This document shows positions 1 through 60,295 of a stretch of 60,295 nt of DNA, piece after piece. Where the stretch lies: the NCBI GenBank assembly GCA_012520455.1, contig JAAYOE010000186.1, positions 1 to 60,295 on the forward strand, in the 5' to 3' direction. A model generated the notes under the pieces. That model had not been told where the DNA came from. It was given only the letters and a program-made list of their open reading frames with translations, and searched no databases. Each line of letters begins with the position of its first letter. Positions within the stretch are counted from its first letter, which is position 1. The translations under genes were made by a program, and so were the position numbers. The stretch is from Tissierellia bacterium (GTDB lineage Bacteria; Bacillota; Clostridia; Tissierellales; Sedimentibacteraceae).

Positions 1-45
1 GAGAACGAAAAGAACCGTCCCTGAAAATAAAAACGAGGTGGATAT

Positions 46-267
46 ATGGAAAGAAAGATTGAGACTTTTTCTTGTCCCATATGCGGACAGGTCATGGAAA
101 AAGGATATGTTCATTCCAGGAAGCAAATATTGTGGTCTGAAGACGATAAGCCCAGGCTTTTTGACTTCTATGACGAGAATTTGGTAGCAATGCCCATACG
201 AAGGGCTAACAAGGTGCCAGGACTAAGATGCAAGGGCTGTAAAATTGTATTGTTTGAATATGAGTAA
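46..267 (+). CDS. small zinc-ribbon-like protein (DUF6487-like)
   Basis: ORF of 73 aa with two CxxC pairs (CPICG, CKGCK); RBS-like gaggtgg upstream. Confidence 0.75.
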   Translation: MERKIETFSCPICGQVMEKGYVHSRKQILWSEDDKPRLFDFYDENLVAMPIRRANKVPGLRCKGCKIVLFEYE

Positions 268-284
268 TTATATTTATTCCTGTT

Positions 285-345
285 GGCATCCTGAGCATAT
301 GCGAAGGATTCTATGAGATTCTTCACTTGCGTTCAGAATGACACC
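285..345. repeat. dispersed intergenic repeat of the 'ATTCTGAACG...GAAGAATCTCATAGAATCCTTCGC...CTCAGGATG' type (present here as reverse complement)
   Basis: ggcatcctgagcatatgcgaaggattctatgagattcttcacttgcgttcagaatgacaccc lies in non-coding sequence and resembles a repeat type seen in many bacterial genomes. Confidence 0.55.
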
Positions 346-458
346 CTTCGGTTATTTATAACCTGAATTAACTTTAATCATTTTTTATTTACATGCAATG
401 ATTATTATTGTAAAATTACATATAATTTAATGAAAATCTCAGCAAAAACGGAGGAAAT

Positions 459-1538
459 ATGGAAAGAGAGATAGTAAGGTTGGATATGGACAGAGATTTT
501 GCCGCCTTTGAAGAATTGTCGGTAATCTCATTCGGTGAAGCAACCAACTCCAAGAAGGAAATGTATGAATGGCTGTTCGACAAGAACCCTTACAATAAAT
601 CAGGGAATATGATGTATCTCTTGAAGGAAGGGGATAAGGTTATAGGCTGCGACGGGCTTTTGCCAAATGAGCTTTACGTTGACGGCAAGGTCCTGCTGGC
701 TGCTCATTCCGTAAAATCCATGACCCACCCGGATTATAAGAGGCAGGGAATATTCAGAAAAATGACGGAAAACTCCTGTGAGAGGGGCAGGGAAGACGGG
801 GTGGATGTGATTATTGGTTTGGCAAATGATCAATCCTATCCTGCCTATCAGAAATTCGGCTGGCCTACTCTTTTCGAAAAGGAAGTATACGTTAAGCCCA
901 TACTCATTAACAATATTCTCAAAAGAAGAATCAAGATAGGTTTTTTAGCGAACCTTGGGAACGCAATTTTTGCTTCTTTCATGAAGAACAGGCTGAATGG
1001 GGAAATGGATAAAGAAATAAAATTTGAAATACTTGACAAGGTTCCTGAAGAAGTCCAGGATTGCTGGGATAAATATAAATCAAAATACAAGGTTCTTTTG
1101 GTCAGGGATTATAAGTACTTGAATTACAGGTACAACGAAAGGCCGGATGTTGATTATGCAACCCTTCTCGCAAGGCTTAAGGGTGAGATAATCGGCTTTG
1201 CCATACTTCACAATGCAGTTGCTAACGGGTCAAAAATGACATCAGCCGTAGAATTCTTCACGGACCCCTCAAATGAAAGATACATAAGAGCATTGGCAAA
1301 CGGCATAGCAAAATATTGCTATGACAACAAGCTTGAATATGCGGTTGTAGGAACGGGTCTTTTCGGTGAATACAGGAAGGTTCTTCTGAAAAACGGATTT
1401 ATGGTGACCCGAAAGCCTCCCAAGAATAATATGATGATAGCTCATATTCTTTCTGACAGGGTTACATTGGATGAGTTAACAGGCCATGATAAATGGCATA
1501 TAACTCAGGGAGACGGGGAAACCGAGTTAGACTTATAA
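459..1538 (+). CDS. GNAT family N-acetyltransferase (Eis-like)
   Basis: AAHSVKSMTHPDYKRQGIFRKM acetyl-CoA binding motif, 359 aa. Confidence 0.8.
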   Translation: MEREIVRLDMDRDFAAFEELSVISFGEATNSKKEMYEWLFDKNPYNKSGNMMYLLKEGDKVIGCDGLLPNELYVDGKVLLAAHSVKSMTHPDYKRQGIFRKMTENSCERGREDGVDVIIGLANDQSYPAYQKFGWPTLFEKEVYVKPILINNILKRRIKIGFLANLGNAIFASFMKNRLNGEMDKEIKFEILDKVPEEVQDCWDKYKSKYKVLLVRDYKYLNYRYNERPDVDYATLLARLKGEIIGFAILHNAVANGSKMTSAVEFFTDPSNERYIRALANGIAKYCYDNKLEYAVVGTGLFGEYRKVLLKNGFMVTRKPPKNNMMIAHILSDRVTLDELTGHDKWHITQGDGETELDL

Positions 1539-1539
1539 G

Positions 1540-1568
1540 TTGACACATTGAAAATGCTGTGATATCAT
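1540..1568 (+). promoter_or_regulatory. sigma-A-type promoter upstream of argS
   Basis: TTGACA - 17 nt - TATCAT with TGA extended -10. Confidence 0.6.
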
Positions 1569-1655
1569 TACTAAAAAATAAGCTGCAGCCTGCCGGACTC
1601 ATGTTTAGGGGTGGGTTTTAGTTTTAATAATTCGTGATTATCTTGGAGGAGAGAG

Positions 1656-3365
1656 ATGGATTTTAAGGAAAAAGTAGCTGAAATTTTTACATCTATAGAA
1701 CCTGAGCTGTCGATGGATGATGCTCTTCAATTGATAGAGATACCACCCAATACCGATATGGGAGACTATGCGGTACCTTGTTTTAAATTTGCTAAGAAAT
1801 ACAGAAAGTCTCCTGCTGCTTTAGCTAATGAATTTGTTGAAAAAATAGGGAAGCCGGATGAGTTCGAAAAGATAGAAAGCGCCGGACCCTATGTTAACTT
1901 TTTTGTGAACAAGTCTCAGTTTGCCGAAAAAGTATTGAGAACGGCTTTTAAGGAAAAGGAAAATTTCGGCAGGACCGATGTAGGTCAAGGCAAGACCGTA
2001 ATTGTCGAGTTTTCATCTCCTAATATAGCGAAACCCTTTCATATAGGCCATATACGTTCAACCCTGATAGGGAATGCCATACACAAAATTTATACATACT
2101 TAGGATACAATACTGTTGCAATAAACCATTTAGGGGATTATGGAACCCAGTTCGGCATGCTTATATCTGCTTATAAAAAATGGGCGACTCCGGAAGTTGT
2201 TGAAGCAATTGAAAAAGACCCCATAAATGAATTGATGAAGCTCTATGTGCGATACAATAAGGAAATTGAAACCCATCCCGAATACCAGGAAGAGGCCAGG
2301 TATTGGTTTAAGCAGTTGGAAACAGGAGATGAGGAAGCTCATAAATTGTGGGCATGGTTCAGGGAAGTGAGCCTTAAGGAATTCAACCGGGTATATGATA
2401 TGTTCGGCATTAAATTTGATTCCTATGCCGGGGAAAGTTTTTATTCGGATAAAATGCCTGCAATAATAGATGAATTAGAGGACAAATGCCTCCTTAAGGA
2501 ATCTGAGGGAGCAAAAATAGTGGAGCTTTCCGAATACGGCCTGACCGATGCCCTCATTCAAAAGAGTGACGGGTCCACCCTCTATGTAACCAGGGACGTG
2601 GCTGCCGCAAAATACAGGAAGGAAACCTACGATTTCTATAAGAATATATATGTGGTTGGGGCCCAGCAGAAGCTCCACTTCGACCAATGGAGAAAAATAA
2701 TCGATTTAATGGGATACGACTGGGCATACGACTGTGTCCACGTGATGTTTGGAACCGTAAGCTTGGAGGACGGGGCCTTATCCACGAGAAAGGGAAGGGT
2801 TGTATATTTAGAAGATGTTTTAAATAAGGCAATCGAAAAGACCAGAGAAATCATCGATGAAAGAAATCCCAACCTGGAAAACAAGGAGGAAGTTGCAAGG
2901 CAGGTTGGAATAGGGGCGGTAATATTCCAGGAGCTTTTCAACAACCGTATCAAAGACTATGTGTTTTCTTGGGATAAGACCTTGAGTTTTGAAGGGGAAA
3001 CAGGGCCATATGTCCAGTATACATACGCAAGGACCTCCAGCCTTCTTCGAAAAGCTGACATAGAAATAAACGATGATGTGGACTACACTGTTTTTACCGA
3101 CAATGAATCATTCAATGTCATAAAGAAATTGGAAGGCTTTAAGGATGCGGTATTAAATGCCCATGACAAGTACGAACCTTTTATGGTAACCCGATATATT
3201 GTGGGTCTGGCCCAGGAATTCAACAGATTCTATCACGAACGTCCGATTGTAACGGAGGAGGATGAAAGGGTTAAAAAGGCAAGGCTGCTTTTAACCTTAA
3301 CCGTAAACAGGGTTCTCAAGAAAGGAATGGAGCTTCTTGGAATGGAAGCACCGGAAAAGATGTAA
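1656..3365 (+). CDS. argS: arginyl-tRNA synthetase
   Basis: FSSPNIAKPFHIGHIRST HIGH-type motif, LSTRKGRVVYLED, C-terminal anticodon-binding domain. Confidence 0.97.
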   Translation: MDFKEKVAEIFTSIEPELSMDDALQLIEIPPNTDMGDYAVPCFKFAKKYRKSPAALANEFVEKIGKPDEFEKIESAGPYVNFFVNKSQFAEKVLRTAFKEKENFGRTDVGQGKTVIVEFSSPNIAKPFHIGHIRSTLIGNAIHKIYTYLGYNTVAINHLGDYGTQFGMLISAYKKWATPEVVEAIEKDPINELMKLYVRYNKEIETHPEYQEEARYWFKQLETGDEEAHKLWAWFREVSLKEFNRVYDMFGIKFDSYAGESFYSDKMPAIIDELEDKCLLKESEGAKIVELSEYGLTDALIQKSDGSTLYVTRDVAAAKYRKETYDFYKNIYVVGAQQKLHFDQWRKIIDLMGYDWAYDCVHVMFGTVSLEDGALSTRKGRVVYLEDVLNKAIEKTREIIDERNPNLENKEEVARQVGIGAVIFQELFNNRIKDYVFSWDKTLSFEGETGPYVQYTYARTSSLLRKADIEINDDVDYTVFTDNESFNVIKKLEGFKDAVLNAHDKYEPFMVTRYIVGLAQEFNRFYHERPIVTEEDERVKKARLLLTLTVNRVLKKGMELLGMEAPEKM

Positions 3366-3368
3366 TCA

Positions 3369-3391
3369 GGAACGCTCAGCGTTCCCTTTTT
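3369..3391 (+). terminator. intrinsic terminator after argS
   Basis: GGAACGC-TCA-GCGTTCC followed by cTTTTT. Confidence 0.85.
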
Positions 3392-3496
3392 ACTTGACTG
3401 TCAAATTATCTCCTTATTCAACAATAGATTTCAGCTTTCTACATTGAGTATTTCTTACTTCCGGCATATACTTAGAGTTGGACAAGGAGGTATGAA

Positions 3497-4138
3497 ATGA
3501 AGGGCAAAAAATACCTGACTATTTTAACAGTTATTTGTATATTATCTTACTTTATGATGGTAAATTCAGGAGCAGCAGCGGCAGCAGGGGATAAACAGAT
3601 TTATTACAAATTTCCTCAAGAATCAATAGTAAAACCATTTATTTACGATTACAGGGATGCATTTATTCGCGAAAAGGAATTGACTGATTTTATAAATAAG
3701 GTTACGGGATTGGAATATGACCTCTGCAGGTATCTTGTCCAAGAATGCAGGGAGAAATACCTGGACCCCTTTCTTGTATTGGGGCTCATAAAAAGAGAAA
3801 GTGATTTTAATACTAAGGCTGTCGGGTCGGGAGGGGAGCTTGGCCTGGGCCAGCTTATGGAGAACACTGCAAGAATTATTGCAGAAAACTTAGGCTATTC
3901 ATATGAACATGAAATGCTATTGGATCCCCAATTCAACATAAAGCTTACCCTTACACAGCTTTCCTACCTTAAGAATGTCTATGACAATGACCTGCATAAG
4001 GTTTTAACCGCTTACAACAGGGGCCAGAAAGGCCTTGAAGACTATTTAAAGTCACAGGATGTGAGGGGGATCAGCGACTACTCATTGAAGGTTTTGCAGT
4101 ATGCTAAGGGCTTTAAAGAAGAATTTGAGAATCGATAA
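3497..4138 (+). CDS. lytic transglycosylase (SLT domain), exported
   Basis: N-terminal signal/TM segment; LGLIKRESDFNTKAVGSGGELGLGQLM SLT motif. Confidence 0.88.
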   Translation: MKGKKYLTILTVICILSYFMMVNSGAAAAAGDKQIYYKFPQESIVKPFIYDYRDAFIREKELTDFINKVTGLEYDLCRYLVQECREKYLDPFLVLGLIKRESDFNTKAVGSGGELGLGQLMENTARIIAENLGYSYEHEMLLDPQFNIKLTLTQLSYLKNVYDNDLHKVLTAYNRGQKGLEDYLKSQDVRGISDYSLKVLQYAKGFKEEFENR

Positions 4139-4144
4139 TAGCAT

Positions 4145-4173
4145 TTGATAATTTATGGGATTGATTGTATAAT
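4145..4173 (+). promoter_or_regulatory. sigma-A-type promoter upstream of the 4217 gene
   Basis: TTGATA - 17 nt - TATAAT. Confidence 0.6.
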
Positions 4174-4174
4174 G

Positions 4175-4206
4175 GAATCGCAGTAAATACTGCTGATTCT
4201 TTTTTT
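4175..4206 (+). terminator. intrinsic terminator-like hairpin overlapping the promoter/5' UTR
   Basis: GAATCGCAG-TAAATA-CTGCTGATTC followed by a T run. Confidence 0.65.
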
Positions 4207-4216
4207 AGGAGAATAT

Positions 4217-5071
4217 ATGGAAGACAGAATAAACAACCTTTTAAGCTCCTGTTATGATAATAGGGACACAATTGAATTCCAGCTGTTTTTGATAAGCGTA
4301 AAATGCCTTATTCCCTATGAAAACAATATAGGGTGTCTTTTTGACACAGACAGGTACAAAAAGGAAATTGAATTATTTTCTTGTTATATGGCAGGGAATG
4401 ATGAAACAATCAATTATTGGCTGCAGAATAAAAGGCCATGGGATATGGAGGACAGGCTTTTTGAATTTAAAATTATTCCCCTTATTTTAACAAACACCCT
4501 GTGGGAAAATACAATAGTAGAAGTCTTTAAAGCGGTTACCTTTTACACCTTGAATAAGAACACCCTGTTGGATGCCTTGCTCATTTCATCTGCAGTTTAT
4601 GAGTATATGGATAAGGCTGATAGGGAGAGGATTGAGGAAATAACCAGGGAAAGGCTGATAGATTTTTCTATCAAGGAATATTTTACAAAAAATGAATTGG
4701 AAATCGCCAGGGATTACATAATTGCCTTTGAAAAAGAAAGAATAAAACTCCTATCAAGACCAATGTTGTTTGATGATGATATGAAGGGAACTTACAAGGT
4801 TTTAAATTACATATTTGAAAAAACAAAGGAATCCTCCGAAGAGGGCAAATCAGATACAATAGACAGTTTTTCAACATACTTGTATAAACTCAGAAAGGGT
4901 TTAATAAATCCCGAAAAATTAATAATACCGGACGAGATTCCGGATATCAGGGAATGTTTAAAGAATCCGGCTTTCAGCCACCCTCTCTTGGGGAGGTGCC
5001 GGGTGTTGAAGAAAACAGGGAATACGGCTTTAATAAGGAATAAATCAGGGCTTTTGAGGATAAGGATATGA
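4217..5071 (+). CDS. hypothetical protein, 284 aa, first gene of the radical SAM operon
   Basis: intact ORF with RBS AGGAG; stop overlaps the next start; no family recognised. Confidence 0.8.
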   Translation: MEDRINNLLSSCYDNRDTIEFQLFLISVKCLIPYENNIGCLFDTDRYKKEIELFSCYMAGNDETINYWLQNKRPWDMEDRLFEFKIIPLILTNTLWENTIVEVFKAVTFYTLNKNTLLDALLISSAVYEYMDKADRERIEEITRERLIDFSIKEYFTKNELEIARDYIIAFEKERIKLLSRPMLFDDDMKGTYKVLNYIFEKTKESSEEGKSDTIDSFSTYLYKLRKGLINPEKLIIPDEIPDIRECLKNPAFSHPLLGRCRVLKKTGNTALIRNKSGLLRIRI

Positions 5072-6768
5072 AAATACTGTTGATAACCTTGGATTCTAAA
5101 TATATTCACGCAAACTTAGCCGTCCGATATTTAAAAAAATACTGCGGTGATTTTGATATTGTAATAAAAGAATTTACCATCAATCAAAGACCGGAATACA
5201 TATTGGGCGAAATATTGGCTGAAGGTCCGGACCTGATTTGCTTTTCCTGCTACATATGGAACATTGATTATATAAAGGATATTTCATACATAATAAAGGA
5301 ATCAAAGAGTGAGGCCAGGTTACTCTACGGAGGGCCCGAGGTTTCCTTTGAGATAAAAGAATTGATGGAATCCAACCCCTTCATCGATTTTGTAATCTTT
5401 GGGGAAGGGGAGGAAACTTTTAAAGAATTTCTTGAAGAAATCCAAAAACCAAGTCCCCTGCTCCGTAAGATCAAGGGACTGGCTTTCAGGGAAAACAATG
5501 AAGCAATAATTAACGAAAGCAGGGGACTTATTGATAATTTAGATATAATCAATTACCCCTATGAGCCAGAAGAAGAATTTGAAAACAAAATCATCTATTA
5601 CGAATCCTCCAGGGGATGCCCTTTTTCCTGTTCTTTCTGCCTGTCCTCAATCGATAAAAAATTGAGATTTTTTTCCATGGAGAGGGTTAAGAGGGACTTG
5701 AAGATGCTTTTAAATACAAAGGCAAGGCAAATCAAGTTCGTTGACAGGACCTTTAATGCGGATTACAGGCGGTCCATGGAAATAATGGAGTATATTGTTG
5801 AAAACAATAAAAACAATATGACAATACATTTCGAAATTACTGCCGACATAATAAATGACCAGTTCTTAAGTTTTTTAGGAAAAATGCCCGTAAATATGTT
5901 CCAATTTGAAATAGGCGTTCAATCCTTGAATGTGGATACCTTGTGTGAAATCGACAGGCATATGGATAAGGATAAGTTGAGCAGAGCAATCAGGGAAATA
6001 GGGAAAAACAAGAACATCCACCTTCATCTGGACCTTATTGCAGGCCTCCCTTATGAAGATTATGAAAGCTTCAAAAAGTCCTTTGACGGTATATATAAGC
6101 TTAATGCGGAGAAAATCCAGTTAGGCTTTCTAAAAGTCCTGAAGGGAACCAAAATCTTCAGGGATAAAGAAAAGCACGGGATAAAACACACCTTAAAAGC
6201 ACCCTATGAAGTAATCTGTACAAAATACATCAGCTTAGGGGAATTATTAAAATTAAAAAATATTGAAGAATTGGTGGATAAATATTATAATGAAAAATAC
6301 TTCAACAAATCCATAAAATATGCAGCAGGTACCTGGTTTGCCGAGTCACCCTTTGAGTTTTACTCGTCATTCAGTGATTACTGGCAGAAATATGATTTAT
6401 ACAACAAGGCTCACAGCAGGAAAAAGCTTTATAGAATCCTCTATGATTATGTGAAAGATATGAAGGGTATTGACGACGAATTCATACAGGCATTGAAATT
6501 TGACTATATATTTAACAACCAATTTGAAGAATTGCCTGACTATTTAGACAGAGAGTCGGAAGACAGGTTTAAGAGCCTTAAGAAGGGGCTGGCTCATGAT
6601 GTTGATTTTAAGAATAAATACTTTCCTTCAAGTGAAGAAAAGATTGTAAATGATTTCAGGATTTGCCAAATCGGAGGAAATATTATCTTATTTATATACA
6701 GGGACAGGGAAAATATCTTTAACAGGTGTGAAACATATGTTGTTAACGACATAGAGGAGGCTAAATGA
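5068..6768 (+). CDS. B12-binding-domain/radical SAM protein (DUF4080-like)
   Basis: MKILLITLDSKYIHANLAVRYL N-terminal B12-binding-like domain; CPFSCSFCLSS radical SAM CxxxCxxC motif. Confidence 0.9.
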   Translation: MKILLITLDSKYIHANLAVRYLKKYCGDFDIVIKEFTINQRPEYILGEILAEGPDLICFSCYIWNIDYIKDISYIIKESKSEARLLYGGPEVSFEIKELMESNPFIDFVIFGEGEETFKEFLEEIQKPSPLLRKIKGLAFRENNEAIINESRGLIDNLDIINYPYEPEEEFENKIIYYESSRGCPFSCSFCLSSIDKKLRFFSMERVKRDLKMLLNTKARQIKFVDRTFNADYRRSMEIMEYIVENNKNNMTIHFEITADIINDQFLSFLGKMPVNMFQFEIGVQSLNVDTLCEIDRHMDKDKLSRAIREIGKNKNIHLHLDLIAGLPYEDYESFKKSFDGIYKLNAEKIQLGFLKVLKGTKIFRDKEKHGIKHTLKAPYEVICTKYISLGELLKLKNIEELVDKYYNEKYFNKSIKYAAGTWFAESPFEFYSSFSDYWQKYDLYNKAHSRKKLYRILYDYVKDMKGIDDEFIQALKFDYIFNNQFEELPDYLDRESEDRFKSLKKGLAHDVDFKNKYFPSSEEKIVNDFRICQIGGNIILFIYRDRENIFNRCETYVVNDIEEAK

Positions 6769-7892
6769 AAAGAGAAGAATATATTGAAGAGTTTTTTACA
6801 AAAAAAAGAAAAGATATATCCTTTATCAGCTTAAAAAAGGGTGCAGCCGTTAACTTCAAGGATAAAACATATGTTACAAATAAGGAGCTCCCGGTACCCG
6901 TAAGGATTGAAAGGCTTTTGGAGGATATAGGGAAGCAGGGTCAAATAGACGGGATAACCCTTAACAACATAATCGACGGTATCATATATATTATTGGAAC
7001 AGACAGGGATTTTGAATACATAAAGGATTATATGGACATGTTTAGGGACCTTGACTTCAGCTTTGAGCCTTATGTTATTTATTGCATAAATAATGACATT
7101 AAGGCGGAAGACGGCGTGGTTTACGGTAAAGCCCTGATAAACAATGAAGAAAATGAAAAGACCTGCTTCATCTACGCTTCCTGCCTGGAGAAAATGGGGA
7201 TGGACCAGCACGAAAAAGGAAATGATACCGGCCGGTATTTTTTGGAGGAAGCCAATTACTATTTCGAGAAATGCCTTGACTACAATGATAAGTTTTCCTT
7301 AGCCTATTATAAATTAGGTTACTATTACAAGAGGAAACAGCAATTTATCAAGGCGGAACTCACCTGGCAGAAGCATCAGGAATTGGACGAGGATGATTTA
7401 AGAACAGAAGAGATAAGAAATGAATTAATTCAACTGAAACCCTATGTTGATTTTGAAAAGGGATATAATTTAGTCTTAAAAGAAAAGCCTGACGAAGCCT
7501 TGGAGCTTTTGCTCCCCTTAGTCAAGGACTTCAGCGGGTGGTGGAATTTGTTGTTTTTTATCGGGCTGGCTTACAGGTCCAAGGGAGAGTATGAAATTGC
7601 GGAAACATACTTTGAGAATGTATTAAAGATAGACGGGGCCCAAAAGGAAACCTTGAATGAATTAGGCCTTTGCAAAATAATAAGGGGTAAATATGTTGAA
7701 GCGGCTGAACTTTTTTCAAAGCTCCTGAGCCTGGACCCGGGCAAGAGCGAGGTGTTTTGCAACAGGGCTGTAGCCTATATGTACAACAATCAAGCTGACA
7801 AGGCAAAAGAAGATATTCAAACAGCCTTAAAAATCAATCCCCATGACCCTGTGGCCCTCAGCATTAAGGAAGAATTGGAAAATAAGTATTGA
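6765..7892 (+). CDS. tetratricopeptide repeat protein
   Basis: multiple TPR motifs in the C-terminal half; ATGA overlap with the upstream gene. Confidence 0.85.
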   Translation: MKREEYIEEFFTKKRKDISFISLKKGAAVNFKDKTYVTNKELPVPVRIERLLEDIGKQGQIDGITLNNIIDGIIYIIGTDRDFEYIKDYMDMFRDLDFSFEPYVIYCINNDIKAEDGVVYGKALINNEENEKTCFIYASCLEKMGMDQHEKGNDTGRYFLEEANYYFEKCLDYNDKFSLAYYKLGYYYKRKQQFIKAELTWQKHQELDEDDLRTEEIRNELIQLKPYVDFEKGYNLVLKEKPDEALELLLPLVKDFSGWWNLLFFIGLAYRSKGEYEIAETYFENVLKIDGAQKETLNELGLCKIIRGKYVEAAELFSKLLSLDPGKSEVFCNRAVAYMYNNQADKAKEDIQTALKINPHDPVALSIKEELENKY

Positions 7893-7978
7893 TTTAGGGC
7901 AAACAGGTAAAATATGTCATATATATTGATTAATTTTAATAATTATTGCAATTTTTACCGAAAGTCACCCGATATTGC

Positions 7979-8008
7979 TTGCACAATATATGAAGATTAT
8001 GTTATAAT
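7979..8008 (+). promoter_or_regulatory. sigma-A-type promoter upstream of the ylm/sepF cluster
   Basis: TTGCAC - 18 nt - TATAAT. Confidence 0.55.
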
Positions 8009-8110
8009 ATACATAATTAAGCTGAAGAACCATATTCATTTCTGAAGGCTCAGCCGGAAGAAACTCATACATAGGAAAAAGATAGTACTTAGAAATTTGG
8101 AGATAAAAAA

Positions 8111-9337
8111 GTGGCGAGAAAAAATTTTGGGTTAAAAAATTTCTTTCTATCCTTTGTGATAGTTGTTATAGCCATTTATATATTTCAAAATTTCAAGTCG
8201 CCCCCGGACATCATGGTAGTGGAAAACGGAATTTTGGAGGATGTAATAAAGGCTGAGGGTATTGTTGTAAAAGATGAAAACGTATATAAGGCAACCATTG
8301 ATGGCAACGTTTTATACTATTGCGAGGAAGGAGCCAAAATAAAGAAGGGGCAGCTTATAGCCGATATAAATACCGATGCGGATTCAGCTGAAGTAAACAG
8401 ACAAATTGCCGAAATTCAAGCTGCTATAGACAGGTTGGAAAAGAGCAGCCAGGTTTTATCCCAAGAAAACTTCACTGCTTATCAAAACGAATTGCAAATA
8501 AGCTTATTGAGCAATGACTTAGAGAATATGTACAATATAGTGGAGCAAATGACAAGGGGGGACTATTACGGCAGCCAATATGAAGGCTATTCGGCGAGTC
8601 AGCTGCGTGAAATGAAAAACAATCTCGTAAACAGCATTTCCACCCATAAGGTTCCCTACTATTCAGACCGGGCCGGAATTATTTCATACAAAACCGACGG
8701 GTTGGAAGAGATTTATACTTTTGAAAATGTTGGAGACATGACACCCAGCAGTATTGGCAGGCGTGAATATACCATAAAGACTAAAAAGGACCATGTTCAA
8801 GATGGGGAAGACTTCTTCAAGATAATCAAAAACTTTGAATATTATATAGTTGTTAAGTTAAATAACGAAAAAGCAAAGCTGTTTGAAGAAAACAAATACA
8901 TAAAGGTAAGGGTCCTGTCAGATGGAGGCCAGCACTTGGTCTGGGGTTATATAGAAAAAATTAATTACGGTAGCGAGGAATCGGTATTAGTATTGTTTTT
9001 CGATGACTATTTCTACAAGGTATATGATAAGAGATATGTCAATATCGAGCTTATTACGGCAACCTATGAGGGCCTTAAAATAGAAAACCGGGCATTGACC
9101 GACCTTGACGGGATGAAGGGCGTATATGTGCAGGATGCCAGCAATATCATCAAATTTTTCCCGGTTCAGATATTAGGGAGCGATGAAGAGCATTCGGTTG
9201 TTTTTCCCGGTGATTACATAGGGGTAAATGAAAGAAATATTATAAAAGTGGGTGAAAAAAGATATCCTACAATTAAAATATTTGATAAAATAATACTTGA
9301 GCCTGATAAGGTGTATGAAGGCCAGATTGCGGATTAG
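8111..9337 (+). CDS. HlyD-like membrane-anchored protein of the division cluster
   Basis: GTG start, N-terminal TM, biotinyl-lipoyl/HlyD-like segment, adjacent to ylmE/sepF. Confidence 0.75.
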   Translation: MARKNFGLKNFFLSFVIVVIAIYIFQNFKSPPDIMVVENGILEDVIKAEGIVVKDENVYKATIDGNVLYYCEEGAKIKKGQLIADINTDADSAEVNRQIAEIQAAIDRLEKSSQVLSQENFTAYQNELQISLLSNDLENMYNIVEQMTRGDYYGSQYEGYSASQLREMKNNLVNSISTHKVPYYSDRAGIISYKTDGLEEIYTFENVGDMTPSSIGRREYTIKTKKDHVQDGEDFFKIIKNFEYYIVVKLNNEKAKLFEENKYIKVRVLSDGGQHLVWGYIEKINYGSEESVLVLFFDDYFYKVYDKRYVNIELITATYEGLKIENRALTDLDGMKGVYVQDASNIIKFFPVQILGSDEEHSVVFPGDYIGVNERNIIKVGEKRYPTIKIFDKIILEPDKVYEGQIAD

Positions 9338-9346
9338 GAGGTAGAA

Positions 9347-10051
9347 TTGAGCATTAGGGAAAATATTGACGACATTGTGAAAAAAATTGAAGCTGCCTGC
9401 AAAAAAGTCGGAAGAAATCCGAATGATATAACACTCATAGCCGTGTCGAAAACGGTTGAATCTCCTAAAGTCAGAGAAGCAGTTGCAGCAGGTGTTGACA
9501 ATTTAGGAGAAAACAGGGTTCAGGAACTGGTAAAAAAATACGAAGACCTGAAGGATATAGATATTAAGTGGCACATGATAGGCCACTTACAGAAGAACAA
9601 AGTAAAGTACATAATTGACAAAACAGTCCTGATTCATTCTGTTGAGAGCCTGAGTTTAGCCGAAGAGATAGACAAGAGGGCAAAAAAGGCGGGCATTGTT
9701 GCAAATGTCCTCATTGAACTCAATATAGGGGAAGAAGAAAGCAAATTCGGCATAAAGGAAGAAAATGTTTATGATTTTGTGAAAAGTATGGAGGAATTTG
9801 AAAACATAAAAGTATCAGGACTTATGACAGTTGCCCCTTTTTGCGAAAATCCCGAGGATGTGAGGTGGGTTTTCAAAAAGATGAAGGATATATATGACAA
9901 GATATCGGCCATGAATTTGAAAAATGCAGAAATGAAATACTTGTCCATGGGCATGACAAATGATTTTGAAATTGCAATCGAGGAAGGCTCTAACATGATT
10001 CGTATCGGAACAGCTATATTCGGAGCCAGAAAATATAAGGAGGAAGAGTAA
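9347..10051 (+). CDS. YggS/YlmE family PLP homeostasis protein
   Basis: ITLIAVSKTVE...NLGENRVQEL...WHMIGHLQKNK...SMGMTNDFEIAIEEGSNMIRIGTAIFG; TTG start. Confidence 0.95.
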   Translation: MSIRENIDDIVKKIEAACKKVGRNPNDITLIAVSKTVESPKVREAVAAGVDNLGENRVQELVKKYEDLKDIDIKWHMIGHLQKNKVKYIIDKTVLIHSVESLSLAEEIDKRAKKAGIVANVLIELNIGEEESKFGIKEENVYDFVKSMEEFENIKVSGLMTVAPFCENPEDVRWVFKKMKDIYDKISAMNLKNAEMKYLSMGMTNDFEIAIEEGSNMIRIGTAIFGARKYKEEE

Positions 10052-10492
10052 ATGAGTATGATGGAAAAAGTAAAGGACTTCATAGGCATCACGGACCTGG
10101 AAGAAGACTATGAGGAGGAGGATCTTGTTTCCGAGGGTAATCCCGAAAGAAACAAAAATGAAAGGATGGATGGTTACTCAAAGAAAAGCAATGTAATCAA
10201 GGTTCATTCCAACACCGACATGAAAGTCTTCATATGTGAGCCGGCAAAGTACGAGGATTGTACAAAGGCAGTCGATGAAATCAAGAACAGAAAAGTTGTG
10301 GTCCTCAATATTGAAGGGATGGAGCTTGAAGACCAAAAGCAGGTATTTGAATTTATCAAGGGTGCTGTTTACGCATTGGAAGCAAGCATCCAAAAAGTAT
10401 CAAACGGAATATTCGTATTGGCTCCTAACAATGTACAAATTGACGGAAGATTAAGAGACAGGTATGAAAGGAATTATTATTTCGGTAAATAA
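10052..10492 (+). CDS. sepF: cell division protein SepF
   Basis: DUF552 core VVVLNIEGMELEDQKQVFEFIKGAVYALEASIQKVSNGIFVLAPNNV. Confidence 0.93.
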   Translation: MSMMEKVKDFIGITDLEEDYEEEDLVSEGNPERNKNERMDGYSKKSNVIKVHSNTDMKVFICEPAKYEDCTKAVDEIKNRKVVVLNIEGMELEDQKQVFEFIKGAVYALEASIQKVSNGIFVLAPNNVQIDGRLRDRYERNYYFGK

Positions 10493-10501
10493 GGAGCAAG
10501 T

Positions 10502-10765
10502 ATGTTTTATATTATTAAGATAGCACTCGGAACACTATTAAGAATAATTTATTATTTGATACTGGTCCGGGCAATATTATCATTTTTCCCAACCCTACAA
10601 ACTTCAAGAATTTCCTACTTTATCTATCAGATGACCGAGCCGGTACTGGCTCCTTGCAGGGCAATTTTAGATAAATTAGGATTAGGCATGGGAATGGTTG
10701 ACTTTTCTCCCATATTAGCTATCATATTGTTGAATTTATTGGTAAGATTAGTATATGCCATATGA
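10502..10765 (+). CDS. YggT family membrane protein
   Basis: two TM segments with LILVRAILSFFP and DFSPILAIILL motifs; synteny. Confidence 0.9.
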   Translation: MFYIIKIALGTLLRIIYYLILVRAILSFFPTLQTSRISYFIYQMTEPVLAPCRAILDKLGLGMGMVDFSPILAIILLNLLVRLVYAI

Positions 10766-10839
10766 GACGCCCTATATGACCTAATCCTGTATTACAGGCA
10801 AGGCAGATAATAATCAAGGGGCAGGCTAAAAGGAGAAAA

Positions 10840-11622
10840 ATGAAAGACTTAGAAAAATATTTTGATTTCATCAAGGATGATGAAGCCAAGGGGACGGTTA
10901 AAAAGATTCAAGACAAGGCATTGCATGTCAGGAAGAATCACATAACAGCACTGACGGACTTCATAAATCCATATATTGTTGAAATGAGCATACCGGTAAT
11001 AAAATACTATGATATAGATTATGAAATTTTCCCCTCATATGAAAATTGTGAGAGGAAAGTTTTCATTTTATACCCTCATTATAGCGAAATAGATGTAAAT
11101 GATTTTATTTCGGGCATCAGGATAAAAAACAAGTCAAAATTCAAGAAACTGACCCACAGGGATTACTTGGGTGCCCTCATGTCCCTGGGTATTGAAAGAA
11201 GCAAGACAGGGGATATCTTTGTCTTTGATGACCATGCAGATATTCTTATTCACAGGGATATTGGTGATTATATAATTTTCAATTTGGATAAAATAGGTCA
11301 TAACAGGATTGAAGCGGAAGAAATAAGTTTAAGCTCAGTGGACTTTAAAGAGCAGGAACATGAAATTTTGAATATTATTAGCTCTTCCATGCGGCTTGAC
11401 AACCTTGTCAAGCACCTTACAAAAACATCAAGGGACAAGGCAGCCGATATCATAAGGGGTGGAAAGGTTAAAATCAACCACATACCGGAAGACAAAGCCA
11501 GCACCGAATTAAAGGAAGGGGACCTCTTGTCAATCACCAGGGCAGGACGGTTTAAAATACATAAGATATGCGGCAGGACAAAGAGCGGAAGGCAAAAAAT
11601 ACAAATCAAGCATTATGTTTGA
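10840..11622 (+). CDS. YlmH-like S4-domain RNA-binding protein
   Basis: RLDNLVKHLTKTSRDKAADIIRGGKVKINH S4 domain; synteny with sepF/yggT. Confidence 0.92.
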   Translation: MKDLEKYFDFIKDDEAKGTVKKIQDKALHVRKNHITALTDFINPYIVEMSIPVIKYYDIDYEIFPSYENCERKVFILYPHYSEIDVNDFISGIRIKNKSKFKKLTHRDYLGALMSLGIERSKTGDIFVFDDHADILIHRDIGDYIIFNLDKIGHNRIEAEEISLSSVDFKEQEHEILNIISSSMRLDNLVKHLTKTSRDKAADIIRGGKVKINHIPEDKASTELKEGDLLSITRAGRFKIHKICGRTKSGRQKIQIKHYV

Positions 11623-11633
11623 CAGGAGTAATT

Positions 11634-12116
11634 ATGAATATAGCAGCGATTGGCGTAATTATTTTTTCGGTTCTTTTAGACCGGCTGACGAAATTATGGG
11701 CAGCAGATGTTCTAAAAAACGGGGGTTCGATAAAAATAATAGGGAATTTTTTGCGTTTTACCTATGCGGAAAACAAGGGGGCCGCTTTCAGCATTTTGCA
11801 GAACCAAAGAACGTTTTTCTTGGTTATGACCATCCTCATGCTGATTTTTTTGGGATATATTTATTTTAGAACAAAGAATATTTCCAATTTGTCCAAACTT
11901 TCAATTGCCATGATAAGCGGAGGAGCCCTAGGGAACTTTATCGACAGGCTGAGATTAGGCTATGTTATTGATTTTATAGATGTAAGGTTCGGCAATCTTT
12001 ATAATTTTCCCGTATTTAACGTTGCGGACAGCTTTATCGTATGCGGCACCCTAATCATGGTGGTTTTAATCCTTTTTAACAGGTTTGAAAAGAGTGAAGG
12101 CAATGAAAGATTTTAA
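11634..12116 (+). CDS. lspA: lipoprotein signal peptidase (start chosen at ATG after RBS-like AGGAG)
   Basis: DRLTKLWA, AENKGAAFS, GGALGNFIDRL, FNVADSFI motifs. Confidence 0.94.
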   Translation: MNIAAIGVIIFSVLLDRLTKLWAADVLKNGGSIKIIGNFLRFTYAENKGAAFSILQNQRTFFLVMTILMLIFLGYIYFRTKNISNLSKLSIAMISGGALGNFIDRLRLGYVIDFIDVRFGNLYNFPVFNVADSFIVCGTLIMVVLILFNRFEKSEGNERF

Positions 12117-13104
12117 TAATTTTGAAGAAAAGGAAGGCAGGATAGATTTTGATGACTATGATTCGGACGACTTTGAGGATGATTTTCTTCCGGGTGATGA
12201 GGGCAGGGAAATCATTTTGGTTTCCGATGGGGAAAAGCAGAGGATTGATGTCTTCCTTTCGGATAAATTGAAGGAATCGCGGAATTTCGTACAAAAGCTC
12301 ATCAGTGACGGGAGGGTAACCGTCAATGAAAGAAAGGTAAAGGCAAATTATAAGGTCAAATTAAAGGATACCCTAAGAATTATAATTCCGCCTCCTGAAG
12401 TCTTGGATGTGGCGGCAGAAGACATCCCCTTGGATATTGTATATGAGGACATGGATTTAGCGGTGATAAACAAGGCCCAGGGAATGGTGGTCCATCCTGC
12501 CCCGGGTCATTATACCGGAACCCTGGTTAACGGGCTTATGTATCACCTCAAAGACTTATCGACCATAAACGGGGTTTTGCGTCCGGGGATTGTTCACAGG
12601 CTGGATAAGAATACTTCGGGCCTGATGCTGGTCGCTAAAAATGACAAGGCCCACAATTTTTTGGCCCAATGCCTGAAGGACCATTCGATTAAAAGGATAT
12701 ATTACGCCCTGGTTCAAGGGAACATAAAGGAAGATGAAGGGGAAATCAATGCCCCCCTTGGGAGAAGTGAAAAGGACAGAAAAAAATATACCGTAACACA
12801 AAAGAACAGCAAGGAAGCCATAACAAATTATTGGGTGGTTGAAAGATACGGCAGTTATACCTTGGTGAAATTAAGGCTGAAAACCGGCAGGACTCATCAA
12901 ATAAGGGTTCATATGAAGCATATAGGCCACCCGGTTGTGGGGGATGATGTTTACGGGACCAAGTCAGATAAATTCGGCTTGAAAGGCCAGCTTTTGCATT
13001 CCAAAACTTTGGGGTTTGTCCACCCCGCCACCAGTCAATACATGGAATTCGACAGTGAATTGCCGGATTATTTTATAAAAGTATTAAATAAAATAAAATT
13101 ATAA
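12103..13104 (+). CDS. RluA/RluD family pseudouridine synthase
   Basis: S4 domain, VHPAPGHYTGTLVNGL, RPGIVHRLDKNTSGLMLVAK, RTHQIRVHMKHIGHPVVGD. Confidence 0.94.
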   Translation: MKDFNNFEEKEGRIDFDDYDSDDFEDDFLPGDEGREIILVSDGEKQRIDVFLSDKLKESRNFVQKLISDGRVTVNERKVKANYKVKLKDTLRIIIPPPEVLDVAAEDIPLDIVYEDMDLAVINKAQGMVVHPAPGHYTGTLVNGLMYHLKDLSTINGVLRPGIVHRLDKNTSGLMLVAKNDKAHNFLAQCLKDHSIKRIYYALVQGNIKEDEGEINAPLGRSEKDRKKYTVTQKNSKEAITNYWVVERYGSYTLVKLRLKTGRTHQIRVHMKHIGHPVVGDDVYGTKSDKFGLKGQLLHSKTLGFVHPATSQYMEFDSELPDYFIKVLNKIKL

Positions 13105-13151
13105 GGCATAGATGAGGCTATAATTCTGAACGCAATCTTAGGATATCGTGA

Positions 13152-13694
<543 letters not shown>

Positions 13695-13706
13695 AATGAA
13701 AAATAC

Positions 13707-13734
13707 CGGGATGACAAGGGTCATCCCGATTTTT
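13707..13734 (+). terminator. intrinsic terminator after pyrR
   Basis: CGGGATGAC-AAGG-GTCATCCCG followed by ATTTTT. Confidence 0.85.
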
Positions 13735-13750
13735 ACGGGCAAAATTTAAT

Positions 13751-13779
13751 TTGATTATTCTGTCGAAAAATGATAGAAT
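13751..13779 (+). promoter_or_regulatory. candidate sigma-A-type promoter of the two-gene NTPase/HEPN unit
   Basis: TTGATT - 17 nt - TAGAAT with TGA extended -10, about 75 nt before the ATG. Confidence 0.5.
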
Positions 13780-13851
13780 TGTTATATTATTGTCTTTCAA
13801 TTGCTCATTTGAAATACGGCAAAATTATTCTGCAACTAAAAGGAGTAGACG

Positions 13852-16800
13852 ATGAGTATAGGTTTATATTTTAAAAATGATGTTAAAGTAGACGAAAAGG
13901 TTAAGATTACTTTAAACAGCGGAGCAGTACATACCGGCAAAGTTATTTCATATGATGACAATATTGTGGTGATTGCGGCCAACGGACGACCAAAGCCAAT
14001 AAACTTCAACGGTATTGCCGATTATGAAATTATCGAAGACAATTTAAGCAATGACGGCGATGATTTAAATAAAACCCCCTTCCAAAAAGAAATAAAAGCT
14101 TCCATGGACTTTTTCAAAGGCATTGATATCAAGTACGAGTTTTCGGCAAGTGATTTCAGCAAAGAGCGAAAATCAGCCAAGGATAATATATCGGATGATT
14201 TTTTAAGCATTGAAAATTCATTTTTATATGCTGTCAAGCTGAAGGAAACAGACCCTAAATTCGGAAGAATGGACAGGATAATTGCGTCAATCAAGCATCT
14301 TCAGGAAAGCAGCGACATTGATTTCTATAACTATGCCTTAGGCGAAGTATACTTTGTATGCGGAAATTTTAAAGAAGCCGGGGACTATTACTATAAAGCC
14401 AAGAAATATATGCCTTCCGCAGCCATGTACCTAAAATGCGGCAATGATGAAGGTGCCATGAATGCGTCGGCAGCTGCTTGCTTAACTGCCGATAGTATTA
14501 GAGAAATTGAAAATGTCTTTAAGCTGATGGTCGTAAGTACGGAAAAGATTAAGGATATTTCTGTACTGAAAGAGTGTTTCAACAGGAAGAAAGATAATTT
14601 AAACAGTGAAAGTATTAAGCTTTTTACTGATGCCTTTGTTTACTTTTCATCCCTTTCAAAAATAAGCATCAATTGGCCTGATAACCTTACATATTATTCA
14701 CCTGACAATTTGCTTGCAATTATAAATCAAACGGCAGAAAGCAACAAGTACAAGAAAGATAATCTCTTGATTGATTTTATCAATGAGGAGATTGATAAAG
14801 CAAAGGATGCCGGTAATAAGAATGAGACCAATGAAATGCTGACCGGGAGGATAATCAGGTTCAATCCGTTAAACAACACCGGTTTTATTTCCACCTTCGT
14901 GGATTCTGTTTTTTTTCATATTTCCGAAGTTTGGGATGAAAATCTAAAAAACAAGATTTTAAGAGGTTCATATAAAGATATATATGTTGAATTCAGTTTA
15001 TCGGAACGTTTTAACAAAAAAAGAGGGACATACGGCAAGGTTGCCACAGGCATCCGTTTCAGCAAATCCATACCCGAAAAACCGCAAGCAGAGGCAAAGA
15101 AATTCTTGGGAACATCAAGGGAAGGATATATTAACTCTTACACTCCCAATAAAGAAATTGGTACCATTTATTCGGGAAAGGACGTATACAGCTTCCTGCT
15201 CAGGGGGGTGAGTGACAAGGCCTTGGCCGGAAAACTCTGTACCGACTATGATATTTCCGGAATCGAGGTAACTTTTGAGGCAAGGAAGCTTCCGGGCGGA
15301 AAGCTTGCAGCAGTGAATGTAAAGCCCAAAAACCCTATTCCTGAAGAAGTTCGCAAATCATATGAGACCTTTGCCCCTGTAATCGATAAAACCACATACA
15401 GGACCGAGAAAGAAGACTTATTGGACCCTGAAAAAAAGGAAAGCATTTTATTGTCACTGGTTAACAAGAATCCCAATAATGAGAAACATGTGGCCGATTT
15501 AATAACCTTTTATTTATCAACTGCAAATCAAGACCCGGATTCCATAAAAAAGGCCTTGAGGTTAGTCGAAAGACATAAGAGGTATTTTGAAGAGGAACGT
15601 GTATTCCTCCAGTATATACGAATATATGAAAAGGCAAAGGATTATGAGAAGCTTTTAAAGTATTATAATTTAGTAATTCAAAATACCGATGCCGTAAACA
15701 GAAAACTCCACTATTTAAATTTAAAGGCTGATATACTTTCAGATTCAAACAAGGGGTGTTTGGACTATGAAAAGGCCATAGAAACATATCAGGAGTGGAT
15801 AGCCGTAAAGAATAAAAACAAGGTATTGTTAGGAATTAAGGACGATTATACGGGATCTTACGCATCGATTGAATTAAACATCAAGAGAAGGTTAGCCGTT
15901 TGCTATCTGAATCAAAACAATGAAAAGGCAGCAAAGGAGATAGCCTCCGAAATTTTATCCCATAATCCGGCAGACCAAATAGCCGCCGGCATTATCCAGG
16001 GTACATATTATCCCAATAATTTGGAATCAGACCAGCAGCCGGAAGCAGATGACAGCGATTTGTACTACTATGATTTTGAATTGAATGACATCATGCAAAA
16101 CCGTCTGAGTAATTTTAAATTATCCGTTGTTTTTACCCACGTTAATGATTTGGAGGATGAGAAACTAAAGGGGACCATTTCGGTTGCAAGGACCAAGGTC
16201 AGAAAGTTAGAAGACAGTTTAAACACCTTGAATACACAAAGACCTAAGGACTACAGAAACACCTGCCTGGCAATTGCCAAAATAATTGACCAGTATATGT
16301 CCAAGGATACGGAGAAGGATGGTTTATTCAACAAAAAATCCCGATTTGAATACATGATAAGAAGCTTGGTTGCCGAAGGAGACCTGTCGGTTAAAACCGA
16401 GGAAGTACCTATTGACGCGGCAAGATACTTGTATCTGGAATCAAGTGCAGAGATTGAACAGCTGAACCAGCAGCTCTATATTAACGCTTACGTCCGATAC
16501 TTGGTATCCTTCTTCGTAGAAAGAAAGGATATTCCCATCGGTGTGACAAAAACCGGGGTAAACCTGAATCCGACAACCCCCTTAAGCTATTTTTCCAAGT
16601 ACGGCTTAAATGAAAACCCGGTAAACTTTGTAAATGCATGCACCATGCTCTTTATTAAAAAGAATAACTTAATAAACCAAATATGCCAGCAGATTTGCGA
16701 ATCAAAGAATCAGGAATTAATATCTTCCATAATAGAAGTTTTTCAAGCTGCCTTAGGAATCGACAATATAGAAAATATAAACACCAAGAGTCTCGAAGAC

Positions 16801-18783
16801 CTTTGGAGCAAATATATATTTTGGTTTAAGCAGAAGCTGCAGGATTTCAAGCAGGCGGTAAAGGAAATTGATAAGATTGAATTTTCGACATTTTGGTTAG
16901 AACACAACATTGAAAAATTAGAGCAATACTTAAGATACAATATAATTTTGGCTAAAGACAATGAGCGGATGAAGGAAGTGATAGGGCTTTTAAACATTGC
17001 AAACCGCTTTGTTACGGATAAGGACTTTGATAACAGGGAAACTGCCCTGAGGGATATAATCAGAAAGGGCCGGAGCTTGGAAAAGGATATATTTGAATCC
17101 CCGACCCCCTTTGCCTTTGATACCGTAAGACAAATCCTGCCTGAAATATGCAGTGTGGCAGAAAGGAAGCTCATTGAGTTATTTGTAGCTTATAAGCCGG
17201 AATTATCGGTTGAAATCATAAACAGCAACACATTTTTGAACAACAGGGAATGTGAATTAAGGTTTGTTTTAAAAAACAAATTATATTGCCAGACGGTCAG
17301 GGAGATAGACATCAGTTCAGCAACCCACACAACTTGCATAACTCGGGACATCAACAAGGATTATGTCAAGGGGGGAAATGATGAAACTTTGATTATTGCC
17401 GTTAAACCCACGGCTGACCAGATCAGCAGGAAGGCCTTCCAGTTCAATCTGACCATAAAGTATAAGTATATGGTATCCCCGGATGATACCATAGAGGACT
17501 GCCTGAGCGAAGACTTTTCAATTAACTTGTTCAAGGAAGCTGATTTTATTGAAATTAATAACCCCTACAGCGCCATAGACACAAGCGGTGAAGTCAGGGA
17601 TAAAAATATGTTTTTTGGTAGGGATGAATTTATAGCCGGTATTGTAAATAACTTGAGAAACAAGGACAATACCCTGCTCAGATCCAAATGCATAGCCTTG
17701 TTCGGCCAAAAGAGGGCAGGCAAGTCATCTATTTTATACCACTTGGAAAACAAGATTAAGTCTGCCTATAAGAATTCCATCGTGATAAAGTTAGGCAACA
17801 TCCAAAACATTCTGAGCGGCAACGACAGCAAATCGGTAATTATCAGCTTCAGACACAGGATACTCACCCTGTTGAACGAAAAATTGGAGGACCATTTTCC
17901 CGAGCTTTTAGAAAAGATGGAAGCAAGCAATATTTCCTTCCCGACAATCGGGGAATTGACCAGTGAAATAGGCCCCAGCTTATTTATAAGCTTTTTCGAA
18001 AACTTCAATAAAAAGGTGATTAACAAGGACTACAACATAGTGATATTGATAGATGAATTCACCTATGTTTACGGAGAAATAAAGAAGGGGAGGCTGGATT
18101 ATACCTTCATGCAGCTGTGGAAGGCCATGATACAGGACCTGGAATTTGTCGGTATTTTAGTAGGACAAGACTACATGGAAAAATTCATTAATGATTTTGC
18201 CAATCCCTTCGGCACAGTCAAGAAAGAAAGGGTAACCTATTTATCCCGTGAAAGCACCAAGGAATTATGCGAGGTACCCATTCAAATAATCCATGAGAAC
18301 GGAGAAAGGGAATCCAGGTACAAGGACGAAAAAGCCTTTGAAAGAATCTGGCAGGCGACGGCCGGGAGCGCTTTTTACACGGTGAAAATCTGCAGTGCCC
18401 TTGTAAATTATCTAAATGATAAAAAATCTCCCTATATAGTTGAGGCTGACATCAAGAATGTCATCAACAACATACTTCTGCAGGATAACGGAAGGCTGTC
18501 GGAATCCGAATTTGATGCCTTGTTTAATGACGAGGGCGATATAGAAGATAAGGCAAAAAAGGATGACAACATAAAAATTCTCAAGAAAATTGCCCAGATG
18601 TCACAGAAGGATGATTATTGCCTGAGAAGCGATATTGTTTGCGATTTGCCCCAAGAGAGGGTGGATATGCTGCTCCAGCTTTTATGTGACAGGGACGTAT
18701 TGGAGCAAAAAGAAAACAAGTACAAGATTAAGGTAGGCTTGTACAAGGATTGGCTGATTAAAAGATACGGAGGTAACAACTGA
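13852..18783 (+). CDS. giant multidomain protein: Sm/SH3-like N-term, cold-shock-like OB domains, TPR-like helices, STAND/AAA NTPase, C-terminal winged helix
   Basis: 1643-aa ORF; NTGFISTFVDSVFFHISEV CSD-like (14836-15063); second OB-like segment (15121-15333); Walker A FGQKRAGKSS at 17701; Walker B NIVILIDEF at 18034; C-term wHTH-like VDMLLQLLCDRDVLEQKENKYKIKVGLYKDWLIKRYG. Confidence 0.8.
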   Translation: MSIGLYFKNDVKVDEKVKITLNSGAVHTGKVISYDDNIVVIAANGRPKPINFNGIADYEIIEDNLSNDGDDLNKTPFQKEIKASMDFFKGIDIKYEFSASDFSKERKSAKDNISDDFLSIENSFLYAVKLKETDPKFGRMDRIIASIKHLQESSDIDFYNYALGEVYFVCGNFKEAGDYYYKAKKYMPSAAMYLKCGNDEGAMNASAAACLTADSIREIENVFKLMVVSTEKIKDISVLKECFNRKKDNLNSESIKLFTDAFVYFSSLSKISINWPDNLTYYSPDNLLAIINQTAESNKYKKDNLLIDFINEEIDKAKDAGNKNETNEMLTGRIIRFNPLNNTGFISTFVDSVFFHISEVWDENLKNKILRGSYKDIYVEFSLSERFNKKRGTYGKVATGIRFSKSIPEKPQAEAKKFLGTSREGYINSYTPNKEIGTIYSGKDVYSFLLRGVSDKALAGKLCTDYDISGIEVTFEARKLPGGKLAAVNVKPKNPIPEEVRKSYETFAPVIDKTTYRTEKEDLLDPEKKESILLSLVNKNPNNEKHVADLITFYLSTANQDPDSIKKALRLVERHKRYFEEERVFLQYIRIYEKAKDYEKLLKYYNLVIQNTDAVNRKLHYLNLKADILSDSNKGCLDYEKAIETYQEWIAVKNKNKVLLGIKDDYTGSYASIELNIKRRLAVCYLNQNNEKAAKEIASEILSHNPADQIAAGIIQGTYYPNNLESDQQPEADDSDLYYYDFELNDIMQNRLSNFKLSVVFTHVNDLEDEKLKGTISVARTKVRKLEDSLNTLNTQRPKDYRNTCLAIAKIIDQYMSKDTEKDGLFNKKSRFEYMIRSLVAEGDLSVKTEEVPIDAARYLYLESSAEIEQLNQQLYINAYVRYLVSFFVERKDIPIGVTKTGVNLNPTTPLSYFSKYGLNENPVNFVNACTMLFIKKNNLINQICQQICESKNQELISSIIEVFQAALGIDNIENINTKSLEDLWSKYIFWFKQKLQDFKQAVKEIDKIEFSTFWLEHNIEKLEQYLRYNIILAKDNERMKEVIGLLNIANRFVTDKDFDNRETALRDIIRKGRSLEKDIFESPTPFAFDTVRQILPEICSVAERKLIELFVAYKPELSVEIINSNTFLNNRECELRFVLKNKLYCQTVREIDISSATHTTCITRDINKDYVKGGNDETLIIAVKPTADQISRKAFQFNLTIKYKYMVSPDDTIEDCLSEDFSINLFKEADFIEINNPYSAIDTSGEVRDKNMFFGRDEFIAGIVNNLRNKDNTLLRSKCIALFGQKRAGKSSILYHLENKIKSAYKNSIVIKLGNIQNILSGNDSKSVIISFRHRILTLLNEKLEDHFPELLEKMEASNISFPTIGELTSEIGPSLFISFFENFNKKVINKDYNIVILIDEFTYVYGEIKKGRLDYTFMQLWKAMIQDLEFVGILVGQDYMEKFINDFANPFGTVKKERVTYLSRESTKELCEVPIQIIHENGERESRYKDEKAFERIWQATAGSAFYTVKICSALVNYLNDKKSPYIVEADIKNVINNILLQDNGRLSESEFDALFNDEGDIEDKAKKDDNIKILKKIAQMSQKDDYCLRSDIVCDLPQERVDMLLQLLCDRDVLEQKENKYKIKVGLYKDWLIKRYGGNN

Positions 18784-20306
18784 TGGATAATCCTTTCATT
18801 GTTGGAGCAGAGGTTGAAGGAGAAAGCTTTATAGGGCGGAGGGACCAATTAAAGCAATTCAATGATTTATTGTATAAGAATGATTCGAAAAGCGGGAGCA
18901 TATCCTTAACGGGCATAACCAGGATAGGCAAAAGCTCCCTGATACGAAATGCCGTGAAACTTAACGAGAATAAAAACATAATAACGGTCAAGACGGTCAT
19001 AAGCAAGTTTTCAGATTTTAACGAATTCTGGACAGATGTATTATCCTTGGTGAGGGATGAACTGGAATTTGTCGAAGGCAACTATTTTAAGGAAATCAAT
19101 GCTCTTGATGCAGCTATTGATGCCGGCACCAATGATACCTATAATTTCAGGAGGAAGGTAGAAAAGGCATTTAAGCTGATATCCAAACAATTAAAGCTGG
19201 TGATAGTGATCGATGAGTTTGATTTTGCGGAATATGTCTTTGGATCCGACTCTTCCAACTTTCAGTTTTTCCGTGAATTAATATCCTCGGCGGACTATAA
19301 GATGACCTTTATAACAATTTCAAGGCGGAGCTTGATTCACATTGAGACAAGGTCCTTCGGAGGCTCGACTTTAGACGGAGTATTTAAAAAGATTAGCCTC
19401 AGGGGATTTTCAAATGAAGATTTGCAGGAATATTTCAATAAGTTCGACAGCCTGCAGATAAAATTGAGCGATGACATAAAGAAAAAGATTTTGTATTATG
19501 GGGGCAGGTCTCCTTACCTTTTATCTGCAATCGGACAGGAAATAGTATACAGGCAGGGGGCTGATGATTTTGATTCCGTCCTTTCCGCATGCAATCAACA
19601 ATTTTTGGATTACTTCAAGAGGATAGTAGAGTTGTTAAAGGATGAAGATTTCTATAACAAGCTTTTGCAGATCTATATCGGGCCCAGATACAATATAAAA
19701 CAATATGATATAGATGAGCTTGTATCAAGAGGTTATATTTCCAACAAGATAAAAGGGTTTTATGATACCGGCGAAGATAATATAGATGAATTCAAGTATG
19801 AAACCATATCAGAATATTTTGTTGAGTACCTCATGGATATATCCCAGCCGGAAGTAGGAGAGATTTGGCCTGTTTTGTCCGAAGCCGAGAAGAAGTTAAG
19901 GTCAATCATTGAAATAGAACTGACCGGCATGTTTGGCGGAAGGTGGATGGAAGAGCTTGAAAGAGTAAACCAGGAATACAAGAAGAACAAAAGGACCTTT
20001 ATTGATTTTGATAAGGTTAATATAAACTTAGCAGTCAACAAGAAAAAGTATAAGGAAAGGGCAAGCGATAATATCCTGACCACGGTAGGCATCATGGAAT
20101 TAAGAAACATCCTCCAGCATTACTGGACAAGGTTTGCGCCATATTTTAACAATGACCAATTTTCTAAATGGTCTGACAGGTTTTATTTATTACATAAGGC
20201 AAGAAATCCCTTGGCTCACAATACGGCTGAGTTTTTGACGGAAGAGGAAATTATGGAAACAGAACTTTACTGCCGTGAAATAATATCATCCATTGCTAAG
20301 AAATAA
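18783..20306 (+). CDS. STAND/AAA-type NTPase with C-terminal HEPN (Swt1-like) domain
   Basis: NPFIVGAEVEGESFIGRRDQL; Walker A GITRIGKSS (18912); Walker B LVIVIDEFDF; C-term YLLHKARNPLAHN R-x4-H motif (20202); TGATG overlap with upstream gene. Confidence 0.8.
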   Translation: MDNPFIVGAEVEGESFIGRRDQLKQFNDLLYKNDSKSGSISLTGITRIGKSSLIRNAVKLNENKNIITVKTVISKFSDFNEFWTDVLSLVRDELEFVEGNYFKEINALDAAIDAGTNDTYNFRRKVEKAFKLISKQLKLVIVIDEFDFAEYVFGSDSSNFQFFRELISSADYKMTFITISRRSLIHIETRSFGGSTLDGVFKKISLRGFSNEDLQEYFNKFDSLQIKLSDDIKKKILYYGGRSPYLLSAIGQEIVYRQGADDFDSVLSACNQQFLDYFKRIVELLKDEDFYNKLLQIYIGPRYNIKQYDIDELVSRGYISNKIKGFYDTGEDNIDEFKYETISEYFVEYLMDISQPEVGEIWPVLSEAEKKLRSIIEIELTGMFGGRWMEELERVNQEYKKNKRTFIDFDKVNINLAVNKKKYKERASDNILTTVGIMELRNILQHYWTRFAPYFNNDQFSKWSDRFYLLHKARNPLAHNTAEFLTEEEIMETELYCREIISSIAKK

Positions 20307-20310
20307 AAAC

Positions 20311-20331
20311 CGGGGACGGATACCGTCCCCG
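20311..20331. terminator. terminator hairpin between the convergent NTPase/HEPN unit and rqcH
   Basis: CGGGGACGG-ATA-CCGTCCCCG, flanked by an A-rich tract (T-rich on the - strand). Confidence 0.8.
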
Positions 20332-20334
20332 AAA

Positions 20335-22080
20335 TTATTCTTTTGACTTTATCCCCTTGATATCAGGCTCTGCAAGCATTGAATAATTAGTGTCGTATAT
20401 TACAAAACCTGGCTTGGCATTTGGGGGCTTTTTAATGTTTGATTTTTTGGTATAGTCCACTTCAACCCTGCCGGAATTTTTTCCCTTGCTGTAATAGGCT
20501 GCAATCTTAGCCGCTTCAATATATTCTTCATCAGTTAATTCATCTCCCATAGTCCTGATGACCACATGGGACCCGGGCATATTTTTGGCATGGAACCAAT
20601 AATCTTCACTTTTCGCTATCTTAAATGTTATCATATCATTTTGAATATTGTTTTTTCCCACCAATATTTCATGGCCGCCTGAAGATATGAAGGTGGTGAT
20701 GGGTTTCGTCTCTTTAGGCTTATTAATCTTTGACCTTTTCTTCATCAGCCCCTGGCCAATCAGCTCACTGTAAATGTCGTCCAAATCCTCAGTGGTTTCG
20801 CATTCCTCGATGGAAAACAAAATATTTTCCAGGTAGGCTATTTCGCTTAAAGTTGAATCAATTAATTTTTCAAGTTCCTCAGCAGCATTTTTCAGCTTGT
20901 TGTACCTCTTGAAATACTTTTGGCTGTTTTGTGACAAGCTTAGCTTAGGATCCAAGGGTATAGTTATTTCTTTTTGGTCGGGGTCGTAGTAGTTTGCAAC
21001 TGTCAGCTTGTTGTCTTCCGGCCTCTTGTGGAGGTTTGCGAGAATCAGGTCTCCGTAAATCCTGTACTTATCCCTGCTTTCGGCATTGAGAAGCTCGGTT
21101 CTCTGCTTTTCAACCTTCTTTTTATTTCTTGCAATTTTCGTATTTATACTTTTGATGAGACTTGCAACCCTTTGGTTGATTTTATTCTTATTGTCCAATT
21201 CATAATAGTATTCATCAAGGAGGTCACCGGATGAGGGGAAGGATTTTTTGCCGAAGTCCTTTAAGTATTCCACCTCTAAGCAATAAAAGCCATAAATTTT
21301 GTTTTCATCATAATATATATTAAAAGAAAAGTCATTTTCATTTATTCTGTCTCTTATCTTACTGAAGGCATCCCATAGTTCTTCCTTTTTTTCATGGCTT
21401 AACTCGCCTAAGCAGGTGCTTTCATTGAGATTTGCCAGCCAGCAGATTTCCCTTGATATGAAAGGGCTGAAGCCCGTGAAATTCTTATAAAAGAAATCAA
21501 ATATAAATATGCCCCGGTTTGTTGATTCAAGTTCTTCCATAAATGATTGGCGGTCTGCTGTCAGGGGGTTCAACTTATCAGACCCGGGGGGAGCCTTATA
21601 AGAAAGTCCCGGATAAACCTGCCTTACGGAGCTTACCTGGGGAGTGACTCTTATTAGAGAATCAATTATGGTATTGCCTTCATTGACAAAAATAATGTTG
21701 CTGTGTTTGCCCATTATTTCAACGATGAGGGATTTATTAGCAAGGGTCCCCAATTCATCCCTGGACTCAAAAGAAATTTCAACGATTCTGTCAAAATTTA
21801 TCTGCCTTAGGCTCGTAATACGGGCCCCTGTCAGGTGTTTCCTCAAAAGCATGCAAAACATGGGGGGCTCCATAGGATTCTTCCTGGTGATGCTTGTGAG
21901 GTGAAGCCTGGGACTTGAACCGGCTGCAGTTATTAAAAGCTTCAGGTTTTCTCCCTTGCTTCTAATGCTCATAACTATTTCATTTTTATCAGGCTGATGT
22001 ATTTTATCTACCCTTCCGCCCGTAAGCTTTTTATCTAATTCATTTATTATACTCTTTATAAAAACACCGTCTAATGACAT
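20335..22080 (-). CDS. rqcH: NFACT family / Rqc2 homolog RqcH (fibronectin-binding-like protein)
   Basis: MSLDGVFIKSIINEL, N-terminal NFACT-N, C-terminal NFACT-R with DYWFHAKNMPGSHVVIRT; start set at the internal ATG. Confidence 0.95.
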   Translation of the reverse strand: MSLDGVFIKSIINELDKKLTGGRVDKIHQPDKNEIVMSIRSKGENLKLLITAAGSSPRLHLTSITRKNPMEPPMFCMLLRKHLTGARITSLRQINFDRIVEISFESRDELGTLANKSLIVEIMGKHSNIIFVNEGNTIIDSLIRVTPQVSSVRQVYPGLSYKAPPGSDKLNPLTADRQSFMEELESTNRGIFIFDFFYKNFTGFSPFISREICWLANLNESTCLGELSHEKKEELWDAFSKIRDRINENDFSFNIYYDENKIYGFYCLEVEYLKDFGKKSFPSSGDLLDEYYYELDNKNKINQRVASLIKSINTKIARNKKKVEKQRTELLNAESRDKYRIYGDLILANLHKRPEDNKLTVANYYDPDQKEITIPLDPKLSLSQNSQKYFKRYNKLKNAAEELEKLIDSTLSEIAYLENILFSIEECETTEDLDDIYSELIGQGLMKKRSKINKPKETKPITTFISSGGHEILVGKNNIQNDMITFKIAKSEDYWFHAKNMPGSHVVIRTMGDELTDEEYIEAAKIAAYYSKGKNSGRVEVDYTKKSNIKKPPNAKPGFVIYDTNYSMLAEPDIKGIKSKE

Positions 22081-22283
22081 TTTATCCTCCCGGCGCAAAT
22101 TATCGTGTTTGTTTGCTGGTATTTATTGTACCCCATAAATAACCTGATGTCATGAAATTTTTTTTGGTTTATGATAATTTTACCCCTGACTTACCCCCTC
22201 TATAATATTTTTGTTTTAATAAGGGGCTTTTAATGGTATAATGGAAGGTGTCAATATATTACAATTAATAATTGGAGAGAAAA

Positions 22284-23171
22284 ATGGCAAATATATTTAG
22301 TATGACCGGTTACGGCAAAGGTGAATACAATGACGGAAAAAGGAGCATAACCGCTGAAATAAAAACCATAAACAACAGGTATTGCGACATTAGCATCAAA
22401 ACCCCCAAAGTTTTGCGCTTTTTCGAGGATAATATCAGAAAAATCTTGAAAAATAACCTGCAAAGAGGTAGAATAGACGTATATATCAACATTGAATACA
22501 TAAGCGAATCGGACACCTTAATCGTGCCCAATATGGCTTTAGCCAGGCAGTATAAGGATGCCATAGATAAGATTAAAACAGACTTAGGCATAAACGGCAG
22601 CCCTTCCCTTGATACAATAATAAGGTTTCAGGATGTTTTAGCTGCAAAAGAAGATGATCCGGACGATGAAGAGCTTGGCACCTGCTTGGAAAATGCCGTG
22701 AATGAAGCTGTAAAAAACCTCCTGACAATGCGGGAAAAAGAAGGGGTACAATTAAGAGCCGACATCAGCCGGAGCGTAGCAAAAATTATTGAATTGATGG
22801 AAATAATATCCGAAAACTCCCGTACGATTGTGGAGGATTATAAAAATAAATTTGAAACCAGGATTAAAGAGCTCTTAGGCACCAACCACGAGCTTGATGA
22901 AAACAGGCTCTACAATGAAATTGTAATCTACGCGGATAAAAGTGATGTCAACGAAGAAATAGTAAGATTTAACTCCCATATGTCCCAGCTGTCCCAAGCC
23001 TTGGAAGGCGGGGGAACAATAGGCAGAAAGCTTGATTTCATCATCCAGGAAGCCAACAGGGAGATTAATACCTTAGGCTCTAAGGTCAGCAGCTTGGAAA
23101 TAATACAAGTTGTGATTGAAATAAAGAACCTTTTGGAAAAAATCAGGGAACAAGTACAAAACATTGAATAG
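22284..23171 (+). CDS. YicC/YloC family endoribonuclease
   Basis: FSMTGYGKGE start and C-terminal GRKLDFIIQEANREINTLGSK. Confidence 0.94.
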   Translation: MANIFSMTGYGKGEYNDGKRSITAEIKTINNRYCDISIKTPKVLRFFEDNIRKILKNNLQRGRIDVYINIEYISESDTLIVPNMALARQYKDAIDKIKTDLGINGSPSLDTIIRFQDVLAAKEDDPDDEELGTCLENAVNEAVKNLLTMREKEGVQLRADISRSVAKIIELMEIISENSRTIVEDYKNKFETRIKELLGTNHELDENRLYNEIVIYADKSDVNEEIVRFNSHMSQLSQALEGGGTIGRKLDFIIQEANREINTLGSKVSSLEIIQVVIEIKNLLEKIREQVQNIE

Positions 23172-23180
23172 GAGTCAATT

Positions 23181-23438
23181 ATGTCAAACACGTCAAATAC
23201 TATTAACATAGGGTTTGGTAATATAGCGCTGGCAAATCGGATTGTAGCTGTTGTCAGTCCCGAATCGGCTCCCATAAAACGCCTTATTCAGGAAACCCGT
23301 GAAAAGGGCAAATTAATCGATGCTACTTACGGCAGAAAAACCAGGGCTGTCATAATAACCGACTGCGACTATATAATCCTATCGGCAATTCAGCCGGATA
23401 CAATGGCACAGAGGTTTGACAACCACAATAACAAATAG
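23181..23438 (+). CDS. remA: RemA family extracellular matrix regulator (DUF370)
   Basis: [28 protein letters not shown]...[15 protein letters not shown]. Confidence 0.92.
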
Positions 23439-23447
23439 AGGTGAACA

Positions 23448-24053
23448 ATGGAAGAAGGATTGTTAGTGGTGATATCAGGTCCTTCCGGAGCAGGCAAGGG
23501 GACCATTTGCATGCAGCTTCTTATGGAAATGAGTTTCCTGAAGGTTTCGGTATCAGCTACCACCAGGAAGCCCAGGGAAGGGGAGAAGGATGGCATAGAC
23601 TACTTTTTTATAGAAGAGGAAGAATTCTTAAAAAGGGTAAAAAACAACGAATTTCTTGAATATGCAAAAGTTTACGGCAATTATTACGGGACCCCTAAAG
23701 AGGAGGTATTTAAGCAGCTAAAGGCAGGCAAGGATATAATCTTGGAAATAGATATTCAAGGAGCCTTGCAGGTGAAAAAGAATTATCCCATGGGAGTCTT
23801 CATATTTATTCTTCCCCCTTCATTGACGGAATTAAAAAACAGGATTGAAGGAAGGGGTACGGATTCAAAGGAAGTAATTTTACGGAGAATGGAATCGGCC
23901 TACGATGAATTGAATTATGCTTTCCAATACGATTATGTTGTGGTAAATGACAGGGTGGATATAGCAACCGAGAAAATCAAGCATATAATTTTAGCCGAGA
24001 AAAACAGGGCAATCAGAAAAAAGGAAATAATCAACAAAGTCAGGGAGATGTGA
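23448..24053 (+). CDS. gmk: guanylate kinase
   Basis: VVISGPSGAGKGTI P-loop; SATTRKPREGEKDGIDYFF. Confidence 0.97.
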   Translation: MEEGLLVVISGPSGAGKGTICMQLLMEMSFLKVSVSATTRKPREGEKDGIDYFFIEEEEFLKRVKNNEFLEYAKVYGNYYGTPKEEVFKQLKAGKDIILEIDIQGALQVKKNYPMGVFIFILPPSLTELKNRIEGRGTDSKEVILRRMESAYDELNYAFQYDYVVVNDRVDIATEKIKHIILAEKNRAIRKKEIINKVREM

Positions 24054-24055
24054 GA

Positions 24056-24391
24056 ATGAAAAGAATATCAATAGATAAATTAAATGAAATGGTTGACAGC
24101 CAATACTCATTAGTGACAATAATTTCAAAAAGGGCAAGGCAGATAATTGACGGCTCGGAACCTCTGATTAAAACAAACACAAAGAAACCGATAGCAATTG
24201 CCATAGAGGAATTCTACGCGAAAAAATTCACACCCATCTACGATTATGATAAGTACAAAAAATCATTGGCTGCAAACACAGAAAAGGCTGAAGATTCACT
24301 AAATGAAACAAAAGATGAGACAGATGATGTTAAAGCAGCAGCCGAAGAAACTCCTTCAGAGGATTTGTCAGATAATCAGTCAATTGACTGA
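24056..24391 (+). CDS. rpoZ: DNA-directed RNA polymerase omega subunit
   Basis: YSLVTIISKRARQI...KPIAIAIEEFYAKK; acidic C-terminal tail; position after gmk. Confidence 0.88.
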   Translation: MKRISIDKLNEMVDSQYSLVTIISKRARQIIDGSEPLIKTNTKKPIAIAIEEFYAKKFTPIYDYDKYKKSLAANTEKAEDSLNETKDETDDVKAAAEETPSEDLSDNQSID

Positions 24392-24420
24392 TTATTTAAT
24401 TTTAGTTGAGCGGAGCAGAT

Positions 24421-26625
24421 ATGTATAAAATTTTTGTAGGAGTCATTTTAAACAACATTTCCAAAAGCACTGATCAGGTTTACACCTACGGGGTTCCGGA
24501 TACATTGATAAACTCGGCTGAGGAAGGGAAAAGAGTCCGGGTGAATTTTGGCAGGGGAAAAAGTATTATTGACGGCTTGATAGTATCCGTGGATTCTGCC
24601 TGTGATTACCCTATTGAAAAAATTAAGCCCCTTATCGATATAATAGATGAAAAACCTATTGTATCGAAAGAAATGATAAAAATCCTTTTTTGGATAAGGG
24701 AAAGGTATATATGCAAATATTCCGATGCCATGAGACTGATGATACCTTCCGAAACTCAAAGCGTTTACGAAAAACATGTAAGGCTGAAAGAAGATAAGGA
24801 AATAGGCTCATACAAGATAAACAAAACCGAAAGCCAGTTAAAGGTTATCGAATACCTTAAAAGCCACCCATCCGAAAGTGTGGCTCAATTGGTGGAAAAG
24901 CTCAACATTTCAAAGGCAGTAATAAACAATTTAATAAAGAGGGGTGTATTAGAGGAAGACCTGGTTTTTGATTACATAGACCAAACAGAGTTTGAGACCG
25001 ATGAACCCTTGTGTTTAAATCAAGAACAAAGGAAGGCATGTGAGATAATTCTCAACTCGGACAAGAAAGCATTCCTGCTTCACGGGGTAACCGGCAGCGG
25101 GAAGACGGAAGTATACATGAATATAATCAATGAGTACTTAAAAGAAGGGAAACAGTCAATTATGCTTGTTCCGGAAATCTCCCTCACGACTCAGACCATA
25201 GACAGGTTTAAGAGAAGATTCGGGAACAAGATAGCTGTATTCCATTCAAAGCTGAGCAAAAAAGACAGGTATATCCAATGGCTGAGGGTCTACAGGAAAG
25301 AAGCCGATATAGTGATAGGAGCCCGGTCTGCTATCTTTGCCCCCATAGATAAGTTAGGTGCCATTGTGATTGATGAGGAACATGAGGACACTTACACATC
25401 AGGAACGTCACCCAAGTATAACACCATGGAAGTGGCCGTTAAGATGGCATATTTGACAGGGGGTAAGGTTATTTTGGGGTCTGCGACCCCTTCACTCAAT
25501 ACCTACCACATGGCAATGACAGGCCGGATTGAATTAATTGAAATGAAAAAGAGGGTTAAAGAAGCCCAAATGCCTGAAATAAAAATCATAAACATGTCGG
25601 ATGAACTTGACAAGGGCAACAATACAATTATCAGCGAAGAATTGTATGAAAGCATCAAAAACTCTCTCAGGCAAAAAGAGCAGGTGATACTGTTTTTAAA
25701 TAAGAGGGGATATTCTGGCTTTGTATCCTGCAAAAAATGCGGTTATGTCGAAAGGTGCTCAAGATGTGATGTTTCCATGACCTATCATCTTGTGGGAAAT
25801 ATTATGAAATGCCACTATTGCGGAAGCGCAAGAAGAATGCCAGGCCAATGTCCCAAGTGCGGAAGCGATAAAATAGAACAGTTCAGCGCAGGAACCCAGC
25901 ATGTTGAAAAACTTATAAACCACTTATTTCCCCATGCAAGAATCGAAAGAATGGACCTTGATTCCATGACGGACACAGAAGCTTATGATAATATCTACAG
26001 GGATTTCAAGAACAGAGAAATCGACATACTGATAGGAACCCAGATGCTGGCCAAGGGATTTGATTTTCCCAACGTGACTACCGTGGGGGTCCTTTCGGCA
26101 GATGCAATACTGAATTTACCCTTTTACAATGCAAGCGAAAAAACCTTTCAGCTCATAACCCAGGTGAGCGGAAGGGCCGGCAGGGGAGACAAGATAGGCA
26201 AGGTCTACGTTCAGACTTACGAGCCGGAAAATTTCATAATCAAGGCGGCAAAAAACAATGACTATGAGCTTTTTTTGCACCAGGAATTAAAATTAAGAAA
26301 AGAATTTGCATTTCCGCCCTTTATTAATATAATAAATATATGCTTAATATCCAAAAATGAAGAAGTCCTAATAAAAACAGCCAATGAGAAATATTTGGAG
26401 GTAAAAGAGGCTGTCGAAGAAATGATAAAGGAAAGAAGCCTGTTATTATACAGACCGGTTCCCCACAATATCTACAAGCTTAATAACGAGTACCGGATCA
26501 ACCTGTATATAAAGGTGTCAAACCGCAGTCTGGCAGACCTAAAAAAAATTCTGAGGACCGTATATATGGATAAGGATATTGAAAATATAAAGGTGAGCAT
26601 AAATATCAATACGGATACAATTTAG
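24421..26625 (+). CDS. priA: primosomal protein N' (replication restart helicase)
   Basis: LLHGVTGSGKTEVY, DEEHEDTY, zinc-finger CxxC clusters, QVSGRAGRG. Confidence 0.97.
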   Translation: MYKIFVGVILNNISKSTDQVYTYGVPDTLINSAEEGKRVRVNFGRGKSIIDGLIVSVDSACDYPIEKIKPLIDIIDEKPIVSKEMIKILFWIRERYICKYSDAMRLMIPSETQSVYEKHVRLKEDKEIGSYKINKTESQLKVIEYLKSHPSESVAQLVEKLNISKAVINNLIKRGVLEEDLVFDYIDQTEFETDEPLCLNQEQRKACEIILNSDKKAFLLHGVTGSGKTEVYMNIINEYLKEGKQSIMLVPEISLTTQTIDRFKRRFGNKIAVFHSKLSKKDRYIQWLRVYRKEADIVIGARSAIFAPIDKLGAIVIDEEHEDTYTSGTSPKYNTMEVAVKMAYLTGGKVILGSATPSLNTYHMAMTGRIELIEMKKRVKEAQMPEIKIINMSDELDKGNNTIISEELYESIKNSLRQKEQVILFLNKRGYSGFVSCKKCGYVERCSRCDVSMTYHLVGNIMKCHYCGSARRMPGQCPKCGSDKIEQFSAGTQHVEKLINHLFPHARIERMDLDSMTDTEAYDNIYRDFKNREIDILIGTQMLAKGFDFPNVTTVGVLSADAILNLPFYNASEKTFQLITQVSGRAGRGDKIGKVYVQTYEPENFIIKAAKNNDYELFLHQELKLRKEFAFPPFINIINICLISKNEEVLIKTANEKYLEVKEAVEEMIKERSLLLYRPVPHNIYKLNNEYRINLYIKVSNRSLADLKKILRTVYMDKDIENIKVSININTDTI

Positions 26626-26634
26626 GAGGTTAAA

Positions 26635-27093
26635 ATGGCGTTAAGAAATTTAAGGTATGAAGGCGATGAAATATTAAGAAAAAAAAGCAGGGAAGTTCCC
26701 CTTGTTGATGATAGAATAAGGATGCTCATGGATGATATGGTTGAAACCATGTATGCCAATGACGGTGTGGGACTTGCAGCCCCTCAGGTAGGGATATTGA
26801 AACGTGTGATAGTAATAGATGTGGAAGACGGAAATATTTACAAGATGGCAAATCCCAAAATCATTAGCGAATCAGGGGAAGAGGCAGCCGAGGAAGGGTG
26901 CTTGAGCGTTCCGGAAAAAAGGGGACTGGTAGTAAGGCCCATGAAGGTGGTTGTGGAATATACAGATGAAAACAACCAAGCAAAAAAATTGGAAGCGGAA
27001 GGTTTGCTGGCAAGGGCAATATGCCATGAGATCGACCATTTAAACGGAGTATTGTTCATAGACAGAGTAATCGATGATAAAATTGAAGAATAG
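26635..27093 (+). CDS. def: peptide deformylase
   Basis: GVGLAAPQVG, EGCLSVP, ICHEIDHLNGVLF. Confidence 0.97.
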   Translation: MALRNLRYEGDEILRKKSREVPLVDDRIRMLMDDMVETMYANDGVGLAAPQVGILKRVIVIDVEDGNIYKMANPKIISESGEEAAEEGCLSVPEKRGLVVRPMKVVVEYTDENNQAKKLEAEGLLARAICHEIDHLNGVLFIDRVIDDKIEE

Positions 27094-27101
27094 GTGATGT
27101 C

Positions 27102-28028
27102 ATGAATGTAATATTTATGGGGACACCCGGTTTTGCAGTTCCGACCCTGGAAAAACTTTATGAAAGCAGGCACAAGGTGGTCTTGGTTGTAACCCAGCCG
27201 GATAAACCCTCCGGCAGGGGAAAAAAAATAAAAAAGTCGGAAGTGAAGGAAAGGGCTGAAGAATTAGGTCTTGAAATTTTTCAGCCCGATAAGATAAAAA
27301 GACAGGAAAACATAGATATATTAAAATCATATAATCCTGATGCAATAGTTGTTGTTGCTTACGGACAAATATTGAACAAGGAAATATTAACCTTGCCAAA
27401 GTACGGCTGTATCAATGTCCATGCTTCCCTCCTGCCTAAATTAAGGGGAGCTGCCCCTTTAAACTGGGCACTTATTAGGGGTGAAACAAAAACAGGGATA
27501 ACTACCATGCTCATGGATGAGGGCTTGGATACCGGCGATATGTTATTAAAAACAGAGGTAGTAATTGACCAAAACATGGATGCCGGCCGGCTTCACGATA
27601 TTCTAATGCACAAGGGGGCAGACCTTTTGATAGAGACCTTGGATAAATTGGAGAAAAATGAATTAAGGCCTCAAAAGCAGGATGATTCTCTTTCAACCTA
27701 TGCTCCCATGCTCAATAAGGAAAACCGAAGAATAAACTGGAACATGCCCGCAAGGACCATCCATAACCTGATAAGAGGCTTATCCCCCTGGCCTTCGGCA
27801 TATTTTACCATGGATGAAAGTACCGTTAAAGTATACAAGGCATCATATACAGATGATGATTCCGATTACGCGCCCGGCTATGTGATAAAAGCAAACAAGG
27901 AAGGCATCTTTGTTAAAGCCGGGGAAGGCATCGTAATACTTAAAGAAATCCAAATGCCGGGCAAAAACAAGATGTCCGTTGAAGCTTACCTTCGAGGCAA
28001 CAAATTCCCCGAACACATCACATTATGA
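27102..28028 (+). CDS. fmt: methionyl-tRNA formyltransferase
   Basis: VIFMGTPGFAVPTLEKL, NVHASLLPKLRGAAPLNWALI. Confidence 0.97.
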   Translation: MNVIFMGTPGFAVPTLEKLYESRHKVVLVVTQPDKPSGRGKKIKKSEVKERAEELGLEIFQPDKIKRQENIDILKSYNPDAIVVVAYGQILNKEILTLPKYGCINVHASLLPKLRGAAPLNWALIRGETKTGITTMLMDEGLDTGDMLLKTEVVIDQNMDAGRLHDILMHKGADLLIETLDKLEKNELRPQKQDDSLSTYAPMLNKENRRINWNMPARTIHNLIRGLSPWPSAYFTMDESTVKVYKASYTDDDSDYAPGYVIKANKEGIFVKAGEGIVILKEIQMPGKNKMSVEAYLRGNKFPEHITL

Positions 28029-28070
28029 CAAGGGGACGATGACAAGGGGACGGGGGTAGTGTCATCATGG
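28024..28070 (+). repeat. 'TGACAAGGGGACGGGGGT' dispersed repeat, tandem partial copies
   Basis: tgacaaggggacga followed by tgacaaggggacgggggtagtgtca. Confidence 0.65.
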
Positions 28071-28132
28071 GAACGAGGGTTGGTATGTGGGGTATAATGA
28101 ATATCAAAAAAAATTCTATTGGAGATGATTTC

Positions 28133-28885
28133 ATGAGTCTAAAAGAAGAAATAATAAGTTCTATTGAAAATTCGGTACTTAAATACGAAAGCAAGGAATA
28201 TTTTCGCAATCCCATCGTGGGTTTTTCATCTGCTGACAATCCCCTGTACGAAGAGCTTAAAGACATTATAGGACCGGACCACCTGCATCCGAAAGATATC
28301 CTGCCCACGGCCCGGACTGTGGTGTCATTTTTTATTCCTTTTTCTCAAATTGTTGTTGATTCCAATATTGAAAGTTCGACTGTTTCTTATGAATGGGCTA
28401 AATCTTATGTGGAGGCAAACAAGCTTATAAATCAGATCTCTGGAGAATTGGTTGATTATTTAAGAAACAAAAACATAGATGCTGCTACAATAAAAGCTAC
28501 CCATAATTTTGACGAAAAGACTTTAAAATCGGCATGGTCCCACAGAAGTGCGGCATTTATTGCAAATATGGGTAAATTCGGATTAAACAGGATGATAATA
28601 ACAAAGGCGGGCTGTGCCGGGAGATTCGGAACGGTAATTATTTCTGCTCATATACCCATAGAGAATGAAGAAAATGCAGAATATTGTTTGTATTATAAAA
28701 ATGAAAGCTGCCAAAAATGTGTGGAATCCTGCCCGCAAAATGCCCTCAGTCCGGATAAAGAATTTGACAGATTTAAATGCAATGACCTCCTTCTTAAGAA
28801 CGCAGATGAATATTCGCATTTAGGGCTTTGTGATGTCTGCGGAAAATGCGTCGTTTCATGCCCCTTTGCAGTAATAAAAAGTTGA
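28133..28885 (+). CDS. 4Fe-4S double-cluster-binding protein (epoxyqueuosine reductase-like)
   Basis: CQKCVESCPQNAL and CDVCGKCVVSCPF ferredoxin-type motifs; start at ATG after GGAG. Confidence 0.82.
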   Translation: MSLKEEIISSIENSVLKYESKEYFRNPIVGFSSADNPLYEELKDIIGPDHLHPKDILPTARTVVSFFIPFSQIVVDSNIESSTVSYEWAKSYVEANKLINQISGELVDYLRNKNIDAATIKATHNFDEKTLKSAWSHRSAAFIANMGKFGLNRMIITKAGCAGRFGTVIISAHIPIENEENAEYCLYYKNESCQKCVESCPQNALSPDKEFDRFKCNDLLLKNADEYSHLGLCDVCGKCVVSCPFAVIKS

Positions 28886-28907
28886 CAAGGGGACGGGGGT
28901 AATGTCA
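28883..28907 (+). repeat. 'TGACAAGGGGACGGGGGTAATGTCA' dispersed repeat copy
   Basis: near-identical to 28039-28064; its ends form a TGACA/TGTCA inverted repeat. Confidence 0.65.
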
Positions 28908-29053
28908 TAACCTTTTATCATATTTTATTTAACCATTGGGTTCACAAATTTTACCATGAAACAAAATTATTAAAACAACGTCTAATATTTCAGAGGTAAA
29001 AATCCATTGGCCATGGTAAGCTTCAAAATAAAAAATGAAAGAGGTTATTTAAT

Positions 29054-29659
29054 ATGAAGATAAAATTACTTAGAATATTATCCATATGTTTAGTTTTGTC
29101 AATTACATCAATGGGAGTTGCTTTTGGGGAAAGTAAAGAAGATTTGGATGAGCCGGTTTCCATACAGATTACGGCCCTTGATGAAGAAGTGTATGAAGCA
29201 CAGGCTGAAATCGACAAAATATTGTTTGAACAAAACAATGCCAAGGACCTGGAAGCAAAGGGGATATTTGTTACTCACACAAGCACCTCAGGTGATTATG
29301 TGGAAGTAGGAATCACCCCCTATACACCGGAAAATGCCGATCTTGTTATCAGGCTGTTGGGAGAAAACAATGTAAAGGTAGTTGAAGGACTTAAAGCAGA
29401 AATACTTCAATATAGTCCCGAGTATAACGAATCAACAGATCCGGCACATTTTGCAGATGATTCGCAAATAGTTGAAGTAACAGGTGACGATGAAGATATA
29501 AGTGCACCTGCAGATGCTGATGTAGTTGAGGATGCGGTGACTGTAAGCGCTCCTGCTGAAAAGGAAGAAAAGAATGGGATATCAACATTAACCATATTAG
29601 GAGTGATTGGTTTAGGTCTACTCGGCGGTTTAATGGTGTTTAAGAAAAAAAGGGCATAA
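29054..29659 (+). CDS. secreted/surface protein with signal peptide and C-terminal TM anchor
   Basis: N-terminal signal peptide; C-terminal NGISTLTILGVIGLGLLGGLMVFKKKRA anchor-like segment; no LPXTG seen. Confidence 0.7.
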   Translation: MKIKLLRILSICLVLSITSMGVAFGESKEDLDEPVSIQITALDEEVYEAQAEIDKILFEQNNAKDLEAKGIFVTHTSTSGDYVEVGITPYTPENADLVIRLLGENNVKVVEGLKAEILQYSPEYNESTDPAHFADDSQIVEVTGDDEDISAPADADVVEDAVTVSAPAEKEEKNGISTLTILGVIGLGLLGGLMVFKKKRA

Positions 29660-29673
29660 TGTAATTCAATCTT

Positions 29674-29699
29674 AACGACAGGTAAATAACCTGTCGTTT
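29674..29699 (+). terminator. hairpin/terminator after the secreted protein gene
   Basis: AACGACAGGT-AAATA-ACCTGTCGTT, weak T tail. Confidence 0.6.
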
Positions 29700-29824
29700 A
29701 TTTGCCATAGCGTGGAAATCGGGTTGACGGAGAATATCTTAAAGCTAAGGCATCAATAAAAGATATAGGGATATAGATATTGACAAATAATGAACAAAGC
29801 CTTATACTTAAATAAAAAACAATT

Positions 29825-29932
29825 ATCTTCAGGGGGAGGTGCAAGTCCTCACCGGCGGTAGAGCCCGCGAGCCTATATGGCTGACCTGGTTTGATTCCAG
29901 GGCCGACAGTTACAGTCTGGATGGAAGAAGAT
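29825..29932 (+). ncRNA. FMN riboswitch (RFN element)
   Basis: P1 ATCTTC/GAAGAT; aggggg...tcctcaccggcggtagagcccgcgagcc...ggccgacagttacagtctggatggaagaag matches the RFN consensus. Confidence 0.95.
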
Positions 29933-29950
29933 TTATTAGAAATATATTTA

Positions 29951-29977
29951 AAACCCCGAAGAAATATTCGGGGTTTT
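29951..29977 (+). terminator. riboswitch expression-platform terminator
   Basis: AAACCCCGAA-GAAATA-TTCGGGGTTT then T. Confidence 0.85.
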
Positions 29978-30013
29978 ACTATCCCTGAAGCAATAATTAA
30001 TGGGAGGATTATT

Positions 30014-30622
30014 ATGATGACATTAAACAAAGGTACATGGAACACAAAGACCATGGCAAAGATATCGGTATTGGGAGTAATTTCATTTATACTGATGTAT
30101 TTTAAATTTCCTTTAGTATGGTTAGCACCGCCATTTCTGAAAATGGATATTTCAGACCTGCCTTCTCTGCTGGGGGCTTTTGCATTGGGACCTGTGGCAG
30201 GTGTGTTGATTCAACTTTTAAAAAATGTATTAAATATTGTATTTGAAGGAACAACTACTGCAGGTGTGGGTGAATTTATGAACTTTTTTTCCGGAAGCGT
30301 ATTTGCATTTATAGCAGGTGCAGTTTATTTCAAGGAGAAAAATTTTAAGAATGCAATAATAGGAATGCTTGCAGGCATAATTGCCATGACCGCAATTATG
30401 GGCTTAGCGAATTATTACTTCATATTCCCCTTATATGCAAAAGTATTTGGTTGGCCGATTGAAAAATTAGTTGCAATGGGAACAGCGGTTACTGATAAGG
30501 TGGTAGACTTAAAGACCATGATAGTATATACTGTAATTCCCTTTAACTTATTGAAGGGTTTACTGACTGCCTTGGTAACTATCATACTATATAAAAGGCT
30601 GTCACCCATTCTTCATAAATAA
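30014..30622 (+). CDS. riboflavin ECF transporter S component (RibU-like)
   Basis: multi-TM protein, AFALGPVAGVLIQLLKN...EFMNFFSGSVFA; downstream of an FMN riboswitch. Confidence 0.9.
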   Translation: MMTLNKGTWNTKTMAKISVLGVISFILMYFKFPLVWLAPPFLKMDISDLPSLLGAFALGPVAGVLIQLLKNVLNIVFEGTTTAGVGEFMNFFSGSVFAFIAGAVYFKEKNFKNAIIGMLAGIIAMTAIMGLANYYFIFPLYAKVFGWPIEKLVAMGTAVTDKVVDLKTMIVYTVIPFNLLKGLLTALVTIILYKRLSPILHK

Positions 30623-30623
30623 A

Positions 30624-30656
30624 CCCCCATCCCCTTGTCATCTTGTCATCGTGAGG
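30624..30656 (-). repeat. inverted copy of the 'TGACAAGGGGA(C/T)GGGGG' repeat
   Basis: reverse complement reads gatgacaagatgacaaggggatggggg. Confidence 0.6.
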
Positions 30657-30661
30657 TTAGT

Positions 30662-31984
30662 ATGAGTAGTTACAGGGTTCAGGCAATTGAAACATTGAAG
30701 AAGATATTCAGAGATAAATCCTATTCAAACATTGTTATAAATTATGATATAAAAAATGTTGATGACAGGTTTCTTTCCTTGTACCGCAAATCTGTTTTGG
30801 GGGTTGTGGAAAACTTAATATTTATAGACTGGATAATAAATCAGGTATCCAAAACAAAGACAAGGAAAATGGAAACTGATGTTTTAGTCGTGCTGAGATT
30901 AGGTGTATATCAAATATTCTTTTTAGATAAGGCCCATGAAAACATAGTTGTTAATGAAAGCGTCCAATACGTAAAGGACAAGGGGAACATAAGGGCTTCC
31001 AAGTTTGTCAATGCGGTCCTGAGAAACATATTGCGAAGCAAGGAGAATCTTTTGGAAAGAATGACTCTCCTTCCCAAGGATGAATACTTAAGCATTAAGT
31101 ATTCATATCCCTATGAATTAATCGATAAGTGGAAAAACCAGTTCGGCAGTGAAGTTGAAGAGGTATTGATTGCAAACAATGCCGAGGCTCCTTTGGAAAT
31201 CAGGGTTAATACCCTTAAAACAGAAAGGGATGAATTAATCAAACTATTTGCGGAAAAGGGAATAAAAGCAAGTAAATGCAAATATGCTGATAAGGGGTTG
31301 ATAATTGAAAATCCCTTTGAAATTGATAAGACAGACGAATACAAAAAAGGTCTTTTTTCTATTCAAAGCCAAAGTTCTATCTTGGCAGGACAAATTTTAA
31401 ACCCAAAGGAAGGGTCCCTGATTATTGACATGTGTGCCGCCCCCGGGGGCAAGACCTTGAATGCTGCTGAAATGATGAAGAATACGGGAAAAATAATAGC
31501 AAGGGATATATATCCCGGCAAGCTCAGGTTGATTGAAAAGGAAGCAGGAAGATTAGGCATAAATAATGTTGAGGTTGAAGAATTTGATGCAACCGGACCG
31601 GATGATTCATTAATCGGGAAAGCAGATTATGTAATTGCGGATGTTCCCTGCACAGGCCTTGGAATAATAAGACGAAAACCGGAAATAAAGTATAAGGATA
31701 CAGATACTGATAATATAACCGAAATTCAATACAAGATACTGGAGAATGGTTCAAAATACTTAAAGGCAGGTGGAGAACTGGTATATTCCACCTGCACCAC
31801 AAATAAGGAGGAAAATTACGAACTTATTGACAGGTTCTTAAATAATAATAAGGGTTTTACTTTATCCGATATATCAGATAATATCCATGAAGACTTTAAA
31901 ACCGCAAAAAATGGTTATCTTGAAATATATCCCCATCTTCACGGTATGGACGGGTTTTTTATTGCGAAAATAAAAGGGATATGA
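30662..31984 (+). CDS. rsmB: 16S rRNA m5C967 methyltransferase
   Basis: NusB-like N-term; IDMCAAPGGKTLNAAEMM; ADVPCTGLGIIRRKPEI; STCTTNKEEN. Confidence 0.96.
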   Translation: MSSYRVQAIETLKKIFRDKSYSNIVINYDIKNVDDRFLSLYRKSVLGVVENLIFIDWIINQVSKTKTRKMETDVLVVLRLGVYQIFFLDKAHENIVVNESVQYVKDKGNIRASKFVNAVLRNILRSKENLLERMTLLPKDEYLSIKYSYPYELIDKWKNQFGSEVEEVLIANNAEAPLEIRVNTLKTERDELIKLFAEKGIKASKCKYADKGLIIENPFEIDKTDEYKKGLFSIQSQSSILAGQILNPKEGSLIIDMCAAPGGKTLNAAEMMKNTGKIIARDIYPGKLRLIEKEAGRLGINNVEVEEFDATGPDDSLIGKADYVIADVPCTGLGIIRRKPEIKYKDTDTDNITEIQYKILENGSKYLKAGGELVYSTCTTNKEENYELIDRFLNNNKGFTLSDISDNIHEDFKTAKNGYLEIYPHLHGMDGFFIAKIKGI

Positions 31985-32037
31985 TATAATTTTACAATAC
32001 CGGGCTACCGGCCAGGGAAGAAAAACAGAAGGTAAGC

Positions 32038-33066
32038 ATGAGAAAAATAGATGATTTAAGCTATGAAGAATTAAAAGAGGAAATGCTTAAAATCAGTGAG
32101 CCAAAGTTTAAGGCAAGCCAGATTTTTGACTGGATTCACAAAAAATGTGTGGACAACTTTGATGAAATGACCAATATTTCCCAAGACACCAAGGCAAAGC
32201 TTAATAAAGAATTTGAATTTACCAATGCTGAGATTGCTTTAAAGCTCAGTTCAAAATTGGATGAGACAAAAAAGTACGTTATAAAGTTTGAAGACGGCAA
32301 TATAGTAGAAAGTGTTTATTTAAAATATAAGTTCGGAAAGACCGCATGCATTTCATCACAGGTGGGGTGCAAGATGGGGTGTTATTTTTGTGCTTCCACC
32401 AAGAAGGGCTTCATAAGGAATTTGACTCCGGCGGAAATGCTTAAGCAAGTTTACCTTATACAAAAAGACATAAAGGAAAAAATATCTAATGTTGTTATCA
32501 TGGGGTCGGGGGAGCCCTTGGAAAATTTTGATAACGTGGTGAAATTTCTCAATATAGTAAACGATGAAAGCGGTCAAAACATTTCCATGAGGAAAATCAC
32601 CCTTTCCACAAGCGGCATAGTGCCGAATATTTACAAGTTAGCGGATTTGAATCTTCCCATAACATTGGCAATTTCTCTCCATGCTCCCACCCAGGAGAAA
32701 AGAGAGCAAATAATGCCCATTGCCGGAAGGTATAAACTTGAGGACATATTTAAGGCATGTGATTACTATGTTAAAAGGACGGGGCGGAGACTTACCTTTG
32801 AATACATCATGATTGAGGGTTTCAATGACAGTCCCGAAGATGCGGAAAATTTAAGCAATTTATTGAAAAATAAACTGGCAAATGTCAATTTGATACCCTG
32901 TAACTATATAAAGGAAGCGGATATCAAGCCATCAAAGGATTCGGACATCATGAAATTCAAGAAAATATTGGCGGATAACGGAATTAATGCGACTCTGAGA
33001 AGAGAATTAGGCAGCGACATCAATGCTGCCTGCGGTCAGCTGAGAAATGATTTGTTAAAAATGTGA
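32038..33066 (+). CDS. rlmN: 23S rRNA A2503 methyltransferase
   Basis: CKMGCYFCASTKKGFIRNLTPAEML radical SAM motif; GSGEPLENFDNV. Confidence 0.97.
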   Translation: MRKIDDLSYEELKEEMLKISEPKFKASQIFDWIHKKCVDNFDEMTNISQDTKAKLNKEFEFTNAEIALKLSSKLDETKKYVIKFEDGNIVESVYLKYKFGKTACISSQVGCKMGCYFCASTKKGFIRNLTPAEMLKQVYLIQKDIKEKISNVVIMGSGEPLENFDNVVKFLNIVNDESGQNISMRKITLSTSGIVPNIYKLADLNLPITLAISLHAPTQEKREQIMPIAGRYKLEDIFKACDYYVKRTGRRLTFEYIMIEGFNDSPEDAENLSNLLKNKLANVNLIPCNYIKEADIKPSKDSDIMKFKKILADNGINATLRRELGSDINAACGQLRNDLLKM

Positions 33067-33074
33067 GGTATTCT

Positions 33075-33827
33075 ATGAATGTATTCTTCGAAACAAATAA
33101 GGGCCTAATGCGGGAAAATAACGAAGACAGTTTTATAGTTGAGGAATATGACACCTATTGTCTGTATGCCGTGGCTGACGGAATGGGCGGGCACAAGGCC
33201 GGTGAAGTGGCCAGTTCCATTGTCATAGAAGAAATGTCCAAGTATTTTATCAGCAGCGCGGAAAAGAAAGATTTTAAACCGCCTTTGTTTATTGCAGAAA
33301 GTGTCAGGATGAGCAATGACAAAATCAGACAAGAGGCATTTAAAAATGAAGAATGCTTAGGAATGGGAACTACCTTGGCCATGGCCGTGATAGATAAGGC
33401 TCAGAATCTCATTTATATAGGCAATATCGGCGACAGCAGGGTCTATTTATTGAGAAACAAGGAGCTGAAACAAATTACTTCAGACCATACTTATGTGAAT
33501 GAATTGATGAAGGAAGGGAAGATTTCACCCGAAGAAGCCAAGACACATCCTAAGAGGAATGTTATAACCAGGGCCTTGGGAAGTGAAGAAGTTGTACATG
33601 CTGACATTTTTGAACTGGAATTGTTGGACAACGATATCCTTCTTCTTTGCACCGACGGGCTGACAACCCATGTATCCGATGACAGAATACTTGAAATTAT
33701 TAATGAATACGGTCCTTCTCAAAGCGTGAAAAAATTGATTCAACAAGCGAACGATAATGGCGGAACTGATAATATTACCATAATTATTGTTGATAATATG
33801 ATTAGAGGTGAAACTGATGATAGGTAG
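33075..33827 (+). CDS. prpC: PP2C-family Ser/Thr phosphatase
   Basis: RENNEDSFIV, VADGMGGHKAGEVAS, NIGDSRVYLL, GGTDNITIIIV. Confidence 0.95.
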   Translation: MNVFFETNKGLMRENNEDSFIVEEYDTYCLYAVADGMGGHKAGEVASSIVIEEMSKYFISSAEKKDFKPPLFIAESVRMSNDKIRQEAFKNEECLGMGTTLAMAVIDKAQNLIYIGNIGDSRVYLLRNKELKQITSDHTYVNELMKEGKISPEEAKTHPKRNVITRALGSEEVVHADIFELELLDNDILLLCTDGLTTHVSDDRILEIINEYGPSQSVKKLIQQANDNGGTDNITIIIVDNMIRGETDDR

Positions 33828-35790
33828 GATAATTGGAAACAGATATGAAATAATAGAAAAAATCGGCGGCGGCGGCATGTCCAATGTATACAAGGCTAAG
33901 TGCAATGTTTTAAACCGCTATGTTGCCATTAAAATATTAAGGGATGAATTGACTCAAGATTCGGAATTTGTTGAAAAATTCAAGCAGGAATCCTTGTCGG
34001 CAGCCAGCCTGACTCATCCTAATATTGTTAATATTTACGATACGGGGATTGAAGATGACATATATTATATCGTAATGGAATATGTTAAAGGGGAAACCTT
34101 AAAAAACTATATAAAGAGGATGACCAGGCTCAGTGAGGAGGAAGCTGTTAAAATTTCAAGGCAGGTAGCGGAAGCTTTAAGACATGCCCACTTGAACAAT
34201 ATAGTTCACAGGGACATCAAGCCCCACAACATCCTTCTTACCGAGGACGGAACCGCAAAAGTAACGGATTTCGGGATTGCAAGGGCATCTACAAGCTCTA
34301 CCATCAACAACACTTCAAATGTTATCGGGTCTGTCCATTATTTTTCTCCCGAGCAGGCAAGGGGGGGATATGTGGATGAAAAATCAGACATTTATTCATT
34401 GGGAATCGTGATGTATGAGATGGTTACAGGCACCCTTCCCTTTGACGCAGACAATCATATTTCTGTTGCCATGAAGCAGATTCAGGAAAAACCGGTACCA
34501 CCCTCCAAGAGAGTAAAGAATGTTAATATATCCAAGAATTATGAAGATATAATCATGAAATGCCTTGAAAAGCACCAGTCCTTCAGGTTCCAAAACATAG
34601 ATGATCTCCTGAAAAAGCTGAATGCCTTAAACGGAAACAGCGAAGGTGAAAAAGAAGAAAGCGAAATAATTGATTCACCTACCATTGAAATCCCCGCCCT
34701 CAACAAGGTGGATGAAAATGTGATAAATATCGACTTGGTTGATAGAAATTCCGACAAGGCCTTCAGGAGTTTTTTCAGCGGGGATGCTGAAGACCTAAGT
34801 GAAGATGAAAAGGATAGGAATAAGAATAAAAAGATTACCATAGCTGCAATTTTCAGTGCCTTGGTAATAGCCCTCTTAGGCGGAATAATTGTATTTAAGT
34901 CATTTTTGTATGTTCCGGAGGTTCCGGTACCGGACCTTTTGGGAAGAAGCGAAGAGGAAGCCAAGAAGATAGTTGAAGACTTAGGCTTGGTTTACAAGGT
35001 TTCGAAGAGGGAGTATTCCAATGAGTACGATGAAGGTAAAGTAATGGACCAAAGCATTGAAGAAGGCATAAAGGTTAAAGAGAATTATCCTGTTGAGGTA
35101 GTTATAAGCATGGGAAAGAAGGAAATTACCGTGCCTAATTTATTGGGCAGGTATGCCATAGAAGCAGGAAACATTCTTAAGGATGCCGGGCTGTTAGAAG
35201 GAGAGGCAAGCGAAGAACATTCAGACACCTACCCTGCAGGGCAAATAATCGACCAGTTTCCCAAGGCAAATACACCGGCAAGTGAAAATGACAAAGTTAA
35301 CTATGTTGTAAGCATAGGGCCAAAGATTAGATACGTAAAAATGCCCAATGTATTAAACCTGAATTTAGAGACGGCAAAGCTTTCTATCGTACAGTCAGGC
35401 CTTGCAGTGGGCCAGGTCAATGAAGAGGCCAGCGAAGAAATAGCAGAAGGCTTAGTCATGAGACAAAGCGTGGAGGCCGGACAGGAAGTTGAGGAAGGAA
35501 CACCAATATGGCTTACGGTAAGCACCGGAAAACCCGAAGAAGAAGAGCCTGTTGAGCCTGTACAGGAAGAAGGAGTATTCCCCCTGGCAATATCTCTTCC
35601 CAAGGAAAAGGATAGGGTGGCTATAGTAATTCAAAGAATCGCCTCGGACGGACGAGAAGTTGTATATTCGGAAGAAGTTGATACTGCTGAAGGAAGCATA
35701 TTGGTAAATGTTAAAGGAAGCGGGACCGGAATATTTGAAATATACATCGACAACGAATTATACGACAGGGTTGAAATAAATTTTGAATAA
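33808..35790 (+). CDS. prkC: Ser/Thr protein kinase with PASTA repeats
   Basis: kinase HRDIKPHNILL/VTDFGIARA; TM; three PASTA domains. Confidence 0.96.
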   Translation: MKLMIGRIIGNRYEIIEKIGGGGMSNVYKAKCNVLNRYVAIKILRDELTQDSEFVEKFKQESLSAASLTHPNIVNIYDTGIEDDIYYIVMEYVKGETLKNYIKRMTRLSEEEAVKISRQVAEALRHAHLNNIVHRDIKPHNILLTEDGTAKVTDFGIARASTSSTINNTSNVIGSVHYFSPEQARGGYVDEKSDIYSLGIVMYEMVTGTLPFDADNHISVAMKQIQEKPVPPSKRVKNVNISKNYEDIIMKCLEKHQSFRFQNIDDLLKKLNALNGNSEGEKEESEIIDSPTIEIPALNKVDENVINIDLVDRNSDKAFRSFFSGDAEDLSEDEKDRNKNKKITIAAIFSALVIALLGGIIVFKSFLYVPEVPVPDLLGRSEEEAKKIVEDLGLVYKVSKREYSNEYDEGKVMDQSIEEGIKVKENYPVEVVISMGKKEITVPNLLGRYAIEAGNILKDAGLLEGEASEEHSDTYPAGQIIDQFPKANTPASENDKVNYVVSIGPKIRYVKMPNVLNLNLETAKLSIVQSGLAVGQVNEEASEEIAEGLVMRQSVEAGQEVEEGTPIWLTVSTGKPEEEEPVEPVQEEGVFPLAISLPKEKDRVAIVIQRIASDGREVVYSEEVDTAEGSILVNVKGSGTGIFEIYIDNELYDRVEINFE

Positions 35791-35802
35791 AAAGGAGTCT
35801 GC

Positions 35803-36681
35803 ATGATAGAAGGAATCATTATTAGGGGTGTGGGCGGAAATTATTATGTCGATATTGGTGACAAGATGATTGAATGCAGGGCAAGAGGCTTATTCAGGCT
35901 TAAAAATATAAAACCTCTTGTCGGGGACAGGGTCCTTATCAGAATTACGGAAGAGGACGAGGATGCAGGATATATCGAAGAGATTATAGATAGAAAAAGC
36001 GAGATCAAAAGGCCCAATATAGCCAATGCCCAACAGCTGATAATAATATTTTCCGTCAAAAACCCGGAGCCAAGCTTCTTATTGATGGATAAACTTTTGA
36101 TTGCAGCAAGCTCAAACAAGTTAGACCCGGTAATCTGCATAAACAAATCCGATTTGGCAGATGAAGGAGAAAAGGACAAAATATTAGAGATATTTAAAAA
36201 TACCGGTTACAAGATAATTTTTACCAGTAAATATGACAAGGACTCACTTTCAGACCTGAAGGAAATACTTAAAGATAAGTTGAACGTCTTTTCCGGCCCG
36301 TCAGGAGTGGGAAAATCGTCCTTAATGAATGCCATAGAGCCGGGTTTTCACTTAGAAACCGGCGAAATAAGCGAAAAATTGAAAAGAGGAAGGCATACTA
36401 CAAGGCATGCGGAAATTTTCAAATTGAGTTTTGGAGGCTACGCTGTTGATACTCCGGGGTTCAGCTCATTTGAATTAGAGGGAATAGATGAATATTCCCT
36501 TAAAGACCATTATCCTGAAATAGTAATGTATGATGAAGGGTGCAAGTTTTTGGACTGCCTTCACTATAAGGAACCCGGCTGCCAGATTAAAAAAGCCGTT
36601 GATGACGGTTTTGTCAGCCAGGTCAGGTATAATAACTATATCAAGCTTTTGGAACAGATAAAAAGCAAAAAGCCCTATTGA
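35803..36681 (+). CDS. rsgA: ribosome small subunit-dependent GTPase A
   Basis: CINKSDL, FSGPSGVGKSSLMNAI circularly permuted GTPase motifs; C-terminal zinc motif. Confidence 0.96.
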   Translation: MIEGIIIRGVGGNYYVDIGDKMIECRARGLFRLKNIKPLVGDRVLIRITEEDEDAGYIEEIIDRKSEIKRPNIANAQQLIIIFSVKNPEPSFLLMDKLLIAASSNKLDPVICINKSDLADEGEKDKILEIFKNTGYKIIFTSKYDKDSLSDLKEILKDKLNVFSGPSGVGKSSLMNAIEPGFHLETGEISEKLKRGRHTTRHAEIFKLSFGGYAVDTPGFSSFELEGIDEYSLKDHYPEIVMYDEGCKFLDCLHYKEPGCQIKKAVDDGFVSQVRYNNYIKLLEQIKSKKPY

Positions 36682-36691
36682 GGAGGAAAAT

Positions 36692-37348
36692 ATGAAAAAT
36701 AAATTAGCTCCTTCCATACTATCCGCTGACTTTTCCAATTTGGGAGAAGCCTTAAGGCTTGCGGAAGAAGGAGGAGCAGACTATATACACATAGATGTAA
36801 TGGATGGGCATTTCGTACCGAATATTACCATAGGGCCCGGAGTTGTGAAAAGCTTAAGGAAAGTCAGCAGGCTCACATTTGACGTCCACCTGATGATTGA
36901 AAACCCCGATGACTTTATCGAGGATTTTTATAAGGCAGGAGCAGACATAATTACTGTCCACCAGGAAGCTTCCGTACACTTACATAGAACCATACAAAAA
37001 ATAAGATCCTACGGCATAAAAGCAGGGGTATCCTTAAATCCGGCCACTCCTGTTTCCACATTGAAAGAAATCATAAGAGATGTGGATATGGTTTTGTTAA
37101 TGAGCGTAAATCCGGGTTTCGGAGGGCAAAGCCTCATAGAAAACATCAAGTACAAGTTTTCGGACTTGAAAGAATTGATAAAGGAATATAATTTAAACAT
37201 TGACGTTGAAATTGACGGAGGCGTTAATTCCTCTAATCTAAAAGAAGTCCTGGCCTGGGGCCCCAATGTTATAGTAGCAGGGTCTGCAATCTACCATGCG
37301 GAAGATGTTATATCAGAAATAAAGAAGTTTAAGGAAATGATGGGATGA
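36692..37348 (+). CDS. rpe: ribulose-phosphate 3-epimerase
   Basis: LAPSILSADFSNLGE, HIDVMDGHFVPNITIGP, MSVNPGFGGQ. Confidence 0.97.
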   Translation: MKNKLAPSILSADFSNLGEALRLAEEGGADYIHIDVMDGHFVPNITIGPGVVKSLRKVSRLTFDVHLMIENPDDFIEDFYKAGADIITVHQEASVHLHRTIQKIRSYGIKAGVSLNPATPVSTLKEIIRDVDMVLLMSVNPGFGGQSLIENIKYKFSDLKELIKEYNLNIDVEIDGGVNSSNLKEVLAWGPNVIVAGSAIYHAEDVISEIKKFKEMMG

Positions 37349-37980
37349 AAAGGGCACTGATAATAGGAAACGGCGAGGAAGTCAAAAAGAAGATTATTGA
37401 TGGGATTGACTGCGATTATGTCGTATGCGCGGACGGAGGCCTTGAAAAGGCAAAAAAATACGGGATAGTCCCGGACCTCATAATCGGTGATTTAGATTCC
37501 CTGGCCCCTCATGTTCTGAAAGAATACGAGAAGAATGTACCCCTTGAAAAATTTCCTTCCGAAAAGGATTTGACAGATATGGAATTAGCCATTGAAGCAG
37601 CCGTTTCCAAAGGATATAAAAGGATAGTTCTGACAGGGGCAACCGGCACAAGATTGGACCATACCTTAGGCAATATAATGCTTATGGAGAAATACCAAAA
37701 AGCCGGTGTTAACATTTCAATAATTGACAACAATAATGAAATAAAAATGATTTCCGATGACGGGGAATTGTATATAGAGGCTAAAGAAGGCCGGTACATA
37801 TCGATAATTCCTTTGACGGACAGCATTCAAGGTCTGTATTTGGAAGGATTTAAATATCCTTTGACCAATGTTAAGGTGCAAAGGGGGTCAACTCTTTGCA
37901 TAAGCAATCAAGTTAAGGACAAGGCGGGAAAAGTTAAATTAAGGCAAGGAAAGGCTTTAGTATTTATATCAAAAGATTAA
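37345..37980 (+). CDS. thiN: thiamine pyrophosphokinase
   Basis: [52 protein letters not shown]. Confidence 0.95.
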
Positions 37981-37991
37981 GGAGAGGTAAG

Positions 37992-39374
37992 ATGAAGGCG
38001 ACAGATATTAAAGATTTATTTTTATCACCGGAGAATAACAAGGAAGTCAAGATAGAGGGCTGGATAAGGACCATAAGGGATTTAAAAAATTTCGGATTCA
38101 TCGAAGTAAACGACGGAACCTGCTTAAAAAATGTCCAGGTTGTATTTGAGAAGGACCTGAGTAATTTTGAGGAAGTAAAAAAATTCTCTACCGGCAGTGC
38201 TATAAGCGTAATCGGAAATTTGGTACTGACTCCCCAAGCCAAGCAGCCTTTTGAAATAAGGGCCGGCCAAATCAGCTTGGAAGCACCGTCAGACCCCGCC
38301 TATCCTTTGCAAAAGAAGCGCCATACCATGGAGTACTTAAGAACAATTGCCCACTTGAGGCCCCGTACCAACACCTTTTCGGCGGTTTTTCGCGTAAGGA
38401 GCATAGCAGCTTACGCCATCCACAAATTCTTCAACGAGAGAGGGTTTATTTACGCTCATTCGCCGATTATTACCGCTTCCGACGCGGAAGGTGCAGGTGA
38501 AATGTTCAGGGTAACCACCCTCGATTTGGACAATATTGAGAAGGTTGACGGAAAAACAGACTATACCAAAGACTTTTTCGGCAGGTCTGCAAATCTTACG
38601 GTAAGCGGTCAATTGGAAGCTGAAGTTTTTGCCTTGGCCTTTAAGAAAACCTATACTTTCGGACCTACATTCAGGGCTGAAAATTCAAACACGGCAAGAC
38701 ATGCATCCGAATTTTGGATGATAGAGCCGGAAATTGCCTTTGCCGATATAAACGACAACATGGATCTGGCAGAGGATATGGTGAAGTATGTTGTAAATTA
38801 CGTATTGGAAAATGCCGGGGAAGAAATGGAATTTTTCAATAACTTTGTGGAAAAGGGACTTTTGGATAAGCTGAGCAATGTGGTTAATTCAGAGTTTGCA
38901 AGAATAACTTACACAGAAGCAGTGGATTATCTGATGAAAAACAATGATAACTTTGAATATCCCGTTAAATGGGGAACAGATATACAGACTGAGCATGAAA
39001 GGTATTTGTCGGAAAAGATATTTAAACGTCCCGTATTTGTAGTAAATTATCCAAAAGAAATCAAAGCCTTTTACATGAGGATGAATGAAGATAACAAAAC
39101 CGTGGCGGCTATGGACTTATTGGTGCCGGGAATCGGAGAATTAATCGGGGGCAGCCAAAGGGAAGAGCGGCTTGAATTCCTTGAGAGACGGATGGAAGAA
39201 ATGGGAGTACCAAAGGATGATATGTGGTGGTACTTAGAACTTCGAAAGTACGGCGGTGTTAAGCATTCCGGCTATGGGCTTGGTTTTGAAAGGCTAATAA
39301 TGTACTTGACGGGCATGGGCAACATCAGGGATGTCATACCCTTCCCGAGGACCCCAAGAAACGCAGAGTTTTGA
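37992..39374 (+). CDS. asnS: asparaginyl-tRNA synthetase
   Basis: class II aa[42 protein letters not shown]. Confidence 0.96.
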
Positions 39375-39395
39375 GGAATGTCCCCAATTAGGAAG
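39373..39395 (+). repeat. 'GAGGAATGTCCCCAATTAGGAAG' dispersed motif, copy 1
   Basis: matches copies at 47301 and 54406. Confidence 0.6.
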
Positions 39396-39410
39396 ACATC
39401 CCATATTTGG

Positions 39411-39446
39411 AAGATACAAGGAGAAATTTCTTTGTATCTTTTTTAT
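39411..39446 (+). terminator. intrinsic terminator after asnS
   Basis: AAGATACAAGGAGAAATTTCTTTGTATCTTTTTT. Confidence 0.85.
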
Positions 39447-39501
39447 ATACTTGAATAGAATGTATAAACACCTATAGAATCCGGTTTATAGGGGGGATCT
39501 T

Positions 39502-39699
39502 ATGAATTTCATCAAGCATAAAAAGAAATGCAATACAGGCAATAAACCGTCATTTTTTAAATTTACCGAAATTTTAGGCCTATTGATTGCCACTATAGGA
39601 GCAATTATCGTAGTCCAGATTTTGCCTGTTAAAATATGGATGTTTATATTGGGAATTCTTTTGATAATACTGGGAATTACCTTGTTCAGGCTGTTGTGA
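39502..39699 (+). CDS. small membrane protein, 65 aa
   Basis: RBS-like gggggga upstream, two hydrophobic helices. Confidence 0.6.
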   Translation: MNFIKHKKKCNTGNKPSFFKFTEILGLLIATIGAIIVVQILPVKIWMFILGILLIILGITLFRLL

Positions 39700-39719
39700 G
39701 GAATAATGTATTGAGGACA

Positions 39720-39748
39720 CAAAAAAAAATAATGGCAATGCCACTATT
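39720..39748 (-). terminator. intrinsic terminator after rpmB
   Basis: on the - strand AATAGTGGC-ATT-GCCATTATT followed by T9. Confidence 0.75.
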
Positions 39749-39762
39749 TTATTGTTATGTGA

Positions 39763-39954
39763 TTAATTAGCCCTTTGTACTTTTCCGGATCTGATGCATC
39801 TTGTACAAACTGTTTTTCTTGAAGCTCTTCCGTTTTCCATTACCGTAATTGTTCTTACGTTTGGTTTCCATGTTCTTTTTATTTTTCTATCAGCATGGGT
39901 AATGCTGTGTCCGGATATGGTACCCTTGCCGCAAACTTCACAATATTTTGCCAT
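39763..39954 (-). CDS. rpmB: 50S ribosomal protein L28 (cysteine-containing form)
   Basis: MAKYCEVCGKGTISGHSITHADRKIKRTWKPN...CTRCIRSGKV. Confidence 0.95.
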   Translation of the reverse strand: MAKYCEVCGKGTISGHSITHADRKIKRTWKPNVRTITVMENGRASRKTVCTRCIRSGKVQRAN

Positions 39955-40007
39955 AATTCCACCTCCATATATAACGTAATAAACTTCCGTATTAGTTGAA
40001 CCTCATT

Positions 40008-40036
40008 ATTTTACCACTAAAAATTAAATATTGCAA
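40008..40036 (-). promoter_or_regulatory. sigma-A-type promoter of rpmB
   Basis: TTGCAA - 17 nt - TAAAAT on the - strand. Confidence 0.55.
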
Positions 40037-40196
40037 TATTAATTTTAAATTAGTATAATGAAAGATATCCTTTATGACCTAAAGCAATGCTAATTTTTTA
40101 TTTTTACGGTAATTTTTATAAAGGCATATTATAATTGTAAAAATATATTAATAAGGTTATAATGTAATAAATCAAGAATAAAGGTAGGAGGCAGAT

Positions 40197-40556
40197 ATGT
40201 CAGTTAAGATAATCAATGAAAACGGCAGCATAGTCATTGACGACCAGGCTTTAGCTGCTATAGCAGGCTTAGCTGCAATGGAATGCTACGGTGTTGTGGG
40301 TATGGCTTCCAGAAACGCTACTCAGGGTTTTTTTGAACTTCTGAAGAGAGAGAACCTGACTAAGGGGATAAAAGTTTCATCAACTGACGAAGACAAGATC
40401 ATTATAGATTTACATATAGTCCTGCAATATGGAGTTAAAATATCCGTTGTTGCTGAAAATATCATTTCCAGAATAAAGTACAGCGTTGAAACTTTTTCGG
40501 GAGTCAGCGTGGAAAAAGTAAATATTTTTGTGCAGGGAGTAAGGGTGCAGAAATAA
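40197..40556 (+). CDS. Asp23/Gls24 family protein
   Basis: IAGLAAMECYGVVGMASR...; followed by a DAK-family gene as is typical. Confidence 0.92.
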   Translation: MSVKIINENGSIVIDDQALAAIAGLAAMECYGVVGMASRNATQGFFELLKRENLTKGIKVSSTDEDKIIIDLHIVLQYGVKISVVAENIISRIKYSVETFSGVSVEKVNIFVQGVRVQK

Positions 40557-40569
40557 TCAGGAGGCTAAA

Positions 40570-42189
40570 ATGTTAATGGAGTACATAGATAATGTAAGAT
40601 TTAAGAAGATGCTTTTGGGAGCTGCGGTTAACCTTGAAAACAATAAGAGTATTGTGGATTCACTGAATGTTTTTCCCGTTCCCGACGGAGATACGGGTAC
40701 AAACATGAATCTGACGGTCCAGGCGGCCGTAAGGGAAATAAACAACCTTTCCGAAAGCACAATCACTGCCCTTTCAAGCGCGGCAGCCAACGGGTCCCTC
40801 ATGGGAGCGAGAGGAAACTCCGGGGTCATCCTGTCCCAGCTTTTCAGGGGAATGGCAAAAGGCCTTTCTGGAGTCAATCAAATAGATTGCAAAACTTTGG
40901 CGGAGGCTTTGAGGTCGGCATCAGATACAGCTTACAAGGCTGTCATGAGGCCCGTGGAAGGGACAATGCTTACGGTAGCAAGAGAAACAGCAGAAAAGGC
41001 AATGGCTACATATGAAGAATATGAAGATATAATCTCTTTTTTCGATAGTCTTGTACAGCAGGCAAAAGATACCCTAGCCCGGACACCGGAAATGCTCAGT
41101 GTTTTAAAACAGGCGGATGTTGTGGATGCAGGAGGGAAAGGATTGGTTTTCCTCATGGAAGGCGGGCTTGCAGCCTTAAAGGGAGCAGAAATAAAAGAGG
41201 AGAAAAAAGAAAAGGCCGTGATAGAAACTGAAGTTGAGCTTGAAGAATTTTCAAGCGAAGATGAAATCATATTCACCTACTGCACGGAATTCATAATTAA
41301 GAATCCTTTGAAAACCGCAGAGGAATTTTTGAGTAAAATATATGATAAAGGTGATTCCATAGTGTGTGTGGGAAATGAAAATATTATAAAAACTCACATA
41401 CACACCAACAATCCGGGACAAATATTGGCCATAGCGGTAAAATACGGTGAACTTACCGACATAAAAATTGACAACATGAAGGAGCAATTCAGGGCAAAAA
41501 AGAAGGGAAACAATAAAAACAACCAGAAGAAAAAGAAATACGGTTTTGTTGCCATAGGCATGGGGGAAGGGATAGAAAAGGTGTTCACAGATTTGAATGT
41601 GGATGTTTTTGTGTCCGGGGGCCAGACTATGAACCCCAGCACCGAAGATATCTTAGAAGCCGCCAACAGCATAAATGCAGACCACATAATAGTACTGCCC
41701 AATAATTCCAATATAATATTGGCGGCGAAGCAGGCCAAGGAGATTTCCGACAAGAATATTCATGTGATTCCAAGCAAGTCCATACCCCAAGGTATAGCAG
41801 CCCTGATAGCATTTAAGGAAGAAAGCGATATAGACGACAATATAGAAGCCATGACCCAGGCCGTTAAAGAAGTTAAAACCGGGCTTGTGACTTATGCGGT
41901 AAGGGATACGGTATTTAATGATTTAGAAATTAAAAAAGACCAGATTATTGCCATTTATGACGGCAACATCGTCAACCACGGGGAAAATCCCGAAGATGAA
42001 ACAATTGAGCTGATTAAAAAGATGGTAGACGAAGACAGTTTTTTAATTACCTTGTTTTACGGAGACCAGGTTGATGAAGAGACCGTAAAAGGTATTGCAG
42101 CAAGGATTGAAGAAGTTGCAAAAGATTGTGATGTAGAAATAATCTACGGAGGGCAGCCCCTCTATTACTATATAGTATCCGTAGAATAA
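40570..42189 (+). CDS. DAK2-domain protein (YloV/FakA-like)
   Basis: NVFPVPDGDTGTNMNLT, GARGNSGVILSQLFRG. Confidence 0.93.
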   Translation: MLMEYIDNVRFKKMLLGAAVNLENNKSIVDSLNVFPVPDGDTGTNMNLTVQAAVREINNLSESTITALSSAAANGSLMGARGNSGVILSQLFRGMAKGLSGVNQIDCKTLAEALRSASDTAYKAVMRPVEGTMLTVARETAEKAMATYEEYEDIISFFDSLVQQAKDTLARTPEMLSVLKQADVVDAGGKGLVFLMEGGLAALKGAEIKEEKKEKAVIETEVELEEFSSEDEIIFTYCTEFIIKNPLKTAEEFLSKIYDKGDSIVCVGNENIIKTHIHTNNPGQILAIAVKYGELTDIKIDNMKEQFRAKKKGNNKNNQKKKKYGFVAIGMGEGIEKVFTDLNVDVFVSGGQTMNPSTEDILEAANSINADHIIVLPNNSNIILAAKQAKEISDKNIHVIPSKSIPQGIAALIAFKEESDIDDNIEAMTQAVKEVKTGLVTYAVRDTVFNDLEIKKDQIIAIYDGNIVNHGENPEDETIELIKKMVDEDSFLITLFYGDQVDEETVKGIAARIEEVAKDCDVEIIYGGQPLYYYIVSVE

Positions 42190-42194
42190 AGGCT

Positions 42195-42232
42195 GATGAG
42201 TTTTTAAGGCACTCCTTAAGAACTCATCTTTT
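42195..42232 (+). terminator. long-stem intrinsic terminator before recG
   Basis: GATGAGTTTTTAAGG-CACT-CCTTAAGAACTCATC then TTTT. Confidence 0.8.
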
Positions 42233-42245
42233 AACAGGTGGCGGC

Positions 42246-44300
42246 ATGCTGGATTCAAATATTCAATACTTAAAGGGAGTAGGACCAAGCAGGGCTCTAA
42301 AACTTCAAAAATTAGACATATATACCATTGGAGACCTCTTGAATTATTTTCCGGTTAAATATGAAGACAGAAGAAGGGTCAAAAAGATAAATGAGATATC
42401 AGAGCCCGGAAAATACCTTTTAAAGGTCAAGATTGTTGAGAAACCCAAACACACTAAACTTAAAAAGAAGATGACCATGATTAAGGCAATATGTAAGGAT
42501 GATACCGGCTTTATCGCTCTTACATTTTTCAATAATGACTTTTTATTGGATAAGCTTATACCGGGAGAATGGTTCTATGTTTTCGGCAATGTTAAAATTG
42601 CTTTCGGGAAGTTTGAAACCGCTAATCCTGAAATTGAAAGGGCGGACAAGGACTGGAAGGCAGGCAGGATTTTGCCTGTTTACGGCTTGACCTATGGTTT
42701 GACAAATAACGAAATCACAAAATTAGTCAAGACAGCCTTAGAAACCTACTATGACAGGATCCAAAACATATTGCCGGAAGAAATTATAAGAGAGCATGGG
42801 CTTACATCAAGAAGAGAAGCTATAAGAAACCTGCACTTTCCAAGCGATTCAAGGAAGTATTCTCTAGCGAAAAAAACCATGGCTTTTGAAAAATTATTGA
42901 TAATGCAGCTGGGCCTTTTTAATATAAAGAATAATTTTTCAAATGAAATCAGCCATATAAAAATAAAAAAAAGAGACCTGGCAGAAAGACTCCTGACTTC
43001 CCTCCCTTACAAACTTACAAGTGCCCAGCTCAGGGTTATTGAGGAAATAAAGGAAGACTTAAAAGGCAATAAAATAATGAACAGGCTCGTACAGGGAGAT
43101 GTTGGCTCCGGTAAAACGGTGGTGGCTGTTTATGCAATGCTTGCGGCAGTCAGTTCAGGCTATCAGGCCTCAATGATGGCGCCCACCGAGATCTTAGCCC
43201 TCCAGCACTATGAAACTGTTAAAGAATGCTTAAATCTGGCAGGGATAGATATTAAAGCAGAGGTCCTTACCGGGTCTACGAAGGCAAAGGAAAAGGAAGA
43301 AATACTCACAAAGCTTAAAGCTGGAGAAATAGATATAATCGTCGGAACCCATGCCCTTATTGAAGAAAAGGTGGAGTTTAAAAACATCGGCTTGGTGGTT
43401 ACGGACGAGCAGCACCGGTTTGGGGTGAGGCAGAGGGCAAGGCTTTCCAATAAGGGTAAGGCTCCCCATATTATGGTAATGACGGCAACCCCCATACCCA
43501 GGACCTTGGCCCTGATGATATACGGGGATTTGGATATTTCATTGATAGATGAAATGCCTCCCGGGAGACAAAGGGTCATTACCTATGTCATTACGGAAAA
43601 GGAAAAGATAAAAGCCTATGATTTTATCAAAGAACACCTAAACAAGGGCAGGCAGGCCTATATTATAGCACCCCTGGTTGAAGAGTCCGAAAATTTGGAC
43701 TTAAATTCAGCCGTTGAAATATACAAGGAATTGAAGTCATCTTATTTTTCAGGATATAAATTAGGTCTTTTACACGGTAAAATGACCAACATCGAAAAAG
43801 AAGAGGTAATAAATAAGTTTTATGAGGGGAAAATAAGCCTGCTGATTTCAACCACGGTTGTAGAAGTCGGGGTAAATGTTCCCAATGCAGCTGTTATGAT
43901 GATTTTAAATGCCGAAAGATTCGGCCTGGCCCAGCTCCACCAGCTCAGGGGCAGGGTTGGAAGAGGAAGCCACCAGTCCTACTGCATTTTGGTAAATGAA
44001 AGCAAAAGCAAAAAATCAAGGGACAGGATGAATATTTTAAAAAGAACAAACAACGGATTCATTATAGCGGAAGAAGACTTAAAAATAAGGGGACCCGGTG
44101 ACTTTTTCGGCGTAAGACAGCATGGACTTTCAAAATTTGAAATTCAAAATATAGTTAATAATGTTGAAACCCTTCATCAGGTCCAGCTTATATCAAAAAA
44201 GATAATGACAGAAAACCCGGGCTTAACAGGTCCTGATTATTGCAATCTTAAAGGGGAAATTATGAATCTCTTTAAAGATGAAACAATTATATTTAACTGA
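42246..44300 (+). CDS. recG: ATP-dependent DNA helicase RecG
   Basis: QGDVGSGKTVVA, DEQHRFGVRQR, TATPIPRTLAL, QLRGRVGRG. Confidence 0.97.
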   Translation: MLDSNIQYLKGVGPSRALKLQKLDIYTIGDLLNYFPVKYEDRRRVKKINEISEPGKYLLKVKIVEKPKHTKLKKKMTMIKAICKDDTGFIALTFFNNDFLLDKLIPGEWFYVFGNVKIAFGKFETANPEIERADKDWKAGRILPVYGLTYGLTNNEITKLVKTALETYYDRIQNILPEEIIREHGLTSRREAIRNLHFPSDSRKYSLAKKTMAFEKLLIMQLGLFNIKNNFSNEISHIKIKKRDLAERLLTSLPYKLTSAQLRVIEEIKEDLKGNKIMNRLVQGDVGSGKTVVAVYAMLAAVSSGYQASMMAPTEILALQHYETVKECLNLAGIDIKAEVLTGSTKAKEKEEILTKLKAGEIDIIVGTHALIEEKVEFKNIGLVVTDEQHRFGVRQRARLSNKGKAPHIMVMTATPIPRTLALMIYGDLDISLIDEMPPGRQRVITYVITEKEKIKAYDFIKEHLNKGRQAYIIAPLVEESENLDLNSAVEIYKELKSSYFSGYKLGLLHGKMTNIEKEEVINKFYEGKISLLISTTVVEVGVNVPNAAVMMILNAERFGLAQLHQLRGRVGRGSHQSYCILVNESKSKKSRDRMNILKRTNNGFIIAEEDLKIRGPGDFFGVRQHGLSKFEIQNIVNNVETLHQVQLISKKIMTENPGLTGPDYCNLKGEIMNLFKDETIIFN

Positions 44301-44335
44301 CAAATAATCTAATAACGCTTTGGAAAGAGGTTTTT

Positions 44336-44899
44336 ATGCGAATAATATCCGGAACAAACAAGGGTAAGAAGCTGTATGCTCCTGAAGGGGCAAGGGTGAG
44401 ACCTACCGGTGATAAAATTAAAGAAGCTCTTTTTAATATAATCGGCCCCATAGATGAAGAGGCCCTTGTATTAGAGCTGTTTGCAGGTTCAGGGAGCATA
44501 GGAATCGAATTTTTGGCCAGGGGGGCTAAGCATTGTACTTTCGTGGATGTTTCACGAAAAAGCTTATCTTATGTCAAAAAAAATTTGGATTTATGCAATT
44601 TTAGAGACCGGGCAAAAATATTATTAAGTGATTATGAAAAAGCAATAATAAATTTATCCGAGGCAAATGAAAGGTTTGACTACATATTTGCAGACCCCCC
44701 CTATGACCTGAAGTTGGCTTATAAAATAGTAAATGCAATCCTTGAATACCACTTATTAAAAAATAAGGGACTTCTTATTATTGAAAGCGAGAAATCCGAA
44801 AAAGTAATTGATAAGAATCAGGCAAATATGATAGAATGTAAAGAGAAAATATATGGAAGGACAAAAATTAGCATAATCAGGTATTTGGAGGAAAAATGA
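44336..44899 (+). CDS. rsmD: 16S rRNA (guanine966-N2)-methyltransferase
   Basis: MRIISGTNKGKKL...VRPTGDKIKEALFNI; FADPPY. Confidence 0.95.
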   Translation: MRIISGTNKGKKLYAPEGARVRPTGDKIKEALFNIIGPIDEEALVLELFAGSGSIGIEFLARGAKHCTFVDVSRKSLSYVKKNLDLCNFRDRAKILLSDYEKAIINLSEANERFDYIFADPPYDLKLAYKIVNAILEYHLLKNKGLLIIESEKSEKVIDKNQANMIECKEKIYGRTKISIIRYLEEK

Positions 44900-45375
44900 A
44901 AGTATTGTACACGGGGAGCTTTGACCCGATAACAGTCGGACATCTTGATATCATCAAAAGAATATCAAAAAAGTTCGATACCGTTGTGGTAACGGTATTT
45001 AACAACAGGGAAAAAAAGTACTGGTTTTCAATAGATGAAAGATGTGAAATGGTAAGGGGCGCAGTTAAAGACTTAAAAAACGTCCAGGTTGATTTTACGG
45101 AAGGCTTGGTTGTGGATTATTGTAAAAGAAACAATATAGGTCTTATTGTAAGAGGGCTGAGGGCAGTATCCGACTATGAATACGAGTTGGCCGTATCAAG
45201 CATCAATAAGCATTTAAACCAGGAGTTGGAGACTATTTTCCTGGTTGCATCGCCTCAATACTCCTTTTTAAGCTCCAGCATGGTTAAGGATGTGGCAGAA
45301 CACGGAGGCAGTTTTGAAGATTTAGTTCCTGAAAATGTTGCACTTTGTATAAAAAGATTACTTGGGAGGAAGTAA
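44896..45375 (+). CDS. coaD: phosphopantetheine adenylyltransferase
   Basis: LYTGSFDPITVGHLDII; FLSSSMVKDVAEHGG. Confidence 0.97.
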   Translation: MKVLYTGSFDPITVGHLDIIKRISKKFDTVVVTVFNNREKKYWFSIDERCEMVRGAVKDLKNVQVDFTEGLVVDYCKRNNIGLIVRGLRAVSDYEYELAVSSINKHLNQELETIFLVASPQYSFLSSSMVKDVAEHGGSFEDLVPENVALCIKRLLGRK

Positions 45376-45376
45376 A

Positions 45377-45820
45377 ATGGATATTTTAAATTTGCTGGAA
45401 AGGATTGAAGATATCATAGAAGATGCTTCTAAGTTTCCTTTATCAAGCAAGGTTATGGTTGACAAGGAAGAAATACTGGAAGTAATAAATGAAATCAGGT
45501 TAAAACTGCCTGATGAAATCAACAGGGCTTCATGGGTTGCAAAAGAAAGACAACGCATATTGAATGAAGCTCAAAGCGAAGCAGATGACCTGATAGAAAA
45601 AGCAAAAGAGCAGCAGAAGATTTTAATCGAGGAAAGCGAGATAACCAGACAGGCAAAAGATTATGCAAACCAATTGATTCAAGAAGCAGAACAAAGGGCA
45701 AGCGAAATGAAAACCGGAGCCTACAATTACAGCGATGAAATATTGTCCAAGCTCCAAGACAAGATAAAAGAAATTAATAATATAATAGAAGACAACAGGG
45801 AAGAACTGAAAAACATGTAA
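45377..45820 (+). CDS. coiled-coil protein (ATPase B-subunit/DivIVA-like)
   Basis: long heptad-rich helix, follows coaD. Confidence 0.7.
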   Translation: MDILNLLERIEDIIEDASKFPLSSKVMVDKEEILEVINEIRLKLPDEINRASWVAKERQRILNEAQSEADDLIEKAKEQQKILIEESEITRQAKDYANQLIQEAEQRASEMKTGAYNYSDEILSKLQDKIKEINNIIEDNREELKNM

Positions 45821-45827
45821 AAAAAGA

Positions 45828-45867
45828 AAGAACCGTCTCCATGATTGGGCGTGGAGGGTTCTTTTGT
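45828..45867. terminator. bidirectional terminator between convergent genes
   Basis: AAGAACC-gt-CTCCA...TGGAG-GGTTCTT flanked by A-rich and T-rich tracts. Confidence 0.75.
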
Positions 45868-45872
45868 TTCAC

Positions 45873-46634
45873 TTATTCATTCTTGTTTTCAATATCAATT
45901 ACTACCCTGTGCCTGTATACCTCCATCATTTCGGAGAAGATGTCACCTATTGCAGGAGGAGTGTATGTAATGGTATTCGCACCTGCTTTTATGGTTTCCA
46001 ATATGCTTTCGGGGGTGGGACCTCCGGTTGCGATAATGGGGAAGTAGGGATGTCTTTCCCGGATTTGCCTTACTATTCCCGGAGTATTGGCTCCTCCCGA
46101 TACGTTGAAAATGGAAGCCCCGGCCTTAATTCTCGATTCGAAGTCTTCTTTTTCCGAAACTATCGTAATAATAATGGGTATATCCAAACGCTTTTTCATT
46201 TCGGATATGAGTTCATTCTTGGTAGGGGCATTCAGGACTACACCGTAAGCTCCTGTTAATTCTGCATTTAAGGCAATATCAACAGACCTTTGGCCGGATG
46301 TGGTACCCCCTCCGACTCCAACGAATACGGGAGTGGAGGACAATTCAATAATCGCTTGATTAATGGCAATTTGCGGAGTAAAAGGATATACCGCAATAAC
46401 ACCGTCTGCGTTATTGTTTTTTATGATTGCCAAATCAGTGGTGTAGATTAAGGATTTTATCCTTTTACCGAATACTTTAATACCGCTGGCATTGTAGATT
46501 TCCTGAGGCATCTGTATGGGTTTCTTTTTCAGCAAAGATTCAATGGTTGGTACGAATTTTTTATCTTTAACTTCAGTGTTTGTTTTTACCGCTTCACTGT
46601 AATTGTCTGTTATGATTTTCTTATTATCACTCAT
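45873..46634 (-). CDS. TIM-barrel family protein, often annotated 'hydrolase'
   Basis: 253 aa; GVGGGTTSGQRSVDIALNAELTGAYGVVLNAPT and FPIIATGGPTPESILETIKAGANTITYTPP phosphate-binding TIM-barrel-like motifs. Confidence 0.7.
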   Translation of the reverse strand: MSDNKKIITDNYSEAVKTNTEVKDKKFVPTIESLLKKKPIQMPQEIYNASGIKVFGKRIKSLIYTTDLAIIKNNNADGVIAVYPFTPQIAINQAIIELSSTPVFVGVGGGTTSGQRSVDIALNAELTGAYGVVLNAPTKNELISEMKKRLDIPIIITIVSEKEDFESRIKAGASIFNVSGGANTPGIVRQIRERHPYFPIIATGGPTPESILETIKAGANTITYTPPAIGDIFSEMMEVYRHRVVIDIENKNE

Positions 46635-46731
46635 AATAAACTCCCTTTTTTTTGTTTATTATACTATTTTTTAGGGTATCATTCAATATAAATAAATCGA
46701 AGCTGTGAAAGCATAATATGAGTATAAGTAT

Positions 46732-47343
46732 ATGGTGTTTTTAGCGGAGGATGTGTTGAATAAATTAAGGCTGTTTGGTACTGTAGAAATTGAGACGGCA
46801 AGATTTACACTAAGGAGATTTCAAATGTCCGATGCCGGTGATATATATGCAAATTGGCTGAGCGATGAGGATTCAGCCAAATATAATGCCTGGAAGGTAC
46901 ATTCCTCAATAGAAGTTACAAAAGAATACCTGTCCGAATGGATAAACTCTTATAAGAATAAAGACTACCTCCACTGGGCTGTTGAAGACAAGGCTACAAA
47001 GGAAGTTATCGGATCGGTATCGGTTGCAAATATTAAAAAGAAGAAAAGGTGCTGTGAAGTCGGTTACACTATAGCAAAAAAGCTGTGGAATCAGGGAATC
47101 GCCACGGAAGTTTTAATACGCGTCCTGAATTATTTGACTCAAGAAGCAGGCTTTGAAAAAGTATGTGCCCTTCATGATATCAGAAATGAAGCATCCGGCA
47201 GGGTTATGGAAAAGGCAGGCATGAAATTTGTTAAAAATAAAATCCAAATCTTTTTAAACAGCAATAATATAATAATGAAATGCCGGCTGTATGAATTTAA
47301 GAGGAATGTCCCCAATTTGGAAGGACACACCTCTCTAAATTAA
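46732..47343 (+). CDS. GNAT family N-acetyltransferase (RimJ/RimL-like)
   Basis: ETARFTLRRFQMSDAGDIYANWLSDE; GYTIAKKLWNQGIATEVLI. Confidence 0.88.
   Translation: MVFLAEDVLNKLRLFGTVEIETARFTLRRFQMSDAGDIYANWLSDEDSAKYNAWKVHSSIEVTKEYLSEWINSYKNKDYLHWAVEDKATKEVIGSVSVANIKKKKRCCEVGYTIAKKLWNQGIATEVLIRVLNYLTQEAGFEKVCALHDIRNEASGRVMEKAGMKFVKNKIQIFLNSNNIIMKCRLYEFKRNVPNLEGHTSLN
47301..47322 (+). repeat. 'GAGGAATGTCCCCAATTTGGAA' dispersed motif, copy 2
   Basis: matches copies at 39373 and 54406; overlaps the GNAT 3' end. Confidence 0.6.
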
Positions 47344-47346
47344 TAG

Positions 47347-47374
47347 TTGATTTAAGAATCTTTTATGATATAAT
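47347..47374 (+). promoter_or_regulatory. sigma-A-type promoter of tig
   Basis: TTGATT - 16 nt - TATAAT with TGA extended -10. Confidence 0.6.
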
Positions 47375-47453
47375 ATAATGGTTAATTCACAAATCTTGGT
47401 AAATGTCAAAAATTAACTGATACATATAATAACTAAGGATAGGAGAAGACGAA

Positions 47454-48824
47454 ATGAGTTCAAAAATATTAAAAAAAGAAAAGAATGTGGTTACATTGGA
47501 ATTTACGGTTTCACAAGATGACTTTGAAGAAGCTGTGAATAAAGCATATTTAAAAGTAAAGAATAGTATAAACATTAAAGGATTCAGGAAAGGAAAGGCT
47601 CCAAGACATATAATTGAAAAAATATATGGGAAGAGCATTTTTTATGATGATGCCTTGGATATAGCCGTACAGGAAGCATATCCCGCAGCTGTTAATGAGC
47701 TGAAATTAGATATAATCGACAGCCCTAAAATTGATGTTGAAAAATTCGAGGAAGGGGAGGAAATTGTCTTTAAGGCTGAAGTAGAAGTGATGCCTGAGGT
47801 GGACCTTCCAAAATACAAGGGCGTTGAAGTAGTAAAAACGGAAATAAAGGTAAGGGATGAAGATGTTGAAAGAGAATTGAAGGCCATACAGGAAAAGAAT
47901 GCCAGAATAGTTGAGGTCACAGACAGACCTGTTGAAAAGGGCGACTTCCTTACCATCGATTACGAAGGTTTTGTGGGAGAAGAGAAATTTGAAGGAGGCA
48001 CAGCCGAAAATCAAAGCTTGGAAATAGGCTCAAATTCTTTCATACCCGGATTTGAAGATCAATTGATAGGCAAAACAAAGGGTGAAGAGGTTAAGGTAAA
48101 TGTTAGATTCCCGGAAGACTACCATGCTGAAGAATTAAAAGGCAAGGAAGCGGTTTTCAACGTTAAAATACACGAAATAAAAGCAAAGGAACTTCCGGAG
48201 CTTGACGATGAATTTGCCAAAGATGTAAGTGAATTTGACACCTTGGAAGAGTTAAAGGAAGATATCAGAAAGGTATTGGAGAAAAAGGCTGAGGACCAGG
48301 TTAGGATTTCAAACGACAACAATGTTATTACAAAGATTGTAAATGATACCGATTTGGATGTGCCTGAAGTTTTAATCCAAAGGGAAATCGAGTATCTTGG
48401 TAGAAACTACGAGAACCAGTTCCGCCAGCAAGGGTTTATGGGCAAGGAATATGACGATTTAATCAACAATTTCGTTAATCAGTATAAAGAAAGTGCAAGA
48501 CCCCAGGCTGAATTTAACGTTAAGACTGAGTTGGTTTTAGACGCTATAATTAAACAAGAAGGCATAGCAATTTCCGATGAAGAGATAAAAGAGGAAGTAG
48601 AAAAGATAGCTGAGTCATACAAGGTGGAAGAGGACAGATTAGAGGGCTTTAAAGAAGGCTTAATGAGTTCAAGCAGGGCCTATATTGAAGAAACCCTCCA
48701 AAGAAGAAAAGTTATCGAAATGCTTGTGGAAAATGCTGTTTTTGTTGATGCCCCCGAAAGCAAGGAAGAAGTAGAAATTGTAGAAAGCGAAGAAATCGAA
48801 GAAGGTCAAGAAGACCGGGAATAA
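47454..48824 (+). CDS. tig: trigger factor
   Basis: FRKGKAPRHIIEKIYGKSIFYDDAL; PPIase DFLTIDYEGFVGEEKFEGGTAENQSLEIGSNSFIPGFEDQLIG. Confidence 0.97.
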   Translation: MSSKILKKEKNVVTLEFTVSQDDFEEAVNKAYLKVKNSINIKGFRKGKAPRHIIEKIYGKSIFYDDALDIAVQEAYPAAVNELKLDIIDSPKIDVEKFEEGEEIVFKAEVEVMPEVDLPKYKGVEVVKTEIKVRDEDVERELKAIQEKNARIVEVTDRPVEKGDFLTIDYEGFVGEEKFEGGTAENQSLEIGSNSFIPGFEDQLIGKTKGEEVKVNVRFPEDYHAEELKGKEAVFNVKIHEIKAKELPELDDEFAKDVSEFDTLEELKEDIRKVLEKKAEDQVRISNDNNVITKIVNDTDLDVPEVLIQREIEYLGRNYENQFRQQGFMGKEYDDLINNFVNQYKESARPQAEFNVKTELVLDAIIKQEGIAISDEEIKEEVEKIAESYKVEEDRLEGFKEGLMSSSRAYIEETLQRRKVIEMLVENAVFVDAPESKEEVEIVESEEIEEGQEDRE

Positions 48825-48893
48825 GATTAAGATATATTTAAGAAATATAAGTACAATTAGGATAGAAAGAAATATAATATAGGAGGAATAAAG

Positions 48894-49478
48894 ATGACAT
48901 TAATACCATATGTAATCGAACAAACCGGCAGAGGTGAAAGGTCTTACGATATATATTCAAGGCTTTTAAAAGATAGAATAATTATCCTGAGTGATGAAGT
49001 CAATGATACGACAGCAAGCTTAATAGTTGCCCAAATGTTGTTTTTAGAGTCTGAGGACCCTGACAAGGATATTCAGTTTTATATAAATTCGCCCGGAGGC
49101 TCGATAACGGCAGGTATGGCGATCTATGACACCATGCAGTGCATAAAGCCTGATGTGTCCACCATATGCGTCGGAATGGCCGCAAGCATGGGAGCCTTCC
49201 TGCTTTTGTCAGGAACAAAGGGAAAGAGATTTGCTCTTCCCAATTCAGAAATAATGATTCACCAACCTTTGGGAGGCATGAGGGGCCAGGCTTCAGACAT
49301 AAAAATACATGCCGATAGAATAATCAAGTTAAGAGATAAATTAAACATGATAATAAGCGATAGAACAGGCCAACCCATAGAGAAGGTTCAACAAGATACA
49401 GACAGAGACAACTTTATGACGGCGGAGGAAGCAAAAGCCTATGGCATAATAGATGGTATTATTGCTAAAAGAAAATAA
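48894..49478 (+). CDS. clpP: ATP-dependent Clp protease proteolytic subunit
   Basis: [38 protein letters not shown]. Confidence 0.98.
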
Positions 49479-49489
49479 GGAGTGTTTTA

Positions 49490-50749
49490 ATGGGCAAAGT
49501 TAATGAAAAACAAATTAAATGCTCGTTTTGCGGAAAGTCCCAGGAGCAGGTAAGAAGACTGATAGCCGGTCCGGATGTATATATATGCGATGAATGTATA
49601 GAGCTATGCCATAACATCGTAGATGAAGATATAAATTTATTTGAAGAATATGATTTTACGGAACTTCCAAAACCCAAAGAAATAAAAGAGAGGTTGGACG
49701 AGTACGTAATACAGCAGGAAAATGCAAAAAAAGCTTTGGCCGTTGCTGTATACAATCATTATAAAAGGATAAACTACAAGGCTAAGGACAATGATGTAGA
49801 AATTCAAAAAAGCAACATTTTATTATTAGGTCCTACAGGCAGCGGGAAGACATATTTGGCCCAAACCCTGGCAAAGCTTTTGAATGTACCCTTTGCCATT
49901 GCTGATGCCACATCTTTGACAGAAGCAGGATATGTAGGTGAAGATGTGGAGAACATATTGCTTAAACTCTTGCAGGCAGCAGATTTTGATGTGGAGAGGG
50001 CAGAAAAGGGTATAATATATATCGATGAAATCGATAAAATTTCGAGACGTTCAGAGAATCCCTCGATTACCAGGGATGTAAGCGGAGAAGGAGTACAGCA
50101 GGCCCTTTTAAAAATACTTGAAGGTACTGTTGCCAATGTTCCGCCCCAGGGGGGAAGAAAACATCCACACCAGGAGTTTATTCAAATAGATACAACCAAT
50201 ATCCTCTTCATATTAGGAGGTGCCTTTGACGGCTTAGAAAAAATTGTTCAAAGAAGAGTAGGTAAAAAAAGCATAGGTTTTGGAGCAGACATATCAGGCA
50301 ATACCTCCATGGATACGGATAAGCTTTTAAAGCAGGTTCAGTCACAGGACTTATTGAAATACGGGATGATTCCCGAATTTGTGGGAAGGGTGCCGGTAAT
50401 CGTCCCCTTGGAGAAATTAGACAAAAAGGCCTTGATATCAATTTTGACGGAGCCGAAGAATGCTTTGCTTAAGCAGTACAAAGAATTGTTTAAGATGGAT
50501 AATGTGGACTTGGAAGTTGAGAAGGAAGCTCTTGAGGTTATAGCGGAGAAGGCATTGGAGATTAATACCGGGGCAAGGGGTTTAAGAGGAATTCTTGAAA
50601 GCATCATGACTGAAGTTATGTATGATATTCCATCGAGAAATGACGTAAAAAAATGTGTTATTACTAAAGATACGATTATAAATAAAAGTGAGCCGAAATT
50701 AGTACTAACAAAGAAGCCTGTCTCCGGTAAGAAGGAGAATGCTTCATAA
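49490..50749 (+). CDS. clpX: ATP-dependent Clp protease ATPase subunit ClpX
   Basis: zinc-binding [47 protein letters not shown]. Confidence 0.98.
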
Positions 50750-50774
50750 ACTGCCTGCCTTAGCAGGCAGTTTT
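50749..50774 (+). terminator. intrinsic terminator between clpX and lon
   Basis: ACTGCCTGC-CTTA-GCAGGCAGT then TTT. Confidence 0.85.
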
Positions 50775-50853
50775 CATAACCTGTCCATACCAATTTGCAG
50801 GACCGGAGGGAGTGAAGAAAATGGAGAAAAAGTCTGTCCATGAAGGAGAGAGT

Positions 50854-53181
50854 ATGATAAACAATTACATGATAGAAAGAAGAAACCTGCCCCTGATTCC
50901 CATAAGGGGGATTGGGATTTTCCCTAACACCGTATTGCATTTTGACATAGGAAGGGAAAAATCAATAAATGCATTGGAAGAGGCAATGCTTGAAGATTCG
51001 GACATTTTTTTGACCGTACAAAAAGTTGCGGATTTGGAATCCCCAAATGAAGGTGATTTTTATGAGATAGGCGTAATTTGTAAAATTAAGCAGATGATAA
51101 AAATGCCCGGAGACAATATAAGGGTCTTAGTGGAAGGGAAAAACAGGGCTAAAATTGTATCCATAACTCAAACCGACCCCTATTTTGAGGTTGTTTTGGA
51201 TGAATACATATATGATGACAGCCAGCCATGGGATGATAACTTAGAAGCTATGGTTCGCCTCACCCTTGGCAATTTTGAAGAATATGCTTTAATTTACGCA
51301 AAAATAGCCCCCGATGCAGTGATTTCATTAAAAGAAATAAGAAACCCCGATAAGCTTGCGGATGTGGTAGCTTCATATATTTATCTGAGAACCAATCAAA
51401 AGCAGTCTCTTTTGGAAATATTTGACCCCTACAAGAGACTGGAATCAATCAACAAATTATTAGCCAAGGAAATTAAAGTACTCCAGATAGAAAATGAAAT
51501 AAACGAATTGGTGAAAAAACAAGTCAGCGAATTTCAGAAGGACTATTATTTGAAGGAGCAGATGAGGGCCATTCAAAAAGAATTGGGAGAAGATGAAGGC
51601 ACTGACTATGAAGTTGAAGAATACCTTCAAAAAATAGCAAAAGCCCATATGCCTAAGGAGGTAAAAGAAAAGGCTGAAAAGGAGATCAACAAGCTTTTGA
51701 AGATATCTCCATCATCACCGGATGCAGGAGTCATAAGGACTTATGTTGACTGGCTTTTGGATTTACCCTGGGATAAGAAGACAAAGGATAATACGGATTT
51801 AAGGAAAGCAAGGGCAATACTTGCCGAAGACCATTACGGCCTGGAAGAAGTCAAAGAAAGAATATTGGAATATTTAGCCGTCAAACAAATAAAGAAGGAT
51901 ATGAAGGGTCCTATTTTATGCTTTGTGGGCCCGCCCGGTGTGGGAAAAACATCGATTGCAAAATCCATAGCCCGAGCCATGAACAGAAAATACGTCCGGA
52001 TTTCCCTGGGAGGAGTAAGGGACGAGGCAGAAATCAGGGGCCACAGGAGGACCTATATAGGGGCCATTCCCGGGAGAATTATATCATCCATTGCAAAAGT
52101 TAAAGTAAACAATCCCGTATTCTTGCTGGATGAAATAGATAAGCTCAACAGTGATTTTAAGGGAGACCCGGCTTCGGCATTATTGGAGGCTTTGGATCCT
52201 GAGCAAAACAATACCTTTACCGACCACTATATAGAAGCTCCCTTCAATCTGCAAAATGTTATGTTTATCACAACTGCAAATACGACCGCCACCATACCCG
52301 GCCCCCTTTTGGACAGGATGGAAGTCATTGAGATATCCGGTTACACAGATGTGGAAAAAAGACATATTGCAGAAAAATACCTGATAAAAAAACAGCTTTC
52401 CGAGCACGGTCTGAAAGCAAACCAGGTAAAGATTTCAACCAATGCTATAAATGAAATAATTGAAAGATATACGAGAGAATCGGGAGTAAGAAACTTAGAA
52501 AGAAACATCGGCAAATTGATAAGAAAAGCAGCAGTTCAAATCGCGGAAAAAAACAAAAAGTCCGTTACCATTAATAATACCAATATTAAAAAATATCTGG
52601 GCATCCCCAAATATGATTTCGATACGGCTTATGAAGAAGACCAGGTTGGAGTTGTTACAGGTCTTGCATGGACTCAGGTCGGTGGAGAGACCCTCTTCAT
52701 TGAAGTAAATACCATGAAGGGTGAGGGCAAACTTCAACTGACGGGGCAGCTGGGGGATGTGATGAAGGAATCGGCAATGGCTGCCTTGAGTTATATTAAA
52801 GCCAATGCTGAAAACTTCAACATTGATTACAAGATATTCAAGGGAACCGACATCCATGTCCATGTTCCCGAAGGGGCAATTCCAAAGGACGGACCTTCCG
52901 CAGGAATTACCATGGCTACAGCCATGATATCCGCTCTGACTAAGAAGGCTGTCAGAAAAGATGTGGCCATGACCGGAGAAATTACAATTACGGGTAGAGT
53001 TTTACCCATAGGGGGGGTCAAGGAAAAACTTTTGGCAGCCAGGAGGGCAGGAATTAAAAAAGTTGTCCTCTGCTCTAAAAACAAGGCAGATGTTTCAAAA
53101 ATCGACCCCAAAATAATCCGGTCCATGGAAATTGTATATGCGGACAAGATAGACGATGTGGTGAAAGAAGCCTTAAGATAA
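50854..53181 (+). CDS. lon: endopeptidase La (Lon)
   Basis: [36 protein letters not shown] catalytic Ser; start at ATG after AGGAGA. Confidence 0.97.
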
Positions 53182-53225
53182 ATTAACAGGATTTCATAAT
53201 GACCAATGAAGAGAAGGGAAGAGGA

Positions 53226-53819
53226 ATGATTATAAAGAAAGCTGAATTCTTGATTTCTGCGGTAAAAAAAGACCAGTATCCCGATACTGGCCTTCCTGAA
53301 ATAGCTTTTGCAGGCAAGTCAAATGTGGGCAAGTCATCGATGATAAATGCTTTGGTCAACAGGAGAAAGCTTGCAAGAACCAGTTCCCAGCCCGGAAAGA
53401 CCCAAACCTTGAATTTTTACAATATTAACGATGAATTCAACTTTGTGGATCTTCCGGGATACGGTTACGCAAAAGTATCAAAAGAAGAGCAGGCAAAATG
53501 GGCCGGTATGATTGATTCATACTTATACGGCAGAAAAGAGCTAAAGGAGGTCATCCTCTTGGTGGACATAAGGCATGAACCCGGCGAGAATGACCTCAGG
53601 ATGTATGAATGGATTAAAAGTTCCGGTTTCACCGGTTATATAATAGCCACCAAAGCAGATAAACTATCAAGGTCTCAACAGACTAAAAGCATAAATGTAA
53701 TTAAAAGAGCCATGAAGATAAAGGATGAGGGTTTAATATTTCCCTTTTCTTCAACTTCCAGGCAGGGAGTGGAAGAAGTGTGGAAATTGGTGGAAGGTAT
53801 GTTAAATCTGCAAGATTAG
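53226..53819 (+). CDS. engB: ribosome biogenesis GTP-binding protein YsxC/EngB
   Basis: [42 protein letters not shown]. Confidence 0.96.
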
Positions 53820-53869
53820 ACAAACCCCTGTCCGATATAGGAAAAACCTTAATATTATAATATATAACC

Positions 53870-54310
53870 GTGTTTAGCCGCATGAAAACAGGGTATATTA
53901 TAATTAGGGAGGAATGGGAGCTTATGCATTTTGCAGTTGAAAGAAGAATTAACAGTGACCTGAAATGCGGTAAACAAACAATTGAAGAAATTCTTCAAAG
54001 TATAAAGGGAATTATTGACCCGGATACTTTTTTTAATACAAAGCTGATATTGTATGAATTGATGGTAAACAGCGTCATCCACGGCAATTGCGGGGACATG
54101 AACAAAATGGTAGATATAAAGGTTTACATTAATAAATCAAGGATCATAATCGAGGTCACCGACGAGGGCTCAGGTATTTGCTGCGATATAAAGGATTACG
54201 GAGAATATGACTACCTGGAATCCGGAAGAGGCCTGATGTTAGTGGAAGGCTTGTCGGATATGCTCAATATTGACGGAAATACCGTTACTTGCGTACAATA
54301 TTTAAAATAG
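53870..54310 (+). CDS. ATP-binding anti-sigma-factor-like HATPase (RsbW/SpoIIAB fold); start uncertain
   Basis: LILYELMVNSVIHGN N-box and DEGSGICC...SGRGLMLVEGLSD G-boxes. Confidence 0.83.
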   Translation: MFSRMKTGYIIIREEWELMHFAVERRINSDLKCGKQTIEEILQSIKGIIDPDTFFNTKLILYELMVNSVIHGNCGDMNKMVDIKVYINKSRIIIEVTDEGSGICCDIKDYGEYDYLESGRGLMLVEGLSDMLNIDGNTVTCVQYLK

Positions 54311-54339
54311 TCATTTAAATATAATACTAAATTTGCTAT

Positions 54340-54366
54340 AATAAACACTACGGTGTTTATTTTTTT
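54340..54366 (+). terminator. intrinsic terminator after the HATPase gene
   Basis: AATAAACAC-TACG-GTGTTTATT then T5. Confidence 0.85.
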
Positions 54367-54405
54367 GGGACCAACCTCCTTACTAAGGGAAAGCCCCTGT
54401 GGCAG

Positions 54406-54426
54406 GAGGAATGTCCCTGATTTGGA
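54406..54426 (+). repeat. 'GAGGAATGTCCCTGATTTGGA' dispersed motif, copy 3
   Basis: matches copies at 39373 and 47301; immediately upstream of the helicase ATG. Confidence 0.6.
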
Positions 54427-54432
54427 GTCGCT

Positions 54433-56736
54433 ATGGACAAGATAAAGCTTTCAGTAAGGGAATTGGTTGAATTTGTATATAAAAGCGGGGATATCAGCGC
54501 AAGGAATTTAAGCCTTGACAGGGCTATGGAAGGCATCAGGGCTCACAAAATCCTCCAATCCCAAATGGGTGACGGCTACCGGAAGGAATTCTATCTGAAA
54601 AGTGAATTCATCTTTAAGGATATTATGTTTTTTATTGAAGGAAGGGCTGACGGAATCTTAACTCAAGATGATGAAGTCACAATTGATGAAATAAAGTCCA
54701 CTTATACCGATCTGGGCCTTATTGATGAAGAGTACAGGACTGCCAACATGGCACAGGCTAAATGCTATGCTTATATGTACGGATTGATGTATGATTTAAG
54801 TAAGCTTAGTGTTCAGGTCAGGTACTATAATCTTGATACCAAAGAAACAAAGACGATAAAGCAGGCATTTGGCCTTGAAGAACTAAAAACTTTTTTTTAC
54901 GGTCTTTTGGAAACTTACTTAGACTGGGCAGAAACAATCATCAGCCTTGGCAAGGAGAGAGACAGAACTATTGAGGAAGCTGCTTTTCCCTTTAAGGACT
55001 ACCGGAAGGGTCAAAGGGAGTTTTCGGTGGCAGTTTACAGGACCATCGAGGCAGGGAAAAAACTTTTTGCCCAGGCTCCCACGGGAGTGGGAAAGACGGT
55101 GTCTGTCTTGTTTCCTGCAATAAAATCCTTGCATGGAAAAAATTCAAAGATATTTTACCTGACGGCCAAGTCCACGACAAAGACCATAGCATTCAACACG
55201 GTGAAAATAATGCATGAAAAAGGGTTAAGGCTAAGGACTGCCGTCATTACCGCCAAGGACAAAATATGCTTTATGGAAGAAAGGAAGTGTGAGCCGGAAT
55301 ACTGCCCTTATGCCAAAGGTTATTACGATAAATTGAACATCCCCTTAAGGGAAACACTGAAGAATGACTGTTTATATGACCGGGAATTTATCGAAGATCT
55401 GGCGAAAAAGCATGAACTTTGCCCTTTCGAGCTAAGCCTTGATTTAGCCTATATGTCCGATATAGTCATATGTGATTACAATTATTATTTTGATCCCAGG
55501 GTTGGCTTACAGAGGGAGGATACCTTCAATAAGGATAAGGATATAGTCCTGATAGATGAAGCCCACAACCTGGAAGACCGGGCACGGGACATGTACTCTC
55601 CGGAAATCATCAAGGAAGTGTTTTATGAAGTCTATAAAAGGATGAAGACTGAGAAAAGCTTAAGGAAGGAATTATACAATATTAACAGGAAATTCATAGA
55701 TATTAGAAAGGGTATAGATAAGGCGCAAATTTTACAAGGACCTCCCGAAGAATTGATAAATGCTCTGCGAAAGTTCACGGTTAAGGCCGAAAAATATTTC
55801 AATGAGAATAAAGGCGAAAAAGTTCCGGAAGAGCTTACAGACATATATTTTCAGAGTGTATTTTTCATAAAAATATCGGAAATTGCCGATGATAATTTTT
55901 GTTATTATGCCGATAAAACCAATAATATAACGAGGGTGAAATTATTTTTGATTGACCCTTCCCAAATATTGAAGGAAATTCAAAAAAAGGCCCGGTCGTC
56001 AATTTTCTTTTCAGCAACCCTGACCCCCTTAAAATATTTCAGGTACATGTTAGGGGGAGATGAGGATGACCATATACTGAGGATAAGTTCACCTTTCAGG
56101 AGAGAAAACCTAAACCTGATGATAAGCTCGGATATATCCATGAAATATACCCTGCGGGATTCAAATATCGAAAAGGCCTGCGAATATATCAATACCTTGA
56201 TAACAGAAAGAAAAGGAAATTACTTAGTGTTTTTTCCCTCTTATCATTTTATGAACAAGGTTTATTCAACCTATGAAACCTTGTATGATACATCATCCAT
56301 CACCCTTCAATGCCGGGGAATAGAGGAAGATGACCAGAAAGAAATAACAGACAGGTTTGAAAATGAGCGCAATGTGGTGGTTTTCACAGTTGTCGGGGGT
56401 GTTTTTTCCGAAGGAATTGATTTACCCCTTGATAAATTAATAGGGGCGGTTATAATAGGAACCGGAATACCCCAGATTTCTTTTGAAAGGAATATAATAA
56501 AAGCCTTCTTTGATGATAAAATGAAAGCCGGTTATGATTTTGCATACAAGTATCCGGGTTTCAACAAGGTCCTCCAATCGGCAGGCAGGGTTATAAGGAC
56601 TGAAGAGGATAAGGGGACGGTTTTACTGATAGATTCAAGGTTTTGCCAACATACATACTTGAAGCTCTTTCCGGACCACTGGAAACATTACAAAAGAATT
56701 TATTCACCGGAAGAAATAAAAAATAATTTACACTGA
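54433..56736 (+). CDS. XPD/DinG-family Fe-S helicase with N-terminal PD-(D/E)XK nuclease-like domain
   Basis: IEGRADGIL...VTIDEIKST...MAQAKCYAYMYG nuclease motifs; QAPTGVGKTVSVLFP; C...CEPEYCPY...CPF Fe-S cysteines; DEAHNLEDRAR. Confidence 0.9.
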   Translation: MDKIKLSVRELVEFVYKSGDISARNLSLDRAMEGIRAHKILQSQMGDGYRKEFYLKSEFIFKDIMFFIEGRADGILTQDDEVTIDEIKSTYTDLGLIDEEYRTANMAQAKCYAYMYGLMYDLSKLSVQVRYYNLDTKETKTIKQAFGLEELKTFFYGLLETYLDWAETIISLGKERDRTIEEAAFPFKDYRKGQREFSVAVYRTIEAGKKLFAQAPTGVGKTVSVLFPAIKSLHGKNSKIFYLTAKSTTKTIAFNTVKIMHEKGLRLRTAVITAKDKICFMEERKCEPEYCPYAKGYYDKLNIPLRETLKNDCLYDREFIEDLAKKHELCPFELSLDLAYMSDIVICDYNYYFDPRVGLQREDTFNKDKDIVLIDEAHNLEDRARDMYSPEIIKEVFYEVYKRMKTEKSLRKELYNINRKFIDIRKGIDKAQILQGPPEELINALRKFTVKAEKYFNENKGEKVPEELTDIYFQSVFFIKISEIADDNFCYYADKTNNITRVKLFLIDPSQILKEIQKKARSSIFFSATLTPLKYFRYMLGGDEDDHILRISSPFRRENLNLMISSDISMKYTLRDSNIEKACEYINTLITERKGNYLVFFPSYHFMNKVYSTYETLYDTSSITLQCRGIEEDDQKEITDRFENERNVVVFTVVGGVFSEGIDLPLDKLIGAVIIGTGIPQISFERNIIKAFFDDKMKAGYDFAYKYPGFNKVLQSAGRVIRTEEDKGTVLLIDSRFCQHTYLKLFPDHWKHYKRIYSPEEIKNNLH

Positions 56737-56748
56737 AAGGAAGACTGT

Positions 56749-57555
56749 ATGATAAAAATATTGTCCGAGAAAAATGTAAAGAATAATAGAATAATTACTA
56801 AAGAAGAAACAGAGATGTTAGCTGCTGATGCCAAGATTTATGAAGTAGTGAGAGTCATGGACGGCAAGCCTGTTTTTTTGAAAGAACATTTCGACAGAAT
56901 GAATGAAAGCATCCGATTAAGCAGGATAAAGGGCCGATTGGATTATGAAGAATTCAAGGATTCGATAGACTTGCTCATAAGAGAAAACCCTTATAGAAAT
57001 TTAAACATCAGAATCTCATATTTGTATGATGAAAAACCCCTTACCCTCTTTTATTTCATTGAAAGCTACTATCCTACAAGAGAAGAATTCCGCCGAGGGA
57101 TACATACCGTCACATTAAAAATGGAAAGGTCTAATCCCAATGCTAAGCTGTATCAAAAAGAACTTAGGGATGAAGTAACCAGGCTTATTAAAGAAAAAAA
57201 TGCTTTTGAAGCCCTCCTGGTAAATCATGACGGCACAATAAGCGAAGGAAGCAGGTCAAATATATTTTTTGTAAAGGGGAATAAGCTCATAACCCCGCCG
57301 GATTCTTCGGTTTTATTGGGAGTTACGAGGAGCAAGGTTATAAGCCTTTGTGAGGATAACGGAATCGAAATCGAAAAAAGAATCATAAGACTTGATGAGA
57401 TAGGAGGTTTCGACGGGGCCTTTATAACCGGAACGTCAAATGATGTCCTTCCTGTAAAAACCATTGATGACAGGGTCTATAATTCTCCGGATAATGATCT
57501 GGTAAAGAGGGTGTCTGAGCTTTATTTGGAAGAAGTTGCGAAAGAAATCCGATAA
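56749..57555 (+). CDS. class IV PLP-dependent aminotransferase
   Basis: FLKEHFDRMNESIRLS; VNHDGTISEGSRSNIFFVKGNKLITPP; GVTRSKVISL. Confidence 0.9.
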   Translation: MIKILSEKNVKNNRIITKEETEMLAADAKIYEVVRVMDGKPVFLKEHFDRMNESIRLSRIKGRLDYEEFKDSIDLLIRENPYRNLNIRISYLYDEKPLTLFYFIESYYPTREEFRRGIHTVTLKMERSNPNAKLYQKELRDEVTRLIKEKNAFEALLVNHDGTISEGSRSNIFFVKGNKLITPPDSSVLLGVTRSKVISLCEDNGIEIEKRIIRLDEIGGFDGAFITGTSNDVLPVKTIDDRVYNSPDNDLVKRVSELYLEEVAKEIR

Positions 57556-57563
57556 AACACAAA

Positions 57564-57581
57564 AATGGCCTGGTGGCCATT
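57564..57581 (+). terminator. possible terminator hairpin after the aminotransferase
   Basis: AATGGCC-TGGT-GGCCATT, weak T tail. Confidence 0.5.
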
Positions 57582-57789
57582 GTTGTGAAGCATTAATATG
57601 CATAAAAGGGGTATTGGGAATATATTCGGTTATCGGGGGGGGATAACCACAATAATTATAGCAAACTAATATAGCATATGCAAGCTTTTTTTACAGATTT
57701 CGACATATAACCCTGCGAAAAACGATGGTATTTTATGCCAAATTCTGTAGTTTGAAAATAACAATAAAAATGGAAAGAGAGAGGCAGAT

Positions 57790-58938
57790 ATGCTGGTATA
57801 TTTGGATAACAGCGCAACAACAAAGGTAAGGGAGGAAGTGCTGAAAGAAATAATAGAGGCAAACGAAAACTATTACGGTAATCCATCTTCCCTGCACAGG
57901 ATGGGACTTATGGCAGAAAAGAAAATTGAAGAAGCCAGGAAGTCTTCAGCTAAATTAATAGGGGCAAGAGCCGAGGAAATTTATTTTACGGGAGGGGGAA
58001 CGGAGAGCAACAATATTGCAATATTCGGCCATCTGTCAAGCCTAAAAGAGGATGACAAGATTATTACCACAAAAATCGAGCATCCCTCAGTATACAATGT
58101 TTTTAAGCAATTTGAAGGCAAATGCACCGTCAAGTACCTCGATACGGATGAAAAGGGAAAAATAAATATTGATGACCTCCGGGACATGGTCGATGATAGG
58201 ACCCTTTTAGTATCCATAATGCATGTTAACAATGAAATAGGAGCAGTCCAAGATTTGAATGAAATAGCTGCCCTGATTAAGACTAAAAATAAAAATACCA
58301 GATTCCATGTGGACGGGGTTCAATCTTACGGTAAAATCAAGATAGATGTTCGCAAAACCCCCATTGATACCTTATCCTTCAGCAGCCATAAAATCCACGG
58401 TCCCAAGGGAGTTGGAGGATTGTACATCCGCAGCCCTTTAAAGATAGGTCCCTTGGTTTTCGGGGGAGGCCAGGAGAGGGGGATTAGGTCGGGAACCGAG
58501 AATACTTCGGGAATTATAGGGTTTGGCAAGGCCTGTGACCTCTTGTACGGCTCCTTTGACCGGGAAGTAAAGAAACTCCGGGACCTTAGAGACATCTATA
58601 TTAAGAGAATAGAAGAAGAGATTGAGGACATCAGGTTCAATAACACCAAGGAAGATGGGGCCCCCCACATTATAAACGTATCCTTTAAAAATGTGCCGGG
58701 AGAAGTCTTGGTTCATTATTTGGAGGGGAAGGATATTTATGTATCCACCGGGTCTGCATGTTCTTCCAAGGCAAGGGATAACAGGATATTGGAAGCCATC
58801 AGCCTTGAAAAGGAATACCGGCAAGGGGCAATCCGCATCAGCCTGGGTCATTTCAATACCTTCGATGAAGTTGAATATGTAATTGATAATATAAAAAAAG
58901 CTGTAAAAGATATAAGAAAGATAACAAAGAGAGGATAG
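57790..58938 (+). CDS. cysteine desulfurase (NifS/IscS family)
   Basis: YLDNSATTKVREEV; SFSSHKIHGPKGVGGLYI PLP-lysine; STGSACSSKARD catalytic Cys. Confidence 0.96.
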   Translation: MLVYLDNSATTKVREEVLKEIIEANENYYGNPSSLHRMGLMAEKKIEEARKSSAKLIGARAEEIYFTGGGTESNNIAIFGHLSSLKEDDKIITTKIEHPSVYNVFKQFEGKCTVKYLDTDEKGKINIDDLRDMVDDRTLLVSIMHVNNEIGAVQDLNEIAALIKTKNKNTRFHVDGVQSYGKIKIDVRKTPIDTLSFSSHKIHGPKGVGGLYIRSPLKIGPLVFGGGQERGIRSGTENTSGIIGFGKACDLLYGSFDREVKKLRDLRDIYIKRIEEEIEDIRFNNTKEDGAPHIINVSFKNVPGEVLVHYLEGKDIYVSTGSACSSKARDNRILEAISLEKEYRQGAIRISLGHFNTFDEVEYVIDNIKKAVKDIRKITKRG

Positions 58939-58939
58939 T

Positions 58940-60100
58940 ATGTACAATATAGCTGCAGTAAGCTTTGGAGAATTATTTTTAAAAGGAAAAAACAGGGGGT
59001 CCTTTGAGCAAAGATTAATCGACCGGATTAAATACGCTCTGAAGGATTATAAAGATGTTTCCGTATACAAGGATTCCGGCAAGGTGTATGTGGAAACTCA
59101 ATATGAAGAGGATATGGACGAAATTCTTGAAAGGCTAAGAAAGATATTCGGCATATCCAATATCAGCCCTTCAGTTAAAACCAGCAAGGATGTAGATGTA
59201 GTCATCGAAAAAACCCTTGAATTGTTCGGCTGTCTTTTGGAAAAGAAGGATATAAAGACATTTAAAATAAAGACCAAGAGAACCGACAAGAGCTTCCCCA
59301 TAAAATCCATGGACTTCAATGCTTTGGTGGGGGGCAGAGTTTTGGAGAAGTTCAGGTCCGTAAAAGTTGATGTTCATGCTCCGGATGTGGAGATTTATAT
59401 TGATATTAAGAAGTCCTGTTACATATCCTCGGAAAGAATCAAAAGCCTTGGAGGCCTTCCGGTGGGCTCAAACGGAAGGGCCCTGCTTTTGTTGTCCGGC
59501 GGAATCGACAGTCCCGTGGCAGGTTACATGATTGCAAAAAGGGGGGTTGAAATAGATGCCCTTTACTTTCATACCTATCCTTTTACATCTGAAAGAGCTA
59601 ATGAAAAAGTCATTAAATTAAAGGAAAAACTTGAAGAATACTGCGGGAGAATAAAACTGTATTCAATCAATATGCTTGAAATACACAAGGCCATAAGGGA
59701 ATTCTGCAGGGAAGAGGAAACAACCATATTAGCCAGGCGGTTTATGATGAGGATTGCTGAAAAAATAGCCTTGGAAAACCAAATGGATATGCTGATTACC
59801 GGCGAAAGCTTGGGCCAGGTTGCCAGCCAGACCATGAAATCAATGGCTGTAATTGAGGATGCAATCAAAATGCCTGTCCTTAAACCCTTAGTCGGCTTGG
59901 ATAAATCTGAAATAATAGAAATTGCAAGAGAAATAGGCACCTATGAAACTTCAATCCTCCCCTATGATGACTGTTGCTCTGTTTTTGCGCCTGACCACCC
60001 CTTAATTAATCCTAAGCTTGAAAACATCAAAAAGTCTGAAAGCAATTTAAATGTGGGGGACCTGGTTGAAAAAGTTATGTCAACCTTAGAAATCATGTAA
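58940..60100 (+). CDS. thiI: tRNA 4-thiouridine synthetase ThiI
   Basis: THUMP domain; LLLLSGGIDSPVAGYMIAKRG PP-loop; GESLGQVASQT. Confidence 0.97.
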   Translation: MYNIAAVSFGELFLKGKNRGSFEQRLIDRIKYALKDYKDVSVYKDSGKVYVETQYEEDMDEILERLRKIFGISNISPSVKTSKDVDVVIEKTLELFGCLLEKKDIKTFKIKTKRTDKSFPIKSMDFNALVGGRVLEKFRSVKVDVHAPDVEIYIDIKKSCYISSERIKSLGGLPVGSNGRALLLLSGGIDSPVAGYMIAKRGVEIDALYFHTYPFTSERANEKVIKLKEKLEEYCGRIKLYSINMLEIHKAIREFCREEETTILARRFMMRIAEKIALENQMDMLITGESLGQVASQTMKSMAVIEDAIKMPVLKPLVGLDKSEIIEIAREIGTYETSILPYDDCCSVFAPDHPLINPKLENIKKSESNLNVGDLVEKVMSTLEIM

Positions 60101-60183
60101 ATAATAAAAAAATTGCAAGTATTAACCATCACAAATCTTTTCATCTGACATATATTAAACTATAAATAAAGAGAGGTGATTAT

Positions 60184-60295
60184 ATGTCAGATGAAGTAAA
60201 AGCAACCAATTTTGCTTGCTGTGACGACAGGTGTGACGATTGGCTTGAATGGCTGATAATATTGGGAATCATATTCTTCCTGCTGGGAGGAAATA
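60184..60295 (+). CDS. small Cys/Asp-rich membrane protein (truncated by the window end)
   Basis: RBS gagaggtg then MSDEVKATNFACCDDRCDDWLEWLIILGIIFFLLGGN... Confidence 0.55.
   Translation, partial: MSDEVKATNFACCDDRCDDWLEWLIILGIIFFLLGGN

Follow-up and report, generated by a model that had tools for sequence, protein, structure and literature searches.

A giant STAND NTPase gene and its STAND partner with a probable HEPN domain form an acquired cassette in a Tissierellia bacterium and may encode a conflict system

The analysed stretch of DNA, referred to here as the window, comprises 60,295 nucleotides of contig JAAYOE010000186.1 from a Tissierellia bacterium (assembly GCA_012520455.1). It carries two adjacent genes for related STAND NTPases, which form an accessory cassette at a site that is empty in the closest relatives. 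The first gene, P1, encodes a giant protein proposed to act as sensor and switch, and the second, P2, a smaller protein with a probable HEPN domain at its C-terminus. It is proposed, at somewhat better than even odds, that the pair acts as an accessory conflict system of two components, which most likely provides abortive anti-phage defence and in which the giant sensor would license the HEPN RNase.

Results

Organization of the gene pair

P1 (13852-18783, 1643 aa) and P2 (18783-20306, 507 aa) both start with ATG and lie, like all features given below, on the forward strand. As described in a first-pass annotation, they overlap as TGATG; read from the sequence, the overlap amounts to one base (context CTGATGG), and a GGAGG is found within the 3' end of P1, nine bases upstream of the P2 start codon. 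This arrangement suggests translational coupling, which was counted in favor of a two-component system. P1 is preceded by a sigma-70-like promoter (TTGATT and TAGAAT spaced by 17 nucleotides, 13751-13779), so that the pair looks like a transcription unit of its own. Promoter elements and spacing are identical upstream of P1 at the orthologous loci L005 and L006, which together with the window represent three species. GC-rich, terminator-like hairpins at 13692-13735 (GGGATGAC...GTCATCCC) and 20306-20340 (CGGGGACGG...CCGTCCCCG) bracket the cassette. Between species, P1 and P2 have dN/dS values of 0.05-0.08, comparable to those of the adjacent housekeeping genes, and are therefore regarded as real genes under purifying selection.

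Domain composition of P1 and P2

The N-terminal part of P1 begins with a predicted Hfq-like Sm domain (residues 1-62; 13852-14037), which was absent from the first-pass annotation. It was modelled as a helix and five strands (pLDDT about 80), and comparison with Hfq crystal structures of Listeria, Staphylococcus, Bacillus and Caulobacter yielded a Foldseek probability of 1.00, a target TM of about 0.67-0.78 and E values of about 2e-3 to 2e-2. Pfam scored this segment weakly for Hfq/LSM (0.03-0.07) and a sequence profile of the Sm domain reached Hfq in the PDB solely at E values above 1; the Hfq-like assignment therefore depends on the structure model. Of the cold-shock-like OB folds claimed for P1, one was recovered as a cold-shock domain at about residues 331-400 (14842-15051; Pfam CSD, E 0.0024 in the window and 5e-6 in the ortholog at L005, with 26.7 bits at a cut-off of 27). 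In one of the three orthologs (L006) this domain is removed by an in-frame deletion. A second (about 418-492; 15103-15327) had no Pfam match and is a possible OB fold by sequence pattern only. TPR repeats follow at about 526-715 (15427-15996; Pfam TPR_14, 3.4e-5), of which residues 530-620 were modelled as helical hairpins (pLDDT about 75). The adjoining conserved region at about 736-1110 (16057-17181; dN/dS 0.036) is all-helical in the structure prediction, at low confidence, and a beta-rich, possibly Ig-like segment precedes the NTPase. Model confidence of P1 is low at about 63-520 and 690-990.

The C-terminal part of P1 contains an NTPase of the STAND (ATPase_2/Cdc6) type at about 1238-1540 (17563-18471). 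In the window the Pfam matches to nSTAND1/ATPase_2 are weak; in aligned relatives ATPase_2 is matched at 1e-11 to 1e-12, and the profile of this NTPase matches Cdc6 at 8e-4. An NPYSAID...MFFGRDE entry motif, the Walker A motif GQKRAGKS (1285-1292; 17704-17727) and the Walker B motif VILIDEF are present, and by its sequence this multidomain P-loop protein can be placed among the STAND NTPases. The winged helix that had been read at the C-terminus is probable: a Cdc6_C match in one relative (G498, E 0.025) lends weak support to it at about 1570-1640 (18559-18771), a region with a dN/dS of 0.026. Across P1, the N-terminal sensor part evolves fast (dN/dS 0.14-0.18) compared with the switch region (0.03-0.05).

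P2 likewise contains a STAND NTPase at about 12-260 (18816-19562; Pfam AAA_16, 2.5e-10) with an NPFIVG...FIGRRD entry motif, the Walker A motif GITRIGKS (44-51; 18912-18935) and the Walker B motif VIVIDEFD, so that the claimed combination of entry motif, Walker A and Walker B holds for both proteins. The model of this NTPase is confident, and its structural matches are the archaeal ATPases PAB2304 and SSO1545, Cdc6/ORC and plant NB-ARC resistosomes; sequence and model both indicate membership of P2 in the STAND NTPases. At about 365-507 (19875-20303) a Swt1-like HEPN domain is probable. Searched alone, this region matched HEPN_Swt1 at 3.1e-5 with 24.6 bits, under the curated cut-off of 27.5, and the PADLOC model PDC-M34B at 3e-8; the structure model is helical at low confidence. 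The HEPN-like end of the earlier reading is supported by these matches and by the motif RNPLAH (residues 474-479; 20202-20219), which is invariant in the orthologs of three species. When P1, P2 and the cold-shock region were searched against PDB sequences, no match was obtained.

Distribution within the genus

The pair is flanked by pyrR and rqcH and interrupts an otherwise housekeeping stretch, as had been noted. It was found in three of the 25 genomes of the genus, each time at the same site, and in the nearest relatives without it the gap between pyrR and rqcH measures 72-73 bp. The three carriers group together in an rqcH tree as a single clade (support 0.94), which is nested within genomes lacking the pair. 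Because the closest relatives have the empty site and the pair is confined to this three-genome clade, P1-P2 represents an acquired accessory cassette, for which a single acquisition followed by vertical descent within the genus is the simplest account. In other congeners (loci L049, L052, L056 and L057) the interval between pyrR and rqcH is occupied by additional, unrelated DNA or by small genes, and this gap may be a tolerant insertion site.

In searches for close relatives, P1 and P2 had no match among plasmids, P1 none among phages and P2 none among viral contigs. The absence from plasmids bears on a toxin-antitoxin-like arrangement, in which P2 would be a constitutively toxic RNase inhibited by P1 and would serve cassette maintenance or be released upon a phage trigger. 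Co-directional overlapping genes with the HEPN protein last would suit such a system, and HEPN domains are common toxins (PMC3710099). P1 is, however, much larger than known antitoxins and has a conserved NTPase of its own, and the presence of another NTPase on P2 points to a regulated switch rather than to simple neutralisation. We therefore give this explanation little credence.

Remote relatives and conservation of the pairing

With a profile of the NTPase end of P1, giants were matched at E below 1e-50 in eight further genomes, which belong to three other families of the class; where complete, these giants have about 1604-1679 aa, and the loci in G498, G696 and G801 are interrupted by contig ends. 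The wider phylum sample added one further giant, in the very remote genome G332 (2047 aa; E 2e-12, NTPase only). The class and phylum genome samples overlap, and frequencies drawn from them are rough. Weak matches in G503, G541, G606, G650, G667, G767, G804 and G805 were set aside as probably due to TPR or P-loop similarity.

At all nine remote loci, in the three families and the very remote genome alike, a P2-like gene lies directly 3' of the giant, and the distribution is patchy. The co-occurrence expected from the first-pass annotation was hence observed. When a P2 profile was run over the pair-bearing genomes, strong matches were confined to the pair loci or to contig pieces continuing them, and within the reach of this profile, which missed the partner in G332, neither P1 nor P2 was seen solo. 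The P2 profile also weakly matches the P1 NTPases, which indicates that the NTPases of P1 and P2 are related. PADLOC matches to JetB, mad8, PifA and PDC-M42C were weak and local and were rejected as chance or shared P-loop similarity.

Eight of the nine remote partners have an RxxxxH motif near the C-terminus (RNKCDH in two, RNKCMH in three, RRKCMH, RKACMH, and RNCLAH in G332). The G498 partner (439 aa) is without RxxxxH. Sixteen bp after it lies a gene for a 141-aa protein with a hydrophobic C-terminus (L015:983-2743), and an effector change in this lineage, with the small hydrophobic protein replacing HEPN, is possible. A profile comparison of the remote partner C-termini with the HEPN region of the window was not significant, so that a common origin of these ends rests on position and motif; the remote P2 proteins had no match to PDC-M34 either.

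These ends also bear on the idea that the HEPN-like segment serves for binding and that P1-P2 is a non-nuclease signalling or transcription switch, similar to MalT-type STAND proteins with a winged helix-turn-helix. The winged helix at the end of P1, the sub-threshold HEPN evidence and the G498 partner would agree with this. Against it stand the invariance of RNPLAH in the orthologs and the recurrence of RxxxxH near the C-terminus of nearly all remote partners, and we regard such a switch as improbable.

At the other end of the pair, searches of the P1 N-termini from the other families revealed neither an Sm nor a cold-shock domain, although the G498 giant starts with a weakly similar segment. 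This argues against the RNA-sensing part of our proposal as a general feature, and RNA sensing may be particular to the lineage of the window. As far as sequence comparison can tell, fixed switch modules with changing ends are the pattern of the P1/P2 family.

Genomic context of the pair

Proximity to defence genes, which had been put forward as a check on the proposed function, was not observed: the window holds no defence island, and defence genes are absent beside the pair in most relatives as well, most of which lie amid metabolic genes. The sole relative locus adjoining defence-type genes is that of G332 (L073:1406-8076 and L072:4172-11649), in which the giant STAND gene is followed by a 475-aa gene bearing the RNCLAH motif. 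Its divergent neighbors are a YprA/DruE-type helicase (DruE3 model, 4e-75), a 279-aa gene and a TPR protein whose C-terminus reads cold-shock-like, with no such domain reported by Pfam. Judged by sequence, this neighborhood resembles the TALON/TOTE arrangement (PMC12458937), the 279-aa gene being a candidate TBP only. In g319 genomes two WYL-domain genes adjoin P2 in convergent orientation (L036:5035-7330, L040:3542-5858) and are possible regulators of the pair. In G505 (L038:1037-7882) the P2 gene is split by genes of a Mu-like prophage (Mor activator, gpT head, I protease and virion morphogenesis).

The absence of defence neighbors in the window and most relatives counts against a defence role, as do the vertical inheritance at one site under housekeeping-like selection, unlike many mobile defence genes, the plasmid and phage records without a match, and an HEPN assignment that stays under curated cut-offs, with a low-confidence model and remote C-termini that do not align significantly with the HEPN region of the window. 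The pair could instead be a cellular RNA-surveillance or stress system without a role in phage defence, in which the giant would respond to stalled ribosomes or to damaged RNA of the cell itself, and P2 would cut RNA or arrest growth. The missing defence neighbors and the mode of inheritance and selection within the clade are compatible with this, and in other proteins cellular RNA is the substrate on which Hfq-like and cold-shock domains act. However, the pair is missing from 22 of the 25 congeners and from the majority of the genomes sampled in the class and the phylum, so that there is no general need for it, and its sensor ends vary between families. We consider a surveillance role unlikely, if a serious alternative to the conflict system proposed here.

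Discussion

Comparison with known systems

The combination of HEPN, STAND NTPase and cold-shock-like OB domains in single proteins has been known since 2013, for example in Bacillus cereus gi:229028907 (Anantharaman et al., 2013, PMC3710099), and to this extent the earlier description of the system as undescribed does not hold. The three kinds of domain are the same as in P1-P2. Those proteins, however, are one chain with an N-terminal HEPN domain and one NTPase, whereas P1-P2 has two genes, two NTPases, a C-terminal HEPN domain and, in addition, the predicted Hfq-like Sm domain and TPRs. In a library of open-access papers, which is a part of the whole literature, no description was found of a split into two paired STAND genes, nor of an Hfq-like domain on a STAND protein of such make; these two features, as read from the sequence, are what appears to set the pair apart. 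In keeping with the earlier view that the pair is not identical to a named system, P1 matches no PADLOC model.

CoCoNuTs, which are built around a coiled-coil McrB GTPase and homologs of McrC (PMC11090510), resemble the pair in three respects: in Type I the NTPase protein bears a cold-shock domain, in Types II and III-A the operon includes a gene for an HEPN effector, and the predicted target is RNA. An McrB-type GTPase, coiled coils and an McrC homolog were not found in P1/P2 by Pfam and PADLOC, and the neighbors of the pair are housekeeping genes. The SAMD9 family, including its bacterial members, also has a large STAND-like NTPase with TPRs and a cold-shock-like OB fold, in the order NTPase-TPR-OB, with Sir2-like/AlbA domains and GG in Walker A (PMC5445408). 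In P1, by contrast, the OB and TPR parts are N-terminal of the NTPase, Walker A reads GQKRAGKS with GKS, and the effector lies in a second gene; no Sir2-like/AlbA domain was among the Pfam matches of P1/P2. TOTE/TALON systems (PMC12458937) share TPRs and a cold-shock fold with the pair, and the G332 relative adjoins a TALON-like module, whereas the window pair is without a neighboring TBP gene, helicase or nuclease of the TOTE/TALON type. As in Avs (AVAST), a STAND NTPase would couple a repeat sensor to a nuclease-type effector; the PADLOC Avs models gave no match in P1/P2. Avs proteins hold effector, NTPase and C-terminal sensor within one chain, while in P1-P2 the sensor is N-terminal and the effector resides on a second STAND protein. 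PDC-M34, which requires both an A and a B component, was rejected, as only the P2 C-terminus resembles PDC-M34B and P1 is unmatched. The defining features of CoCoNuT, SAMD9, TOTE/TALON, Avs and PDC-M34 were not found in the pair.

Proposed mode of action

In the favored reading as a conflict system, the N-terminal Hfq-like Sm, cold-shock and TPR part of P1 would recognise an infection-linked RNA or ribonucleoprotein. The STAND NTPase of P1 would then change state and assemble, and may engage the related STAND NTPase of P2. The HEPN domains of P2 would thereby be brought together or dimerise to an active RNase, which would cut cellular or phage RNA and lead to growth arrest. This reading is favored by the domain assignments, the translational coupling, the constant pairing, the patchy distribution, the contrast between a fast-evolving sensor end and a slow switch end, and the helicase module beside the G332 pair. 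The genes, most of their domains, the pairing, the acquisition as a cassette and the mode of selection were established from the sequence data, while we infer the ligand, the contact between P1 and P2, the RNase activity and the defence role.

Tentatively, and at somewhat less than even odds, the family may represent a class of bacterial immunity that has not been named, with the work shared between two related, adjacent STAND NTPases as in the sensor/helper NLR pairs of plants. The giant would carry exchangeable N-terminal sensors (here Hfq-like Sm and cold-shock domains for RNA) and the smaller protein an exchangeable effector (an HEPN RNase, for which a small hydrophobic protein may be substituted in one lineage).

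In well-known bacterial STAND receptors such as Avs, a single chain unites sensor, switch and effector. Two STAND genes that form a conserved pair, and whose sensor ends differ, would be a parallel to the plant NLR pairs, and an Hfq-like domain on a STAND receptor would suggest direct RNA sensing; owing to the pairing, both ideas are testable with two genes. If the pair does not serve defence, it would still be a conserved, apparently RNA-directed switch.

Follow-up and report, generated by a model that had tools for sequence, protein, structure and literature searches.

A two-gene STAND and STAND-HEPN locus with tandem cold-shock-like domains in a Tissierellia bacterium

Antiphage STAND proteins such as Avs carry an effector, a STAND NTPase and a sensor, in that order, on a single chain. 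To our knowledge, wherever the trigger of an antiphage STAND has been worked out (Avs), it is a phage protein. Cold-shock domains (CSDs) are listed among the RNA-binding domains of NTP-dependent conflict systems (PMC7159879), and a 2013 paper noted bacterial proteins that combine HEPN and STAND domains, in some cases together with OB domains of cold-shock type (Anantharaman et al., 2013; PMC3710099). CoCoNuT type IV restriction systems likewise couple CSDs, an NTPase and HEPN domains, and are predicted to target RNA (PMC11090510). In canonical CSDs, RNA is contacted through the Y/FGF and FFHF motifs; in Unr, CSDs of the non-canonical type have no RNA binding of their own, and space and orient the neighbouring CSD instead (PMC7383231).

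As in the proteins reported by Anantharaman et al. (2013), HEPN, STAND NTPase and cold-shock-like OB domains occur together in the pair of adjacent genes described here. The pair lies within a stretch of 60,295 nucleotides (the window; contig JAAYOE010000186.1) from a Tissierellia bacterium, and has close orthologues at two other loci (L006 and L005). An earlier note on this DNA had placed tandem cold-shock-like OB domains, embedded in a STAND NTPase, at 14836-15333. Both the frame and the coordinates were right, the span corresponding to amino acids (aa) 329-494 of a 1643-aa open reading frame.

Tandem cold-shock domains in the large STAND protein

The layout of the large protein is as follows.

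13852-18783, plus strand: large STAND protein, 1643 aa (open reading frame; orthologues in L006, 87 % identity, and L005)
13852-14037, plus strand: small beta-barrel, aa 1-62, probably Sm/Hfq-like (weak profile matches, below cut-off)
14038-14835, plus strand: helical region with TPR-like repeat, aa 63-328 (TPR_1/TPR_2, E 0.02; TPR_14 in L006, E 0.001)
14836-15063, plus strand: CSD1, putative near-canonical cold-shock domain, aa 329-404 (PF00313, AlphaFold2 OB topology, Foldseek)
14878-14895, plus strand: RNP1-like motif TGFIST of CSD1, aa 343-348 (same in the window and L006)
14911-14925, plus strand: RNP2-like motif FFHIS of CSD1, aa 354-358 (same in the window and L006)
15112-15333, plus strand: CSD2, predicted non-canonical cold-shock/OB domain lacking RNP motifs, aa 421-494 (AlphaFold2, hhalign, retron_eff_Se72)
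15439-16056, plus strand: TPR region, aa 530-735 (TPR_14, E 3.4e-5)
17182-17571, plus strand: probable beta-sandwich N-terminal to the NTPase, aa 1111-1240 (from the sequence pattern)
17593-18780, plus strand: STAND NTPase and C-terminal helical part, aa 1248-1643 (GQKRAGKSS, VILIDEF; profiles below cut-off)

When isolated CSD1 is searched against PF00313, the window sequence gives E=0.0018 (18.5 bits, below the gathering score of 27.0) and the orthologous segment of L006 gives E=3.7e-6 (27.1 bits), which reaches that score. Whole-protein scans with PF00313 give weaker matches to CSD1 (0.1 in the window, 2.4e-4 in L006). There is also a weak match between L006 CSD1 and the cold-shock-like NCBIfam model retron_eff_Se72 (NF038236; E 0.015), and sequence-profile searches of the PDB returned marginal CSD matches only (E 0.2 and above). 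Compared with the canonical RNP1 ([Y/F]GF) and RNP2 (FFHF), CSD1 has TGF and FFHI; the motifs are partly kept, with T in place of the first RNP aromatic. These RNP-type residues are invariant between the window and L006, despite differences at 23 of the 76 positions of CSD1 (p about 0.02). Judged by its sequence, with FFH and GF kept, CSD1 is a near-canonical CSD; the earlier note had already matched this first segment to the CSD pattern.

The second segment had been described as a degenerate OB domain or CSD. It has no match in a Pfam scan and no CSD match in a sequence-profile search of the PDB. At the positions of the RNP motifs it reads IGT and YSF, both RNA-contact motifs being missing. 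A full-length but weak match to retron_eff_Se72 was found (E 0.0099). CSD2 and CSD1 align collinearly with hhalign at P 4e-4 to 3e-3, a score equalled in 3 of 1000 column shuffles. In the control, however, a stretch near aa 731-810 that is unrelated scores about as well as CSD2, and the alignments, with two or three rows each, are too shallow for strong profile statistics. A three-row CSD profile identified no further convincing CSD tandem in 320 genomes.

In an AlphaFold2 model spanning aa 1-520, CSD1 and CSD2 each have the OB strand order b1-b2-b3-helix-b4-b5. The predicted CSD1 strands are at 329-338, 343-348, 354-357, 378-383, and 397-403 (core pLDDT 50-64), and those of CSD2 at 422-431, 436-441, 444-449, 472-479, and 485-492, with the helix at 456-464 (pLDDT about 70-80). 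In a Foldseek search of the PDB, the first two places go to tandem-CSD fragments of Unr, namely CSD1-2 (6Y6M, E 1.7e-4) and CSD7-8 (6Y4H, E 2.3e-4). Single CSDs are matched at target TM-scores of about 0.7-0.8 (CspA 0.79); TM-scores across the whole pair of domains are low because their relative placing differs or is not predicted. The predicted fold of CSD2 fits a CSD of the non-canonical type. Profile search and structure prediction, two of the checks named in the earlier note, have returned OB/CSD similarity and a predicted five-stranded OB barrel, supporting tandem CSDs within a STAND protein.

Upstream of the tandem, aa 1-62 matches several Pfam families, all below cut-off (Hfq, 0.03; Hfq_1, 0.06; LSM, 0.06; DUF2097, 0.003). 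The best of these is DUF2097 of archaea. Matches of this region to PDB profiles include Sm/SH3-type barrels amid other weak, mostly unrelated matches, and it is possibly a third nucleic-acid-type barrel of the large protein. Downstream, no match was found for aa 1111-1240 in a Pfam scan. The STAND-type NTPase occupies the C-terminal ~395 aa, with Walker A (GQKRAGKSS) and Walker B (VILIDEF) present; its matches to nSTAND1 (E 6e-4) and ATPase_2 (E 1e-3) fall short of the cut-offs. It has distant relatives in two genomes, G106 and G307; the G307 protein, of similar size, passes the ATPase_2 cut-off (43.7 against 33.2 bits).

The partner gene and the pyrR-rqcH locus

The large gene is followed by a second STAND gene, and the two sit between pyrR and rqcH with signals of their own.

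13707-13728, plus strand: terminator-like hairpin between pyrR and the pair
13751-13779, plus strand: promoter-like site for the pair, TTGATT-17-TAGAAT with TG before the -10 (consensus match only)
18783-20306, plus strand: partner, 507 aa, STAND NTPase and HEPN (AAA_16, E 2.5e-10)
19851-20303, plus strand: Swt1-like HEPN of the partner, aa 357-507 (HEPN_Swt1, 4.5e-5)
20202-20219, plus strand: HEPN Rx4H motif RNPLAH, aa 474-479 (same in all three orthologues)
20311-20331, plus strand: hairpin resembling a terminator, between the pair and rqcH and usable from either side

The genes form an operon, in which the stop of the large gene and the start of the partner overlap by one base (TGATG) and a Shine-Dalgarno sequence (GGAGG) lies within the 3' end of the large gene. 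The partner reaches the AAA_16 cut-off (41.6 bits, cut-off 32.6). Its match to HEPN_Swt1 (PF18731; E 4.5e-5, 1.4e-5 in L006) scores 24.1-25.8 bits against a cut-off of 27.5, and matches to HEPN_SAV2148 and HEPN_Apea are weaker. RNPLAH conforms to the HEPN Rx4-6H pattern, with a polar residue after R. The AlphaFold2 model of the HEPN region is all-helical and, with a pLDDT of 53, too poor to confirm the fold; Foldseek against the PDB gave no significant match. The partner is probably an RNA cutter, and the presence of this adjacent STAND-HEPN gene, absent from the earlier note, makes an RNA-centred role more likely. In PADLOC, the partner matches only the candidate models PDC-M34B (3e-8) and PDC-S27, the large protein has no match, and there is no system-level match to a known antiphage system.

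Large and small genes co-occur, being found in exactly the same three of 61 genomes searched (3 of 25 within the genus). At 12 of 17 congeneric loci fetched, pyrR lies near rqcH with no pair (one pyrR is truncated); at the remaining five, pyrR is outside the fetched stretch. In six of the 12 pair-free loci (L045, L053, L054, L056, L057, and L061) the gap from pyrR to rqcH measures just 35-103 bp. Within this conserved synteny, the two genes are an autonomous accessory insertion, unless the pair has instead been lost repeatedly.

Other genes are found in the same gap. In L055 (5867-6516), from another member of the genus, there is a HicA/HicB toxin-antitoxin pair (HicA, 5.4e-10; HicB, 1.6e-8), therefore this spot takes up different accessory genes. 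In another congener (L046:5634-6989) the gap encodes a member of the ThiF family (E 1.6e-74), about 450 aa long.

The chromosomal neighbours of the pair are the housekeeping genes pyrR, rqcH, and yicC, there is no defence island in its surroundings, and no copy was found in the plasmid, phage, and viral collections searched. Prophage cargo was rejected on the grounds of these neighbours and the absence of phage, plasmid, and viral matches.

Within the class, the distant large protein of G106 adjoins a 439-aa STAND. The distant pair of G307 (L011:233-7211) consists of a 1652-aa repeat-STAND protein and an adjoining 676-aa STAND ending in RNKCDH, a HEPN-like Rx4H in a protein with no Pfam HEPN match. 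There is no demonstrable CSD in the N-terminal halves of the large proteins of G106 and G307, and the N-terminal domains in G106 show no homology to the barrel or the CSDs above that of shuffles. What is conserved in the family is therefore a large STAND with a small one, the half bearing the CSDs being a variable module.

Evolutionary rates and loss of CSD1 in a close relative

Among the close orthologues, aa 1-495 have a dN/dS of about 0.11-0.20 and aa 530-1643 one of 0.02-0.05, against 0.05-0.08 for the partner, 0.03-0.04 for pyrR, and about 0.10 for rqcH. The N-terminal half, which bears the CSDs, changes about 3-4 times as fast as the STAND half. Purifying selection acts on all parts, with the N-terminal half freer to vary, and there is no sign of positive selection in the dN/dS of close orthologues. 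A fast N-terminal half suits a sensor.

In L005, from the UBA1065 metagenome-assembled genome, an in-frame deletion (L005:10943-11000) has taken most of CSD1, with about 70 aa lost. The last strand of CSD1 and all of CSD2 remain, the rest is conserved, and both genes are intact. G015 has the same sequence as L005 and adds no independent confirmation of the deletion. In L006, the short repeat TACTTA is present at both ends of the segment deleted in L005, compatible with slippage. CSD2 is the part of the tandem that is retained in all three copies.

Three explanations offer themselves: some trigger does not require CSD1, function has been lost in the L005 copy, or the assembly is wrong. With CSD1 deleted in a close relative, it cannot be the only trigger site everywhere, and because of this loss it is not taken here as a proven sensor. 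The suggestion in the earlier note that the sensor may read nucleic acid directly, as CSDs usually bind single-stranded RNA or DNA, is plausible, but it is qualified by the state of the motifs, of which FFH is kept in CSD1 alone and [Y/F]GF is TGF there, by the loss of CSD1 in L005, and by the other candidate trigger-binding parts. The N-terminal small barrel, the helical/TPR-like stretch, and the TPRs could each serve in this way.

Interpretation and comparison with known systems

The pair is tentatively read, at somewhat less than an even chance, as a two-gene defence-type STAND/STAND-HEPN system with RNA-triggered action through CSD1. The variable N-terminal half, with a probable Sm-like barrel, helical/TPR-like stretch, and CSD tandem, would be an RNA-handling module, and the conserved C-terminal half would comprise the TPRs, a beta domain, and the STAND NTPase. 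CSD1 would grip single-stranded RNA that comes from an invader or arises when host RNA metabolism is disturbed, with CSD2 as a rigid spacer or scaffold, as in Unr. This grip, possibly combined with a protein cue at the TPRs, would release the NTPase for NTP-driven assembly with the partner STAND, and the HEPN RNase thus activated would cut host or phage RNA, stopping growth and possibly protecting against phage. The fuller proposal, of a bacterial STAND immune switch that is directly RNA-triggered via an Unr-like tandem of canonical and non-canonical CSDs and relays to a second STAND with a HEPN RNase, is unlikely.

The RNA-triggered reading is supported by the CSD fold seen with profiles, AlphaFold2 and Foldseek, by RNP-type residues unchanged between the window and L006, and by the intact Rx4H of the partner HEPN. 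It is also supported by the overlap and co-occurrence of the genes, by the similar pairing of a large STAND with an adjoining smaller one in G106 and G307, by an accessory insertion with its own terminator-like and promoter-like signals, by the contrast in dN/dS under purifying selection throughout, and by the precedents of the CoCoNuTs (PMC11090510) and the HEPN, STAND, and CSD proteins (PMC3710099). However, L005 lacks CSD1 and yet has both genes intact, the first RNP aromatic of CSD1 is T, and CSD2 has no RNP residues. With no demonstrable CSD in G106 and G307, the CSDs are therefore not core to the family. Phage, plasmid, or viral copies and a surrounding defence island are lacking, and the HEPN model is too poor to confirm the fold.

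A serious alternative, though a doubtful one, is that the TPR and helical regions sense a protein, as in Avs and other STANDs, and that the CSD tandem serves as a scaffold or RNA tether, keeping the complex on RNA or presenting substrate to the HEPN RNase. The conservation of the remainder of L005 after deletion of CSD1 points this way, as do the retention in all three copies of CSD2, which has no RNA-binding motifs, the scaffold role of the Unr non-canonical CSDs (PMC7383231), and the different N-terminal halves of the distant relatives. On the other hand, the half with the CSDs and the helical region evolves fastest, as a sensing region would be expected to do, and the deletion is unconfirmed, L005 being a single metagenome assembly. 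It is improbable that the pair instead works for the host as an ATPase of regulation or of RNA quality control (MalT/AfsR-like, or an RNA-decay factor), with no part in defence. Strong purifying selection and a chromosomal site beside pyrR, rqcH, and yicC, with no mobile-element copies found, would agree with such a role, but 22 of 25 congeners lack the pair and many of them show an empty site, the pair has a HEPN effector, and a HicAB pair is at the same spot in L055. A superficial likeness to CSDs, by an unrelated small barrel at CSD1 and by chance at CSD2, is hardly credible: despite the sub-cut-off score of the window CSD1, the lack of a Pfam match for CSD2, the unclean hhalign control, and the pLDDT of CSD1, the L006 CSD1 is at the curated cut-off, FFH and GF are present, tandem-CSD fragments top the Foldseek results, and CSD2 matches the retron Se72 model.

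If the pair is switched by RNA, it would parallel animal RNA sensors and be a small, testable case of RNA-to-STAND-to-HEPN signalling. A tandem of canonical and non-canonical CSDs would carry the Unr idea of a pseudo-RNA-binding domain into a bacterial switch protein, and the part played by CSD1 can be tested directly, since a close relative carries a natural deletion of it.

Among known systems, Unr/CSDE1 (6Y6M, 6Y4H; PMC7383231) is the best Foldseek match and, like the large protein, has a canonical CSD followed by a non-canonical one lacking Y/FGF and FFHF; however, it is a eukaryotic translation regulator, and identity to the CSDs of the large protein is only 17 % in the Foldseek alignment. 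The cold-shock-like accessory protein of retron Se72 (NF038236) weakly matches both CSDs in sequence, but it belongs to a retron and stands alone. For the pair a retron was rejected, since no reverse transcriptase was recognised nearby. Avs/AVAST and other antiphage STANDs share with the large protein a STAND NTPase with a large repeat-containing sensor. In the pair, unlike Avs, the sensor-type half comes first, the STAND is C-terminal, and the effector is on a second STAND; there is no PADLOC match to Avs. CoCoNuTs have CSD-like OB folds, an NTPase, and HEPN nucleases, as does the pair, and some members have two CSDs (PMC11090510). Their NTPase is a McrB-type GTPase with McrC, whereas the pair has STAND NTPases and no long coiled coil was identified; a CoCoNuT was rejected, there being no McrB or McrC profile in either protein. 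The proteins of Anantharaman et al. (2013; PMC3710099) have an N-terminal HEPN and a C-terminal CSD in one chain, whereas the pair has two genes and two STANDs, with the CSDs upstream of the NTPase and the HEPN on the partner. No description of a layout with CSDs ahead of a STAND and HEPN on a second STAND was found in the literature searched, and the pair is a split, reversed-order variant of the HEPN, STAND, and CSD combinations noted in 2013.

Follow-up and report, generated by a model that had tools for sequence, protein, structure and literature searches.

The question raised by this locus is whether a gene in a 60,295-nucleotide stretch of DNA from a Tissierellia bacterium (contig JAAYOE010000186.1, assembly GCA_012520455.1; this whole stretch is referred to below as the window) encodes a ribonuclease controlled by a nucleotide-binding switch, and, if so, to what purpose. 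A sequence-only reading of the encoded protein, here called P2, had proposed a STAND-type ATPase fused directly to a Swt1-like HEPN domain, and had named a HEPN profile match and conservation of the putative catalytic R and H in homologues as checks. The features of P2 are:

18783-20306, + strand: P2 gene (ORF translation, 507 aa), comprising an AAA_16/STAND-like ATPase (residues 16-250), a linker/winged-helix-like region (residues ~251-356) and the HEPN domain (residues 357-507)
18912-18938, + strand: P2 Walker A motif GITRIGKSS (residues 44-52), from sequence, invariant in three orthologues
19200-19223, + strand: P2 Walker B motif VIVIDEFD (residues 140-147), from sequence, with an acidic core (IVIDEF) invariant in three orthologues
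19851-20303, + strand: HEPN_Swt1-like domain (P2 residues 357-507), from profile matches
20202-20219, + strand: R474-N-P-L-A-H479, predicted catalytic Rx4H motif (R474 codon 20202-20204, H479 codon 20217-20219)

The ATPase and C-terminal domain of P2

The N-terminus of P2 is a genuine AAA_16/STAND-like ATPase, as had been read from the sequence: it matches AAA_16 at 41.6 bits in a profile search (cut-off 32.6) and both Walker motifs are intact, with nSTAND2 matching below its cut-off (20.2 bits against 24). A low-confidence AlphaFold2 model (pLDDT 45) gave structural matches of the ATPase core to ORC/Cdc6, to Pyrococcus 2qen and to MalT, a STAND protein.

Several lines of profile evidence bear upon the C-terminal domain. 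PF18731 (HEPN_Swt1) matches the whole of P2 with E=8.1e-4 (20.1 bits) and residues 357-507 with E=3.1e-5 (24.6 bits), the latter just below the curated cut-off of 27.5, which the orthologous domain from another species of the genus (L005) exceeds at 28.8 bits. The best-scoring named model for the domain is PADLOC PDC-M34B (E=3e-8). We also used a profile of our own, built from 16 divergent Swt1-HEPN proteins of other genomes in the phylum (three PF18731 loci from high-GC genomes, L083, L085 and L087, were omitted because they resembled wrong-frame hits); with P2 itself left out, this profile scored P2 at 23.7 bits, whereas none of 1000 shuffles exceeded 7.6, and when RNPLAH was masked the remainder of the domain retained 10.4 bits. 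An hhalign comparison (1.9e-5) placed the domain in the same register as the other profiles. On this basis the C-terminus of P2 is confirmed, by profile comparison, as a Swt1-like HEPN domain.

The motif itself is present exactly as it had been reported, and the polar residue that HEPN_Swt1 requires after the R of Rx4-6H is N, at the right profile position. Taken alone, the motif is no better than chance, with Rx4-6H appearing in 45% and R-polar-x3-H in 10% of shuffles of the last 151 residues of P2, whereas the predicted HEPN domain as a whole is better than chance. The profile alignment places RNPLAH on the R and H of the 16 divergent relatives, which were excised at the motif, so that its conservation among them partly reflects how they were selected; R474 and H479 are likewise unchanged in all three orthologues, an invariance that gives weak support because these are 89-93% identical. 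The earlier observation is upheld.

Two observations besides the shuffle frequency would be expected if the C-terminus were a helical domain carrying an Rx4H by accident, and not a HEPN domain at all: the single-sequence PF18731 score of P2 lies under the curated cut-off, and the AlphaFold2 model of P2 (pLDDT 45), which predicts the C-terminal region to be helical, is too poor for the HEPN fold to be matched. However, as several independent profiles, the L005 orthologue above the cut-off and hhalign agree in register, the HEPN call stands above chance, and we regard an accidental motif as extremely improbable.

The domain begins at about residue 357-366, and its N-terminal helices, which bear the G-x-x-W motif of the family (FGGRW), occupy residues ~366-401. 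The interval first assigned to it, 20020-20306, leaves out roughly its first third, including these helices; the coordinates are to be extended to 19851-20303.

The partner gene P1 and the pyrR-rqcH gap

The sequence-only reading had overlooked the setting of P2, which is encoded by the second gene of a pair; the product of the first, P1, contains another ATPase and probable RNA-binding domains. The P1 stop and P2 start codons share one base (TGATG). The pair lies in the gap between pyrR and rqcH as a discrete 6.5-kb unit with a promoter-like site and terminator-like hairpins of its own:

13705-13730, no strand assigned: terminator-like hairpin in the pyrR/P1 interval, from a scan
13751-13779, + strand: promoter-like TTGATT-17-TAGAAT of the pair, from a scan; kept in the other two species carrying the pair, such sites being common by chance
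13852-18783, + strand: P1 gene, 1643 aa, partner of P2; same arrangement in L004 and L005
13852-14037, + strand: P1 residues 1-62, LSM/Hfq-like beta domain, sub-threshold (over residues 1-70, Hfq 0.032, Hfq_1 0.058, LSM 0.061, DUF2097 0.0032)
14824-15081, + strand: P1 residues 325-410, cold-shock/OB-like domain 1, sub-threshold (PF00313, E 0.002); affected by an in-frame deletion in L005
15094-15366, + strand: P1 residues 415-505, possible second OB-like domain, judged only by eye and from the secondary structure in a model of very low confidence
15409-16026, + strand: P1 residues 520-725, TPR repeats (TPR_14 2.1e-6, above cut-off)
17557-18780, + strand: P1 residues 1236-1643, second STAND-like ATPase (Walker A GQKRAGKSS, Walker B VILIDEF; nSTAND1 6.5e-5)
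20310-20332, no strand assigned: bidirectional terminator-like hairpin in the P2/rqcH interval, from a scan

The P1 ATPase matches nSTAND1 at 23.2 bits, under the cut-off of 27.1, and the Walker motifs of the P1 and P2 ATPases are intact in all three species. Further TPR-like repeats lie between the LSM-like region and cold-shock-like domain 1. The LSM and cold-shock domains are suggested, below threshold, by profile scores of 14.3 bits for Hfq (cut-off 27), 13.5 for LSM (cut-off 23.4) and 18.4 for PF00313 (cut-off 27), for which reason these domains are called LSM-like and cold-shock-like only; residues 415-505 matched no profile. Since these calls fall below cut-off, and since the AlphaFold2 model of residues 320-510 (pLDDT 31) is too poor to support a cold-shock fold, we infer, and go no further than inferring, that the P1 N-terminus may be an RNA-binding sensor.

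Profile searches of both proteins found no other effector domain, which argues against the HEPN domain of P2 being a non-catalytic RNA-binding or dimerisation module in a pair that acts by ATPase-driven sequestration or through some other effector. The precedent for such a role is eukaryotic Swt1, whose HEPN domain is thought to be inactive (PMC3710099); in P2, however, the R, the polar N that follows it and the H are present and invariant, as in the bacterial relatives, and we consider a non-catalytic domain very unlikely. An NTP-gated RNase is a sound reading of the predicted architecture of P2.

The surroundings of the pair are housekeeping genes, with no defence island and no mobility genes. 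RqcH is a ribosome-rescue factor, and its gene lies on the strand opposite to P2, beyond the terminator-like hairpin. Elsewhere in the window are an ordinary FMN riboswitch (29821-29936, + strand), scoring well over the gathering score, and a B12-binding radical SAM protein with DUF4080 (5068-6765).

Distribution, history and the surveillance alternative

Two further species of the genus (G004, the source of L004, and G015, the source of L005) have the pair at this position, so that three of the 25 genus genomes carry it and 22 do not. It was not found in ~400 genomes of the phylum, and searches of the 25 congeners, these phylum genomes, plasmids and phages (and, for P2, viral contigs also) gave no full-length relative of either protein beyond the genus; weak plasmid matches in Bacteroides (H9) and Geobacter (H10) were dismissed as chance-like by E-value and context. 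In the sister species G011 and G012, pyrR and rqcH are adjacent, separated by ~70 bp, and the gap is short in G013 and G008 too. At the same spot G016 has a ThiF/MoeB-like gene (448 aa) and G002 a small membrane-like ORF, the cargo of the gap thus varying by species between the pair, a ThiF/MoeB-like gene, a small ORF and nothing (L050, L049, L052:6861-8207, L057 and window 13695-20334).

The three carriers form one clade in the rqcH tree (support 97/90). The simplest history is a single insertion, in the ancestor of the three species, of the two genes alone, flanked by the promoter-like site and the terminator-like hairpins that belong to them. Because rqcH is encoded on the other strand, beyond a terminator-like hairpin, and because the site is empty in sister species, its adjacency reflects an insertion site and not an operon. 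The pair and its flanking genes show similar synonymous divergence (dS), and the pair has a dN/dS of ~0.05, from which it follows that the pair is vertically inherited, functional and under selection. The rate is uneven within P1: at similar dS, dN is 0.13-0.24 for residues 63-520 (window 14038-15411) and 0.03-0.06 for residues 521-1643, a roughly fourfold higher rate of change in the N-terminal third. In L005, where the corresponding part of P1 is 3301-4629, cold-shock-like domain 1 has been lost in frame. The fast region fits a fast-evolving sensor.

Strong purifying selection and vertical maintenance amid housekeeping genes are also what would be expected of the main rival to a defence role, namely that the pair is a housekeeping RNA surveillance device, in which P2 would cut the aberrant RNA or stalled ribosomes that P1 binds, effecting quality control without suicide or defence in a functionally meaningful rqcH neighbourhood. 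The LSM-like, cold-shock-like and TPR regions of P1 would suit such a role, and eukaryotic Swt1 is itself an RNA surveillance factor (PMC3710099). This alternative is weakened by the patchy distribution of the pair, which is missing from 22 of 25 genus genomes and from all others searched, and by the rqcH adjacency being a mere insertion site, with rqcH facing the other way behind its hairpin and pyrR and rqcH adjoining one another without the pair in sister species. STAND-HEPN combinations are, moreover, typical of conflict systems (PMC3710099). Taken together, we judge RNA quality control to be unlikely.

Links to defence and a proposed RNase switch

The relatives of the HEPN domain provide several links to defence. 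The L005 domain matches the profile of PD-T4-5 (7e-5), a gene identified by experiment and reported to confer abortive infection (Vassallo et al. 2022, PMC9519451), although PD-T4-5, with its abortive-infection phenotype, is a plasmid-borne AbiF/D-like gene that lacks the ATPase pair. A Swt1-HEPN-like relative of 409 aa, with RCQVAH and a second motif, RNRSVH, is encoded in the BREX operon of a Nostoc plasmid, where brxC and pglX flank it (L090:5761-6990, NZ_CP046706.1). The small Swt1-HEPN defence candidates represented by PADLOC PDC-M34B share the Rx4H and the HEPN match with P2, but the example examined (L019) is a stand-alone 195-aa HEPN protein without the ATPase that P2 possesses. The PDC-M34 system, which consists of M34B and a partner, was not recovered here, the M34B match being through HEPN alone and P1 matching no PADLOC model; its ATPase architecture also differs from that of P1-P2.

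The ATPases have a relative of their own in a restriction operon on an Acinetobacter ursingii plasmid (L020:5256-10782, NZ_MH220285.1). There a type I-like N6-methylase/specificity protein ends in an ATPase homologous to that of P1 (Z 21, hhalign 1.4e-9), and its gene overlaps by 8 bp a second gene that begins with an ATPase of similar layout. The similarity of P2 to this second protein is weaker, being strongest after the ATPase core (Z 6) and nil in the effector part. The two systems differ at both ends, with the methylase/specificity region in place of the P1 head, and no detectable HEPN domain at the C-terminus of the second protein, where a divergent HEPN was considered and found no support (Z 0.1; hhalign nil). 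That C-terminal domain contains the motif FGDFGQH. Nor was there support (Z 0.2) for a beta-sandwich preceding the ATPase in both P1 and the Acinetobacter protein, and ATPases of Rhodococcus and Arthrobacter akin to the Acinetobacter one proved, at the two loci examined, to be lone ATPases and not pairs. This single second example suggests that the two ATPases may form a reusable chassis.

The general domain combination has been known since 2013. Swt1-like HEPN domains with STAND ATPase, TPR and S1 domains are already listed as Npun_F6454, MED222_16016 and Desac_1927 (Anantharaman et al. 2013, PMC3710099, Table 1); compared by domain class only, these share with P1-P2 the HEPN family and the STAND ATPase, TPR and OB-fold RNA-binding classes, but are listed as fusions, whereas P1-P2 are two overlapping genes with two ATPases, and with sensor and nuclease at opposite ends. 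HEPN-STAND-cold-shock proteins of the Bacillus cereus gi:229028907 type (PMC3710099) likewise unite HEPN, a STAND NTPase and a cold-shock OB-fold in one system, but, as described, in one polypeptide, HEPN lying at its N-terminus and the cold-shock domain at its C-terminus. CoCoNuT systems, for which RNA targeting is predicted, combine cold-shock OB-folds and HEPN nucleases with NTPases (PMC11090510) and, by their description, are built on McrB GTPases and coiled coils, unlike P1-P2. What differs here is the division of the combination over two overlapping genes with two ATPases.

We consider it somewhat probable that P1 and P2 constitute a two-component, NTP-gated HEPN RNase switch with an RNA-reading sensor, serving abortive infection or a dormancy or stress shutdown. 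In this proposal the LSM-like and cold-shock-like regions and TPRs of P1 would recognise an RNA or ribonucleoprotein state arising from infection or severe stress; the C-terminal STAND-like ATPase of P1 would then change state and engage the related ATPase of P2; nucleotide-driven assembly would bring P2 HEPN domains together; and the R474/H479 site would cut RNA (tRNA, rRNA or mRNA), stopping translation and leading to abortive infection or dormancy. Of this, the analysis establishes the P2 domains, both ATPases, the TPRs, the coupling of the genes, their one-time acquisition and the pattern of selection; the RNA trigger, the contact of P1 with P2, RNA cleavage, its target and the role in defence are putative. 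The one-base overlap, the common locus, the RNA-binding-like N-terminus of P1 and the intact Walker motifs of both ATPases favour a switch, and the PADLOC candidate, the PD-T4-5 match, the Nostoc BREX relative and the Acinetobacter restriction-operon ATPase favour a role in defence. Against this reading, the pair is kept vertically among housekeeping genes without mobility genes, unlike most defence systems, and was found in three species only, one of which (L005) is without cold-shock-like domain 1. A more specific version, possible if on balance rather unlikely, is a relay in which a STAND-like ATPase with an LSM/cold-shock/TPR head recruits a second such ATPase that carries HEPN, in a manner comparable to the pairing of helper and sensor in the NLR immunity of plants and animals, the ATPase pair being a modular chassis re-used with another head (the DNA methylase of Acinetobacter) and another tail.

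The evolutionary setting would also be unusual, in that a system of the conflict type has stayed at one housekeeping locus throughout the history of a clade and has not turned over. If the proposed switch is right, P1-P2 would provide a compact bacterial case in which the sensor and the RNase effector are separate NTPases, the sensor having a probable RNA-reading head, and sensing by STAND-HEPN systems would become testable with two proteins, one predicted catalytic dyad and three natural sensor variants.
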